From positions 1 to 51,822 of the forward strand of contig JASHOB010000178.1 of the NCBI GenBank assembly GCA_030041335.1: DNA of 51,822 nt, given 5' to 3'. The DNA comes from Alphaproteobacteria bacterium (GTDB taxonomy: Bacteria; Pseudomonadota; Alphaproteobacteria; ATCC43930; CGMCC-115725). Positions within the stretch are counted from its first letter, which is position 1; every line of letters begins with the position of its first letter. This document shows, piece by piece, positions 1 through 51,822 of this stretch. The position numbers and the translations under genes were made by a program. The notes under the pieces were generated by a model. That model was not told where the DNA came from. It worked only from the letters and a program-made list of their open reading frames with translations, and made no database searches.

Positions 1-13
1 GTCGTCTCCGCGC

Positions 14-907
14 TTAGTGGGTCTGCAACAGCTTCCGTTCGGCAGCCGCTGCCTTGATCCGTGCTTGCAGCTTGTCGAAGGCGCGAACCTCGATTTGCCG
101 CACTCGCTCGCGCGACACGCCGTATTTTTGCGCCAGATCTTCGAGTGTGGTCGGCTCGTCGCGCAGGCGGCGTTCCTGGAGAATATCGCGCTCGCGCGCA
201 CTCAGATGGGACATCGCGGCGTTGAGAAGGTCGCGGCGCAGCCCCAACTCCTCCATCTCGCCGAGCGTCTCCTCTTGATCGTCGGCGTCGTCCTGAAGCC
301 AGTCCTGCCATTCGCCGCTGTCGCTGTCGGCGCGTACCGGCGCGTTCAGCGAGTGATCCGGGCCGATAAGCCGGCGATTCATGTCGATGACATCGGCCTC
401 GGGAACGTCGAGCTCGCTCGCGATCTTGGCGACGTTTTCGGCCGTTAGATCGCCATCTTCGATCGCCTGGATGCGGCCTTTGATGCGCCGCAGGTTAAAA
501 AACAATTTCTTTTGCGCCGCCGTGGTTCCGAGCTTCACGAGCGACCACGAGTGCAGGATATATTCCTGGATCGAAGCGCGAATCCACCACATTGCATAGG
601 TCGCGAGACGAAAACCGCGCTCGGGATCATAACGCTTCACCGCCTGCATCATGCCGAGATTGCCCTCGGCGATCAGATCGGCGAGGGGCAGGCCGTAGCC
701 GCGATAGCCCATGGCAATCTTGGCGACGAGCCGCAGATGCGATGTCACCAACTGCTGCGCGGCCTCGGGATCGCCATGCTCGCGCCAGCGCTTGGCCAGC
801 ATGTATTCTTCCTCCTGCGCGAGCATGGGGAACTTGCGTATGTCACGCAGGTAGCGGGCTAAGCCGCCCTCGACCGATGGTGTGGCGAGCGCGGGAACGG
901 TTGCCAT
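14..907 (-). CDS. rpoH: RNA polymerase sigma factor RpoH (sigma-32)
   Basis: Alternative sigma factor that directs RNA polymerase to heat-shock and protein-quality promoters. The 297-residue protein has the sigma-70 layout: region 2 near residues 50-115 (DLIAEGNLGMMQAVKRYDP, then the WWIRASIQEYI segment), the family-specific RpoH box QKKLFFNLR at 132-140, and a region 4 helix-turn-helix at about 253-276 ending GVSRERVRQIE. The length is normal. The ATG follows a strong GGAGGAA ribosome site. The PAP2 gene lies 63 bases upstream on the same strand, and a sigma-70-like promoter can be read in the gap, so rpoH probably has its own transcript. Alphaproteobacteria often carry two rpoH copies; this window shows one. 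Confidence 0.96.
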   Translation of the reverse strand: MATVPALATPSVEGGLARYLRDIRKFPMLAQEEEYMLAKRWREHGDPEAAQQLVTSHLRLVAKIAMGYRGYGLPLADLIAEGNLGMMQAVKRYDPERGFRLATYAMWWIRASIQEYILHSWSLVKLGTTAAQKKLFFNLRRIKGRIQAIEDGDLTAENVAKIASELDVPEADVIDMNRRLIGPDHSLNAPVRADSDSGEWQDWLQDDADDQEETLGEMEELGLRRDLLNAAMSHLSARERDILQERRLRDEPTTLEDLAQKYGVSRERVRQIEVRAFDKLQARIKAAAAERKLLQTH

Positions 908-934
908 GGCCGAAATTCCTCCTGTGGCATCCCA

Positions 935-964
935 AATCTAGGTGTTCGAAAGTCCGAAGTCCAA
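935..964 (-). promoter_or_regulatory. Candidate sigma-70 promoter of rpoH
   Basis: Read on the minus strand, TTGGAC (959-964) is separated by 18 bases from TAGATT (935-940), just upstream of the rpoH ribosome site. This is a motif match only. The downstream part also holds the repeated word AAGTCC. Confidence 0.35.
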
Positions 965-970
965 TCGCTG

Positions 971-1561
971 TCACACACAAAAGCCCACGAATCCGTGAAT
1001 ATAGAGGGCGATTCGGAACAGCAGGCCCTCGGCCGACATCGAACGGCCGCTCAGAAAGGCGATCGGCACCAGGGCCGCGAGCCATAATGGCCATACCGGC
1101 ATGGGCGCCGGCCGATGGGTGCGATAGGGCAGCCAAAACAGCGCCAAGGCCCCCGCCCCGATGACGAGGCCGATCGCGACTTCGAGCTTGGAATGATATT
1201 CAAGCACGGCGCGGGACAAGGCGATGCCAAGAATGAACAGGCCGCCGAGGATGAGTACGCCATTGCGCCGCCAATGATCAAGCTGCGCGGCGGTGATCAA
1301 GATTAACCCTCCGTAAACATAAAGGCTCATGCTGGTGTGGCCCGAGGGGCTGTCGAGGTCGAGGCCGAGAACCGGACATGCCTTGAAATAGATTTTTAAG
1401 GTCGCCGTCACCGCCCCACATAGAATCAATCCCGCGAGCCATGCCAGCCGGGCATTGCGATCGCCCCAGATCGCGAACCAGATCAGCACCAGTGCCGCGA
1501 TCGGCAGCGTGATAATGGAATCGCCGAAATCCGTCAGCGTATGAAGGAACGTCCGCACCAT
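971..1561 (-). CDS. PAP2-family membrane phosphatase-like protein, degenerate motifs
   Basis: A 196-residue integral membrane protein with about six hydrophobic segments. It resembles type 2 phosphatidic acid phosphatases through the PSGHTSMSLYVYGG stretch (motif 2) and SRAVLEYH (motif 3, with the catalytic His). Motif 1, normally K-x6-RP, is poorly kept: the segment reads LKIYFKACP with Cys at the Arg position. The Asp expected after motif 3 is Glu (HSKLE). It may therefore act on an unusual lipid phosphate or have little activity. The ATG lies six bases from the end of the DUF488 gene, so the two are probably co-transcribed and read towards rpoH. Confidence 0.75.
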   Translation of the reverse strand: MVRTFLHTLTDFGDSIITLPIAALVLIWFAIWGDRNARLAWLAGLILCGAVTATLKIYFKACPVLGLDLDSPSGHTSMSLYVYGGLILITAAQLDHWRRNGVLILGGLFILGIALSRAVLEYHSKLEVAIGLVIGAGALALFWLPYRTHRPAPMPVWPLWLAALVPIAFLSGRSMSAEGLLFRIALYIHGFVGFCV

Positions 1562-1567
1562 CGGCGC

Positions 1568-1999
1568 TTAGAGATGTTTCGCCGGCGGGCGGTCAAGCCG
1601 CCGCGCGGCCGCGGCCGCGGACGAGCGATGGCACTGCGCCGGATCGGCTTCAAAACAGGGAAGGCATGTGCGCCCAGGCCGCACCAGCTCGATCAATTCG
1701 AGCAATGGAGCGGTCTGGTCTCTGAGATGTTTGTCGAATGGCGCCTTGAGCGTGCCGAAATCATGGTTGCTCTTGCGGCGCGGGCGCATCGTTTTCGGCG
1801 TGCCCGGCGCCGCGCGATGGGCATAGGCGATGCTGACGCCTTCGAGCGCCGCCGCCCGTGCGTCCCTGGAAAAGTCGCGCCTGTGCGACAGCGGCACGGC
1901 GCGGACATCGACCGCGAGCTCGACCCGGTTCGACCTGAGGCGTGGCAAGAGCTCGTCAACGGTTCGGCCTTCATCGCCGATGGCGAACAACGATTTCAC
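1568..1999 (-). CDS. DUF488 domain protein
   Basis: A 143-residue cytosolic protein of the DUF488 family. The N-terminal half has the family's VELAVDVRAVPLS segment, and the C-terminal half has CFEADPAQCHRS, the characteristic Cys-x7-Cys-His-Arg signature. The biochemical role of the family is not established. The start is a GTG that overlaps the stop of the upstream CoA-transferase gene (GTGA), which implies translational coupling. The last 20 residues are rich in Ala and Arg and look unstructured. Confidence 0.8.
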   Translation of the reverse strand: MKSLFAIGDEGRTVDELLPRLRSNRVELAVDVRAVPLSHRRDFSRDARAAALEGVSIAYAHRAAPGTPKTMRPRRKSNHDFGTLKAPFDKHLRDQTAPLLELIELVRPGRTCLPCFEADPAQCHRSSAAAAARRLDRPPAKHL

Positions 2000-3210
2000 A
2001 CCACGCCCGCAGCACGCAACGCCGCGATTTCCTCGCCGGTCAAGCCCAGCATGTCACGCAGGATGGCATCGGTGTGCTCGCCTAAAGTCGGCGGCGGCAG
2101 CAGATATGCGACCGGCGTCGCGGAATATTTGATCGGGTTGGCGAGCAGCGCGATTGGTGCGGGCGCGTCCGGATGCTTCATGGGCACGACCATGCCGCGT
2201 GCTTGTACTTGCGGATCGGCGAAAACCTGGTCTAGCCGGTTGATCGGACTGCACGGCACGCCTTCGCGTTCGAGCATGGTGATCCATTCGGCGGTGGGTT
2301 TCTGCTGGATGATGCACGAGATTTCCGGCACGAGCACCGCTCGGTTGACGACGCGCGCCGCGTTGGTGGCGAAGCGGGGATCTTGTGCCAATTCCGGGAC
2401 GCCAGCGCACGCACAGAATTTTCTGAACTGGCCATCGTTGCCGCAGGCCAGCACGACATAACCGTCGGTGCTGGCGAATACCTGGTACGGCACGACGCTG
2501 GCATGGGCGTTGCCAAGACGCGGGGGAACCTTGCCGGAAGTGAGATAAGATTGCGCTTGGTTGCCGAGCCACGCAACCTGGGTGTCGAGAAGCGCCATGT
2601 CGATCTGTTGGCCTTCGCCGGTGCGGTCGCGATGGTGGAGCGCGGCGAGAATCGCAACCGCACTGTACATCCCGGTCATCAGATCGGCGACGGCGACCGC
2701 ACCTTTCATGGGTTCGCCTTCGGGTTCACCCTGCAGGCTCATGATTCCGCCCATCGCCTGTGCCAGGAAGTCATAACCAGGGCGCGCGGCGTAGGGGCCG
2801 GTTTGGCCGAACCCGGTCACGGAGCAATAGACGAGCCGCGGCAACTCCCGGTGCAGCGTTTCATAGCCGAGCCCATATCTCGCCAAGGTCCCGACCTTGT
2901 AGTTCTCCACCAACACATCGCTTTGCGCGATCAGGCCGAGCGCCAGATCGCGTCCGGCGGGTTTGGTAAAATCGAGCGTTAGCGATCGCTTGGCGCGGTT
3001 GGCCGAGAGGTAGTAACTGCTTTCGTCGGTATCTTGCCCGGCCGCGTTTTTGAGAAAAGGCGGACCCCATTTCCGCGTATCGTCGCCTTCGCCAGGCCGC
3101 TCGACTTTGATGATCTCGGCGCCGAGGTCGCCCAAAAGCTGCGTACAGCTCGGCCCTGCCAACACGCGGCTCATGTCGAAAATGCGAATACCTTGAAGCG
3201 GGCCGGTCAT
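1996..3210 (-). CDS. CaiB/BaiF-family CoA-transferase
   Basis: A 404-residue class III CoA-transferase (formyl-CoA/oxalate, carnitine and related acyl CoA transfer). The N-terminus GIRIFDMSRVLAGPSCTQLL is typical. The catalytic Asp sits in RPGYDFLAQAMGG, where formyl-CoA transferase has Asp169. The TGEGQQIDMALLD segment is also conserved. The reading frame stays open upstream to 3495 but runs into ruvX; the ATG at 3210 gives the family N-terminus and is the better start. A weak promoter-like pair (TTGCGT, 16 bases, TATGAC) lies at 3232-3259 in the 211-base gap after ruvX. The acyl substrate cannot be told from the sequence. It overlaps the DUF488 gene by four bases. Confidence 0.9.
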   Translation of the reverse strand: MTGPLQGIRIFDMSRVLAGPSCTQLLGDLGAEIIKVERPGEGDDTRKWGPPFLKNAAGQDTDESSYYLSANRAKRSLTLDFTKPAGRDLALGLIAQSDVLVENYKVGTLARYGLGYETLHRELPRLVYCSVTGFGQTGPYAARPGYDFLAQAMGGIMSLQGEPEGEPMKGAVAVADLMTGMYSAVAILAALHHRDRTGEGQQIDMALLDTQVAWLGNQAQSYLTSGKVPPRLGNAHASVVPYQVFASTDGYVVLACGNDGQFRKFCACAGVPELAQDPRFATNAARVVNRAVLVPEISCIIQQKPTAEWITMLEREGVPCSPINRLDQVFADPQVQARGMVVPMKHPDAPAPIALLANPIKYSATPVAYLLPPPTLGEHTDAILRDMLGLTGEEIAALRAAGVV

Positions 3211-3421
3211 GGTTCTGATACCCAAAAAATTGTCATAGCATTGCACGGCAGGGACGCAACGTTTTCGATCGGTCCGCCATCGAATTGAAGCGTTAAATTG
3301 CGGCGGCGCCAAAATGGCATCGTGCGTGAAGCGGCGATGCCATCCCGACACCTTAGCAAAGGCAGCGAGCATCGCGAGCGATTCAACCAGTGATGCGCAC
3401 CCCGATCGCGACCACGGGCGA

Positions 3422-3904
3422 TCAGCATGCGGTCCCCGGTGGCTGGCGATTGAGCCAATCGAGATAGCCTTGGAGGATATAGGCGGCGGCGACACGATCG
3501 ACGATGGCCGCTCGACGCTGGCGCGTCAGATCCGCGGCGACCATGTCGCGCTCGACAGCCAAGGTTGACATCCGCTCATCCCAAAAACTCAGCGGCATAT
3601 TGCACGCCGCCATCAGGTTCCTGGCGAACTGGCGCACGCTTTGGGTGCGCGGCCCGTCCTTGCCGTCGAGCCGCAGGGGCAGCCCGACCAAGAGTCCGCC
3701 GACCGAGCGCTCCCTGATGAGGGCGGCAAGTGCCGCCATGTCGTCCCTAAACTTGACGCGGCGGATCGTGCCGAGAGGCGATGCGATCTGCAGTCGAAAA
3801 TCGGACAGCGCCAGGCCGATCGTCTTCGATCCGACATCAAGACCGAGTACCCGCGCGCGGGGAGACAGCAAAGCAGGAAGTTCTCCAGGATTGCAGACGG
3901 CCAT
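3422..3904 (-). CDS. ruvX: Putative pre-16S rRNA nuclease / Holliday junction resolvase, RuvX (YqgF)
   Basis: A 160-residue RNase H-fold nuclease. The first catalytic Asp is in VLGLDVGSKTIGLALSD. The middle has VGGLLVGLPLRLDGKDGPR. A second acidic residue sits in SFWDERMST, and the closing motif is IVDRVAAAYILQGYLD. In E. coli, YqgF matures the 5' end of 16S rRNA; a Holliday-junction role has also been proposed. It is divergent from gatC with only 49 bases between the start codons, an arrangement seen in other alphaproteobacteria. Confidence 0.93.
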   Translation of the reverse strand: MAVCNPGELPALLSPRARVLGLDVGSKTIGLALSDFRLQIASPLGTIRRVKFRDDMAALAALIRERSVGGLLVGLPLRLDGKDGPRTQSVRQFARNLMAACNMPLSFWDERMSTLAVERDMVAADLTRQRRAAIVDRVAAAYILQGYLDWLNRQPPGTAC

Positions 3905-3953
3905 GGGTGAATGTTAGCGTGCGCGGCCCTTAGGATTTTCCGAGCCTTATACC

Positions 3954-4241
3954 ATGGCATTGGACAAGACCATCGTGGCCAAAATTGCCATGCTGGCGCG
4001 CATTGAGGTTCCCGACCGCGAACTGGAACCGCTGGCCGGCGAACTGACCAGGATTCTGACCTGGATCGAGCAACTGAAGGAGGTCGATGTCACCGGGGTC
4101 GAGCCGATGACCAAGGTGGCGCAGATGAAGATGCCGATGCGCGATGACGTCGTCGATGATGGCGGCGACCGCGACGCCATCCTTAGGAATGCGCCGCAAC
4201 CGGCACACGGCTTCTTCGCCGTGCCGAAGGTTGTGGAATGA
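3954..4241 (+). CDS. gatC: Asp-tRNA(Asn)/Glu-tRNA(Gln) amidotransferase subunit C
   Basis: A 95-residue subunit of the GatCAB amidotransferase that converts misacylated Glu-tRNA(Gln) and/or Asp-tRNA(Asn) to the amide forms. GatC wraps between GatA and GatB. The sequence is typical: [16 protein letters not shown] at the N-terminus, then [22 protein letters not shown] and the MRDDVV segment. No clear Shine-Dalgarno site precedes the ATG; the leader reads CCTTATACC directly before it, so a very short leader is possible. It is followed by gatA with a four-base overlap. Confidence 0.96.
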
Positions 4242-5743
4242 GCGACCTCGCCCGCCTCACCATGTTCGAAGCGCGCAGCGGTCTGCGCGCTAAGAAATTC
4301 TCGGCGCGCGAATTGGCGCAAGCGCACCTCGCCGCGATGGCGGCGGCACGCTCGCTCAATGCCTTCATCACGGAAACGCCGGACCGGGCGCTGGCGCAAG
4401 CGGACGCGAGCGATGCACGACTCGCGCGCGGCGACGGCGGCATGCTCGAGGGCCTGCCGCTTGCGATCAAGGATCTGTTCTGCACCAAAGACGTGCTGAC
4501 CACGGCGTGCTCACATATTCTCGACGGCTTCAGGCCGCCTTATGAATCCACGGTGACGGCGAAGCTGTGGCAGGCGGGCGCCGTCATGCTGGGGAAGACC
4601 AATCTCGACGAATTCGCGATGGGATCGAGCAATGCCACCTCGTGCCGCGGACCGGTCGAAAACCCGTGGCGGCGGCGCGGTGACAACCGTCCGTTGGTGC
4701 CGGGCGGTTCGTCGGGCGGCTCGGCCGCTGCCGTCGCCGCCCGTATGGCGCTCGGCGCCATTGGCACCGATACCGGCGGCTCGATCCGGCAGCCCGCCAG
4801 TTTCTGTGGCGTTGTCGGCGTCAAGCCCACCTATGGCCGCTGCTCCCGCTGGGGCGTCGTCGCGTTCGCCTCATCACTCGATCAGGCCGGACCCATGACC
4901 CGCTCGGTATCCGACGCGGCGTTGTTGCTGGCGGCGATGGCGGGGCACGATCCGAAAGATTCGACCTCGGCACCGCTGGCGGTCCCCGATTTCAACGCCG
5001 CCATGACCGGCGACATCCACGGCCTCAAGATCGGCGTGCCGACAGAATACCGTGTCGATGGCATGCCGATGGCGATCGAGGCCCTGTGGCGTGACGGTAT
5101 CGCGTGGCTCAAGGAGGCGGGCGCCACACCCGTCGAGATCAGCCTGCCGATGACCAAATACGCGCTACCGACCTATTATATTATTGCGCCGGCAGAGGCG
5201 TCGTCGAACCTGGCGCGCTATGACGGCGTGCGGTTCGGGCTGCGCGTACCGGGCGACAGCCTCGATGCGATGTACGAGAAAACCCGCGCAGCGGGTTTTG
5301 GCGCCGAGGTCAAGCGCCGCGTGCTCATCGGCACTTATGTGCTTTCGGCCGGCTATTACGATGCTTATTACGTTCGCGCGCAAAAAATTCGCACGCTCAT
5401 TGCCCGCGACTTTGCGCAGGCGTTCGAACAGTGCGACGCCATTCTGACGCCGACCACGCCGTCGCCGGCCTTCGCCATCGGCGAGAGACAGGACGATCCC
5501 GTCACGATGTATCTGAACGACGTTTTCACCGTGCCGGCCAATCTTGCAGGCTTGCCGGCGATCTCATTGCCGGCGGGTCTAACGGAAGACGGCTTGCCTT
5601 TGGGTTTGCAGATCATCGGCCGTGCATTCGATGAGCAAACCATGTTTCGCGTCGCAGGCGTGCTGGAAAGCGCCGCCGCCTTCGTCGCCGAGCCAGGGCA
5701 GCCCGGCGGCGTCGAACGAACCATGGCGGCTCGCGGCACATGA
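4238..5743 (+). CDS. gatA: Asp-tRNA(Asn)/Glu-tRNA(Gln) amidotransferase subunit A
   Basis: A 501-residue glutaminase subunit of the amidase signature family. The catalytic Ser-cis-Ser-Lys triad can be placed: Lys78 in [10 protein letters not shown], Ser158 in [14 protein letters not shown], and the nucleophile Ser182 in [11 protein letters not shown]. The length is normal. It frees ammonia from glutamine and passes it to GatB. It overlaps both neighbours by four bases (ATGA), so the three subunits are probably made in balance from one transcript. Genomes with gatCAB usually lack GlnRS or AsnRS, which cannot be checked here. Confidence 0.97.
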
Positions 5744-7194
5744 GCAAGCTGATACAAGGCCAGACCGGCGAATGGGAGGTGGTGATCGGACTCGAGGCCC
5801 ACGCCCAGATCGTCTCCGATGCCAAGCTCTTCTCCGGCGCAGCAACTTCATTCGGCGCCGAGCCCAATACGCAAGTTTCGACCGTTGACGCCGCGTTTCC
5901 CGGAATGCTGCCGGTCATCAACCGGCATTGCGTCGAGCAGGCGGTGAAGACGGGCCTCGGCCTCAAGGCGCGGATCAACCTCGTTTCGGTGTTCGATCGC
6001 AAGAATTACTTTTATGCCGATCTGCCCGCCGGCTATCAGATCTCCCAATACAAATCGCCGATCGTCGGCAAGGGCGAGCTTATGCTGAGCATGGCCGACG
6101 GCGAGATGCGGCGTATCGGCATCACGCGCCTCCATCTCGAGCAGGATGCCGGCAAGAGCCTGCATGACCGGCATCCGGCGCTGACCTATGTCGATCTGAA
6201 CCGCGCCGGTGTCGGACTAATGGAGATCGTCTCGGAGCCCGACCTCCGCAGCGCGGAAGAGGCCGGCGCCTACTTGCGCAAGCTGCGGTCGATCCTGCGC
6301 TATCTCGGCACCTGCGACGGCAATATGGAGGAAGGGTCGCTGCGGTGCGACTGCAATGTCTCCGTGCGTCGTCCCGGCGCCGAACTCGGCACCCGCACCG
6401 AGATCAAGAACGTCAACTCCGTGCGCTTCGTGATGCAGGCGATCGACTATGAAGCGCGTCGCCAGGTTGCGATCCTGGAAGATGGCGGCAGCGTCATTCA
6501 GGAAACCCGGCTCTTCGATCCGCATCGCAGCGAGACCCGGCCGATGCGCACCAAGGAAAACGATTACGACTACCGGTATTTTCCCGATCCCGATCTACTG
6601 CCCCTCGAGTTGGACGCCGCATGGGTCGAATCAGTAAGACGCAGCCTGCCGGAATTGCCGGACGCAAAGAAGGCGCGGTTCGTTTCGGAACTGGGCCTGA
6701 CGCCCTACGATGCCGATGTTCTTGTCGCCGAAAAATCCCACGCCGATTATTTCGAGACCGTGGCAAAAGGCCGGAATGCCAGGCTCGCCGCCCACTGGGT
6801 GAGCGTCGAGCTGGTCGGCGCCCTGAACGAGATTGGTGCCGGCATCGACACTTCGCCGATTTCGCCGGCCGCGCTCGGCCAATTGCTCGATTTGATAGAG
6901 GACAGGACGATCTCGGGCCGCATCGCCAAGGACGTATTTGCCGTGATGCTTGAGACCGGCCAGGGCGCCGTGGCGCTCGTCGAGGAGCGCGGGCTGCGCC
7001 AGGTCACCGATAACGATGCGATTGCGTCGGCAATCGACGCTGTGTTCGCGGCGCACGCGGACAAGGTGGCGGAGTACCGCTCCGGCAAGGACAAACTCTA
7101 TGGTTTTTTTGTCGGCCAGGTGATGAAGGCGATGGGCGGCAAGGCCAACCCCGGGCTGCTCAATGAATTGTTGAAGAATAAGTTGACGCGCTAA
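5740..7194 (+). CDS. gatB: Asp-tRNA(Asn)/Glu-tRNA(Gln) amidotransferase subunit B
   Basis: A 484-residue kinase/amidotransferase subunit. It starts with [13 protein letters not shown] and continues through [28 protein letters not shown] and the [15 protein letters not shown] motif of the cradle domain. The C-terminal YqeY-like tail domain ends [15 protein letters not shown]. It activates the side-chain carboxylate of the misacylated tRNA with ATP and transfers ammonia from GatA. Its stop lies three bases from the stop of the convergent upp gene; no intrinsic terminator is visible between them. Confidence 0.97.
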
Positions 7195-7197
7195 ACG

Positions 7198-7842
7198 TCA
7201 TTTTGTGCCGTAGAGCCGATCGCCGGCATCGCCGAGACCGGGGACGATATAGCCGTGATCGTTGAGATGGTCGTCGATGGCGGCGGTGAACACCGCCACG
7301 TCCGGATGCGCCATGCGGAAGGTGCGGATGCCCTCCGGTGCCGAGAGCAGACAGAGAAACTTGATGTGTTGGGCGCCGCTCATTTTGAGGCGGGTGACGG
7401 CCGCCACTGCCGTGTGGCCGGTCGCCAGCATCGGATCGACCACAATGACGAGCCGTCCGGTCAGGTCGGGCACCTTGTAAAAATACTCGATCGCCTGCAG
7501 CGTCTTCGGATCGCGATAAAGCCCGATATGACCGACGCGCGCGCTCGGCACCAGGTCGAGGATGCCTTGCACCAACCCGTCGCCGGCCCGCAGGATGGCG
7601 ATGAGGCACAGCTTCTTGCCCTCGATCGTGGGCGCGTCGTAGACGGTGAGCGGCGTCTCGATCGCTTCGTAAGCAAGCGGCAGATCGCGTGTCACCTCGT
7701 AAGCGAGCAGCAGGGAGATCTCACGCAGCAACTGGCGAAACTTGCCGGTCGAGGTCGCCTTGCGTCGCATGATCGACAATTTGTGCAGAACCAGGGGATG
7801 GCCGATGACCGTTACGCCTTCGTCTATGTCGGCCTCTCTCAT
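7198..7842 (-). CDS. upp: Uracil phosphoribosyltransferase
   Basis: A 214-residue pyrimidine salvage enzyme that makes UMP from uracil and PRPP. The PRPP-binding loop is [12 protein letters not shown] at about residue 133. The C-terminal uracil-binding segment, around [15 protein letters not shown], matches the family. The N-terminus [17 protein letters not shown] is also standard. The ATG follows GGAGGGG. No uracil permease (uraA) is adjacent. It lies downstream of manC on the same strand with a 62-base gap. Confidence 0.95.
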
Positions 7843-7904
7843 CGTCGCCCCTCCACTGAGCGAAACGCACTAAAGCACGGCGCAAACGCGGGCGAAAAGC
7901 GGAA

Positions 7905-9347
7905 TCAGCTGCGCCCGTAACTATCTTCGAAGCGCACGATATCGTCCTCGCCCAGATAGGACCCGGACTGCACTTCGATCACATGGAGCATGATCTTCCC
8001 GGGATTTTCGAGACGATGCGGGGTGCCGATCGGAATATAGGTCGATTGGTCCTCGTGCAGGATCACCTCGTCGTTGCCGCGAACCACCTTGGCCGTGCCG
8101 CTGACCACGACCCAATGCTCGGCCCGGTGATGGTGCATTTGCAGGGACAGCTTGGCACCCGGCTTCACCGTGATGTGCTTGACCTGCACGCGATCGCCCT
8201 GATGAATCGATCGGAACGAACCCCATGGCCGGTGCACGATCGGGTTGGCCGAGGCTTCGGCCCGGCCTTCGCGTTGCAGCCGCTTCACGACGGAAGAGAC
8301 GTCCTCGGCGCGATCGCGTCGTGCTACCATCACGGCGTCGGCGGTCGAAATCACAACCAAATCCTCGACCCCCAGCGTTACCAGCAACCCGTGCTCGGCG
8401 CGCAAATAGGAGCGCTTGGTATCCTCGGCGACGACATCGCCGACACGGACATCGTCATCCTCGTCCTGAAGCGAGAGACGCCACATCGCGTCCCAGGTGC
8501 CGGCATCGCTCCAGCCCATCGCCACCGGCACCACCGCGGCGTGCGCGGTGTGCTCCATGACCGCGTAGTCGATGGATTTGTTTTCCGCCTTGCCGAACGC
8601 TTCCTTGTCGAGGCGCAGGAAATCGATATCGCGCTTGGCGGCGCTAAGCGCGCGACGACAGGCGGCAACCGTGTCGGGCTGCAGCCGCTGCAGTTCGGCG
8701 AGATAAAGCGCCGCCGGAAACAGGAAGATGCCGCTGTTCCAGGAATAATCGCCGGCGGCGAGATAGGTTTGCGCGCGGTCGCGGTCGGGCTTTTCGACAA
8801 AGGCGCCAAGCTCAAATGCGCCGGCGATGCCGTCGAGCGCGGCGCCACGCTTGAGGTAACCGTACCCGGTTTCGGGACGGTCGGCCTCGATGCCGAATGT
8901 CACGAGCCGACCCATGGCGGCAGCGGCGGCGGCGCGGTCGATCGCGCCATAGAAGGATGCGAGATCGGTGATGACGTGGTCGGACGGCATCACCAGCATC
9001 AGCGCGTCGGGCTCGCTCGCCGTCAGCGCCAACGCGGCGACGCAGGCCGCCGGCGCGGTATTGCGGCCGATCGGCTCGAGCACGATCGCCAAGGGCGCGA
9101 CATCGAGCGCCCGCACCTGCTCGGCCAAAATGAAGCGATGTTCGTCATTCGCGACGAAGAGCGGCGCGGCAAAGCGCGCGTCAGTCGCGACCCGCTCGAC
9201 CGCTTCCTGAAGCAATGAGTGCCTCGAGGTTAGCGGCAGGAACTGCTTGGGATAATGCGCCCGGGACATCGGCCACAGCCGCGTCCCCGAGCCCCCTGAC
9301 AAGATCACCGGATGGATGCGCCGCGCGCCGATTGAGGCTTGTGCCAT
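7905..9347 (-). CDS. manC: Mannose-1-phosphate guanylyltransferase / mannose-6-phosphate isomerase
   Basis: A 480-residue bifunctional enzyme for GDP-mannose supply (surface polysaccharide, lipopolysaccharide). The N-terminal nucleotidyltransferase has the signature SGGSGTRLWPMSR followed by YPKQFLPL. The C-terminal type II isomerase cupin begins at RPWGSF and contains the metal-site motif QMHHHRAEHWVVVSGTA. The length fits the ManC/AlgA/XanB family. AAGGA precedes the ATG. No other GDP-sugar or polysaccharide genes are nearby, so it seems to serve pathways encoded elsewhere. Confidence 0.94.
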   Translation of the reverse strand: MAQASIGARRIHPVILSGGSGTRLWPMSRAHYPKQFLPLTSRHSLLQEAVERVATDARFAAPLFVANDEHRFILAEQVRALDVAPLAIVLEPIGRNTAPAACVAALALTASEPDALMLVMPSDHVITDLASFYGAIDRAAAAAAMGRLVTFGIEADRPETGYGYLKRGAALDGIAGAFELGAFVEKPDRDRAQTYLAAGDYSWNSGIFLFPAALYLAELQRLQPDTVAACRRALSAAKRDIDFLRLDKEAFGKAENKSIDYAVMEHTAHAAVVPVAMGWSDAGTWDAMWRLSLQDEDDDVRVGDVVAEDTKRSYLRAEHGLLVTLGVEDLVVISTADAVMVARRDRAEDVSSVVKRLQREGRAEASANPIVHRPWGSFRSIHQGDRVQVKHITVKPGAKLSLQMHHHRAEHWVVVSGTAKVVRGNDEVILHEDQSTYIPIGTPHRLENPGKIMLHVIEVQSGSYLGEDDIVRFEDSYGRS

Positions 9348-9471
9348 AATCCGTCCTTCTCAACCACCCGTGCCGACCGTCAGCACGCGTTGCCGGAGGC
9401 ATTATGGCACGGCCCACGCACTCCCCAAGCCGCGAAAGGCCACGAAGCGAGCGGGCTGGTAAGGGAGCGTG

Positions 9472-9693
9472 TCAAACCGCGGCGAGATCGTGCCGCAACA
9501 CGGCGCGGCGCGGCGCCCGGACGAACGGCACCAATTCGGCGCCGGCGGTCGCGCCGGCGGCCCGTAGTTCCTCGCGACACCGCTCCAGGATGCGCAACTG
9601 CTTCGCATCATCGCGATCCACGACGTCCATATAACTGATCTTGATCTCGACTAGGTCCATCAAGGTCTCAATCGACTGCCTCGACAAAGCCAT
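9472..9693 (-). CDS. Small conserved hypothetical protein
   Basis: A 73-residue protein of unknown function beginning MALSRQSIETLMDLVEIKIS. The first 45 residues are charged and predicted helical, and resemble short alphaproteobacterial proteins I recall with a SRQxIExLxDLVEIK start. The C-terminal 28 residues are Ala/Arg-rich and look unstructured. A strong GGAGGGG site precedes the ATG. The AT-rich gap upstream (about 9715-9790) is a plausible promoter region, and a short inverted repeat TGTCG-AATTC-CGACA lies at 9706-9720. Confidence 0.65.
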   Translation of the reverse strand: MALSRQSIETLMDLVEIKISYMDVVDRDDAKQLRILERCREELRAAGATAGAELVPFVRAPRRAVLRHDLAAV

Positions 9694-9883
9694 TGTCCCC
9701 TCCGCTGTCGAATTCCGACAATTTGATGGAAAACCCTTAAAAAGGAATGAATGGCATTTTAGAAAAATTTCATTTGCGCAAAATCGAGCCGGGTGAGGCG
9801 TAATGCCGCAGGGGAGCCATTGTTATACGCTTTTAGCGTAATCGGGCGATCCGTTGAGGGCGGGTGCCCGCGGCGCCGGCGCG

Positions 9884-10723
9884 CTAGCGAAAAGCGGCTT
9901 TGTGATCCTGACAAAATGCTTCGAAATTCTGCGCTGGGCGGCCGGTCAACCGGGCCACTTCATGGTTGCAGAACGCCGCTTGCCCGTCGCGCACCATGGT
10001 CCAAAGAGCGACCAGTCCCTCGACCAGCTGGTCCGATCCGCCGGCGGCGCGCATCCGCTCGCCGGCCGCTTGAGGCGTAATATCCATCAAGTTGATTAAC
10101 TTGCCGAGTACCCGCGACAGGATGTCCACCTGTTCGGCGACCGTGAGCAACTCGGCACCGTAAAGCTCATAGATCTGGCCCTGATGGCGCGCATCGATTA
10201 GCGCCAGCGTCGCCACGGCGGCGATGTCGCGCGGCGCGATCATGGCCATCTTGCCCTGGCCAAAGGGCGAAAAGACCGCGCCTTGTGCGGCAATGGTGCC
10301 GGCCCAGCCGAGCGTGTTCGACATGAACATGCCGCAGCGCAGGAAGGTCCAAGCGACCCCGGATTTCCGGATCAACTCTTCTTGTTCGAGATGCACTTGG
10401 CCAATGCCGCGCCCGGTCGAGCGCGCGGAGATCTTGACGATGCGGTGAACGCCGGCGCGGGCGCTTTCGGCAATGAGCGCGCGGTCGGCAGTCTGGCTGG
10501 CGTCGGCGATGATGCCAACCAGGAAGACCGCATCGACGCCGGCGACCGCACGCGCTGCCGTGGCACCGTCCCTGAGGTCGCCGATGATCCGCTCGACCCG
10601 GGGGTCGAGCGCCGCCACTTTCGCCGCGTCGCGCGTCACCACCCGCAACCCTTCGCCCTTCGCCAGCAACTGCGGCACCAATTCCCTACCGATATTGCCG
10701 GTGGCTCCCGTGACCAAGATCAT
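9884..10723 (-). CDS. NmrA-like NAD(P)-binding protein (atypical SDR)
   Basis: A 279-residue Rossmann-fold protein. The N-terminal nucleotide-binding loop reads [24 protein letters not shown] comes mid-sequence and [12 protein letters not shown] follows. The usual SDR YxxxK pair is not evident, as in the NmrA/azoreductase-like (QOR2) atypical SDRs, which act as NAD(P)H quinone reductases or redox sensors. The substrate is unknown. A 253-base gap follows on the purH side. The ribosome site is weak: AAGGA lies about 13 bases from the ATG. Confidence 0.8.
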
Positions 10724-10977
10724 CGCGGTGTTGCCTTTCCTTCATCAATGCCAGCACGGCTTTCCGGCCGGCGGTCGACGCGCCTTCACGCTTCCGCGCA
10801 TCACCGGTCGCGTCGGCATCTGTCAAGGGCAGCATATCGATCGCCGCCGGGGTTGCTCTCCACCTCGCGCGCGCAACGGGGTCTTGAATTCGACGACCGA
10901 CATTTTCGGGCCATTCCCGCAAACGCGAGCAAACGGCACCGCGACGCCGATCCGCCGTTGTGCATTCGCCGCCTCGC

Positions 10978-12534
10978 TCAGTGGCGGAAATGGCGCATGC
11001 CGGTGAAGACCATCGCGATCCCGGCCTTGTCGGCGGCAGCGATGACCTCGTCATCGTGCACCGAACCGCCCGGTTGGATCGCGGCAGTGGCACCGGCGGC
11101 GATCGCCGCCTCCAACCCATCGGCGAACGGAAAAAACGCGTCCGACGCCACCACCGAGCCTCGGGCCCGATCGCCGGCGCGCTCGGCGCCCATGCGCGCG
11201 CTGTCGACGCGATTGGGCTGCCCCGGTCCGATGCCGACCGTCGCGCCGCCCTTGGCATAGACGATGGCATTAGACTTGACATGTTTGGCGACGGTGAAGG
11301 CGAACAACAGATCACCGATTTCGGCGCGTGTCGGCGCGCGCTCGGTCACGACGCGCAAATCGGTTTCGGCGACGCGCCCGGTATCCCGCGTCTGTAGCAA
11401 ATAACCACCGGCGAGCGAGCGCAATGTGGTTCCCGGCGCGATCGGGTCAGGCACCGGTGCAAGCAGCAGCCGCCAGTTCCTTTTGCGCGCCAGGATCGGC
11501 GCCGCGTCGGGGGCGATTTCGGGGGCGATCACCACTTCGGCAAAATGCTTGTCGAGCCCCCGGGCGGTCGCAACATCGATCACGCGGTTGATGGCGACGA
11601 TACCGCCATAGGCGCTGACCGGATCGCAGGCGAGAGCGCGGTCCCAGGCGTCGCGCAGATCCGCCGCCATCGCCACCCCGCAGGGATTAGCGTGCTTGAT
11701 GATGGCAACCGCCGGCTGTGCGAGTTCGGCGACCAGCGCGTAGCCGGCGTCCGTATCGTTGAGATTGTTGTACGACAGCTCTTTGCCTTGGACCTGGTGC
11801 GCCGCGCCGACCCCGGAAGATGTGGCGTCGACATAGAATGCCGCCTGCTGGTGCGGGTTTTCGCCGTAGCGCAGCAGCTGCCGTCGCTGCGCCGCGACGA
11901 CGAGAATGTCGGGAAAGGTCTGCCCCTGTTGCCGGGCAAACCACGACGCTATCGCCGCGTCATAGGCGGCGGTGCGGGCGAATGCCGTGGCGGCCAGGTC
12001 GAGGCGCAATATCCGCGTCGTCGCCCCGTTATGGTCGCGCAGCGCGGCAATCAATGCCGCGTACTGGGCCGGCTCGGTCACGACCGCGACATCCTGATGA
12101 TTTTTTGCCGCGGCACGGATCAGCGCCGGCCCGCCGATGTCGATATTTTCCACGCATTCGTCAAAGCCGGCGCCACGCGCCACGGTTTCGGCGAAGGGAT
12201 AGAGATTCGAAACGAGAAGGTCGATCGGCGCGATGCCCTGCGCGGCAAGGGCGGCGAGCTGATCCGGCCGGTCGCGCCGTACCAGCAGCCCGCCATGGAT
12301 CGCCGGATGCAGCGTCTTGACGCGGCCCTCGAGCATTTCTGGAAAGCCGGTGACCTGCGCTACTTCGCGCACGGCGAGCCCGGCTTCGCTCACCGCCTTT
12401 GCCGTGCCGCCCGACGAGACAAGTTCGACGCCGGCCGCGATCAACGCACGCGCCAGTTCGACGATGCCGCTCTTGTCGTGAACCGATAGCAGCGCGCGGC
12501 GGACCGGCCGAAGCCCGTCATCCGCCGTCGCCAT
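10978..12534 (-). CDS. purH: Bifunctional AICAR transformylase / IMP cyclohydrolase
   Basis: Catalyses the last two steps of de novo IMP synthesis. The 518-residue protein has an N-terminal MGS-like cyclohydrolase domain ([25 protein letters not shown]) and a C-terminal transformylase with [22 protein letters not shown] and the final DAFFPFADG and [12 protein letters not shown] motifs. An in-frame ATG lies four codons earlier at 12546. I prefer 12534 because GAGG sits six bases before it. Either start overlaps the end of the heparinase-like gene, so the two are probably translationally coupled. Confidence 0.95.
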
Positions 12535-14143
12535 CGTCGCCCTCATTGATGCGCTTCGGCTCGACGCGCTGTTCGCGCTTCAGGGCCCATTTGACGAGGG
12601 CGCCGCTGGCGCCGACATGGCCGTCGAGCGCGAGCTGGCGCGACTTGCGCAAGCAACCGCCCCCGAGATAGACGCTATCGGCGATACTCATGACGGCGCC
12701 CTGAACCCGCAGACGCCAGCCGACGCCGCTCGGCAGCCGCAATAGCGCCGCCGTGCCTTCCTGAATCAACGATACCTGCACGCTCGGGTGGAGGTGAAAA
12801 CGCAGGCAGAAACTTTGTCCGGCGCGACCGGTAAGGCGATCCTCGCCGCGCAGATCGTTGCCCTCGGCGGAAAGGAAGAGACGGCGCCGGTGCGTCAGGC
12901 CGAACGCGGCGTAATAGCCGTCATGGCTCGCTTCGACCCATTGACTGCCCTGATCGTCGGCGCGTTCGCAGGTGACCTCGTTCGGCCGGCGACCGAGCCC
13001 GCCCTCCGGCCAAATCTGGGCGGAGTTGTGATCGGCGACGACTAGCGTCGAATGCGCCGCGGTGGCGCGGGCAGTCGTCCGCCATTCGGCGTTCGGGCCG
13101 CGATAGGCGCCGCAGTTAACGATGAGGCGCTCCTTGCCGTGGCTCATTTCGAAGGACAGGGTTCCGGCATGGGCGTCGCCATCGATCGCCGGCGGCGCCG
13201 GCGCCCCGGCATCCACGATCACCAGGGTGCGTCCAGCCTGAAGGCGCTGAAACCCGAGATCGGGCGCGGCAACGGGGGTGCGGCCCCTGGCATCGGCGCG
13301 ATTGAGAAGCTGGTCGATGCGCGACGCTTCGTCTTCGTTGGTGCCGTTGAACAACGCCAATTTGCCGTCGCCGTGGCGGAAGAACCGCAGCATCGGCGCG
13401 GCACGATCGATGGCGGCCTGCAGCGCGTCCGGTACCTCGATACCCCCCGCGCGCAACGCGTCGCGGCTCTCAATCAGATAGCGCAGCGCATTGAACTGCG
13501 CGCGGCCGCCGCGCTCGACGTGGCCGCCATCGGGCAGGATCTGCGCGTCAACCTCGCGCAGGAGACGGTCGAGCGCGCGACGAAGCCGCACCGGCCGGTC
13601 CAACGCCACGCAGGCGACGACCAGACCGCGCAGGGCTGCGAGGCGGCGCGAGCCCGGCCTTCCCTTGCCGGCGACGCGGTCGAGGTGCCGCGCCTGCCGC
13701 ACATAGCTGCGCATCAGGTGTGCTTGAAAATCATCGTCCCGCGCGATCGCGCCGAAATGTGCCGTCCAAGCGGTTAAGCGATCGGCCAGCACATCGGCGC
13801 GCCACGCCACCGGTGTCCAGGCATCGCACTGGTCAAGCCACGCCTTCGTCCACCCCGCCGCATGGTCGAGCGCAGCGTCGGGTGCCGCCACAAGATCGCC
13901 GAGCCAACCGAAACCATGAAGCGCGGCCAGATAGGGCTGACCAACTTTGGCGGCGTCCCAGGGCGGCGATTGGCTCATCACGACCTCGCCGGCGAAGCGG
14001 AACTCACCCGCCTCCAGCGCGGTGCCGCGTCCCGCGTCGCCGGGCCAGGGCCGCGGCCAGGTAATCGCCAAGCCGGCGGGCGGCCGGGCCCACAGACTGA
14101 GATGATAAAGGGCCGATCCGTAATAGGCGGCGGCCAGGGTCAT
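12518..14143 (-). CDS. Heparinase II/III family protein
   Basis: A 541-residue protein with an alpha-helical N-terminal toroid-like half and a C-terminal beta-rich heparinase II/III region ([19 protein letters not shown], then [18 protein letters not shown]). The family includes polysaccharide lyases, but the substrate of this alphaproteobacterial branch is unknown and no signal peptide is visible. It overlaps rpe by four bases (ATGA) and purH by 17 bases, so it lies inside a tightly packed rpe-heparinase-purH transcript. I recall the same neighbourhood in other alphaproteobacteria, which suggests a housekeeping envelope role rather than catabolism of foreign glycans. Confidence 0.85.
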
Positions 14144-14814
14144 GATCGCACCGCCTCGCCGCGCAGGCGTCTGATGTTGGCGGCATAGGCGCCGGGTCCG
14201 TTCCCGAACGTCGCCGTGCCCGCGACCAGCACGTCGGCGCCGGCCGCGATCGCGATCGGTGCCGTATCGTGATTAATGCCGCCATCGACTTCGAGATCGA
14301 TGGCGCGTCCCATGGCGTCGATGCGGCCGCGCAAGGCGCGGATCTTGTCTGTGACGCTGGCGATAAAGGTCTGGCCACCAAACCCGGGGTCGACGCTCAT
14401 CACCAGGACCAGATCGATAATGTCAAGAACATGCTCGACGGCCTCGATCGGGGTCGCGGGGTTGAGCGCCACGCCGGCCTTCTTGCCGTGATCTTTGATC
14501 AGGGCAACGCTGCGGTGGAGGTGCGGACCGGCCTCGGGATGCACGGTGATAATGTCGGCGCCGGCGGCGGCGAACTCGGGAATGTAGGGATCGACCGGCG
14601 CAATCATCAAATGGCAATCGAAGGGCAAGGATGAATGCTTACGGAGCGCTTTCACCACCACCGGGCCGATGGTGAGGTTAGGCACGAAATGCCCGTCCAT
14701 GACATCGACATGGATATAGTCGGCGCCCGCCGCGGTGACGGCTTCAACCTCGTCGCCCAATCGCGAGAAATCCGCCGACAGGATCGAAGGGGCAATGCGC
14801 ACTGCTCGCTGCAT
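14140..14814 (-). CDS. rpe: Ribulose-phosphate 3-epimerase
   Basis: A 224-residue TIM-barrel enzyme that interconverts ribulose 5-phosphate and xylulose 5-phosphate. The signature segments are [57 protein letters not shown] and LEVDGGIN, which include the metal-binding Asp and His residues. The length is normal. It overlaps the heparinase-like gene, which follows it in the transcript. Confidence 0.96.
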
Positions 14815-14855
14815 GTGACTCTAGCTAACAACTAACGGCCCGAACCGCAAGCAAC

Positions 14856-14874
14856 CGCGACGCTCCGAGTCGCG
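14856..14874. other. Short inverted repeat between hemF and rpe
   Basis: CGCGAC, seven bases, GTCGCG. It lies 18 bases beyond the hemF stop in the direction of transcription, so it could act as a transcript-end stem, but there is no T-run on either strand. Low confidence. Confidence 0.25.
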
Positions 14875-14891
14875 ACCTGGACGGTGCCGGT

Positions 14892-15731
14892 TCAGGGCCA
14901 GGACACTTCCGGCGGCAGGGACATCAGAATCGCCTCGATATTGCCGCCGGTACGCAAGCCGAACAGCGTGCCCCGATCATAGATCAGGTTGAACTCGACA
15001 TAGCGGCCCCGGCGAATCAGCTGCTGCCGGCGCTGCTCTTCGGTCCACGGTTCGAACAGGTGTCGCCGCACGAGTCGCGGATAGACCTCAAGGAACGCGG
15101 TGCCGACATCGCGGGTGAACGCGAAGTCGCGTGCCCAATCGGTTTCGAGATAATCGTAGAAAATTCCGCCCACGCCGCGCGGCTCGTTGCGGTGCTTAAT
15201 ATAGAAATATTCGTCGCACCATTGCTTAAAGCGCGCATAATAATGCCGGTCGTGGGCGTCGCAGGCGCGCGCGAGCGCGGCGTGGAACGCGCGCGTGTCG
15301 GTGTCGTCTGCATAAACCGGCGTCAAGTCCGCGCCGCCGCCGAACCAGCTTTTGCTGGTGGCGAGGTGACGGGTATTCATATGCGCGGCCGGTACCAGCG
15401 GCGAGCGCGGGTGGGAGACCAGGGAGACGCCGCTCGCCCAGAATTTGCCGTCCGCGGCAGCGCCCGGGACCTGGTCGCGGAACTCGGCGGCAAACTCGCC
15501 CCAAACAGTTGAAACGTTGACGCCGATCTTTTCGAACACCTGGCCACGCATCACCGCCATGGTGCCGCCGCCGCCGCCTTCGCGCGCCCACGCCTTGCGT
15601 TCGAAGCGGCCGGCAGGCGCGCGCTTCGGCGACGCCGCAGCATATTCGTCCTCGATTGCCTCGAACGCGGCGCAAAGCCGATCGCGGAGGGCCTCGAACC
15701 AGGTCTGTGCCTGCTGTTGCTGATCGCTCAT
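14892..15731 (-). CDS. hemF: Oxygen-dependent coproporphyrinogen III oxidase
   Basis: A 279-residue haem-biosynthesis enzyme that converts coproporphyrinogen III to protoporphyrinogen IX with O2. The typical motifs are [15 protein letters not shown], the HMNTRHL segment, [28 protein letters not shown] and the C-terminal [12 protein letters not shown]. The length is slightly short for the family, but all blocks are present. It is divergent from petABC across 160 bases, which pairs haem supply with cytochrome production. No clear ribosome site precedes the ATG. Confidence 0.96.
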
Positions 15732-15804
15732 GATGGCGGCATGGTGGACGCAGATAAGGTCAGCGATTTATGCGGCAGGATGTCGCATAGCGACGACATT
15801 TCAA

Positions 15805-15829
15805 CAATATAGCTTCCGCAATATAGCTT
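15805..15829. repeat. 11-base direct repeat in the hemF-petA intergenic region
   Basis: CAATATAGCTT occurs at 15805-15815 and again at 15819-15829, 14 bases apart. Each copy contains a -10-like TATAGCTT. With TTTCAA at 15799-15804, the second copy gives a 17-base-spaced promoter for petA. An overlapping palindromic element (TGTCG, eight bases, CGACA, at 15781-15798) lies just upstream. This may be a pair of promoters or a regulator site. Confidence 0.45.
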
Positions 15830-15891
15830 GCTCGCGCCGCGCCGGCGCGGCGCCCCGCGGGGGGAAATGGCGGTAGCAAACGAGGTGAATG

Positions 15892-16560
15892 ATGGCGGAT
15901 CTGGCGCACGGTAAGCCGGGGGCGGGGACGGTCCCATTGGCCGATCATGCCCCGACCACGCGGCGCGATTTTCTTACCGTCGCCGGTTACGCCATCGCGG
16001 CGGTCGGCGCCGTCTGCGTCGCCTGGCCGATTCTCGACAGCATGAACCCGGCCGCCGACGTGCTCGCGGCCGGTGCGCCCGTCGACATCGACCTCTCTCG
16101 TGTGCAACCAGGCCAACAGATCGTGGTGCTGTGGCGCTCGCGTCCGATCTTCGTCGTCAACCGCACGCCCGAATTGCTGAAGACGCTGCAAGACCCGAGG
16201 GATATTTCACTTTTGAGCGATCCCAACTCGACGGCGCCGCAGCAGCCCGAATACGCGACCAACTGGCATCGCTCGATTCAGCCGCAATATCTGGTGCTGG
16301 TCGGCATCTGCACCCACCTCGGCTGCATCCCGAGCTTCATGCCGCAACCCAACAGCGTGAGCCCCGGCTGGCTCGGCGGTTATTTCTGCCCGTGCCACGG
16401 CTCGCGCTACGATTTGTCCGGCCGCGTCTACAGCGGCGTGCCCGCGCCCTACAATCTGCCGGTCCCGCCCTATCGTTTCTTGAGCAAGACCATGATTCGC
16501 ATCGGCGAAAATCCTCCGGATGGCGGCGATTTCAGCCTCGAATCGGTCGAGCAGATCTAG
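15892..16560 (+). CDS. petA: Ubiquinol-cytochrome c reductase, Rieske iron-sulfur subunit
   Basis: A 222-residue Rieske protein of the bc1 complex. A Tat-type N-terminus ([14 protein letters not shown]) leads into the single membrane helix. The 2Fe-2S cluster ligands are in CTHLGC and CPCHGS, with the closing GPAP-like segment reading [15 protein letters not shown]. Two ATG codons stand side by side at 15889 and 15892; GAGGTGA abuts the first, so the second has the better spacing. It is the first gene of petABC, divergent from hemF. It carries electrons from ubiquinol to cytochrome c1. Confidence 0.96.
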
Positions 16561-16571
16561 GACAGACGGCG

Positions 16572-17837
16572 ATGGCAGGCACTCCTTCGACGGTTCGCAC
16601 CAACAGCCGCTTGATCAAGTGGATCGATACGCGACTGCCGCTCTTCACCTTCGTCCAAGACGCGGCGATCGATTATCCCGAGCCGCGCAACCTGAACTAT
16701 TTCTGGAACTTCGGTTCGCTCGCCGGGACCATGCTGGTCATCATGATCACGACCGGTATTTTCCTCGCCATGCAATATACGCCGCATGTCGACTACGCCT
16801 TCTCGTCGGTCGAGCGGTTGATGCGCGACGTCAATTACGGGTGGCTCCTGCGCTACATCCACATGAACGGCGCGTCGTTCTTTTTTATCGTCGTCTACAT
16901 TCATATTTTTCGCGGCTATTATTACGGTTCCTACAAGGAACCGCGCGAGCTGCTGTGGATGCTCGGCGTCGTGATTCTGCTGTTGATGATGGCGACCGCG
17001 TTCTTCGGCTACGTCCTGCCATGGGGCCAGATGAGCTATTGGGGCGCCACCGTCATCACCAACCTGTTCACCGCCATTCCCGTGATCGGCAATCCGATCC
17101 ATACCTGGCTGTTAGGCGGGTTCGCGGTCGGCAACCCGACGCTCAACCGCTTCTTCTCCCTGCACTATCTTTTGCCCTTCGTCATCGTCGGCGTGGTCGG
17201 GCTGCATCTGATAGCCTTGCGTCAGCACGGCTCGAACAATCCGCTTGGTATCGCGGTGAAGGGGCCCCAGGACGAGATCCCGTTCCACCCCTACTACACC
17301 ATCAAGGACATGTTCGGGCTGGGCGTGTTTCTGGTGATTTACGCCATCTTCATCTTCTATCTTCCGAACGCGCTGGGGGACCCGCAGAACTATATCGAGG
17401 CCAATCCGCTGCAGACCCCGCCCGAGATCGTGCCGGAATGGTACCTCCTGCCCTTCTACGCCATCCTGCGCTCGATCCCCGATAAACTCATCGGCGTATT
17501 GGCGCTCTTTGCCTCGATCTTCATCCTGTTTCTGCTGCCCTGGCTCGATACCTCGCGTGTCCGCAGCTCCTATTTCCGGCCGATCCACAAATGGGTGTTC
17601 TGGCTTTTGGTGATCGACGTGTTCGCGCTTGGCACCGTCGGCGCGCACCGGCCGGAGGGCGCCTACATCGTCGTCGGCCGCATCGCCACGTTCTATTACT
17701 TCTTTCACTTTGTCATTCTCCTGCCCCTGATCGGATGGTTCGAACGCCCGTTGCCATTGCCGGAAAGCATCGCGGCCGCGGTGACCAAGAAGACCGCGGC
17801 GGCACCTGGGGCGGCGCAAAGCGGAGCCGTTTCGTGA
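16572..17837 (+). CDS. petB: Cytochrome b subunit of the bc1 complex
   Basis: A 421-residue polytopic membrane protein with about eight helices and two b haems. Haem ligand segments are [17 protein letters not shown] and [16 protein letters not shown]. The Qo-site PEWY motif is present ([19 protein letters not shown]). The frame stays open upstream into petA, but the ATG at 16572 follows an AGGA site and gives the family start. It is 11 bases after petA and overlaps petC (GTGA). Confidence 0.97.
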
Positions 17838-18643
17838 GAGCGCTCGCCGTCATCGCCATCGCCAGCGTGGCACTGGCCGGCGCGCCAATCGCCGCCTCGG
17901 CGCAGGACGAGGTCGAGGCGCCGCATCAGAATTGGTCTTTCGCCGGCATTTTTGGCACGTTCGATCGCGGCTCGTTGCAGCGTGGCTTTCAGATCTACAA
18001 CGAGGTCTGCTCCAACTGCCATTCGATGAAGCTCCTCCATTATCGCGACCTCGGTCCCAACGGGCCGGGTGGCGGCATCGGCTTCAGCGATGCCGAAGTA
18101 GCAGCGATCGCGGCCCAGAAACAGGTCGAGGACGGGCCGAACGATCAAGGCGAAATGTTTCGTCGTCCCGGCAAGCCGCAAGATACCTTCGTCTCGCCCT
18201 TTCCCAACGTCGAAGCGGCGCGGGCGGCGAATGGTGGGGCCGCTCCGCCGGATCTCTCGGTCATCGTCAAGGCGCGCGGCAGAGGCCTTGAATATCTCTG
18301 GGGCGAGGGCGGACCGGATTATGTCTACGGCATCCTCACGGGTTTCGAAGATAAGCCGCCTACCGGTTTTCAGCTGACCCAGGGCAAGTACTACAACAAC
18401 ATTTTCCCGGGCCATCAGATTTCGATGCCGCCGCCCCTGGCCGACAACACCGTCAAGTTCCAGGACGGCACCAAGGCGACGCTGTCGCAAGAAGCGCATG
18501 ACGCCGCCACCTTCCTGACCTGGGCCGCCGAGCCCAACATGGAAGACCGCAAGCAGACCGGCGCCAAAGCGATCCTGTTCCTCTTGGCGATGACCGGCGT
18601 GCTCTACGGTGCCAAGCGCAGAGTATGGAAGGATCTGCACTAG
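17834..18643 (+). CDS. petC: Cytochrome c1 subunit of the bc1 complex
   Basis: A 269-residue periplasmic haem protein with a cleavable signal peptide ending near IAASAQDE. The covalent haem site is CSNCH, and the axial Met lies in [13 protein letters not shown]-terminal membrane anchor ([19 protein letters not shown]) ends the protein. The start is GTG overlapping the petB stop, and it matches the signal peptide; the open frame extends upstream inside petB. It passes electrons to soluble or membrane cytochrome c. Confidence 0.95.
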
Positions 18644-18714
18644 GCTCGCTCAACGCCGGATACCTTGCCCCCGACTCGGCGCGCGCCGCCGTTCTAGACT
18701 GGCGCGCTCGACGA

Positions 18715-18724
18715 ATGACGTCAT
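18715..18724. other. Perfect 10-base palindrome ATGACGTCAT
   Basis: Lies in the gap between the convergent petC gene and the glutamate-synthase-like gene, three bases from the latter's stop. It could be a protein-binding site or chance; there is no terminator-like T-run. Confidence 0.25.
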
Positions 18725-18726
18725 CA

Positions 18727-20334
18727 CTATGCCGCGGTCCGCGTCAGCGTGCGCGGCAAGAACGAGCCCGGATCCGCCAGGGTCCAGTTGGTGCCGTAAT
18801 GGGGATCACGCACGCCACTCAACAGCTCGCCGGGCATTAGGCGCGGATAAATCTCTGCGAAGCTTCGTACTTGCGTCGCGGAAATGCGGCGCAGTACCAG
18901 TTCGGGCCGCAGCTCGCCCGGGTGGCCGAGGCCGGCGGCGCCCGCCAGTTCGCCCAATGCCGCGAGCGTATTGTTGTGGAAACGGCGCACCCGTTCGGCC
19001 TTGTCCGGCACCACCAGCGCCCGCTGGCGCAACGGGTTCTGCGTGGCGACCCCGCTCGGGCAGCGGTCGGTGTGGCAATGCTGCGACTGGATGCAGCCGA
19101 GCGCGAACATGAAGCCGCGCGCCGAGTTGCACCAGTCGGCGCCGAGCGCCAGCACACGCGCCATGTCGAAAGCGGTGATCAGGCGGCCGCTGGCGCCGAG
19201 GCGGATCGACTCGCGCAGCCCCACGCCCTCCAAGCAATTGCGCGCCAACACCAGCCCCTCGCGCAGCGGCGTGCCGACGTGGTCGGTGAACTCCAGCGGC
19301 GCCGCGCCGGTGCCGCCTTCGGCGCCGTCGATCACAATGAAGTCAGGCCGGATCCCGGTCTCCAGCATGGCTTTGCAGATCGCCATGAACTCCCAGGGGT
19401 GACCGATGCACAGCTTGAGACCGACAGGCTTGCCGCCCGATAGCCCGCGCAAGGTCGCGATAAAGCGCAGCAGGCCCAACGGCGAGTCGAAGGCCGAATG
19501 GCGCGCCGGAGAGAGGCAATCGACGCCTGCCGGCACGCGCCGCGCGGCGGCGATTTCCGCCGTGACCTTGGCGCCCGGCAAGACGCCGCCATGGCCGGGC
19601 TTGGCGCCTTGCGACAATTTGATCTCAATCATCTTCACTTGCGCATTGTTGGCCGATTCCGCGAATTGCTCCGGCGAAAAGCTGCCATCGTCGTTGCGAC
19701 AGCCGAAATAGCCGCTGCCGATCTCCCAGACGATGTCGCCGCCATGTTCGCGATGATAGCGGCTGAAGCCGCCCTCGCCGGTGTCATGCGCGAAGCCGCC
19801 GAGCTTGGCCCCTTTGTTGAGCGCGCGAATGGCGTTGGCGGAAAGCGAGCCGAAGCTCATTGCGGAAATGTTGAGAAGCGAATGCGCGTAAGGACGGCGG
19901 CAATCGGGGCCACCGATCGTGACGCGGAAATCGTGGCCACGGATTTCCTGCGGCGCAATCGAATGATTGATCCACTCGAAATTGCCGGCGTAGATGTCCT
20001 GCATGGTGCCGAAGGGTCGCTTGTCGAGGTCGCCCTTGGCGCGCTGGTAGACGATGGCGCGCTTCGAGCGGTTGAACGGCACGCCGTCGACATCGCTTTC
20101 CAGAAAATACTGGCGAATCTCGGGGCGGATCGCCTCGAGGAGAAAGCGGATGTTCGCGAGGATGGGATAGTTTCGCTTGAGACTGTGCCGGGTCTGGATC
20201 AGGTCCCATGCCCCGAGTACGCCGAGCGCGGCGCCGACCAGGGCCGGGATCGCGAACCACCACGACCATGTCGTCAAGCCCGCGAACAGGATCGCGCCTG
20301 CCGTCGCCGCCATCAGCGCCACATATCGTTTCAT
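18727..20334 (-). CDS. Membrane-anchored FMN-binding glutamate-synthase-like protein
   Basis: A 535-residue protein with one or two N-terminal membrane helices (residues about 5-45), followed by the FMN/Fe-S central domain of glutamate synthase. The flavin-domain segments are INHSIAPQ, NISAMSFGSLS, DTGEGGFSRYH, LSQGAKPGHGGVLPG and VIDGAEGGTGAAP. The cluster cysteines are in GCIQSQHCHTDRCPSGVATQ. It lacks the amidotransferase domain of GltB, so it is unlikely to make glutamate from glutamine alone. The family is widespread and its reaction is not settled; related proteins are linked to N-methylglutamate synthase. A GGAGGAG site precedes the ATG. Confidence 0.88.
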   Translation of the reverse strand: MKRYVALMAATAGAILFAGLTTWSWWFAIPALVGAALGVLGAWDLIQTRHSLKRNYPILANIRFLLEAIRPEIRQYFLESDVDGVPFNRSKRAIVYQRAKGDLDKRPFGTMQDIYAGNFEWINHSIAPQEIRGHDFRVTIGGPDCRRPYAHSLLNISAMSFGSLSANAIRALNKGAKLGGFAHDTGEGGFSRYHREHGGDIVWEIGSGYFGCRNDDGSFSPEQFAESANNAQVKMIEIKLSQGAKPGHGGVLPGAKVTAEIAAARRVPAGVDCLSPARHSAFDSPLGLLRFIATLRGLSGGKPVGLKLCIGHPWEFMAICKAMLETGIRPDFIVIDGAEGGTGAAPLEFTDHVGTPLREGLVLARNCLEGVGLRESIRLGASGRLITAFDMARVLALGADWCNSARGFMFALGCIQSQHCHTDRCPSGVATQNPLRQRALVVPDKAERVRRFHNNTLAALGELAGAAGLGHPGELRPELVLRRISATQVRSFAEIYPRLMPGELLSGVRDPHYGTNWTLADPGSFLPRTLTRTAA

Positions 20335-20403
20335 GGCTCCTCCCCACCTCCCGAGTGGCGAAACCTTGCCAGAGGATTATGACGGTTCGGAGAAAACCGG
20401 CGG

Positions 20404-20432
20404 TTGACGGGTCTGCAATCGGCTCCTAGCTT
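20404..20432 (+). promoter_or_regulatory. Candidate sigma-70 promoter of the binding-protein cluster
   Basis: TTGACG (20404-20409), 17 bases, TAGCTT (20427-20432), about 30 bases before the start codon of the first binding-protein gene. The -35 box and spacing are close to ideal. Confidence 0.55.
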
Positions 20433-20461
20433 CGGTGCCAAAGCAGGGACGAGGGAGCGCG

Positions 20462-21670
20462 ATGCGGGTCGGAAGAGTGCTTGCCGTTTTCGGCGCCGTC
20501 ATGCTCGTGACACCCGCCATGGCGCAGATCTCCGACAACAAGGTCAAGATCGCGGTGCTCGACGATTTCTCGGGTCAGTACTGCATCGGTAACTGCATGG
20601 GGCCGGTGGTGGCGACGCGGATCGCCGCCGACGAGTTCGGCGACAAAATCGCTGGCGCGCCGATCGAGATCATCTGGGGCGACCACCAGAACAAACCCGA
20701 TGTTGCCGTCGCCCTCGTCGACAAATGGTTCGACCTCGAGCAGGTCGATGCCATCGCCGACATCACCAATTCCTCGGTCGCCCTCGCCGCCAACCGCATC
20801 GCGCGCGATAAGGGCAAGGCGGTGCTGATGTCCTCGACCGGCTCGCCCGACTTCACCGGCAAGGAATGTGCGCCCTACACGACGCAATGGACTTTCGATA
20901 CCTACCAGTTCGGCAAGAGCATCGCGGAGGCGGTGCCGATGCTCGGCAAGACCTGGTTCATCGTCACCCCCGACTACCTTTTCGGCAAAACGCTCGAGGC
21001 CAACGTTCGCAAGTTCGTCACGGCGGCTGGCGGCAAAGTGATCGGCTCGGTCGTCCATCCCTTCGGCACCAGCGACATGTCGTCCTTCATGTTGCAGGCG
21101 CAGGCATCGGGTGCGCAGGTAATCGCGCTCGCCAATGCGGGTGGCGATCTCACGAACGCGATCAAGACGGCGAAAGAGTTTGGCCTGGTCGACGCGGGGA
21201 TAAAGATCGTTCCCTTGTCGCTCGATCTGCCGTTCATCGACGGGGTCGGCGGACTTTCCGTCGCGCAAGGCATGATGATGACCTTGCCGTGGTATCCAGG
21301 CCTGAAGCCGGAGGCCATGAAATTCGCATTGGAATTCAAGAGGCGCCAAGGCGTGATGCCGGGCTATCTCATGGCTGGACTGTATTCGGTCGTACACAAT
21401 TACCTGCTCGCGATTAAGGCCACGGGTACCGACAATCCCAAGCCTGTGTTCGCCAAGATGCGGGCGACGCCGGTCGACGATGCCTTCGCCACGCACGGCT
21501 ACCTGCGCCGCGATGGCCGCATGGTCCATGACGTCTATCTCGTGCAGGTGAAGAAACCGTCGGAATCAAAAGGCCCTGACGATCTGGTCAAACTGATCGC
21601 GACCATTCCCGGGGACAAGGCCTTCCGTCCCATGGCGGAGGGCGGTTGCCCCTTTGTCGACAAGAGCTGA
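20462..21670 (+). CDS. Periplasmic substrate-binding protein, copy 1 of 3
   Basis: A 402-residue type I periplasmic binding protein of the branched-chain amino acid/amide class (Peripla_BP_6 fold). The signal peptide is cut near TPAMA-QIS. The mature N-terminus has VKIAVLDDFSGQYC. Four cysteines are shared with the next two genes: the pair Cys41/Cys45 in CIGNCMGP, one in ECAPYTTQW, and one in GGCPF near the C-terminus; these probably form two disulfides. An in-frame ATG lies nine codons upstream, but GAGGGAG sits correctly for 20462. No permease or ATPase gene is nearby. The ligand is unknown. Confidence 0.88.
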   Translation: MRVGRVLAVFGAVMLVTPAMAQISDNKVKIAVLDDFSGQYCIGNCMGPVVATRIAADEFGDKIAGAPIEIIWGDHQNKPDVAVALVDKWFDLEQVDAIADITNSSVALAANRIARDKGKAVLMSSTGSPDFTGKECAPYTTQWTFDTYQFGKSIAEAVPMLGKTWFIVTPDYLFGKTLEANVRKFVTAAGGKVIGSVVHPFGTSDMSSFMLQAQASGAQVIALANAGGDLTNAIKTAKEFGLVDAGIKIVPLSLDLPFIDGVGGLSVAQGMMMTLPWYPGLKPEAMKFALEFKRRQGVMPGYLMAGLYSVVHNYLLAIKATGTDNPKPVFAKMRATPVDDAFATHGYLRRDGRMVHDVYLVQVKKPSESKGPDDLVKLIATIPGDKAFRPMAEGGCPFVDKS

Positions 21671-21674
21671 TTCC

Positions 21675-22886
21675 ATGAAATTATCGGCGATGCTTGTCAC
21701 CGCGTTGGCCCTGAGCCTCATCGGCGTCAGCGCCCGCGCGCAATTCTCCCATGGCAAGATCAAGATCGGTGTGCTCGACGATTTCTCGGGCCAATTCTGC
21801 GCCGGCAACTGCATGGGGCCGGTCAATGCCGTGCGCATTGCCGCCGACGAGTTCGGCAACAAGATCGACGGCGTGCCGATCGAAATTATCTGGGGTGATC
21901 ACCAAAACAAACCCGATGTCGGCGTCGCGTTGACGAACAAATGGCTGGACACGGAGCAAGTCGACGTCATCGTCGACGTCGTCAATTCTTCGGTCGCGCT
22001 CGCGGTACAGAACATCGCGCGCGCCAAGGGCAAGGCGGTGTTGTACTCGACCGCAGGTTCGTCCGACCTCACCGGGAAGGCGTGCGCGCCCTATAGCGCC
22101 CATTGGACCTACGACACCTATCAGTTCGGCAAGACCATCGGCGACGCGGTACCTTATCTCGGCAAAACGTGGTTCATCATCGCCACCGATTTCGCCTACG
22201 GCAAGATCCTGGCCAGCCAGATCAAGCTCAATGTCGAGAAGGCCGGCGGCAAGGTACTCGGCACCGTGTTCCACCCGTTCAACGTCAACGACGCGTCGTC
22301 ATTCATCCTGCAAGCGCAAGCCTCGGGGGCACAAGTTGTGGCGCTCGCTAATTCCGGCAATGACGCCACCATCAGCATCAAGGCGGCGAAGGAGTTCGGG
22401 CTCGTCGATGCCGGTGTCAAGATTGTGCCAGTCAGCATGGATTTGCCGTTCGTCGACGGCGCGGGCGGCCTCGCGGTGATGCAGGGCATGTTTCTGCCGC
22501 TGCCGTGGTATCCGGGATTGAGCGACAAAGCGCGGGCCTTTTCGGCCGAATTCAAGAAGCGCCAGGGAACGGAGGCACCCTATCTGATGGCGGGACTGTA
22601 TTCCGCGGTGCGGACCTATCTGCTGGCGGCGCAGGCGACGAACACCGACAACCCCAAACCGATCTTCGAATACATGCGTGCGCACGTCATCAACGACGCC
22701 TTCACCAGCCATGGCGTGCTGCGCCCGGATGGCCGAATGGTGCATGATGTTTACCTGACGCGGCTCAAAAAGCCGTCGCAATCGCAGGGCCCGAACGACC
22801 TGTCAAGGCTGGTCGCGGTAATTCCCGGCGAGAAAGTATTCCGCCCAATGTCCGAAGGCGGTTGTCCTTATGTCAAGAACAACTGA
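21675..22886 (+). CDS. Periplasmic substrate-binding protein, copy 2 of 3
   Basis: A 403-residue paralogue of its neighbours with the same fold. The signal peptide ends near SARAQ. Mature motifs are KIGVLDDFSGQFC and CAGNCMGP (Cys42/Cys46); the ACAPYSAHW and GGCPYV cysteines are also present. It starts four bases after the stop of copy 1, so the two are surely co-transcribed. The closest resemblance to copy 1 is in the middle (KEFGLVDAG, IIWGDHQNKPDV), but its C-terminal stretch (LKKPSQSQGPNDLS) differs from copies 1 and 3. An ATG seven codons earlier would overlap copy 1; I use the one giving a clean signal peptide. Confidence 0.88.
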   Translation: MKLSAMLVTALALSLIGVSARAQFSHGKIKIGVLDDFSGQFCAGNCMGPVNAVRIAADEFGNKIDGVPIEIIWGDHQNKPDVGVALTNKWLDTEQVDVIVDVVNSSVALAVQNIARAKGKAVLYSTAGSSDLTGKACAPYSAHWTYDTYQFGKTIGDAVPYLGKTWFIIATDFAYGKILASQIKLNVEKAGGKVLGTVFHPFNVNDASSFILQAQASGAQVVALANSGNDATISIKAAKEFGLVDAGVKIVPVSMDLPFVDGAGGLAVMQGMFLPLPWYPGLSDKARAFSAEFKKRQGTEAPYLMAGLYSAVRTYLLAAQATNTDNPKPIFEYMRAHVINDAFTSHGVLRPDGRMVHDVYLTRLKKPSQSQGPNDLSRLVAVIPGEKVFRPMSEGGCPYVKNN

Positions 22887-22892
22887 GGGGCG

Positions 22893-22921
22893 TTGACGTC
22901 ATTCGGGGCCTTCAATAAGGT
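22893..22921 (+). promoter_or_regulatory. Candidate sigma-70 promoter of the third binding protein
   Basis: TTGACG (22893-22898), 17 bases, TAAGGT (22916-22921). It lies entirely in the 85-base gap after copy 2, so copy 3 can be transcribed on its own, with a leader of about 45 bases. Confidence 0.55.
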
Positions 22922-22942
22922 CATAGAAATTTGCCGCAATAA

Positions 22943-22959
22943 AACGCCGTGGCGGCGTT
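22943..22959 (+). promoter_or_regulatory. Leader hairpin directly before the ribosome site of binding protein 3
   Basis: Perfect 7-base arms AACGCCG and CGGCGTT with a TGG loop. The stem ends one base before the AGGGAGGAAG ribosome site of the gene at 22972. There is no T-run, so it is not an ordinary terminator. It may stabilise the downstream message or adjust ribosome access. Confidence 0.45.
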
Positions 22960-22971
22960 AGGGAGGAAGCG

Positions 22972-24180
22972 ATGCGGAAGATTCTCGGGGTGGCGACCCT
23001 CGCCGCGGCGATCGCAATGGCACAGGGTGCGCACGCGCAATATTCCGACGGCAAAATCAAACTCGGCATTCTCGACGATTTTTCAGGGCCCTATTGCGTC
23101 GACAACTGCATGGCGCCGATTGTCAGCGTGCAGATCGCGGTCGACGAGTTCGGCGGCAAGATCAACGGCGTGCCGATCGAAGTGATTCATGGCGATCACC
23201 AGGATAAGCCCGACGTCGGCGTGGCGCTGGCCCGGCGCTGGTACGACACCGAACAGGTCGATGTCATTCTCGACGTGGTCTATTCCGGCGTGGCGCTGGC
23301 GGTTCAGAATGTCGCGAGGGAAAAGGGCAAGGCGGTGCTCTATAGCGAAGCCGGCTCCGATGCGCTCACGGGAAAGCAATGCGCTCCCTATAGCGCGCAG
23401 TGGACCTACGACACTTATCAGCTTCCAAACCTCGGCCAGGCGTTGCCGATGCTCGGCAAGAAATGGTTCATTCTCGCCGCCGACTACGCTTACGGCAAAG
23501 CGCTGGTCGCTGGCGTGACGGCGAGCGTCAAGAGGGCCGGCGGCGAGATCGTCGGCACCGTGTTCCATCCGTTCGGCGCCGGCGACATGTCATCCTTTAT
23601 CCTGCAAGCCCAATCGTCGCATGCGGACGTTGTGGCGCTGGGCGATGCCGGCCCCGACATGAACAATGCCATCAAAGCGGCGAACGAGTTCGGCCTCATT
23701 GCGAGCGGCGTCAAGATCGTGCCGCTGAGCATGGATCTGGCCGCGATCCAGGGGGCAGGGGGCCTGCAAGCGACGCAGGGGATGTTTATGGCCCTTCCCT
23801 GGTACCGCGATGCCAATCCCCCGAAGTCCGAGGCATGGGCCCAGGAGTTCGAAAAGCGGCAGAAGACAATGGCGCCCTATCTGATGGCGGGCCTCTACTC
23901 GGCAACGCGCACCTATCTGTTGGCGGCACAAGCAACCGGCACGGACGATCCCAAGAAGATCTTCCCGTGGATGCAATCCCACGTCATCGATGACGCTTTC
24001 ACCGCCCACGGCGTGTTGCGGCCCGACGGCCGCATGGTGCACGACGTCTTTTTGGTGCAAGTCAAGAAACCGTCCGAATCAAAGGGTCCGCGCGATCTGG
24101 CGAAGCTGATCGCGACCATCCCCGGAGACAAGGCGTTCCGGCCCATGGCCGATGGCGGCTGCCCTTACATTAAACCGTAA
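22972..24180 (+). CDS. Periplasmic substrate-binding protein, copy 3 of 3
   Basis: A 402-residue paralogue with a signal peptide (cut near GAHAQ) and mature start KIKLGILDDFSGPYC. The four cysteines are kept (CVDNCMAP, QCAPYSAQW, GGCPYI). The ligand-cleft region differs from copies 1 and 2: LDLPFID or MDLPFVD is replaced by MDLAAIQG, and QFGKS/T by QLPNL. This suggests a different ligand. The C-terminal stretch VKKPSESKGP is nearly identical to copy 1. Strong GGAGG site; its own promoter-like sequence and a leader hairpin precede it. Confidence 0.88.
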   Translation: MRKILGVATLAAAIAMAQGAHAQYSDGKIKLGILDDFSGPYCVDNCMAPIVSVQIAVDEFGGKINGVPIEVIHGDHQDKPDVGVALARRWYDTEQVDVILDVVYSGVALAVQNVAREKGKAVLYSEAGSDALTGKQCAPYSAQWTYDTYQLPNLGQALPMLGKKWFILAADYAYGKALVAGVTASVKRAGGEIVGTVFHPFGAGDMSSFILQAQSSHADVVALGDAGPDMNNAIKAANEFGLIASGVKIVPLSMDLAAIQGAGGLQATQGMFMALPWYRDANPPKSEAWAQEFEKRQKTMAPYLMAGLYSATRTYLLAAQATGTDDPKKIFPWMQSHVIDDAFTAHGVLRPDGRMVHDVFLVQVKKPSESKGPRDLAKLIATIPGDKAFRPMADGGCPYIKP

Positions 24181-24199
24181 CCTCGCGCCCGCTGCCTGT

Positions 24200-24236
24200 A
24201 GCGATTTGTCGCTGGCAAGCCACAGCATCTCGTGGC
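24200..24236 (+). other. Two small stem-loops after the binding-protein cluster
   Basis: AGCGA-TTTG-TCGCT (24200-24213) and GCCAC-N8-GTGGC (24219-24236) follow the stop of binding protein 3. Neither has a T-run, so they are at best a weak transcript end. Confidence 0.25.
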
Positions 24237-24295
24237 AGGATGCGCGCGCCTTGGCAGAGCAAGGTAGAGGGGGCGGTCAGCCGTGAGGTTTGGTC

Positions 24296-24856
24296 TTGTC
24301 TCTGTTAGATAACTGCCCGGCGTTGGTCCTGAATGCGGATTTTCGTCCGCTGAGCTACTTCCCATTGTCTTTGTGGTCTTGGCAGGATGCGGTAAAGGCG
24401 GTCTGCCTCGACCGCGTCAATATTGTGTCGCACTATGACCGCGTGGTGCGCAGCCCGTCCTTCGCCATGCGCCTTCCTAGCGTTATCTCGCTCAAGGAAT
24501 ATATTGCGGCGGCGCGGCGTCCCGCCTTCACCCGCTTCAACGTGTTCTTGCGCGATCGATTCACCTGCCAATATTGCGGCGACCCGTTCGTCTCCCACGA
24601 ACTTACCTTCGATCATCTCGTGCCGCGCTCGCGTGGCGGCAAGACGACGTGGCAGAATGTCGTTACCGCGTGCTCGACCTGCAATCTCGAAAAGGGCAAC
24701 CGCCTGCCGCACGAGGCTCGCATGTATCCGCGACGCCAACCGGAACAACCGACGAGCCACCTGTTGCAAGAAAACGGGCGGGGATTCCCGCCCAATTTTT
24801 TGCATCACTCCTGGCGCGATTTTCTCTATTGGGACAGCGAGCTCGAGGCGAGTTGA
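24296..24856 (+). CDS. HNH endonuclease
   Basis: A 186-residue HNH nuclease of a widely conserved bacterial type. The N-terminal half reads CPALVLNADFRPLSYFPLSL. The zinc-ribbon HNH core has CQYC, LTFDHLVPRSRGGKTTWQN and the second pair CSTC. No ATG fits. TTG at 24296 has GAGG seven bases upstream and is the best start; another TTG at 24290 is possible. The family is usually found outside phage or restriction contexts and its physiological target is unknown. A Nudix gene follows by 13 bases. Confidence 0.88.
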   Translation: MSLLDNCPALVLNADFRPLSYFPLSLWSWQDAVKAVCLDRVNIVSHYDRVVRSPSFAMRLPSVISLKEYIAAARRPAFTRFNVFLRDRFTCQYCGDPFVSHELTFDHLVPRSRGGKTTWQNVVTACSTCNLEKGNRLPHEARMYPRRQPEQPTSHLLQENGRGFPPNFLHHSWRDFLYWDSELEAS

Positions 24857-24869
24857 TCAGTTCCGGCCC

Positions 24870-25742
24870 ATGAGTCTGCTGCGCCATCTCGACCATTGCA
24901 ACCGCTTTGACGCGTCGCGCTTTCGCCCGTTGCTCTTCAAGGAGCAGCAGATCGGCCTGGTGCGCGATGACAATGCCGCCCGTCTCGCACATTTCCCCGA
25001 TACATTCGCCGTGGCCGCCGACAAGGTTACGTTGGTTGCGAATGGCGGTTTCGACGCGGTGAGCGCCGCGGTCGATCGCGTCGTCGAGGCCTTGGTCGCC
25101 CAGGGCGCCGTGTCGAAATGGCGTTACGAGTCGTTCGCGGTGTCGCCGGTCTGGGGCGAGGCGCCGCTGTTCCGGATCGATCGGGGCGCGGTGCCGGTGT
25201 TCGGCATCCGCGCTTATGGCGTTCACCTAAACGGCTGGCGCCGTGCGCCCAACGGCCGAATACAGCTGTGGATTGGCCGCCGTGCCGGCGACAAAAAGGT
25301 TGATCCAAACAAGCTCGACAATCTGGTGGCGGGCGGTATCGGCTATCCACACGGCATTGAAGACACCCTGATCAAAGAGGCGGAAGAAGAAGCGGGCATG
25401 GATGCCGCCCTGGTGGCGCGCGCGACAGCGTGCGGCCACATCGGCTACCGCATGGAATGGGAGTCGGGGGCGCGAGACGACGTGCTCTTCGTCTATGAGC
25501 TCGAAACGCCTGGCGAGTTCGTGCCGCGCAACCACGACGGCGAAATTGTCGAATTCGAGCTGATGGACATCGCAGATGTGCTCGATCGCATCGAACATAC
25601 CGACGATTTTAAGTTCAATGTCAATCTTGTGATCATCGATTTTGCTCTGCGTCATGGCTTGATCGCGCCGAATCACCCCGAATACGAGGCGCTGCGCGCC
25701 GGATTACGGCCCGTCACGCGCGAAGATTGGCCGAGCCATTGA
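24870..25742 (+). CDS. DUF4743-Nudix hydrolase (Tnr3/YJR142W-like)
   Basis: A 290-residue two-domain protein. Residues about 1-120 match the DUF4743 region (RFRPLLFKEQQIGLV onward). The C-terminal Nudix domain carries GGIGYPHGIEDTLIKEAEEE, an atypical Nudix box with KE-x3-EE where most have RE-x2-EE. Eukaryotic relatives (yeast YJR142W, plant NUDX20/24, the N-terminal part of fission yeast Tnr3) remove damaged thiamine diphosphate analogues, so thiamine-cofactor sanitation is a reasonable inference. No thiamine genes are adjacent. It is probably co-transcribed with the HNH gene. Confidence 0.85.
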   Translation: MSLLRHLDHCNRFDASRFRPLLFKEQQIGLVRDDNAARLAHFPDTFAVAADKVTLVANGGFDAVSAAVDRVVEALVAQGAVSKWRYESFAVSPVWGEAPLFRIDRGAVPVFGIRAYGVHLNGWRRAPNGRIQLWIGRRAGDKKVDPNKLDNLVAGGIGYPHGIEDTLIKEAEEEAGMDAALVARATACGHIGYRMEWESGARDDVLFVYELETPGEFVPRNHDGEIVEFELMDIADVLDRIEHTDDFKFNVNLVIIDFALRHGLIAPNHPEYEALRAGLRPVTREDWPSH

Positions 25743-25987
25743 GAGGGATTTCGATTTTTTGGCGTGGTTGAGTGATGGAGCTTGCCGGAAGGCGGGGCGC
25801 GGGCGGCGTTTTTGCGATCTGCGTCCCGGCCCCGGCTGCAAGCGTTTTTGGACGTCCTCTCCGCCCATTCGCCCTTTAACGCTCGGCCAGTCCAATTCGG
25901 CTGAAGTCGGCGCCGCTCAGCACTATTGACGACGACTTCTACAGTTCCAGAGAGAGCCGCGCCAGCGGAACGGCCTCGACTTTGAAC

Positions 25988-27094
25988 TCAGCCTGCGACG
26001 GTCCTCGATCGCCCAAAGCTTCCGACCGCGTTAGCCACGCGCCGTCTTTGCTTACGAACCACGATCCTGGGGACCTCGGCTATCATCGCGCACAACGAGT
26101 GGGCAACGCTGCGACGGAAGAGAAGGGCGAGTCCCGTTTTGATCTTGCCTGCAAAAAGCGCTCGCCCTGCGTCCGCGGCGGCGATGGGGGCGTGCATGAG
26201 CATGCTGGCATTGCGGTAACAGCCCATCATGCAGGCGTTGCAAGGTTCGCGTTGATCCGGAATCGTTTCCAGATCGAAAACCGAACCGAGCGGCTCGTTC
26301 CAGGCCTCGCAACGCCAGATATTCAGATCCCAGTCAACGTAAAAATATTTGTGCCCGCCGATACAGGGAATGTTCTGGGGTTCTCCGCAGACGTAGCGGC
26401 GAACTTCCTTGAGCGAAGCTCTGGGATTCAAAACCGGAAAACGCCTTTTGAGGTCTCCGATCGCGTCAAGCGCCTCGAGCATTTCATCGCGACCGAGATC
26501 GACCAGCGGCGAATCGGCATAGACAAGGGATGTCGACCCCAGCGGCTCTCGCCGTGGATAGGAGAACGACACATCGTCAAAACCCAGGCGACGCAGCGCA
26601 TCCGGCAACTGGTCGTACCGGACCAACCGGCTGACCGTCACAGAAGCCTGCACGGAGATGCCGTGCGCCTGCGCTCGCCGTATGCCGTCGACCAGGCGCC
26701 GCTCCAATCCCTGAAGCCCGCGGTGGTCCTCATGCTCCGTAACGTTGGCACTGTCGATAGACACAATCAGCCGGTCGAGCCCGGCTGCAGCTAATGCATC
26801 GATAAAGCGCGGCAGAAACCAGCCATTCGTGATGATCGCACACGATATCCCGGCCCGGACGATCTCGGAAACGAGTTTGACGATCTCCGGATGTACCAGT
26901 GGCTCACCGCCTTGAAGCGTCATGTGCCGAATTCCGCGGCGGTACAGAATTGGTAACGCTCGCGAAAGCGCTTCGGGATCAACATAACGTGCAGGGCCGG
27001 CTAAGTTCTTATCGCGGGCAAAGCCGCAGAAATCGCAGGCAGCGTTACAGACATTGGTCACCGACAGATCGCAAATCGCAGGTAAGGTGCTCAT
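25988..27094 (-). CDS. Radical SAM protein with C-terminal cysteine cluster
   Basis: A 368-residue radical SAM enzyme. The 4Fe-4S/SAM motif is C16-x3-C20-x2-C23 (CNAACDFC), and GGEP follows at 62-65. The C-terminal third has a SPASM-like set of cysteines: CGEPQNIPC, then a RCEAWNEP stretch, then CNACMMGC. This suggests auxiliary Fe-S clusters as in enzymes that modify peptides or small substrates. No precursor peptide, SAM-partner or cofactor gene is adjacent, and no function can be assigned. Base composition seems somewhat lower in GC than its neighbours by eye. GGAG precedes the ATG. The 245 bases between it and the Nudix gene show nothing I can name. Confidence 0.85.
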   Translation of the reverse strand: MSTLPAICDLSVTNVCNAACDFCGFARDKNLAGPARYVDPEALSRALPILYRRGIRHMTLQGGEPLVHPEIVKLVSEIVRAGISCAIITNGWFLPRFIDALAAAGLDRLIVSIDSANVTEHEDHRGLQGLERRLVDGIRRAQAHGISVQASVTVSRLVRYDQLPDALRRLGFDDVSFSYPRREPLGSTSLVYADSPLVDLGRDEMLEALDAIGDLKRRFPVLNPRASLKEVRRYVCGEPQNIPCIGGHKYFYVDWDLNIWRCEAWNEPLGSVFDLETIPDQREPCNACMMGCYRNASMLMHAPIAAADAGRALFAGKIKTGLALLFRRSVAHSLCAMIAEVPRIVVRKQRRRVANAVGSFGRSRTVAG

Positions 27095-27189
27095 TACGTT
27101 CTCCGAGACACTGAAATGTCACATGCCCCGTATGGCCGCTAACATGGAGTCCGCGCGGTCGGTCCAATAATTCGGCTCGACGCCAGACC

Positions 27190-28113
27190 CTAGCTCGGCT
27201 TTTGGGCCTTCTCGCGCTCACGCCGGCGGATCAGCGTACCGGCGCCTTCGGCAAACAATTCTAGCAGGATCGCATGCGGTACGCGACCGTCGAGGACAAC
27301 CGCAGCCTCGACGCCACTCTGAACCGCGTCGATGCAAGTTTCGATCTTTGGTATCATTCCGCCCGAGATCGTCCCGTCTGCGATCAACGCCCGGGCCTTG
27401 GCGATCGAGAGTTCGGCGATCAGGCGGTTATTCTTGTCGAGCACACCTTTAATGTCGGTCAGCAGCAACAAGCGGGTCGCGCGCACCGCCGCGGCTACCG
27501 CGCCGGCGGCGGTGTCGGCGTTGATGTTGAAGGTTTCGCCGTTTTCGCCAACTCCAATCGGCGCTATCACCGGGATGACATCCGAGCGGATCAGCGTCTC
27601 CAACACGGCGGCATCGACATACCAAGGCTCGCCGACAAAACCGAGATCGAGCAGTTTTTCGATATTGCTGTCGGGATCCTTGTGCCTGCGCTTGAGTTGA
27701 CGGGCACGGATCAGATTGGCGTCCTTGCCGGAAAGTCCAAAGGCACGGCCACCGGCGCTGTTGATCGCTGCCGCAATCTCCTTGTTGATCGATCCGGACA
27801 GAACCATTTCGACGATCTCAACCGTGGCGCGGTCGGTAACCCGCAAGCCGTCGACGAAGGAGGACTTGATCTTGAGCCGTTCCAGCATCGCCCCGATCTG
27901 CGGGCCGCCGCCGTGTACCACGATTGGATTCAGGCCCACCTGCTTCAACAGCACGATGTCTATAGCAAAGAGCCTGCCAAGTTCCTCCTCGCCCATGGCG
28001 TGACCGCCATACTTCACGACGAAGGTCTTTCCCGAGTAGCGCCGCAAATAGGGGAGCGCGGCCGCAAGGGTCGCTGCTTTGCTCTGCGGATCGATCGTGA
28101 CCGGCTGGTCCAT
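27190..28113 (-). CDS. argB: Acetylglutamate kinase
   Basis: A 307-residue amino-acid-kinase-fold enzyme for the second step of arginine synthesis (phosphorylation of N-acetylglutamate). Characteristic segments are [47 protein letters not shown] and the closing [14 protein letters not shown]. The reading frame is open far upstream, but the ATG at 28113 yields the family N-terminus. It is last in the rpmH-to-argB gene run, 113 bases after engB. The conserved yidC-engB-argB order is common in alphaproteobacteria. Confidence 0.96.
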
Positions 28114-28226
28114 GCGGCGGCAATGTAGCCTGTGTGGTCTGGTTCGCGAAAGTCCGAGGTTGAATATCTTTTGCGTGGTCACGCCGGGCATCCGAAAGCA
28201 AGCCCCGCCCTTGAGCGGTGCTGCGG

Positions 28227-28952
28227 CTAGCGTCCCCGGGGCGCCGATCCACTCCCCGCCGCAAGCGACGTCAGGGCGGCGCGCAGTTCGGCTATGCCGC
28301 TGCCGCTGCGTGCGCTGGTGAGATAAAGACCGGGATAGGCGGCGGCTCGCCTCGCCAGGGCTGCGAATGTATCGGCCGCCATCCGCGCCAGCGCGTCCTC
28401 GTCCACCTGGTCGCATTTGGTCAGAACAACGGCGTAGGACAGCGCCGCCTCGTCGAGGAAGGTCAGCACCCGGCGGTCGGCCGGCTTGACGCCGTGGCGC
28501 GCGTCAATCAGTACCAGTACGCGACGCAGCCCGGCGCGGCCCTTGAGGTAATGCTCGATCAGCTTCGTCCACTTCGCCACCGCGCGCTTTTGCGCCGCGG
28601 CATAGCCGTAGCCTGGGAGATCGACGAGCATCAACCGCCCGGCGAGATCGAAGAAGTTGATCTGCTGGGTGCGGCCCGGCGTGTTCGAGACTCGGGCCAG
28701 CGCTTTGCGCCCCGTCAACGCGTTGAGCAGACTCGATTTGCCGACATTGGATCGCCCCGCGAAAGCGAGCTCGGGCAATCCTGGTGGCGGTAGGGCATCG
28801 ACCCGAGCCGCGCCGGCGCGAAAATCGCAATTGCCGGCGAACAGCTTTCGCCCCTCCTCAATCTGCGTCGCGTCGGGCGCGAGAGCGGGTGGATAAACCG
28901 GCCCTAAGCCTTTACCGGCTGCTTGACTCGGACCTGGCGCAGGATCAGCCAT
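28227..28952 (-). CDS. engB: Ribosome biogenesis GTP-binding protein EngB (YihA/YsxC)
   Basis: A 241-residue GTPase needed for 50S subunit assembly. G1 is [12 protein letters not shown], the G2 Thr lies in NTPGRTQ, G3 is DLPGYGYA, G4 is TKCD, and G5 is around SARSG. An N-terminal extension of about 60 residues (MADPAPGPS onward) precedes the G domain. The ATG lies inside the end of yidC, giving a 49-base overlap. The open frame continues antisense-free through yidC, but those upstream residues are not family-like. Confidence 0.95.
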
Positions 28953-30628
28953 TGCTGCGCAATCGAAAGCGTGTTGTTCCAGGCCCAGTAGATCACCAGT
29001 CCGGCCGGGAAATGCGCCAGCATGAAGGTGAACACCACCGGCAGCGCCATCATCATCTTGGCCTGTGTCGGATCCGGCGAGGTTGGCGTCATCTTCTGCT
29101 GCAAAAACATCGTGATGCCCATGATCAGCGGCCACAAGCCGATCGATAGGAAGCCGATCAGCGGTAGATCGACGGGCGGCGGCCACGGCAAAATGCCGAA
29201 CAGGTTGAGGAGGCTGGTCGGGTCCGGCACGGAGAGGTCGTGGATCCAGCCATAGAATGGGGCCTGCCGCATCTCGATGGTGACGGAGAGCACTTTGTAG
29301 AGCGAGAAGAACACCGGGATCTGAATGACGATCGGCAGGCAGCCGGCGGCGGGGTTGGCACCGCTGCGCTTGTAGAGCGCCATCATTTCCTGGTTGAGCC
29401 GGGCCTTGTCGTCGCCGAACCGCTCCTTGAGCTTCGCCATCTCCGGCTGCAGCAACTTCATCTTGCTCATCGACCGGTAGGAGCGGTTGGCCAGCGGGAA
29501 GAAGACGATCTTGACGCACAGCGTAAACAGCAGGATCGCCAGGCCGAAATTGCCGATATGGCGATAAAAGAAGTCGAGAATCAGGAAGATCGGCTTGGTG
29601 AGGAAATAGAACCAGCCGAAATCGATAGCGCGGTCGAAGCGCGGAATACCCAGATACCTTTCGTAGTAGTCGAGGAGATGGACCTCCTTGGCGCCGGCAA
29701 AAAGCCGTTTCGTGGTGGTGAGCGAGGCACCCGGTGCCAACGCCTGGCCGGCGACAGCGAAGCCCACCTGGTAGAGATCGCCCTTTTCCCGGGCAACACG
29801 GGCAAAGCTGACATTGACCGGTTGGTTCTGCTCCGGGATCAGCGATACCAACCAATACTCATCGGTCAGGCCGAACCAGCCGCCGAGGGTCTTGAAATCG
29901 CTCTGCTTGTCGGCGCTGAGATCGCTGTAGCTCAGCTCGTGTAACGTGCCGTTCATAACACCGATCGGCCCAACATGGAGCAGCCGGTTCGACTGCACCG
30001 GTGTCTTGCCGCCGCGATCGATCCGCCCGAAACTGTCGAGTACAACCGGCTCTGCGCCGTGATTCGTCACCGACTGCGTCACGGTGAACATGAAATTGGC
30101 GTCGACAGAAAATTTTCGGGTGAACAGCAAACCCTGACCATTGTCCCAGGTAAGGCTGACGGGATGGTCGAAAGTAAGAGCGCGATCGCTGGTTTTCCAC
30201 AGCGTGCCCTCGTCCGGCAGTTTGACCTCCCCGTGCCCGACCGACTGCCAGCCGAAATCGACAAAGTAAGGATTGGCGGTGCCGTCCGGCGACAGGAGCT
30301 GAACCAGCGGCGAGTCCGGCGCCGTCGTTTCCCGGTAATTGGTCAGAGTCAAATCATCAAGCCGTGCGCCGACAAGATTGATCGAGCCCTCCAGACGAGG
30401 CGTCGAGATCCTGATTCGCGGCGATTTGCTCAAGGCGGCGCCGCGCGTCGCCGGGGCCGGCGCCACGACCTTTGTCGGCACACTCGGCGCAACGCTCTGC
30501 GACGTCTGTCCCGCCTGCTGTGTCGACGAGGGGAGGGGCGGCTTGGTCGAAGGCAAAAAATATTGAAAACCGAACAGAATGGCGATCGATAAAACCACCG
30601 CGATGATCAAGTTGCGCTGTTGTTCCAT
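28904..30628 (-). CDS. yidC: Membrane protein insertase YidC
   Basis: A 574-residue inner-membrane insertase. The N-terminal signal anchor is LIIAVVLSIAILFGFQYFL. A large periplasmic beta-domain (about 60-350) follows, then the conserved C-terminal helices with GNFGLAILLFTLCVKIVFFPLAN, the cytoplasmic KMKLLQPEMAKLKERFGDD hairpin and PAAGCLPIVIQIPVFFSLYKV, which contains the region around the groove Arg. ATG at 30628 is chosen over an upstream open extension that overlaps yidD. It helps insert respiratory and ATP synthase subunits, with or without SecYEG. Confidence 0.96.
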   Translation of the reverse strand: MEQQRNLIIAVVLSIAILFGFQYFLPSTKPPLPSSTQQAGQTSQSVAPSVPTKVVAPAPATRGAALSKSPRIRISTPRLEGSINLVGARLDDLTLTNYRETTAPDSPLVQLLSPDGTANPYFVDFGWQSVGHGEVKLPDEGTLWKTSDRALTFDHPVSLTWDNGQGLLFTRKFSVDANFMFTVTQSVTNHGAEPVVLDSFGRIDRGGKTPVQSNRLLHVGPIGVMNGTLHELSYSDLSADKQSDFKTLGGWFGLTDEYWLVSLIPEQNQPVNVSFARVAREKGDLYQVGFAVAGQALAPGASLTTTKRLFAGAKEVHLLDYYERYLGIPRFDRAIDFGWFYFLTKPIFLILDFFYRHIGNFGLAILLFTLCVKIVFFPLANRSYRSMSKMKLLQPEMAKLKERFGDDKARLNQEMMALYKRSGANPAAGCLPIVIQIPVFFSLYKVLSVTIEMRQAPFYGWIHDLSVPDPTSLLNLFGILPWPPPVDLPLIGFLSIGLWPLIMGITMFLQQKMTPTSPDPTQAKMMMALPVVFTFMLAHFPAGLVIYWAWNNTLSIAQQWLILRQVRVKQPVKA

Positions 30629-30636
30629 GGCGCGCT

Positions 30637-30876
30637 CTAGGGCAAATGCGCTGGCGGAACCGGGTCGTACCCGCCACCGTGCCAGGGATGGCAGCGCAGG
30701 AGGCGCCCGAGCGCGAGCATGCCGCCGCGCCACGGGCCATGACGCTCGATCGCCTCGACTGCATAATGAGAGCAGGACGGTTCAAAGCGGCAATTATTGC
30801 CGAGCACTGGCGCCAAGCCGAGCTGGTAGAGCCGGATTGCCCCGCGCAGCACATATCCGACAATCAGGCTTAGCAT
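30637..30876 (-). CDS. yidD: Membrane protein insertion efficiency factor YidD
   Basis: A 79-residue protein with an N-terminal amphipathic/hydrophobic helix and the family core [20 protein letters not shown], then [14 protein letters not shown]. Three conserved Cys are kept. In E. coli it is encoded between rnpA and yidC, exactly as here, and assists YidC-dependent insertion. It is seven bases after rnpA and eight bases before yidC. Confidence 0.94.
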
Positions 30877-30883
30877 GCTTCCG

Positions 30884-31231
30884 TCATCGCCACAGGCCGA
30901 GGCTTTTCAACCCAGTCTCCAGGTCGCCGAGCAGCTCGGCATAAGGACGCCGCACCGTCCCGGTGCGGGCAATCAATACGTAATCATGCCCCGGTGCGGC
31001 GTGAAGGGGCATCATTGCCGCAACCGCCGCCTTCAGCCGTCGCCGGGCGCGATTGCGAACGACCGCGATGCCGACCTTGCGGCTCGCCGTGAAGCCGATG
31101 CGGGTCTGCGGCGTGGCCGCAAGCGTGCCCGGTGCCGCCTGCAGGATGAGGCCCGGCGCCACCCACTTCTTGCGGTAACCCGCGACCCGGAGAAATTCTG
31201 CGCGCCGCCTAAGGCGCGCCATTGCTGCCAT
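30884..31231 (-). CDS. rnpA: Ribonuclease P protein component
   Basis: A 115-residue basic protein that partners the RNase P RNA in 5' tRNA maturation. The RNR motif region is [20 protein letters not shown], with an N-terminal [13 protein letters not shown] segment. ATG at 31231 is two bases after the rpmH stop; a second ATG at 31222 is equally compatible with the family start. The same frame stays open upstream through rpmH, but that is a shadow of rpmH. Confidence 0.94.
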
Positions 31232-31233
31232 GC

Positions 31234-31368
31234 TCAGGCCGACAAGCGTCTGCGGCCCTTTGCGCGGCGCCGCGACAGCACGATGCGGCCGCCCGTGCTT
31301 GCCATGCGCTTCAAAAAGCCATGGCGCCGCTTGCGGACGAGTTTGCTCGGCTGGTAAGTGCGCTTCAC
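31234..31368 (-). CDS. rpmH: 50S ribosomal protein L34
   Basis: A 44-residue ribosomal protein, translated directly from the minus strand: it begins (GTG) [19 protein letters not shown] and ends RRRLSA. The sequence is canonical for L34. The start codon is GTG, with a GGAG site ten bases upstream. It leads the rpmH-rnpA-yidD-yidC-engB run. A near-consensus promoter is found at 31414-31442. The usual dnaA neighbour is absent on the other side. Confidence 0.96.
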
Positions 31369-31413
31369 GGTCAGGATACTCCACACCTCAAGGCGGAAAG
31401 GCCAAAGCGGGGT

Positions 31414-31442
31414 TATTTAGGGGAAGGCAGGGGGCAAGTCAA
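31414..31442 (-). promoter_or_regulatory. Candidate sigma-70 promoter of rpmH
   Basis: Minus-strand TTGACT (31437-31442), 17 bases, TAAATA (31414-31419), about 45 bases before the rpmH GTG. It would drive the ribosomal protein / RNase P / insertase transcript. Confidence 0.55.
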
Positions 31443-31461
31443 CGCGCCTCGCGGTCTTCGT

Positions 31462-31710
31462 TTATGAAGCCCCAGGGCCGCGATACCAGGGCGGCCTGCC
31501 CCATTCCGCAGGCCAATAATAGTAGCGTACCGGCGTGAGCGACCAGATCAGGGCAATGATCCAGCCCAGCCCGGACCACCCCAGAAAGAGATTGAGCAGG
31601 AGGATGCCGACCCGGCTGTGATGCCCGCGAATGAAGGCAATGATGCTCGGCAGAAAATATAACAGCGCCGCCACCAGCCCGAAACTCGGATAATGGTGCC
31701 AATAATACAT
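31462..31710 (-). CDS. Superinfection immunity family small membrane protein
   Basis: An 82-residue protein with two hydrophobic helices (about 10-27 and 36-57) and the family pattern YFLPSIIAFIRGH, then LLLNLFLGWSGLGWIIALIWSL. This matches the T4 Imm-like superinfection immunity family (PF14373), whose chromosomal members are very common and mostly not tied to phage. The C-terminal tail is Trp/Tyr/Pro-rich. A GGGAGGG site precedes the ATG. It may be a general membrane-stress or permeability protein; no phage genes are near. Confidence 0.85.
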   Translation of the reverse strand: MYYWHHYPSFGLVAALLYFLPSIIAFIRGHHSRVGILLLNLFLGWSGLGWIIALIWSLTPVRYYYWPAEWGRPPWYRGPGAS

Positions 31711-31766
31711 TGCACCCTCCCTGGGTCAGCACCCTCACCCTTGCGCAAAATCGTTGCCGACGCAAG

Positions 31767-31916
31767 TTAGCGCATCAGGTGCGGCCAAAGGCCGGCCAGG
31801 CCAATGATAATGAGATAGATCGCCACGATGTAATTGAGGACACGCGGGACCAGCAATATCAAGATGCCGGCGATTAGGGCGATCAGCGGTTGCAATATCG
31901 TCAAGCTGATATACAT
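31767..31916 (-). CDS. DUF3096-type tiny membrane protein
   Basis: A 49-residue protein read directly from the minus strand: it begins MYISLTILQPLIALIAGILI, has a second hydrophobic helix, and ends GLAGLWPHLMR. Almost the whole chain is two membrane helices joined by VPRVLNY, which fits the DUF3096 family. Function unknown. It lies 56 bases upstream of the immunity-type gene on the same strand, so the two tiny membrane proteins may be co-expressed. Confidence 0.8.
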   Translation of the reverse strand: MYISLTILQPLIALIAGILILLVPRVLNYIVAIYLIIIGLAGLWPHLMR

Positions 31917-31976
31917 GGGGTCCTCGCCGAAATATTCTCTCGATAAACAGGCGGCAGCGGAATTCGCTCCAGTCAG

Positions 31977-33197
31977 TCACGGCGCGAAGGGAGTGTGGAC
32001 ATGCTCCGGCCTAAATCCCATCCCGACGATGCGCGCGGGAAACCGCTGCAAAAACGGTAGCCAATTAAACAGGTTGAGTACCCAGGGGGCCTTCACTTCG
32101 TCGCGGCCGCCGCTCAGGATGGGAGTGAAGACGCGATTCTGAACCAGCACCTGGATGCCTTGGATCAGGCGCACGGGCAGCTCGCGTCGGCGCTGCACTG
32201 CCGCCAAATCTTCCTCGCGCAGCGTTTTGCTCTTCAGCGGGTCCGCGAGAAGGTTCGCCGCTGCAACCGCGTCTTGAACCGCCAGATTGACGCCGACGCC
32301 GCCAATTGGCGACATCGCGTGCGCCGCGTCGCCAATGCAGAGTAGACCCGGCCGATACCAGCGGGGCAGTCGGTCTACGGCGACGGTTAACAGCTTGACC
32401 GCGTCCCAGCCAACGATCTCATCGACGCGATCGCGCAGAAACGGCGCGATGCTGGCGATCTCGGCACGGAATGCCTCGAGGCCGCGCGCGCGCAGGATGC
32501 CGTAGGAGTCCTTGGGAATGATGAAGGCGCACTGCCAAAAAGCGCCGCGGTCGATCGTCACTAGGACGCGGCCGCGACTGATCCGGCCGAGCCCGTCGAC
32601 CGGATCGCCGGGCTTGCGCGTGACGCGCAACCACAACACATCGATCGGGGCGCCGATATTCTTGGGTACCAAACCAGCCTGCTCGCGGACGATGGAATGG
32701 CGCCCGTCGGCGCCGATGGTCAAATCGGCCCTGATATCGAGCGGGCCCTTCTCGCTGGTAGCACGCAATCCCACGACGCCGCCGCCTTGCTCGATCAACT
32801 CGCTGGCGGCGACGCCAAGGCGCAGATCAAACGCCGGGAAGCGTCGGCCGTGTTCAGCGAGAAAATCGAGGAAGTCCCATTGGGGCATGAAGGCGATGTA
32901 TTTGCATGCGGTCGGCAGGTGCGAGAAGTCCGCGAGCCTGAACAGTCGGCCACCGACGATGCCGCTGACCCGGTGCATTTCCTGGTGCGGGCGCGTCAGA
33001 AATTCATCAAGTACGCCTAACTCCCGCATCACTTCGAGCGTCGAAGGGTGGATCGTATCGCCGCGGAAATCGCGGAAGAAGTCGTCGTGTTTTTCCAGCA
33101 CCACGACCGGTACGCCGGCGCGTGCCAGAAGATAGCCGAGCATAAGCCCGGAAGGGCCGCCGCCAGCGATACAGCAGCTGGTTTGGAGGGACGTCAC
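31977..33197 (-). CDS. FAD-dependent monooxygenase (PHBH/UbiH-like fold)
   Basis: A 406-residue flavoprotein. The dinucleotide fold is IAGGGPSGLMLGYLLARAG, the DG motif is TIGADGRHSIVREQ, and the GD motif is LLCIGDAAHAMSPIGGVGVN. The family hydroxylates aromatic or polyketide-like substrates using NAD(P)H and O2; the substrate here is unknown. The start appears to be GTG with no strong ribosome site. The start lies inside one copy of an 11-base direct repeat (CGTCACGGCAC at 33192 and 33223). It is not clearly in an operon. Confidence 0.85.
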   Translation of the reverse strand: MTSLQTSCCIAGGGPSGLMLGYLLARAGVPVVVLEKHDDFFRDFRGDTIHPSTLEVMRELGVLDEFLTRPHQEMHRVSGIVGGRLFRLADFSHLPTACKYIAFMPQWDFLDFLAEHGRRFPAFDLRLGVAASELIEQGGGVVGLRATSEKGPLDIRADLTIGADGRHSIVREQAGLVPKNIGAPIDVLWLRVTRKPGDPVDGLGRISRGRVLVTIDRGAFWQCAFIIPKDSYGILRARGLEAFRAEIASIAPFLRDRVDEIVGWDAVKLLTVAVDRLPRWYRPGLLCIGDAAHAMSPIGGVGVNLAVQDAVAAANLLADPLKSKTLREEDLAAVQRRRELPVRLIQGIQVLVQNRVFTPILSGGRDEVKAPWVLNLFNWLPFLQRFPARIVGMGFRPEHVHTPFAP

Positions 33198-33513
33198 GGC
33201 ACACCAATTTCCATCTTATCATCGTCACGGCACGGTCACCGAAACGGAACTGACGCCGAGGTCAGTCGATCTCAGGATTGCCACCATATTTTGCCGGGTT
33301 TGACGGCCACAACAACTGAGCTCCTGGCCCCCGGGTGGACGGGTTATTTTCTATTGCGCATAGATCGAAAGCGCTGCCGGCCTCCACGCCGTCCCGCCAC
33401 CCCCTTCTCGAGCTGCTCGAGAGCGCGCACTGCCCTAACTTGGTGGCAAAGGCAAATGACGAGCCGGCACCCCCAACTTGGTTCGCGCGGATGCGGCCGA
33501 ACCTGGCCCCAGG
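33198..33513. other. 316-base gap without a convincing gene
   Basis: Between the monooxygenase start and the HD-domain gene stop. It holds the second copy of the repeat CGTCACGGCAC (33223-33233) and an inverted repeat TCTCGAG-CTG-CTCGAGA (33406-33422). Short open frames here on both strands lack family-like sequence. I see no RNA gene. Confidence 0.5.
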
Positions 33514-34278
33514 CTAGAGAAAGCGCGTCGGCCAATTGATGGTACGCCAAATGTGGGAGGATGCACTGTCGTCGAAGCCCAGACCTTCTTCGGGCTGCCG
33601 GAAATTACGCTCGATAATATCGGTGAAGTCCTCGAGCGCCGGTTTGACGTTCGGGTCGAACGAATAGATGTCGTTGACGGTGATCAGACGGGCGGTGATG
33701 TACCATTTGTGGTTCCGCATCTTGTCGTAGAGGCGATCGATATAAGGCTCTGGACGATAGCCCTCGCCGAAAAGACGGATATATTGCTGCGGATACTCGT
33801 AGCCGTTCGCCGGATCGGGGAAGAAGCGCAGAACCTGGTGCGCTTGGATCGCCCAGGCGATTTCTTCGTCGACATAGGGCGCCACCATCTCAGCCGCCCA
33901 AAAGCCGTGATCGCAACGAATGAAACCCATGATTGCAATGTCGTGCAGCAGGCATGCCAATACCACCTTTTCGGGATGACCCGCCAACTTGGCGAGCCGC
34001 GCGCTTTGCAGCACGTGGGTTGCCGGGAAGAAGCGCTGCTTAAAGAAGTCGATCAGCGTCGGCTGCGGCGGCATGCGAGAGAGCCGTTTGTCGTGCCCCA
34101 TCAGGAAATACTGCCCGGGCTTTTGCGTCACTGTCGGCATCGGCTTGGTCGGGTCGTGTTCGCCAGACAGATAAATCGCCGAGGGCTGCGGAATTGGATC
34201 AAGCGCCGCAATCTGCTCATGCTCCAGTTCGTCGGCACGTTCGGAGAAGGTCTTGGCTTTGGCGGTCGCTTCAGTCAT
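33514..34278 (-). CDS. HD-domain protein
   Basis: A 254-residue soluble protein. The metal-dependent phosphohydrolase motif is spread over HVLQSARLAKLAGH, the HD pair in ACLLHDIAIMGF, then DHGFWAAEMVAP and AIQAHQVLRFFPD. The N-terminal 100 residues are polar and hold a SGEHDP segment. The substrate is unknown. ATG at 34278 follows GGGAG; the open frame upstream to 34464 is not family-like. It may be a nucleotide or small-molecule phosphohydrolase or lyase. Confidence 0.8.
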   Translation of the reverse strand: MTEATAKAKTFSERADELEHEQIAALDPIPQPSAIYLSGEHDPTKPMPTVTQKPGQYFLMGHDKRLSRMPPQPTLIDFFKQRFFPATHVLQSARLAKLAGHPEKVVLACLLHDIAIMGFIRCDHGFWAAEMVAPYVDEEIAWAIQAHQVLRFFPDPANGYEYPQQYIRLFGEGYRPEPYIDRLYDKMRNHKWYITARLITVNDIYSFDPNVKPALEDFTDIIERNFRQPEEGLGFDDSASSHIWRTINWPTRFL

Positions 34279-34519
34279 GGCGCACTCCCAAATCTGTTCG
34301 AAATGTAGTCCCGGTGCCCGATATCGGCAATGCGGTTCGGGAATTTCGGCCAGCGCTGCCACGCATGGATGCTTGAGCAAGCGGCCGCGCCCTCCGCCAC
34401 TCCGCCGCGCGGGGTATGGCACGCATCGCGATCGACATCCCCGCAAATAGCCCGGTCGCTGCAAGGAGGCGGCGTAATATCCGTCTCCGGTCGGCGCTCG
34501 ATCCCGCTCCGCTCGTCAC
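34271..34519 (-). pseudogene. Possible remnant with a Tat-like leader
   Basis: Minus-strand frame from a GTG. Near its start it reads RRRILRRLLAATGLFAGMSI, which looks like a twin-arginine leader with a hydrophobic helix. The rest, 50 residues, has no recognisable domain and the frame ends overlapping the HD-gene start. A decayed exported protein is possible; chance coding in a GC-rich gap is as likely. Confidence 0.2.
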
Positions 34520-34553
34520 GTGCGCGAACGCGATGCCGTCGATCCTTCGCGTC

Positions 34554-37304
34554 TCAACCGAGCGCGTGCCCCAAGAACTCTCGCGTTTGTGCGATCACCT
34601 CTTTTAATCCGAGCCGTCCAGCGGTGACGCTGTGCGGGAAGGCTCGGAGGAGACGCGATGGCATTTGCCGGTCCAAGAGCACGAACACTCCCATGTCGTC
34701 GGCGCGGCGTATCAGGCGCCCGAAAGCCTGGCGTAGTTTCAATCGTGCGACCCGGTCGTCATAATGCACCGCGCCGCTGTCGCTCCCTTGAGCCGTGCGC
34801 CGCGCCTTGTGGAGGATGTCGGGGCGCGGCCACGGCACGCGGTCAAAAACAATGAGCCGCAAGGAGCGTCCCGGGACATCGACGCCGTCGCGCACCGCGT
34901 CCGTGCCAAGGAGGCAGGCATCTTCCTCTGCCCGGAAGATATCGACGAGCGTTGCCGTATCCATGCCGTCGACGTGTTGCGCCAAGAGTGGCAGGCCGGC
35001 TGCTTCGAGCGGTTCAGCGATGCGCTGGTGCACGTCGCGCAGTCGATGAATCGCGGTGAACAGGCCGAGCGCGCCTCCGCCCGACGCCTGAAACAGCGAG
35101 CGGTAGGCGCCGGCGACCGCGGCCATGTTGTTGCGGTCAAGGTCGGTGACGATAAAAATACGGGTCTGGCGCGCGTAGTCGAAGGGCGACGGCACGCGTG
35201 CCCGGTAGGCGCTCCTGCCAAGGTGTGGCGCTCCGGTGCGTGCCTCGGCGGCTTGCCAATCTTTGACGGCGTCGCCGCTCGAATCGGTTAGTGTCGCCGA
35301 TGTTACCAGCACACCGTGCGCCGGCTTCACCACCAGTTCGGCGAACGGCTTGGTCGGATCGATCCAGTGGCGGCAAAGTCCAATATCCGTCTCGTGGCCG
35401 TCGATCCGTTCGACTGTCAACCAGTCGATGAACTCGGCCTCGGGCTCACCGCCGATTTCACTGAGCGCGTGCTGCCAGGCGTGGAGTCCGCTCGCTCGCA
35501 GCGTCAGGCCGCGGATCATCGCTTCCATACGTATGCGCACCGGCGTGTCGAGATCGGCCGCTTCACTCTCGAGCCGGCGTTCGAGATGTCTGGCGATGGC
35601 GCGCAATGGTGCCGCAATTGCATTGAGGGCTGCGCTCAGGATGGCGGCGGCTTCATCTAGGCCGTCGACCGGAGGCCGCAGGGCGGCTTCAAGAGAATAG
35701 TTGGGTTCGCGTTGGTCGGCCCGCGCCAGCACCTGTTGCCGCACCAGCGCGAGGAACGCCTCGCAGGCCCCTTGGGCGCGGTTGTCGCGCAGGCGCTGCA
35801 GCCAGCCTTCGGCGGGCAGCGCACGCGCCGCGCCGGTCGCCTGCGCGAGCGCCTCTGCCGCTTCCTGGTCATCGGCAACGAGATCGCCAAGACGCCGTTG
35901 CAAACCACGCGCCCGGCTGCGCCGACCCGCCTCCGCCCCTACCACCCAACGCCGCAGTTCCGCAGCCTCCTGACCGGAAAGGGTGAGCGAAAACGCGGCG
36001 TCGGCGGCGTCGAAGAGATGGTGGCCTTCGTCGAACACAAGGCGTGCCGGAAAATCGGAATCGTCGAGCCCGTTGAGCGCCGACTGCGCCATGACCAGCG
36101 CATGGTTGGCGATGACGATCCGGGCGCGCCGCGCACGACGCACGCTCTTTTCGATGAAGCATTTGTGGTAGTGGGTACAGGCGGAATGGATGCACTCGCC
36201 GCGCCTATCGGTGAGGCCGAGCGACCGGCTGCGGCCGATAAGATCGGGGAGCCAGCCGGGAAAATCGCCACCGGTCATATCGCCTTCGCGCGACGCGGCG
36301 ATCCAGCGTGCCATGATCCCGAGCGCAATAGCGTCGAAAGGCCGCAGCGGCAAACCCGCAACCGCCTCTTCGTAGTTCAAGAGGCAGAGATAGTTTTCGC
36401 GGCCTTTGCGAATGACGACGCGTCGGGCCTTGGTGGTCGGATCAGGGTAGAGCCGGTCAAGTTCGGACCAGATCTGATGCTGCAAGTTCTTGGTGAAGGT
36501 CGAAATCCAAACCGGGCTCTGATTCTTCTCGGCCCACAGGCTGGCGGGCGCGATGTAGCCCAGCGTCTTGCCGACCCCAGTACCGGCTTCCGCAAGGACA
36601 AAATGCGGCTCGTCCGGCGCCTCGCGCGCGAGGAAGGCGGCGCTGACTGCGGCAGCGTAGTCGGATTGCTCGGGGCGCGGTTCGGCGTCTGCGCCAAGCA
36701 ATTCGGCCAGTCTTCGGCGTGCCTCGTCCTGCTCGACCGGGACGGAGCCGGCGGGCGGCTCCGGCGCGTATTCCGACCATTCGCCCAGCTTGCGCCAGGT
36801 CGCCATTCCCGCGGGCGGGGGCTCATCGGCCGGCGCCGGTCCGAGGGCGATGCGCACCGCCTCGCCCCAAGCCCAGCCGCCCCGCTCCATCGCCTGCGCG
36901 ATCGCCCGGGCCTCGGGATCGCGGCTTGCGGACAGTTCGCGTAACAGGGTTTCGGCCGCCGCGATCAGCGCACCGGCCTCCGACGCCGAACCCGTTGCCG
37001 GCATCTCCAGGCCGAGCGCGCGCGTCAACCCCCGAGGCGTCGGCAGGCAGATCGTCGCCGGACGGGCGAAGGCGTAGAGCTCCAGCACGTCGTAAGCCGG
37101 AAACACCGGTACCTCTAACCGGCGCGCGACCGCCCTGGCGTGACAGAGCAGGGGCGGCGTCGCTTTGACGCGTATTGTCGCCTCGGCGAGGGTCAGGGTC
37201 TCGATTTCGCCGTCAGGCGTTAACCAAGTCGCTTTGGTCGGGCCGACGACGATGGCCGGCGCCGCCGGCACGGCAATTCGGGTGGCGGCGGCAACCGGCC
37301 TCAT
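34554..37304 (-). CDS. DinG/XPD-like ATP-dependent DNA helicase
   Basis: A 916-residue superfamily 2 helicase. Walker A is AEAGTGVGKT at about residue 240. The Fe-S cluster cysteines are in NYLCLLNYEE and then ECIHSACTHYHKC, as in XPD and DinG. Walker B is VFDEGHHLFDAAD (DEGH rather than DEAH). The C-terminal motor ends with LKLRQAFGRLIRRADDMG. An N-terminal region of about 200 residues has no obvious motif, which makes it longer than E. coli DinG. ATG at 37304 is preferred to a TTG at 37340. Likely roles are R-loop or damaged-fork processing. Confidence 0.9.
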   Translation of the reverse strand: MRPVAAATRIAVPAAPAIVVGPTKATWLTPDGEIETLTLAEATIRVKATPPLLCHARAVARRLEVPVFPAYDVLELYAFARPATICLPTPRGLTRALGLEMPATGSASEAGALIAAAETLLRELSASRDPEARAIAQAMERGGWAWGEAVRIALGPAPADEPPPAGMATWRKLGEWSEYAPEPPAGSVPVEQDEARRRLAELLGADAEPRPEQSDYAAAVSAAFLAREAPDEPHFVLAEAGTGVGKTLGYIAPASLWAEKNQSPVWISTFTKNLQHQIWSELDRLYPDPTTKARRVVIRKGRENYLCLLNYEEAVAGLPLRPFDAIALGIMARWIAASREGDMTGGDFPGWLPDLIGRSRSLGLTDRRGECIHSACTHYHKCFIEKSVRRARRARIVIANHALVMAQSALNGLDDSDFPARLVFDEGHHLFDAADAAFSLTLSGQEAAELRRWVVGAEAGRRSRARGLQRRLGDLVADDQEAAEALAQATGAARALPAEGWLQRLRDNRAQGACEAFLALVRQQVLARADQREPNYSLEAALRPPVDGLDEAAAILSAALNAIAAPLRAIARHLERRLESEAADLDTPVRIRMEAMIRGLTLRASGLHAWQHALSEIGGEPEAEFIDWLTVERIDGHETDIGLCRHWIDPTKPFAELVVKPAHGVLVTSATLTDSSGDAVKDWQAAEARTGAPHLGRSAYRARVPSPFDYARQTRIFIVTDLDRNNMAAVAGAYRSLFQASGGGALGLFTAIHRLRDVHQRIAEPLEAAGLPLLAQHVDGMDTATLVDIFRAEEDACLLGTDAVRDGVDVPGRSLRLIVFDRVPWPRPDILHKARRTAQGSDSGAVHYDDRVARLKLRQAFGRLIRRADDMGVFVLLDRQMPSRLLRAFPHSVTAGRLGLKEVIAQTREFLGHALG

Positions 37305-37387
37305 GGAACAAATGATAAACAGCCCCGGTGGCGCTGACAATGCGCAGCGTTGCTTTTGGCTCGCCGCTCAAAGGGCGGCGAGGCAGG

Positions 37388-38155
37388 CTACTTGGCTCCC
37401 ACCAGCGCGAAATTGGCGCGTTGCGGATCAAGACATTGGATCATCCACTGGCCGCCTGGCACCTCCTGCGGCCCATGCGCGACCTGGCCCCCGCCGGCCT
37501 TTACCTTGGGCACCGCGGCGTCGATGCTTGGAACATTGATGTAAAATCCCCACCCCGGCACCGGCATTTGCGCGGGTTTCGTCATCATGCCGCCAATCAT
37601 GGACCCCGGCGCGGGACCGAACATCTGGTATTTGCCGGCGGGGCCCATGTCCATCGCATCGCCTTTCACCCAGCCGAACAACTTGCCGTAGAAGTCGAAG
37701 ATAGTTGCACCGTCGCCGGCATAGAGCTCGTGCCAGCCAATATGCCCGGGCTTGGTGGTGTCGGCCGGCGAAGCCTCTCCGGCCTGCGCCGAACCAAAGA
37801 GCGCGAAAGCGGCACCTTGAGGGTCGGCAGCCATGGCGAAACGGCCGACGCCGGGAATATCGGCGGGTCCGCGGTGGATTGCGCCGCCCGCCGATTTTAC
37901 CTCGGCCGCGGATTTATCGACGTTGGCGACCCCGATATAACCCACCCAACCGGCTGGCGCGCCGCTGGCGATCGCCTCCTTCGACAAGGTGAAGGCTCCG
38001 CCGACCTGGTCCGCGCCGGCCTTGAACATGGTGTAGTCCATATCCGGCATCGATGATTTCTCGGCCTTCCAGCCAATCACATCGCAATAGAACTTTGCCG
38101 CCGCTGCGCTGTCGCTCGTCATTAGCTCGTACCAAACGAACTTACTGCCAGCCAT
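37388..38155 (-). CDS. Two-domain VOC (glyoxalase-fold) protein
   Basis: A 255-residue protein made of two vicinal-oxygen-chelate domains: one begins KFVWYELMTSDSAAAAKFY, the other GHIGWHELYAGDGATIFDFY. Such proteins serve as lyases, dioxygenases, hydroxylases in natural-product pathways, or resistance binding proteins; the substrate is not evident. It is divergent from a MarR regulator across 56 bases containing a perfect palindrome, which suggests regulation by that protein. ATG at 38155 gives the family start. Confidence 0.85.
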   Translation of the reverse strand: MAGSKFVWYELMTSDSAAAAKFYCDVIGWKAEKSSMPDMDYTMFKAGADQVGGAFTLSKEAIASGAPAGWVGYIGVANVDKSAAEVKSAGGAIHRGPADIPGVGRFAMAADPQGAAFALFGSAQAGEASPADTTKPGHIGWHELYAGDGATIFDFYGKLFGWVKGDAMDMGPAGKYQMFGPAPGSMIGGMMTKPAQMPVPGWGFYINVPSIDAAVPKVKAGGGQVAHGPQEVPGGQWMIQCLDPQRANFALVGAK

Positions 38156-38188
38156 GAGCACCTCCCGTGGTTGAGCTTGACGAAACGG

Positions 38189-38200
38189 GTTGATATCAAC
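38189..38200. promoter_or_regulatory. Candidate MarR operator palindrome
   Basis: Perfect 12-base palindrome GTTGATATCAAC, centred between the divergent VOC and MarR genes and 12 bases from the MarR ATG. It is of the size and AT-rich type bound by MarR dimers. Confidence 0.5.
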
Positions 38201-38211
38201 ATTATTAGCCA

Positions 38212-38655
38212 ATGTCAAAGTCACAAAACAGTCAAGACGCGGCTGCGGCGGAGGGTGTGAGCTGCCTCTGCTTCCATGCGCAGCGCGCCGCCCGCTCGCT
38301 CGGTCGCCGCTTCGACGAGGCGTTTCGGCTGATCGGCCTTACCAACGGCCAGTATTCCCTGCTGGCGGCGCTGAGCCAGTGTCAGCCTGTCGGTATCGGC
38401 GGGCTCGCGACCACGCTCGGGATGGACCGCACCACCATGACCGCTGCCTTGAAGCCGCTGACACGGCGCCGCCTCGTGCAGGTTGGGATCGATCCCGCCG
38501 ATCGACGCAACCGGCTTGTTGCCATGACAAAGTCGGGGGTCGCCACGCTGGCGAAGGCACGACCGATCTGGCGCGCGACGCATTGCGAGGTCGAGAAGTT
38601 GCTCAGTGCCGGGGGGGCGGACCGGCTGCGACGCGATCTGCGGGCGCTGTTTTGA
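38212..38655 (+). CDS. MarR-family transcriptional regulator
   Basis: A 147-residue winged-helix dimeric regulator. The recognition region is IGGLATTLGMDRTTMTAAL, followed by the wing VGIDPADRRNRLVAMTKSG. Two early cysteines (CLCF, residues 18 and 20) could be redox sensitive, as in OhrR-like members. It probably controls itself and the divergent VOC gene through the palindrome between them. Confidence 0.88.
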   Translation: MSKSQNSQDAAAAEGVSCLCFHAQRAARSLGRRFDEAFRLIGLTNGQYSLLAALSQCQPVGIGGLATTLGMDRTTMTAALKPLTRRRLVQVGIDPADRRNRLVAMTKSGVATLAKARPIWRATHCEVEKLLSAGGADRLRRDLRALF

Positions 38656-38695
38656 GCGACGCGTTGTTAGCGGCGCTCTGTGCCGCTAACGTCGC
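38656..38695 (+). promoter_or_regulatory. Strong hairpin between marR and the DUF952 gene
   Basis: Inner 9-base arms GTTAGCGGC (38666-38674) and GCCGCTAAC (38682-38690) with a 7-base loop. Outer 5-base arms GCGAC and GTCGC extend the stem, with a one-sided bulge GCGTT. It fills the gap from the MarR stop to four bases before the DUF952 ATG and leaves no ordinary ribosome site. No T-run follows. Confidence 0.6.
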
Positions 38696-38698
38696 CTC

Positions 38699-39037
38699 AT
38701 GCTGGTTTTTCACCTGGCCAGGCGGGAAGAATGGGTGGCGGCGCAACGGACGGGCCGCTACGGCGGATCGAGTGACGACAGGGCAGACGGCTTCATCCAT
38801 TTCTCCACTGCTGAGACGGTGAGGGAAAGCGCTGCGCGGCACCGCGCCGGCGAGAGCGACTTGGTGCTGATCGCCGTGGCATCCGAAGAGCTCCCGGGCG
38901 CGTTCAGATGGGAGCGGGCGCGGGACGGTGTGCTGTTTCCGCATCTTTATGGCGCTCTCCCGATCGACCGTGTTAAATGGGTGAAGGAATTGCCGCTCGG
39001 CGCGGACGGCAGACATGTGTTCCCGCCGCTCGATTGA
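38699..39037 (+). CDS. DUF952 family protein
   Basis: A 112-residue cytosolic protein of the DUF952 family. Signature segments are FHLARREEW, DGFIHFSTAETV and the closing FPHLYGALPIDRVKWV. The fold is related to ADP-ribosyl-transferase-like proteins and the function is unknown. No Shine-Dalgarno site is visible; a strong hairpin ends four bases before the ATG. It is six bases ahead of pyrD, so the two are probably on one transcript. Confidence 0.85.
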   Translation: MLVFHLARREEWVAAQRTGRYGGSSDDRADGFIHFSTAETVRESAARHRAGESDLVLIAVASEELPGAFRWERARDGVLFPHLYGALPIDRVKWVKELPLGADGRHVFPPLD

Positions 39038-39043
39038 GGCTTC

Positions 39044-40132
39044 ATGCTGGCCGACTATGCCCTTGCCCTGCTGCGTCGCTTGCCGCCCGAGGCGGCGCAG
39101 CGCGCGACGGTCCGGGGTTTGGCGCTGGGACTTGGTCCCCATAGCCATGTCCCCGACCCGCCGCGCCTGGCGACACGGCTGTGGGGCCTGACGTTTCCCA
39201 ATCCGGTTGGCTTGGCGGCGGGCTTTGACAAGAACGCCGAAGTGCCCGATGCCATGCTCGGGCTCGGGTTCGGCTTTGTCGAGATCGGCACCGTCACACC
39301 GCGACCGCAACCCGGCAATCCCAAACCGCGCCTCTTCCGTCTCGAAGAGGACCACGGCGTCATCAACCGGCTCGGCTTCAACAGCGAAGGGCTGGCGGCG
39401 GTGCAGCGCCGTCTCGCCAAACGGCGCAACCGTCGCCGCATCGGCATGGGCAACGTCGGCGCCAATATCGGCCGCAACCGCGAGACCGGCGACGAGATCG
39501 AGGACTATGTTCAAGGCGTGCGCGCGCTGGCGCCATTGGTCGACTATCTCGTCGTCAACATCTCGTCGCCGAACACGCCGGGCCTGCGCGAACTGCAGCG
39601 CAAGAACGCGGTCGAACGGCTGATGGAGCGGGTACTGCCCGCCCGTGCCGAAGTCGCGCCCCGCGATCCGCCGCCGCTCTTGCTCAAGATCGCGCCCGAC
39701 CTGACGCCGGAAGAGCGCGCCGATCTGGCACAGGCGGCGCTGACGTCCAATGTCGACGGACTGATCATTGCCAATACCACGGTGGCGCGACCGGACACGC
39801 TCGTCAGCGGTAACGCGCATGAGCCGGGCGGGCTCAGCGGGCGCCCGCTCAGGGCGCCTGCAACGCAGCTCATCGCCGAGATGGCGAGGCTGACCGCGGG
39901 ACGGATTCCGATCATCGGCGTCGGTGGCATATCGTCGGGTGCCGACGCCTACGCCAAGATCCGTGCCGGCGCCAGTTTAGTGCAGCTCTACACCGCGTTG
40001 ATCTTTGAAGGACCAGGGCTGGTCACGCGCATCAAGCGCGAACTCGACGCACTCTTGGTGCGCGACGGCTTTGCCAGCGTCGCCGAGGCAGTCGGCAAGG
40101 CGATGCCGCGACAAACCGAGCCGCTATTGTGA
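39044..40132 (+). CDS. pyrD: Dihydroorotate dehydrogenase (quinone), class 2
   Basis: A 362-residue membrane-associated FMN enzyme that oxidises dihydroorotate to orotate with quinone. Class 2 features are an N-terminal amphipathic helix, FPNPVGLAAGFDKNAE, IGTVTPRPQPGNP, INRLGFNS, the catalytic Ser region VVNISSPNTPGLR, and IIGVGGISSGADAY near the end. GAGG overlapping the DUF952 stop is its ribosome site. It overlaps the HAD gene by GTGA. Confidence 0.96.
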   Translation: MLADYALALLRRLPPEAAQRATVRGLALGLGPHSHVPDPPRLATRLWGLTFPNPVGLAAGFDKNAEVPDAMLGLGFGFVEIGTVTPRPQPGNPKPRLFRLEEDHGVINRLGFNSEGLAAVQRRLAKRRNRRRIGMGNVGANIGRNRETGDEIEDYVQGVRALAPLVDYLVVNISSPNTPGLRELQRKNAVERLMERVLPARAEVAPRDPPPLLLKIAPDLTPEERADLAQAALTSNVDGLIIANTTVARPDTLVSGNAHEPGGLSGRPLRAPATQLIAEMARLTAGRIPIIGVGGISSGADAYAKIRAGASLVQLYTALIFEGPGLVTRIKRELDALLVRDGFASVAEAVGKAMPRQTEPLL

Positions 40133-40983
40133 GCATGCGCATCGTCGCCGGCCTGCGCGAAATCGCGGCACAATATGACGGCTATATCCTCGACCTCTGG
40201 GGCGTGCTTTTCAACGGCCAGACGCCGACGCCGTACGCCCTCGAGACGTTGCGCGAGCTGCGTGCCGCCGCCAAACGAACGGTCGTTCTCTCCAACGCGC
40301 CGCGCCGCGCGCACCTGGTCGAAAAGCGGATGAACGAGATCGGCATTCCCGCCGGTCTCTATGACCATGTCCACTCCTCGGGCGAAGAAACCTGGCAGCA
40401 TCTCAAGAAACGCGACGACGCGTTCTACGCATCGCTAGGCAGCGCCTGTTATCACATCGGCCCGCAACGCGACGACAACATGGTCGAAGGCGTCGGTCTT
40501 TATCGCGTGCCATCGGTCGAGGAGGCCGACTTCATCCTCAATACCGGACCGGGCGCCGATCAAAGGATCGAGGAATTCGAGCCGATGTTGCGCGCGGCGC
40601 GGCACCGCGACTTAAAAATGGTCTGCGCCAATCCTGATTTGGTGGTCGCTTATGGCGACAAGCTCTTTTTATGCGGCGGCGCCATTGCCCAGCGTTACGA
40701 GGAGTTGGGCGGCAAAGTGCGCTGGCACGGCAAGCCGCTGCCCGATGTCTATGAAACCGCTTTTGAACTGCTGGCAATCGCCGACAGGCGGCGAATCCTC
40801 GCCGTAGGCGATTCGATTCGCACCGATATTGCCGGTGCCAACGCCGCCGGGATCGACAGCCTCTTTGTTGCCACTGGTATCCACGCCGAAGAACTGTCAG
40901 CGATCGAGCCGCACCGTCTTGCTACCGCTTTCGGCACGCATGGCGAAAACCCGACCGCGGTAATCGATTATTTCAAGTGGTGA
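40129..40983 (+). CDS. HAD class IIA hydrolase-like protein (TIGR01459 type)
   Basis: A 284-residue protein of the NagD-like HAD class IIA. Motif I reads YILDLWGVLFNG, with the nucleophile Asp22 but Trp24 in place of the usual second Asp. Motif II is VVLSNAP, the Lys lies in RWHGKPLPDVYE, and motif IV is VGDSIRTDIAGAN. The missing general acid/base Asp makes a normal phosphatase mechanism doubtful; the DLWG pattern is common in this branch. A GTG start overlaps the pyrD stop; ATG at 40135 is an alternative. Confidence 0.86.
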   Translation: MSMRIVAGLREIAAQYDGYILDLWGVLFNGQTPTPYALETLRELRAAAKRTVVLSNAPRRAHLVEKRMNEIGIPAGLYDHVHSSGEETWQHLKKRDDAFYASLGSACYHIGPQRDDNMVEGVGLYRVPSVEEADFILNTGPGADQRIEEFEPMLRAARHRDLKMVCANPDLVVAYGDKLFLCGGAIAQRYEELGGKVRWHGKPLPDVYETAFELLAIADRRRILAVGDSIRTDIAGANAAGIDSLFVATGIHAEELSAIEPHRLATAFGTHGENPTAVIDYFKW

Positions 40984-41053
40984 CGGCGCCGAGACTCCGC
41001 TTTTGCCGGCTTGCCAGGACCGGCCTTGCGGACGAGGGACGGCGCCCAAGCGC

Positions 41054-41935
41054 CTAAATACCGAAATCGGGCGCGTAGGCCCTGCCTTCGCGGCGGACAT
41101 AGCAGGCGTGGGGTGCGGCAAAATGCGCCGGCACCAGGAGACTATGCCGCTCGACGCATTCCTCATAAATGCCAACCCGGGTCTTGTGCGCCTGCGGCTT
41201 GTCTTCATCGACGCTGACATTCCATTCCGGATGATAAATCTGGATCGGATGATGCATGCAATCACCGGCAAAGATGGCGCGTTGGTTGCGCGACTGCGCC
41301 TTCAAGACGATCGTGCCCGGCGTGTGGCCCGGCGCCGGGTGAATCTCGATGCCGGCCTCGATCTCGTGGATGCCTTCGACGAGCTGCGCTTGGCCGCTCT
41401 CGATCACCGGCAAAACGCTGTCGTTAAACATGACTTCATTCATCGCCATGGAGGAATGGCGGCCCGTCTTCGGGTCCCAGTAATCGCGGTCGGCACGCGA
41501 AAAGAGATAGCGCGCCTTGGGGAATGTCGGGACCCAGCGCCCATTTTCGAGGCGGGTGTTCCAGCCGACATGGTCGACATGAAGATGGGTGCACATCACG
41601 ATGTCGATATCCTCAGGTACCACGCCGGCCGCGCGCAGGTTCTCCATCCACGGATGGTGTGCGCGATGGAAGCGGTCGAAGCCCGGCCGCTCCTTGTCGT
41701 TGCCGACGCAGGTATCGACAAGAATATTGTGATGCTTCGTCCGCAACAGCCAGCTTTGGAACACCCCGCACAGGTTGCCGCTCGGCGGATCAAAATGCGT
41801 CGACACCATCCAGCTCATATGGGGCGCGACATCGGCGTCGTTCCAATCGGGGATCAGACTCTGAGGTGCGAACACCGGCCCTGCCAATTCTTCAATGCGC
41901 GCGACGCCAATATCGCCAATAGCAATGCCCGGCAT
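41054..41935 (-). CDS. Metallo-beta-lactamase-fold hydrolase
   Basis: A 293-residue MBL-fold protein. The di-metal motif is CTHLHVDHVGW, with APGHTPGTIVL, FAGDCMHHPIQI and a final HFAAPHACYV supplying the other ligands. No signal peptide is visible. The family includes lactonases, thiolesterases and alkyl-sulfatase-like hydrolases; the substrate is not known. AGGAG precedes the ATG. It is 26 bases after the small secreted protein gene and is probably the last gene of the operon from the binding protein at 43953. Confidence 0.88.
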   Translation of the reverse strand: MPGIAIGDIGVARIEELAGPVFAPQSLIPDWNDADVAPHMSWMVSTHFDPPSGNLCGVFQSWLLRTKHHNILVDTCVGNDKERPGFDRFHRAHHPWMENLRAAGVVPEDIDIVMCTHLHVDHVGWNTRLENGRWVPTFPKARYLFSRADRDYWDPKTGRHSSMAMNEVMFNDSVLPVIESGQAQLVEGIHEIEAGIEIHPAPGHTPGTIVLKAQSRNQRAIFAGDCMHHPIQIYHPEWNVSVDEDKPQAHKTRVGIYEECVERHSLLVPAHFAAPHACYVRREGRAYAPDFGI

Positions 41936-41961
41936 GTCTTTCGCTCCTGGGGTAGGGTGGC

Positions 41962-42255
41962 TCAGTTGCCTTCTGGATAGATCCTGCCGCTCGGCTCAAT
42001 GGCGTAGCGGCCATACTGGCCGTTCTTGCTGGCGATGACGTGCCAGACATTGTCGCAGCCCTTCTGTTCGACCTGCACGTTGGTGAAGCCGGCGCGCAAC
42101 ATGATGCGGCGTGCCGTGTCGGCGGTCGTGTTATCGATGTAGGTTCCGGGGTCGCAGGCGGCATAGGCGGGATGCACTGCGGTGGGTGCCAGCGCGGCAC
42201 CGGCGCCGATCAAAATCGACGCCGACAAGCCAACCACGAGATACTTCATCGTCAT
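41962..42255 (-). CDS. Small secreted hypothetical protein
   Basis: A 97-residue protein. A signal peptide (KYLVVGLSASILIGAGAALA) ends near AYA-ACDP. The 65-residue mature part has two cysteines (Cys34 in ACDPGTY and one in KGCDNVWHV) that may form a disulfide, and the pattern NVWHVIASKNGQYGRYAI typical of a small beta-rich fold. Function unknown. GGAG sits seven bases before the ATG at 42255; a second ATG is two codons later. It lies between the GMC oxidoreductase and MBL genes on the same strand. Confidence 0.75.
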   Translation of the reverse strand: MTMKYLVVGLSASILIGAGAALAPTAVHPAYAACDPGTYIDNTTADTARRIMLRAGFTNVQVEQKGCDNVWHVIASKNGQYGRYAIEPSGRIYPEGN

Positions 42256-42300
42256 AAATGCACTCCGTGAGGCGAATGTCGGTTCGATCATAGCAGCCTA

Positions 42301-43953
42301 TCACGCTGCCGCCAGCCGCCTTGGATCGAGCTCGGCACGCGGCAATTCCTGACCCAGGATCATCGCCGACGCCTTATCGCCGATCATGACGCAAGGCGCG
42401 TTGGTGTTGCCGCTGGTGATCGTGGGCATGATCGAGGCGTCGGCCACGCGCAGTCCCGCGATACCGCGCACCCGCAGCCGCGCATCGACCACCGCGTTCT
42501 CGTCGTTGCCCATGGCGCACGTGCCAACCGGATGATAGGCGGTAGTCGTCGTGGTGCGGATGAACTCATCAAGCGCGGCGTCGCTCCGAAGTTCCGGGCC
42601 GGGCACAATTTCCCGCCCCATCAGATGCCGTACCGATGGCGCCGCGAAAATCTCGCGTACCTTACGAATGGCGTAGCGCAGCACGGTCAGATCGTGGGGG
42701 ACGCTGAATAGATTGAAGAAGATGCGCGGGTGGTCCAGCGGGTCGGCAGAGGCGAGCGTCATCCAACCACGGCTATGCGGCTGTTGCAGGCCCGAGCGCG
42801 ATGCAAACATCGGCGGGGCCGGCCGCTTGAGACCTGGGAACCAGGGCCCGGCCAGTGGCGAATTGGCGCCGATCAGAGTCTGGATGTCGGGCCGCTCCAG
42901 TTCTGGCCGCGAGCGATACCAGCCGTTGGTCACGACCGGCATGCGCGCCACCGGGCCGTCATGCGTCACGCTCCACCGCAGGACATTGAGCGCCAGCCGG
43001 TCCCAGCGCAGATTCTTGGCGAGCCCCACGGGCTGCGTCGCAAGATTGACGACGCTGACGCCGGCATGGTCCTGGAGATTGCGGCCGACGCCAGGGAGAT
43101 CGTGGACTGGCTTGATGCCGAACCTGCGCAGCTCGTCCCCGGGGCCGATGCCCGACAGCATCAACAGTTGCGGCGAATTATAAGCGCCGCAGCAGAGGAC
43201 GATTTCCCGTTCGGCATAGGCAATCGCGCTCTTGCCGTGGCACAGATACTCGATGCCCGCGGCACGACCTTGCTCGATCACGATGCGGGCCGCCTGCGCG
43301 TAAGTCTCGACGGTAAGATTGGGCCGCGACAGGGCCGGACGCAGAAAAGCCGAATAGGTGCTGGCCCGCTCACCCCTGTCGATGGTCAGGTCGGGCACAC
43401 CCATCCCTTCGGAGTTGGCACCGTTCTGATCGTCGTTGAAGGGAATCCCGGCCTCTTGCGCCGCGGCGGCGAAGAGGGGTGTCAACGGATTGGCGTCGGG
43501 CCAACGCGAAATCGCGAGCGGCCCGTCGGCACCGTGATATTGCGTGCTCCCGCGCGAATCGTGCTCGACGCGCTTGAAATAAGGCAGCACGTCCTCGTAA
43601 CCCCAGCCTTCGAGGCCAAGCTGACGCCATTGGTCGTAGTCACACGGATGGCCGCGCGCATAGAGCATGCCGTTGATCGCGCCCGAGCCGCCCAGGATCT
43701 TGCCGCGCGGTACCGGAATTCGTCGCCCACGGACGCCCGGCTCCGGTTCGCTCTGGTAGTTCCACAAATATTTGTCGTTGGTCCAGAAATTGCGTGCCGT
43801 CATGGGCATGCGCAACAACTGGTTACGGTTGGGTCGACCCGCTTCCAGCAGCAGCACGCGATGGTCCGGATCGGCAGTGAGGCGCTCGGCCAACACGCAG
43901 CCCGACGTCCCGCCGCCGACGACGATGAAATCGTAGTTGCGGCTCGTGACCAT
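42301..43953 (-). CDS. GMC-family FAD-dependent oxidoreductase (choline dehydrogenase-like)
   Basis: A 550-residue flavoprotein that oxidises an alcohol. The FAD loop is FIVVGGGTSGCVLAERL, and the second GMC signature is LGGSGAINGMLYARG. The C-terminal catalytic His lies in YHPVGTCAMG, with PTITSGNTNAPCVMIG closing the site. No signal peptide. The ATG overlaps the TGA of the upstream binding-protein gene by one base, which implies coupled translation. The alcohol substrate is unknown; choline is only one possibility and no betaine aldehyde dehydrogenase is adjacent. Confidence 0.93.
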   Translation of the reverse strand: MVTSRNYDFIVVGGGTSGCVLAERLTADPDHRVLLLEAGRPNRNQLLRMPMTARNFWTNDKYLWNYQSEPEPGVRGRRIPVPRGKILGGSGAINGMLYARGHPCDYDQWRQLGLEGWGYEDVLPYFKRVEHDSRGSTQYHGADGPLAISRWPDANPLTPLFAAAAQEAGIPFNDDQNGANSEGMGVPDLTIDRGERASTYSAFLRPALSRPNLTVETYAQAARIVIEQGRAAGIEYLCHGKSAIAYAEREIVLCCGAYNSPQLLMLSGIGPGDELRRFGIKPVHDLPGVGRNLQDHAGVSVVNLATQPVGLAKNLRWDRLALNVLRWSVTHDGPVARMPVVTNGWYRSRPELERPDIQTLIGANSPLAGPWFPGLKRPAPPMFASRSGLQQPHSRGWMTLASADPLDHPRIFFNLFSVPHDLTVLRYAIRKVREIFAAPSVRHLMGREIVPGPELRSDAALDEFIRTTTTTAYHPVGTCAMGNDENAVVDARLRVRGIAGLRVADASIMPTITSGNTNAPCVMIGDKASAMILGQELPRAELDPRRLAAA

Positions 43954-45467
43954 CAACGCACCGTCACATCCTTCACCTCGATTCGGATCAAGGTATGCGG
44001 TGGGACGCTGAAAGCGACGTTCTTTTTCATGGCGTAGACCGCGACATTGTTCCAGATCGGAATCAGAACGTAATCGTTGTGAAGAAGGCGCGTCGCCCGG
44101 CGCACTAAATCGCCGCGCTTCGTCTCGTCGAAGGTCTGCAACGCCTGGGCGACGAGTTGGTCGAAATCAGGATTGCGGTAGGTCGAAAACGGCGAGGACG
44201 ACGCGAACACGAAGGATAGCGCCACGGTTGGATCGTAATAATTGGCAAAGGGTGTCGGCCCGACTGCGACCTGGGTTGCCGTTTCCGGCGACTTGGCGTT
44301 TCGGCGCATGATCGCGACCATCTGGGGCACCTGGAGACCCCGTACCTCGCTGTCGATCCCGACCGCCTTCAGATAGAGTGCCGCAGCCTCGGCGGTTTCC
44401 CGCATGCCGTAATCCTCGCCGATCCAATAGGCGAGCGGCATCGCGAAGCCGTTCGGATAACCGGCCTGGGCGAGGAGCTTCTTCGACCGGGCCGGGTCGT
44501 AGGGATAATTCTTGAGGTCGGGGTCGTAGCCGACCTGACCGGGCGCGAAACCGGCATAATGTTTAGGGATGCCGCGCAGCAGGCCCTTGACGATCGCGTC
44601 GGCGTCGATGGCGTAGGCAATGGCTTGCCGCACGCGGATATCGTGCCATGGCACGTTGGCATTGGCCTTGATTAGATTGATCGACGTCGTTGGCGTGGTC
44701 TCAAGCGTCGCGATCTTGAAGCCTGCGCTGCGCAAGGCGTCGACGTCGGTATAGGGCGCATTGAGGATGATGTCGGCCTCACCCGACCGCAGCTTGGCGA
44801 GCCGCGTCATGTCGTCGTTGACGAATTGGAACCGGACATGTTTGACAGCGGGTGCGCCGCCCCGATAGCCGTCAAAGGCGTCGAGATCGATCGATTGCCC
44901 CGGCTGATACGCGACGAACTTATAGGGTCCGGTGCCGACTGGATGACGCACGAACGCGCCTTCGCCGGCGCGGTCGTGATAGGTTTTCGACACGATGATC
45001 AATGCGCGGCGCACGAAGAACGTGGCGTCGGGCTTCCGGAAAATGAACTTTACGGTGGCGTCGTCCACCGCCTCGACGTGGTCGAGGTTGCGGTTGACGC
45101 TCTGGTAGAGTGGATTCTTGGCCATGCGATCGTGGCTAAACACCACATCGCGCGCGGTGAAGGGGTCGCCGGAATGGAATTTGATCCCACGGCGCAAATG
45201 AAAGGTGATGGTGAGCCCGTCGGGCGCGATCTCCCACGTGCCGAGACCGGGCGCGGGTTTGCCGTCCTTGTCGAGATCGACCAGTTTCTCGGTGACGTTC
45301 TCCATCACCGGCAGGGTGATCACGCCGTTCAGCGCCATGGTGGCGTCGAGTTTTTCCGGCTCGTGGTTCATCGCGATGACCAGCGTCTGGTCGTCGGCGC
45401 GGACCGATGGCGATATCAGAGCCGCTATCAGTGCACATAGGAACGCGCCGCATACCGATTTTGTCAT
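43953..45467 (-). CDS. Peptide/opine-type ABC substrate-binding protein (SBP_bac_5)
   Basis: A 504-residue periplasmic cluster C binding protein. The signal peptide ends near SPSVRA-DDQ. The typical family blocks are WEIAPDGLTITFHLRRGIKF, HSGDPFTARDVVFS, HPVGTGPYKF and WHDIRVRQAIAYAIDADAI. Such proteins bind peptides, opines, glycosides or other large solutes. No permease or ATPase gene accompanies it. An AAGGA site lies close to the ATG (three-base spacing). It is co-transcribed with the GMC oxidoreductase. Confidence 0.9.
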   Translation of the reverse strand: MTKSVCGAFLCALIAALISPSVRADDQTLVIAMNHEPEKLDATMALNGVITLPVMENVTEKLVDLDKDGKPAPGLGTWEIAPDGLTITFHLRRGIKFHSGDPFTARDVVFSHDRMAKNPLYQSVNRNLDHVEAVDDATVKFIFRKPDATFFVRRALIIVSKTYHDRAGEGAFVRHPVGTGPYKFVAYQPGQSIDLDAFDGYRGGAPAVKHVRFQFVNDDMTRLAKLRSGEADIILNAPYTDVDALRSAGFKIATLETTPTTSINLIKANANVPWHDIRVRQAIAYAIDADAIVKGLLRGIPKHYAGFAPGQVGYDPDLKNYPYDPARSKKLLAQAGYPNGFAMPLAYWIGEDYGMRETAEAAALYLKAVGIDSEVRGLQVPQMVAIMRRNAKSPETATQVAVGPTPFANYYDPTVALSFVFASSSPFSTYRNPDFDQLVAQALQTFDETKRGDLVRRATRLLHNDYVLIPIWNNVAVYAMKKNVAFSVPPHTLIRIEVKDVTVR

Positions 45468-45508
45468 TGATCCTTCGCGTCGATCCCGAGTCCGAGCCAT
45501 TGCCGCGA

Positions 45509-45538
45509 AGCTTAGGCGGGCGGCCAAATTCGCGTCAA
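45509..45538 (-). promoter_or_regulatory. Candidate promoter of the binding protein-GMC operon
   Basis: Minus-strand TTGACG (45533-45538), 18 bases, TAAGCT (45509-45514), about 40 bases before the start codon. A weaker divergent pair, TTGTTT (45539-45544), 16 bases, TATGTT (45561-45566), abuts it for the amidohydrolase gene, so the two promoters stand back to back. Confidence 0.5.
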
Positions 45539-45588
45539 TTGTTTCGCCGCGCGGATCGGCTATGTTCGGTCGTTACCGGAGGTTCGCC

Positions 45589-46629
45589 ATGAAGATCGAC
45601 ATTTTTCCACATATCTTTCCCAGAGCCTACTTCGACAAAATGGTCGAGGTGATCCCGAACAAGGACACGATCCGGCGCTGGACTCACATCCCGGTGCTGT
45701 ACGATCTCGAAGCGCGGCTCCGCATGATGGAACAATGGCCTGACTATCAGCAGATTCTGACACTGTCGATGCCCGCGATCGAGTTCGTTGCACCGGCGGA
45801 AAGCTCGCCCGACCTGGCGCGCCTCGCCAACGACGGCATGGCGGAGATTTGCGCGAAATATCCGCGACAGTTTCCTGGTTGGGTAGCGTCCGTGCCAATG
45901 AACAATGTCAAGGCGTCGCTCGCAGAAATCGAACGTGCCGTCGAACGCATGGGCGCGCGGGGCATCCAGATCTTCACCAACGTGTCTGGCCGGCCGCTGG
46001 ACGATCCGGCGTTTGCGCCGATCTTCGCACGGCTTCATGACTACGACCTGCCCATCTGGCTGCATCCCACGCGACCCCACACCCATCCCGACTATCAGAC
46101 CGAGGACAAGTCGAAGTTCGACATTTGGTGGGTGTTCGGCTGGCCTTACGAAACCTCGGCGGCCATGGCTCGCATGGTGTTCTCGGGCTTTTTCGACCGC
46201 TGGCCCAATTTGAAGATCATCACACATCATCTCGGCGCCATGGTGCCGTATCTTGAGGCGCGTGTCGGGCTCGGCCTCGACCAGCTCGGCAAACGCGAAG
46301 GTGCTGAACCCGGTTATGCGGACATCATCAAGGCGATGAGCGCCAAGGGCAAACGCCCGGTCGATTATTTCCGCCAATTCTACGGTGACACCGCCATCAA
46401 CGGGTCCCTCGCCGGCACCCGCTGCGGCATCGATTTTTTTGGCTGCGAGCACGTGCTGTTCGGTACCGATTGCCCATTCGACCCCGAAGGCGGGCCGCAA
46501 TTCATCCGCGACATCATCCAAGTGCTCGACCGACTGGAGCTCAGCAGCCGTGACCGCGAGTTGATCTATTCCGGCAACGCCACTCGTATGCTGCGATTGG
46601 GTCAAACGCCGCATTACCACGGGACCTGA
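45589..46629 (+). CDS. Amidohydrolase 2 family protein (ACMSD-like)
   Basis: A 346-residue TIM-barrel hydrolase or decarboxylase. It begins MKIDIFPHIFPRAYF: His8 is present, but the first His of the HxH metal pair is Phe6. Other metal-site elements are PIWLHPTRP, IITHHLGAMVPYLEAR and the Asp in LFGTDCPFDPEGG. The family includes decarboxylases of aromatic acids and lactonases. GGAGG precedes the ATG; the open frame extends upstream but overlaps the divergent operon start. It is divergent from the binding protein-GMC operon and may belong to the same pathway. Confidence 0.88.
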   Translation: MKIDIFPHIFPRAYFDKMVEVIPNKDTIRRWTHIPVLYDLEARLRMMEQWPDYQQILTLSMPAIEFVAPAESSPDLARLANDGMAEICAKYPRQFPGWVASVPMNNVKASLAEIERAVERMGARGIQIFTNVSGRPLDDPAFAPIFARLHDYDLPIWLHPTRPHTHPDYQTEDKSKFDIWWVFGWPYETSAAMARMVFSGFFDRWPNLKIITHHLGAMVPYLEARVGLGLDQLGKREGAEPGYADIIKAMSAKGKRPVDYFRQFYGDTAINGSLAGTRCGIDFFGCEHVLFGTDCPFDPEGGPQFIRDIIQVLDRLELSSRDRELIYSGNATRMLRLGQTPHYHGT

Positions 46630-46683
46630 ATCAGCGCCCGGACGTGGCTCCGAATCGGGGCGCAACAGCGGCCCGCAACCGCG

Positions 46684-47643
46684 CTAGCTTCCGCGCAGAC
46701 GTGGATCGGCGGCGGTTGCGCTTTCTTCAGCCGAAAGCCCGGCCGCCGCTTCGCTGGCATTGCGCCGACTGACCAGCCAGATGCCGGACGCCACGAGCGC
46801 CATAGCGAGGATCAGAAGCGGCGTGACATGTTCACCCAGCAGCACCGCGCCGAAGAGCAATCCGAATAGCGGCGTAAGGAAGGAAAAAGCGGCGAGTTGG
46901 GCGGCGGGATAGCGCGTGATCAGCCAGAACCAGGCGAGGTAGGTCGCGAATGCGACCACCACGATCTGCCACGTCAACGCCACCCACGTCAGCATCGTGG
47001 GGTGGATGAATCCCGGCTCGCCGATCGCGACCGACAAGGGTGGCAGCAAGATTGCGGATACCGCAAGCTGATAGAAAAGCGTCTTGTTGGCACTGACGCC
47101 GGAGAGCCAGACCCGTACCGTCACCGTGGTCGCACCCCAAACGAATCCAGCCCCAAGCACCATTGCATCGCCAAGAACCGTGTCGCCTTCGGTCCCGCTC
47201 AGACCTTCCCCGAACGCCACGACAATGCCGAGGAACGCCAGAATCATGCCGGCGATCTGCCGCACCGCCAATCGCTCCGACGGCACCAGCCAATGCGTGC
47301 CGATCGCAACGAAGAACGGCGCACAATAGAGAAACACCACGGCCCGCGACGCCGTGGTGTGATTGAGGCCGACGAAGAGGGCTGCGAACTCCAATGCGAA
47401 CAGCAACCCGGCTGCGACACCGGCAACGAGCGAGCCGTCGCGTGCGAACAGCCTGGTGCCGCGCGCTGCCGACCAAGTCCACACCAACAGCCCCGCGCCG
47501 AGCGAACGCAGCCCCGCGCCGAGGACCGGCGAGATGCCGACGTTTGTGAGCTTGACTGCAACCTGATTGAGCCCCCACACCGTGCACAACAACAGCATCA
47601 ACCCTGCGGCAAGAGCATCTATTTCGCTGCGGCGCTCGGTCAC
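46684..47643 (-). CDS. EamA/DMT-superfamily transporter
   Basis: A 319-residue ten-helix inner-membrane exporter of the drug/metabolite transporter superfamily. It has two EamA repeats: the first begins LMLLLCTVWGLNQVAVK, the second AMVLGAGFVWGATTVTVR. The last helices include FSFLTPLFGLLFGAVLLGE. A GTG at 47643 overlaps the stop of the cupin gene (GTGA); the open frame continues upstream only inside that gene. The substrate is unknown, commonly amino acids or metabolites. It is co-transcribed with the cupin gene. Confidence 0.88.
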   Translation of the reverse strand: MTERRSEIDALAAGLMLLLCTVWGLNQVAVKLTNVGISPVLGAGLRSLGAGLLVWTWSAARGTRLFARDGSLVAGVAAGLLFALEFAALFVGLNHTTASRAVVFLYCAPFFVAIGTHWLVPSERLAVRQIAGMILAFLGIVVAFGEGLSGTEGDTVLGDAMVLGAGFVWGATTVTVRVWLSGVSANKTLFYQLAVSAILLPPLSVAIGEPGFIHPTMLTWVALTWQIVVVAFATYLAWFWLITRYPAAQLAAFSFLTPLFGLLFGAVLLGEHVTPLLILAMALVASGIWLVSRRNASEAAAGLSAEESATAADPRLRGS

Positions 47644-48191
47644 GCCGGCCTCGGATCGCCGTCGATCAGGACAAACGCCATCACGCAATTCTCCTTCGAG
47701 CGGTTGGCCCAGGCGTGACTGGTACCGCGCTGAATGCAGACATCGCCGGCGCGCAACAGCACTTCCTGATCATCGAGAATGAGATAGATCTCGCCGGCAA
47801 TGACGATGCCGAAATCTACCGACCTGGTGCGGTGCATAAAGGGATGCGGCGCCTCTTGCGTCAGCGCATGTTCTGCACCGCCCATCGCGGCAAATGCCGC
47901 GCGCGCCGCCCCGGCGTCGGTGCGACGAAGCTGTTCGCTCTCCGGCTCGAATTCAACAAAGCGGAAGTTGCAGCCATCGGGCAGCGGTTCGAGGTTCATG
48001 GCTTGGGTAACCGGGTCGGGCGCTCCGTGAATCGGCGCCGGCGTGCGGTCGGTCTGCCACAGATTGGTATAAGCGACGCCGGCGCGCCACGGCGAGGTGC
48101 GGATATGGGGGCATGGCGCATCGGCAATCACCGTAGCGCGACCTTTCGCATCATGTCCCGTGACGACGCGTCGCACAGGCCGGATCTGCAT
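47640..48191 (-). CDS. Cupin domain protein
   Basis: A 183-residue protein. The C-terminal cupin barrel runs from about residue 105 with HRTRSVDFGIVIAGEIYLIL and closes with AGDVCIQRGTSHAWANRS, which holds a His for metal binding. The N-terminal 100 residues carry the family pattern IRPVRRVVTGHDAKGRA. Similar proteins are often found with catabolic or oxidoreductase genes, but the reaction is unknown. A GGAGGA site precedes the ATG. It is translationally coupled to the EamA exporter. Confidence 0.86.
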   Translation of the reverse strand: MQIRPVRRVVTGHDAKGRATVIADAPCPHIRTSPWRAGVAYTNLWQTDRTPAPIHGAPDPVTQAMNLEPLPDGCNFRFVEFEPESEQLRRTDAGAARAAFAAMGGAEHALTQEAPHPFMHRTRSVDFGIVIAGEIYLILDDQEVLLRAGDVCIQRGTSHAWANRSKENCVMAFVLIDGDPRPA

Positions 48192-48290
48192 TGGCTCCTC
48201 CTTCTTGATCCTGCCATCAATCCATCGGTCGCGCCGCGGTGCAATCGCCGATCGCTTGGTTGTGGCATGAGCCTCAGGCATGATGGCACG

Positions 48291-49172
48291 ATGCTGAAGC
48301 GTGTGCTGCTCGTCCTGATGATCATTTGCGCGCCCCTCGACGCGCGCGCCGCAATCGTCGTCGCCTCGAAGATCGATACCGAGGGCTCGCTGCTCGGCAA
48401 CATGATCCTGTTGCTGCTGCAACAGCACGGCATTGCCGCCACGGGTAAGCTCCAGCTCGGCCCGACGCAAATCGTGCGTCAGGCGCTCATCGCCGGCGAG
48501 ATCGACGTCTACCCCGAATACACGGGTAACGGTGCCTTCTTTTTTCACCAGGAAAACGATCCGGCGTGGCGTGACGCGGCGGGCGGATATGAGCGCGTCA
48601 AGTCGCTCGATGCGCGCAACGGGCTGGTCTGGCTCACGCCGGCGCCCGCCAACAACACCTGGGCGATCGCGGTGCGCCGCGACCTGAGGCTCGCGACGCT
48701 CGAGGAATTTGCGCGTTACGTCAGCAGCGGCGGTAAGGTACGGCTCGCAGCATCCGCGGAGTTCGTCAACAGTCCGGGTGGCTTGCCCTCGTTCGAAAGG
48801 ACCTACGATTTTGCGCTGACGTCTCGCCAATTGCTGACGCTCGCGGGCGGCAACACGGCCGCCACCACGCGCGCGGCCGCGGAGCACATCTCGTCCGTCA
48901 ATGCGGCGATGGCCTACGGCACCGATGGCGCGCTATCGGTCCTGGGCCTGGTGGCGTTGCGGGACGATCGAGGGGCGCAGATTGTCTACCGGCCTGCGCC
49001 AGTGGTGCGGGAGACGGTCCTGAAAGCCCATCCGAATCTACCCGCGATTCTCGATCCTGTGTTCAGCACCCTGACGCTGCCGACCCTGCAATCGCTCAAT
49101 GCCAAGATATCGATCGATGGATCGGACGCCCGCGCCGTCGCCGCCCACTATTTAGAGACGCTCGCGAAATGA
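48291..49172 (+). CDS. Osmoprotectant-type ABC substrate-binding protein (OsmF/YehZ-like)
   Basis: A 293-residue quaternary-amine binding protein. The signal peptide is LKRVLLVLMIICAPLDARAA. The mature start IVVASKIDTEGSLLGNM and the DVYPEYTGNGAFFF stretch match the glycine betaine/choline OpuAC-like family. The aromatic-rich positions are consistent with a cation-binding box. Two ATG codons are possible (48267, 48291); the latter yields a clean signal peptide. It overlaps the first permease by four bases and starts a complete importer operon. Confidence 0.88.
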   Translation: MLKRVLLVLMIICAPLDARAAIVVASKIDTEGSLLGNMILLLLQQHGIAATGKLQLGPTQIVRQALIAGEIDVYPEYTGNGAFFFHQENDPAWRDAAGGYERVKSLDARNGLVWLTPAPANNTWAIAVRRDLRLATLEEFARYVSSGGKVRLAASAEFVNSPGGLPSFERTYDFALTSRQLLTLAGGNTAATTRAAAEHISSVNAAMAYGTDGALSVLGLVALRDDRGAQIVYRPAPVVRETVLKAHPNLPAILDPVFSTLTLPTLQSLNAKISIDGSDARAVAAHYLETLAK

Positions 49173-50317
49173 ACGGTCGTAACCGCGTTATCCCGGCGCT
49201 GATGGCGACGTACGCGCTTGCCGGCTTTTTCGGGGCCTTCTTAAGCCAAGCGCCGAACCGGCTGCTTTCGGGAACGCCGGTGGCAATCTGGAACGCAGTG
49301 GATCGCCCGATCCTGGTCCTGCTCGTCGCGCTTGCCGGATTGTTGATCGCCTTGTCGCAGCTCGGCGCGTCGCAAAACCTGCACCGCGCGATGCTGCTGT
49401 TCGCGACGGTGCTGCTTCTGCTGCTCCTTGACGGCGCGGGCCGCGGTGCCGCGGCGTTGTCGCAAGGCGCGACTGCCACGTCGCGCGTGTCGCTCGGCTG
49501 GGCCTTCTGGCTGATGACCTTGTGCGCGACATTCGCGATCGTCGACGCCGTACAGCGCCTGAACCTCAAGCCGGAGAAGCAGCTGGCCCTGACCGTCGCC
49601 TTGGTGGCCGCGATCGCGGCCATGACCCTCAGCGGCAGCTTCGACCATTTGTCGCTGTTGCGCGAATTCGCGATGCAGCGCAGCGCCTTCTTTGCCGAGT
49701 TGGCGCGCCATGCCGAATTGGTCATCGGCGCCATGGTGCCGGCCTTGGCCATCGGCGTGCCGTTGGGATTGTGGGGGGCACGCCACCCGCACAGCCGTCC
49801 GGCACTGTTCGGCACGCTTAACATCCTGCAAACGATTCCCTCGGTGGCACTCTTTGGCTTGTTGATCGGGCCGCTTTCGGCACTGGCGGCGGCAATGCCG
49901 GCCCTGGGTGCGCTCGGGATTCGCGGCATCGGCGTTACGCCGGCACTCGTGGCCTTGGTTCTCTATGCGCTGCTGCCGGTGGTGCGCAACAGCGTCGCCG
50001 GCGTCGAGGCCGCAGATCCGGCAATCATCGAGGCGGCTCGCGGCATGGGGTTCACCCCGCGCCAGATTTTCTTCCACGTGCAACTGCCGTTGGGTCTGCC
50101 GGTCTTTATCGCCGGCCTCCGCATCGTGCTGGTACAAACGATCGGCCTCGCCGTGATTGCAGCGCTGATCGGCGGTGGCGGACTGGGCAGCTTTATCTTT
50201 CAGGGCATCGGCCAGTACGCGATTGATCTGGTCCTGCTTGGCGCCCTTCCGGTGACGGCGTTGGCGCTAGCGGCGGATTTTCTGTTGCGGCTCGCTACCG
50301 CTAGGCGGGCGGGATGA
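49169..50317 (+). CDS. Osmoprotectant-type ABC permease 1 (YehY-like)
   Basis: A 382-residue permease. The N-terminal half has four or more extra helices, as in YehY. The C-terminal half is the MetI-like permease core, with the coupling-helix motif EAARGMGFTPRQIFFHVQLP. It pairs with the shorter permease at the end of the operon. Four-base overlaps on both sides. Confidence 0.9.
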   Translation: MNGRNRVIPALMATYALAGFFGAFLSQAPNRLLSGTPVAIWNAVDRPILVLLVALAGLLIALSQLGASQNLHRAMLLFATVLLLLLLDGAGRGAAALSQGATATSRVSLGWAFWLMTLCATFAIVDAVQRLNLKPEKQLALTVALVAAIAAMTLSGSFDHLSLLREFAMQRSAFFAELARHAELVIGAMVPALAIGVPLGLWGARHPHSRPALFGTLNILQTIPSVALFGLLIGPLSALAAAMPALGALGIRGIGVTPALVALVLYALLPVVRNSVAGVEAADPAIIEAARGMGFTPRQIFFHVQLPLGLPVFIAGLRIVLVQTIGLAVIAALIGGGGLGSFIFQGIGQYAIDLVLLGALPVTALALAADFLLRLATARRAG

Positions 50318-51081
50318 TCGAGCTCGATCACGTCAGCCACAGGGTTGGCGACCGCCTCATCGTCGACAACCTATCGCTGACCATTGGCCGCGGTGAGTTC
50401 TGCGCGCTGGTCGGCCCCTCGGGTTCGGGGAAATCGACGACGCTGAAAATGATCAACCGCCTGGTGCCCGCAACCGCGGGCGCCGTCCGGATAGAAGGCC
50501 GCGATGTTGCGGAGCGACCGGCAGAGCAACTCCGCCGCTCGATCGGCTACGTGATCCAGTCGATCGGTCTCTTCCCCCATTGGACGGTCGCCGACAACAT
50601 CGCGACCGTGCCCCGCCTCCTGGACTGGCCCGCGGAGAGGCGGCGCGCGCGCGTGGCGGAGCTGCTTCAGCTACTGCGGCTCGATGGCAACGAGGGGGCG
50701 AAGTATCCGCAACAATTGTCCGGTGGCCAGCAACAGCGCGTCGGCGTGGCGCGGGCACTGGCGGCTGATCCCGACATTCTACTAATGGACGAGCCGTTCG
50801 GCGCTCTTGACCCGATCACCCGCTTGGCATTGCAAACCGAGCTCGCGGCGATCCACCGCCGTCTGGCCAAGACCATTCTGTTCGTCACGCACGATATCGA
50901 CGAAGCGCTGCGGCTCGCCGATCGCGTCGCGATCCTCGATCGCGGTAAGCTCGTGCAACTCGGCTCGCCCCAGGAGATTCTGGCCAATCCCGTTTCGGAT
51001 TTCGTGCGCGAATTTATCGGGGATCCGGAACTTCGCCGGCTCGCGTTGAACATTGCGCGCGCCAAGGATGCAAATGGATGA
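50314..51081 (+). CDS. Osmoprotectant-type ABC ATP-binding protein (YehX-like)
   Basis: A 255-residue ATPase. Walker A is GPSGSGKSTT, the Q-loop region is IGYVIQSIGLFPHW, the signature is LSGGQQQRVGVARAL, Walker B is ILLMDEPFGALDP, and the H-loop is FVTHDIDEAL. There is no C-terminal CBS pair, unlike OpuA/ProV ATPases, so ionic-strength gating through CBS domains is not expected. Confidence 0.93.
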   Translation: MIELDHVSHRVGDRLIVDNLSLTIGRGEFCALVGPSGSGKSTTLKMINRLVPATAGAVRIEGRDVAERPAEQLRRSIGYVIQSIGLFPHWTVADNIATVPRLLDWPAERRRARVAELLQLLRLDGNEGAKYPQQLSGGQQQRVGVARALAADPDILLMDEPFGALDPITRLALQTELAAIHRRLAKTILFVTHDIDEALRLADRVAILDRGKLVQLGSPQEILANPVSDFVREFIGDPELRRLALNIARAKDANG

Positions 51082-51821
51082 GGTCGACGCGCACGCCGTT
51101 GTTCTGGCTGGCGGCCTTCCTCGTCGCTTGGCTCGTTGCCACGCCTTACCTCAAACCGCTCTACGCGGCGCTGTTCCCCGACACCGACCCGCCAGTTTAT
51201 CAGGGCGATACGTTGTTCGATCTGTTCCTGTGGCACGCGCTCGTTGTCCTCGCGGCCAGCACCGCGGCCCTCGTGCTCGGCGTTGGTGGTGGCGTGTTCG
51301 CCACCGCCGACGCGGGGCGCGATTTCCGCGCCAGCGCCAACGTGCTCGCCACGATTGGCCAAACCTTTCCGCCCGTGGCTTTGCTCGCCATCGCGGTGCC
51401 GGCGATCGGCTATGGCTTCTGGCCGACCTTCATCGCGTTGACGCTCTATGGCGTGCTGCCGATCCTCGCCAACACCATGGCCGGCATCGAAGCGGTTCCG
51501 GCGGCTGTCCGCGATGCCGCGCGGGGCATGGGCCTGTCGCCGGCGCAAATTCTGCGCCAAGTGGAGTTGCCCCTGGCTCTGCCCGTGATTCTCGCCGGCG
51601 TCCGCACCTCGGTGATCATCAATATCGGCACCGCAGCGCTCGGTTCCACCGTCGGCGCGGACACGCTCGGTGCGCCGATCATCGAAGGGCTCGTGGTCGA
51701 CAAGCTTGCCTATATCATTCAGGGCGGCGTCGCGGTGGCGTTGATGGCGATCGTGACCGATCTCGGCTTCGAGCAGTTACAGCGCCGCATGGTAAGATAC
51801 CAGTCGGTGCCTTACGCCTAA
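51078..51821 (+). CDS. Osmoprotectant-type ABC permease 2 (YehW-like)
   Basis: A 247-residue permease with about six helices and the coupling motif RDAARGMGLSPAQILRQVELP, plus GTAALGSTVGADTLGAPI near the end. It completes the binding protein-permease-ATPase-permease set. Its stop is the last codon of the window, so downstream genes are unseen. Confidence 0.92.
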   Translation: MRSTRTPLFWLAAFLVAWLVATPYLKPLYAALFPDTDPPVYQGDTLFDLFLWHALVVLAASTAALVLGVGGGVFATADAGRDFRASANVLATIGQTFPPVALLAIAVPAIGYGFWPTFIALTLYGVLPILANTMAGIEAVPAAVRDAARGMGLSPAQILRQVELPLALPVILAGVRTSVIINIGTAALGSTVGADTLGAPIIEGLVVDKLAYIIQGGVAVALMAIVTDLGFEQLQRRMVRYQSVPYA

Positions 51822-51822
51822 T

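Follow-up and report, generated by a model that had tools for sequence, protein, structure and literature searches.

Gene Content of the Triplet Locus

The window, that is, the whole 51,822-nucleotide stretch that was analyzed (contig C212 of genome G000), contains three paralogous genes encoding orphan periplasmic substrate-binding proteins (SBPs) (Table 1). An earlier note, made from the sequence alone, had described three full-length paralogs lying head to tail at 20462–24180; these coordinates were correct, and all three products matched Peripla_BP_6 (PF13458), with E-values of 1e-85, 8e-83, and 1e-85 for copies 1, 2, and 3 and whole-protein profile scores of 279–289 bits against a gathering score of 31.7. 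NCBIfam models for urea- or branched-chain-amino-acid-specific SBPs (TIGR03669, TIGR03407, NF011933) gave at most 60.3 bits, compared with cut-offs of 477–494.8. Pairwise identity among the copies was 60–65%. The type I binding-protein fold was recovered for copy 3, the one copy covered by this test; its AlphaFold2 model (pLDDT 92.4, pTM 0.91) had PDB 3i09 as its best Foldseek match in the PDB (E 2e-38, TMt 0.91).

Table 1. Coordinates of the triplet genes and of the promoter-like elements preceding copies 1 and 3.
Feature	Position	Strand	Remarks
Possible promoter of copy 1, plain sigma-70 type, TTGACG-N17-TAGCTT	20404..20432	+	Read by eye
Copy 1, orphan Peripla_BP_6 SBP	20462..21670	+	402 aa, with C-x3-C
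Copy 2, orphan Peripla_BP_6 SBP	21675..22886	+	403 aa; start 4 bp past copy 1
Promoter-like element, TTGACG-N14-CAATAAGGTCATAGAAA	22893..22929	+	Before copy 3; same pattern as before the C94 core
Copy 3, orphan Peripla_BP_6 SBP	22972..24180	+	402 aa; with its G003 orthologue, sister of the G001 operon SBP

Orthologs of all three copies were found in the same order on contig C37 of a congener, G003 (locus L031), with amino acid identities of 90, 79, and 90% for copies 1, 2, and 3; dN (NG86) was 0.067, 0.166, and 0.074 and dS was 0.70, 0.87, and 0.77. The conserved order, together with dN values well below dS, argues that these are real genes, copy 2 being the fastest-evolving member. Because of the 4-bp gap, copies 1 and 2 are probably carried on one transcript. 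The flank beside copy 1 differs between the window and L031.

None of the 92 matches to PF02653 in the genome lies on the triplet contig, so there is no LIV-type permease there, as the earlier note had supposed for the vicinity of the triplet. The window does contain a permease/ATPase/permease ABC set at 49169–51821, but it belongs to a different class (BPD_transp_1) and lies ∼25 kb from the triplet. The operon-linked permeases and ATPases expected of a HAAT-type importer were not found beside the triplet but were present for its relative in a second congener, G001 (see below). The neighbors of the triplet are unrelated genes, encoding the bc1 complex, a glutamate-synthase-like protein, HNH, and NUDIX proteins. 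A fourth C-x3-C member of the family in G000, on contig C60, adjoins genes for a PQQ dehydrogenase and a cytochrome c. A PQQ-dehydrogenase role for the triplet itself was considered on the basis of that cluster and set aside, as the triplet had no visible neighbor of this type.

The unrelated neighborhood and the setting of the C60 member would both suit periplasmic sensors or scavengers that work without a transporter, for example by partnering a receptor or enzymes of the periplasm. This reading is nevertheless very improbable, given that a complete ABC operon includes the SBP most closely related to the triplet and that copy 3 and a remote transporter core have a promoter in common (both described below). 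The sensor option raised in the earlier note also gained no support from the window, where no kinase, chemoreceptor, or regulator gene was present among the nine non-triplet genes scanned by Pfam.

Cysteines and Phylogeny of the Triplet

The four cysteines shared by the copies (C42, C46, C137, and C397 in copy 2 numbering) are present as previously described, but they do not constitute one common set. Those of the CAPY and GGCP motifs (C137 and C397) are kept in 166 of the 167 rows of the subfamily, the sole exception being truncated, whereas C-x3-C occurs in only 8 of the 167, always as a pair and never as a single cysteine; on these counts, the four cysteines were rejected as a single signature. 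(The 167 rows include both L032 and L164, each on a contig of 3168 bp and probably one contig; L159 was not counted, since it shares the 24,881-bp contig of L031.) The sequence pattern would fit two disulfides, putatively C42–C46 and C137–C397, only one of them group-specific.

Phylogenetic analysis took in 103 of the 167 rows, leaving out L032 and including L062, which had been omitted from the prepared reference list owing to an undetermined letter or stop; the structure alignment (A1) comprised 81 rows. All three copies fell within one eight-row clade (SH-aLRT 100), each paired with its own G003 ortholog, and copy 3 with its ortholog was sister to the G001 operon SBP (SH-aLRT 99), to which copy 3 is closer than to any other protein except those of the triplet and their orthologs. 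A recent tandem triplication was rejected, as both this SBP and the one on C60 are nearer to copy 3 than copies 1 and 2 are. Another orphan of the window genome, on contig C125, grouped (support 92) with SBPs that are linked to cores in other genera and may, from this placement, be the older partner of the transporter core described next, a point against the pairing with the triplet proposed below.

A Remote Transporter Core Without a Binding Protein

The search of related genomes for a co-occurring permease, proposed in the earlier note, led to the G001 core, which lies in one operon with an SBP 83–85% identical to copy 3. LivH and LivM of this operon each have one close ortholog in G000 (89 and 80%), adjacent on contig C94, the next-best matches being 39 and 37% identical. 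There, at ∼12.9–16.4 kb on the minus strand, Pfam identified a complete LivG-LivF-LivH-LivM set lacking a binding-protein gene; the triplet is on a different contig, C212. Neither an SBP of the subfamily nor a remnant of one was found around the C94 core, around the G003 core (C33), or around that of G002 (C74/C67). In total, 21 such cores were obtained from 20 of 41 genomes, and 18 had an adjoining subfamily SBP (one, G004:C120, counted via a contig-edge fragment); the three without were those of G000, G002, and G003. In G002, the SBP-less core was present and a C-x3-C SBP was not found in the 70% complete assembly.

The element before copy 3 ties this core to copy 3. Its pattern, searched at ≤3 mismatches, had two sites in G000, both exact, one before the C94 core and the other before copy 3, and a reversed control pattern had none in the genome. 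G003 likewise carries it before its core and before its copy 3 ortholog, and across the eight genomes searched there were six sites, all exact and all before a core, an operon SBP, or copy 3. Copies 1 and 2 have no special shared promoter. Since a consensus promoter scan returned neither element in Table 1, the promoter argument is based on the exact match between the two loci and not on the scan.

The earlier suggestion of a transporter encoded elsewhere is therefore supported, with C94 as the candidate cognate core of a HAAT-type importer in the same genome by orthology, a missing SBP, and the promoter shared with copy 3. Given the SBP-less core, the joined operon of G001, and the exact shared promoter, the C94 core very probably has its displaced partner in copy 3, and copies 1 and 2 are probable extra receptors. 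The likely reading of the whole is that the triplet supplies SBPs of the branched-chain-amino-acid (HAAT) type to the remote LivGFHM core. The core and its SBP would once have formed one operon under the shared promoter and would now lie apart, each with a promoter copy, copy 3 having presumably been placed behind two older paralogs. The C94 and copy 3 loci would be co-expressed, and all three copies, once closed around their ligands, would dock on one common LivHM pair; a single pump would then serve several receptors, probably with different ligands.

It is also conceivable, if unlikely, that copy 3 alone belongs to the C94 core and that copies 1 and 2 deliver to other LIV-type permeases, one or several. 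Both the shared promoter and the near kinship to the operon SBP concern only copy 3, the 92 PF02653 matches of the genome leave room for other cores as partners of copies 1 and 2, and three more distant subfamily members in relatives (L211, L212, and L229) adjoin other ABC genes. Against this, one clade holds all three copies, 17 of the 21 linked rows from relatives adjoin this type of core, and the other permeases of G000 are at most about 40% identical to those of the C94 core.

Cleft Loops and Ligand Range

Copy 3 differs from copies 1 and 2 in a loop noted earlier (DLAA instead of DLPF), and several loop residues differ in kind (e.g., IWGDHQNKP versus IHGDHQDKP). In the likely cleft loops, which were the analysts' own choice, copy 3 was 90% identical to the G001 SBP and 60–62% identical to copies 1 and 2. 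Loop identity compared with the rest of the protein was 60 versus 63% and 62 versus 68% in the two comparisons of copy 3 with the other copies, and 72 versus 67% for copy 1 against copy 2. The copies may widen the range of ligands, as the earlier note proposed; their likely loops do differ, but hardly more than the remainder of the protein. This small excess, along with the common family, similar length, and 60–65% identity, would suit three redundant copies with one ligand, serving dosage only. Such redundancy is quite improbable, given the residues that differ in kind and the retention of each copy's loops across two species (97, 85, and 93% identical for copies 1, 2, and 3). Ligands of the wider family include amino acids, small carboxylates, and aromatic acids. 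A literature search on solved relatives found no paper naming PDB 3i09 or 3n0w.

Distribution in the Order

Across 43 genomes of the order, there were 99 such SBPs versus 25 cores, with one core in each genome that had any, except for two in one genome. An SBP was present in all 24 genomes with a core versus 6 of 19 without (Fisher p 7e-7, uncorrected for relatedness); the six in which an SBP was present and the core was not found count against the likely reading. Nor is the link of the subfamily to this type of core exclusive, since the ABC genes beside L211, L212, and L229, which lie on the same strand, are of other kinds. A more tentative proposal is that the importer of this order forms a hub, in which a stand-alone LivFGHM core would serve up to 15 SBPs scattered genome-wide, some near catabolic genes; the last step, in the genus of the window, would be a core without an adjoining SBP, whose one remaining link to such a protein is the promoter they share. 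A comparison is offered by group II ECF transporters, in which the S components are dispersed.

Discussion

Orphan SBPs occur widely, and assigning them a partner is usually guesswork. In E. coli, LivJ and LivK share LivHMGF; several SBPs per LIV core would thus be common to both systems, but E. coli encodes them at one locus and the window genome at two. The Burkholderia SBPs 3i09 and 3n0w, the best sequence and fold matches, keep the aligned cysteines of the CxPY region and C-terminus but lack C-x3-C.

BraC3 of Rhizobium leguminosarum is described as an orphan SBP of the Bra core with its own specificity (PMC2978685), and resembles the triplet in that its gene is separate from those of the LIV-type core with which it works, a partnership that is predicted for the triplet. 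Unlike the C94 core, with no SBP beside it, the Bra core as described there has its own SBP, BraC; the triplet further differs from that account in comprising three tandem orphans, with one promoter pattern shared by the core and copy 3. For Rhodopseudomonas palustris, SBPs genomically separate from transporter genes were called a common occurrence (PMC3223731, citing Thomas 2010, “Homes for the orphans”), although the case there is a polyamine SBP and the passage concerned mentions neither a shared promoter nor a tandem set. The triplet is thus well supported, at the level of sequence, as a case of a known kind, orphan SBPs predicted to share a core; the SBP-less core and the shared promoter are unusual features.

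The C-x3-C pair of the clade lends itself well to tests of redox behavior or stability. A partner could be proposed here from sequence alone, through a promoter that the core shares with the displaced gene and through the joined operon of a congener, which makes the idea of one core with many receptors directly testable; a shared promoter together with an SBP-less core may also be a way to place other orphans.

Genomic context of the triplet

Copies 1–3 share 60–65% identity and lie on a contig, C212, that is one of 262 in a 5.17-Mb assembly and is covered entirely by the window. The earlier description of three paralogous substrate-binding proteins (SBPs) in tandem with no permease nearby was borne out with respect to LIV-type permeases, as none of 92 PF02653 matches fell on C212. 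The extreme contig end carries a BPD_transp_1-class ABC gene set (permease, ATPase, permease). In the nearest named relative found, a Stellaceae MAG (L031, judged from length and positions to be contig C37 of congener G003), the triplet is present with identical gene order. The wider flanks are also alike: on the left are genes for a Rieske protein and cytochrome b, and on the right one for an HNH protein followed by one further shared gene. However, the immediate left neighbor differs. In the window, a glutamate-synthase-like gene (PF01645) separates the bc1 genes from the triplet, whereas L031 has no counterpart there and copy 1 directly follows the bc1 genes. All three copies are under purifying selection, with dN/dS values (NG86) of ∼0.10, 0.19, and 0.10 for copies 1, 2, and 3. 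The copy 2 ortholog in L031 shifts frame near its end, which may be an assembly error or a true loss.

Features in the window, its genome (G000), and relatives (G001–G003)
Feature	Location	Coordinates	Remark
Copy 1	G000 C212	20462-21670	Peripla_BP_6
Copy 2	G000 C212	21675-22886	Peripla_BP_6
Copy 3	G000 C212	22972-24180	Peripla_BP_6
Glutamate-synthase-like gene	G000 C212	18727-20334	PF01645
ABC permease, ATPase, permease	G000 C212	49169-51821	BPD_transp_1 class
Frame change, copy 2 ortholog	L031	9540-9665	
LivH and LivM	G000 C94	12960-14802	
Distant binding-protein gene	G000 C94	5746-6789	PF13458
Fourth C-x3-C SBP cluster	L026 (G000 C60)	4478-10794	
Orphan SBP	L028 (G000 C125)	11281-12504	
Pattern site	G000 C94		before core
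Pattern site	G000 C212		before copy 3
Pattern site	G003 C33		before core
Pattern site	G003 C37		before copy 3
Pattern site	G001 C352		before operon SBP
Pattern site	G002 C74		before LivG

A transporter core without a binding protein

The LIV-type transporter set of G000 is very large for 5.17 Mb, with 92 matches to BPD_transp_2 and 85 to Peripla_BP_6 (including fragments and three below cut-off). Eight subfamily members were recovered at E < 1e-60, all of them lacking a permease on the same strand within 3 kb; for the member on C125, where the right flank is 2.1 kb, no permease was found anywhere on the contig. Outside the triplet, the closest relative of copy 3 is an SBP of congener G001 (83–84% identity) that comes first in an operon ordered SBP-ATPase-ATPase-LivH-LivM, in which the first ATPase and both permeases were assigned by Pfam and the second ATPase is a profile match. 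The G001 LivH and LivM each have one close ortholog in G000 (89 and 80%; next-best matches, 39 and 37%), adjacent to one another in a LivG-LivF-LivH-LivM cluster on C94. No subfamily SBP remnant was found around this core by tBLASTn with copies 1–3 as queries, and the one match below E 0.1 was a distant PF13458 gene. The same core on G003 C33 likewise has no SBP, as does that of G002, of which the promoter and LivG start are on C74 and the remainder on C67, contigs that we infer from gene order to adjoin. The transporter that the earlier note suggested might be encoded elsewhere has a candidate in the C94 core, based on orthology to the G001 operon, the missing SBP, and a promoter pattern common to the core and copy 3.

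That pattern, a 37-base TTGAC-N15-CAATAAGGTYATAGAAA, was sought in eight genomes with up to three mismatches and gave six sites, every one exact (see table), with none in G004, G007, G014, or G016 and none for a reversed control. The 17-base spacing from TTGACG to TAAGGT is sigma-70-like by eye; a consensus promoter scan does not pick this element out. In the phylogeny, copy 3 and its G003 ortholog were sister to the G001 operon SBP (SH-aLRT 99). Taken with the pattern, this grouping suggests that the operon SBP and copy 3 represent a single gene that adjoins the core in one species and is separated from it in others, with a copy of the promoter at each locus. Judged by LivM identity, the outlier is G001 (80% vs. 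90–92%). In other genera the order is ATPase-ATPase-SBP-permease-permease, with SBPs from other clades. The orphan SBP on C125 clusters in the tree with core-linked proteins from other genera (support 92) and may be the older partner of the C94 core.

Distribution of cores and binding proteins

Of 43 genomes surveyed in the order, 24 have the LivM ortholog (25 copies in all) and 30 have members of the SBP subfamily (99 by per-genome counts), reaching 15 in G014 and 10 in G016. Seventeen of the core-bearing genomes have more than one SBP and seven a single one. The search of relatives for the cluster and a co-occurring permease, proposed earlier, returned the triplet in L031 and an SBP in 24 of 24 genomes with the core, vs. 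six of 19 without it (one SBP each; Fisher p = 7e-7, counting genomes as independent despite kinship and including incomplete ones). Eighteen of the 21 cores in a previous 41-genome set adjoin a subfamily SBP, the exceptions being G000, G002, and G003.

SBPs were considered linked if a same-strand permease or ATPase lay within 3 or 2.5 kb, respectively. Linkage is usual in a mostly Burkholderiales set from genome_contigs (best 80 of 498 matches), whereas orphans are commoner in this order, since 78 of 88 rows were linked in the former (seven orphan, three at an edge; L031 and L032 included) vs. 21 of 79 among these relatives (39 orphan, 19 too near a stretch end; own genome included, G003 excluded). 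Seventeen of these 21 adjoin a C94-type core, one (L184) is cut off after the ATPases, and three distant subfamily members, L229 (G001 C83), L211 (G027 C1), and L212 (G028 C96), have as neighbors other ABC genes, not the LivM ortholog. Two tandem SBPs occur in a single ATPase-ATPase-SBP-SBP-permease-permease operon in L039, L052, L063, L064, L069, L074, and L088, mostly Burkholderiales. The SBP of L062, Exiguobacterium profundum by title, groups with Paracoccaceae proteins (support 99), and this record looks mislabeled or contaminated.

Among other orphans, a fourth C-x3-C SBP on G000 C60 is encoded in a cluster that also specifies another PF13458 protein, a cytochrome c, and a PQQ alcohol-dehydrogenase-like protein; the 17 kb examined there contain no permease gene. 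Two more distant orphans (L029 and L030) are adjacent to genes for FAA hydrolase and for a vanillate demethylase-like Rieske oxygenase, neighbors that suggest aromatic-acid ligands.

Cysteines, fold, and ligand specificity

All four cysteines reported earlier are present throughout the triplet, but they do not form one set. Of 167 aligned subfamily rows, 166 have the CAPY and GGCP cysteines, the sole exception being the truncated L031 copy 2, vs. eight for C-x3-C (three each in the window and L031, one on G000 C60, and the G001 operon protein); none of the 167 has just one C-x3-C cysteine. In 3i09 and 3n0w, relatives of known structure, the CAPY/GGCP-type pair is conserved and C-x3-C is absent. 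The simplest reading is one putative family-wide disulfide plus an extra, clade-specific pair in the loop that follows strand 1.

The fold, as predicted for copy 3, is ordinary type I (best match, 3i09), and NCBIfam urea and branched-chain models scored far under cut-off. In loops that we picked as likely cleft-lining, copy 3 shares 90% identity with the G001 operon SBP but 60–62% with copies 1 and 2, which are 72% identical to each other; ortholog pairs of copies 1, 2, and 3 are 97, 85, and 93% identical. However, between copies the remainder of the protein diverges nearly as far (63, 68, and 67% identity), so change is not markedly concentrated in the chosen loops. The stretches IHGDHQDKP, VYSGVALA, and PWYRDANPP are common to copy 3, its ortholog, and the G001 protein; their counterparts in copies 1 and 2 are IWGDHQNKP, NSSVALA, and PWYPGL. 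It is a fair reading that the copies would bind different ligands.

Relation to known systems

Orphan SBPs have been termed a common occurrence (PMC3223731), and the R. leguminosarum orphan SBP BraC3 is reported to interact with the Bra core (PMC2978685); copies 1–3 are similarly orphans with a candidate core at another locus. Searches of an open-access library gave no description of an SBP-less core with a promoter common to a distant SBP gene, a weak absence. The triplet and the C94 core are well supported as a new case of a known kind, orphan SBPs, in an unusual and testable arrangement.
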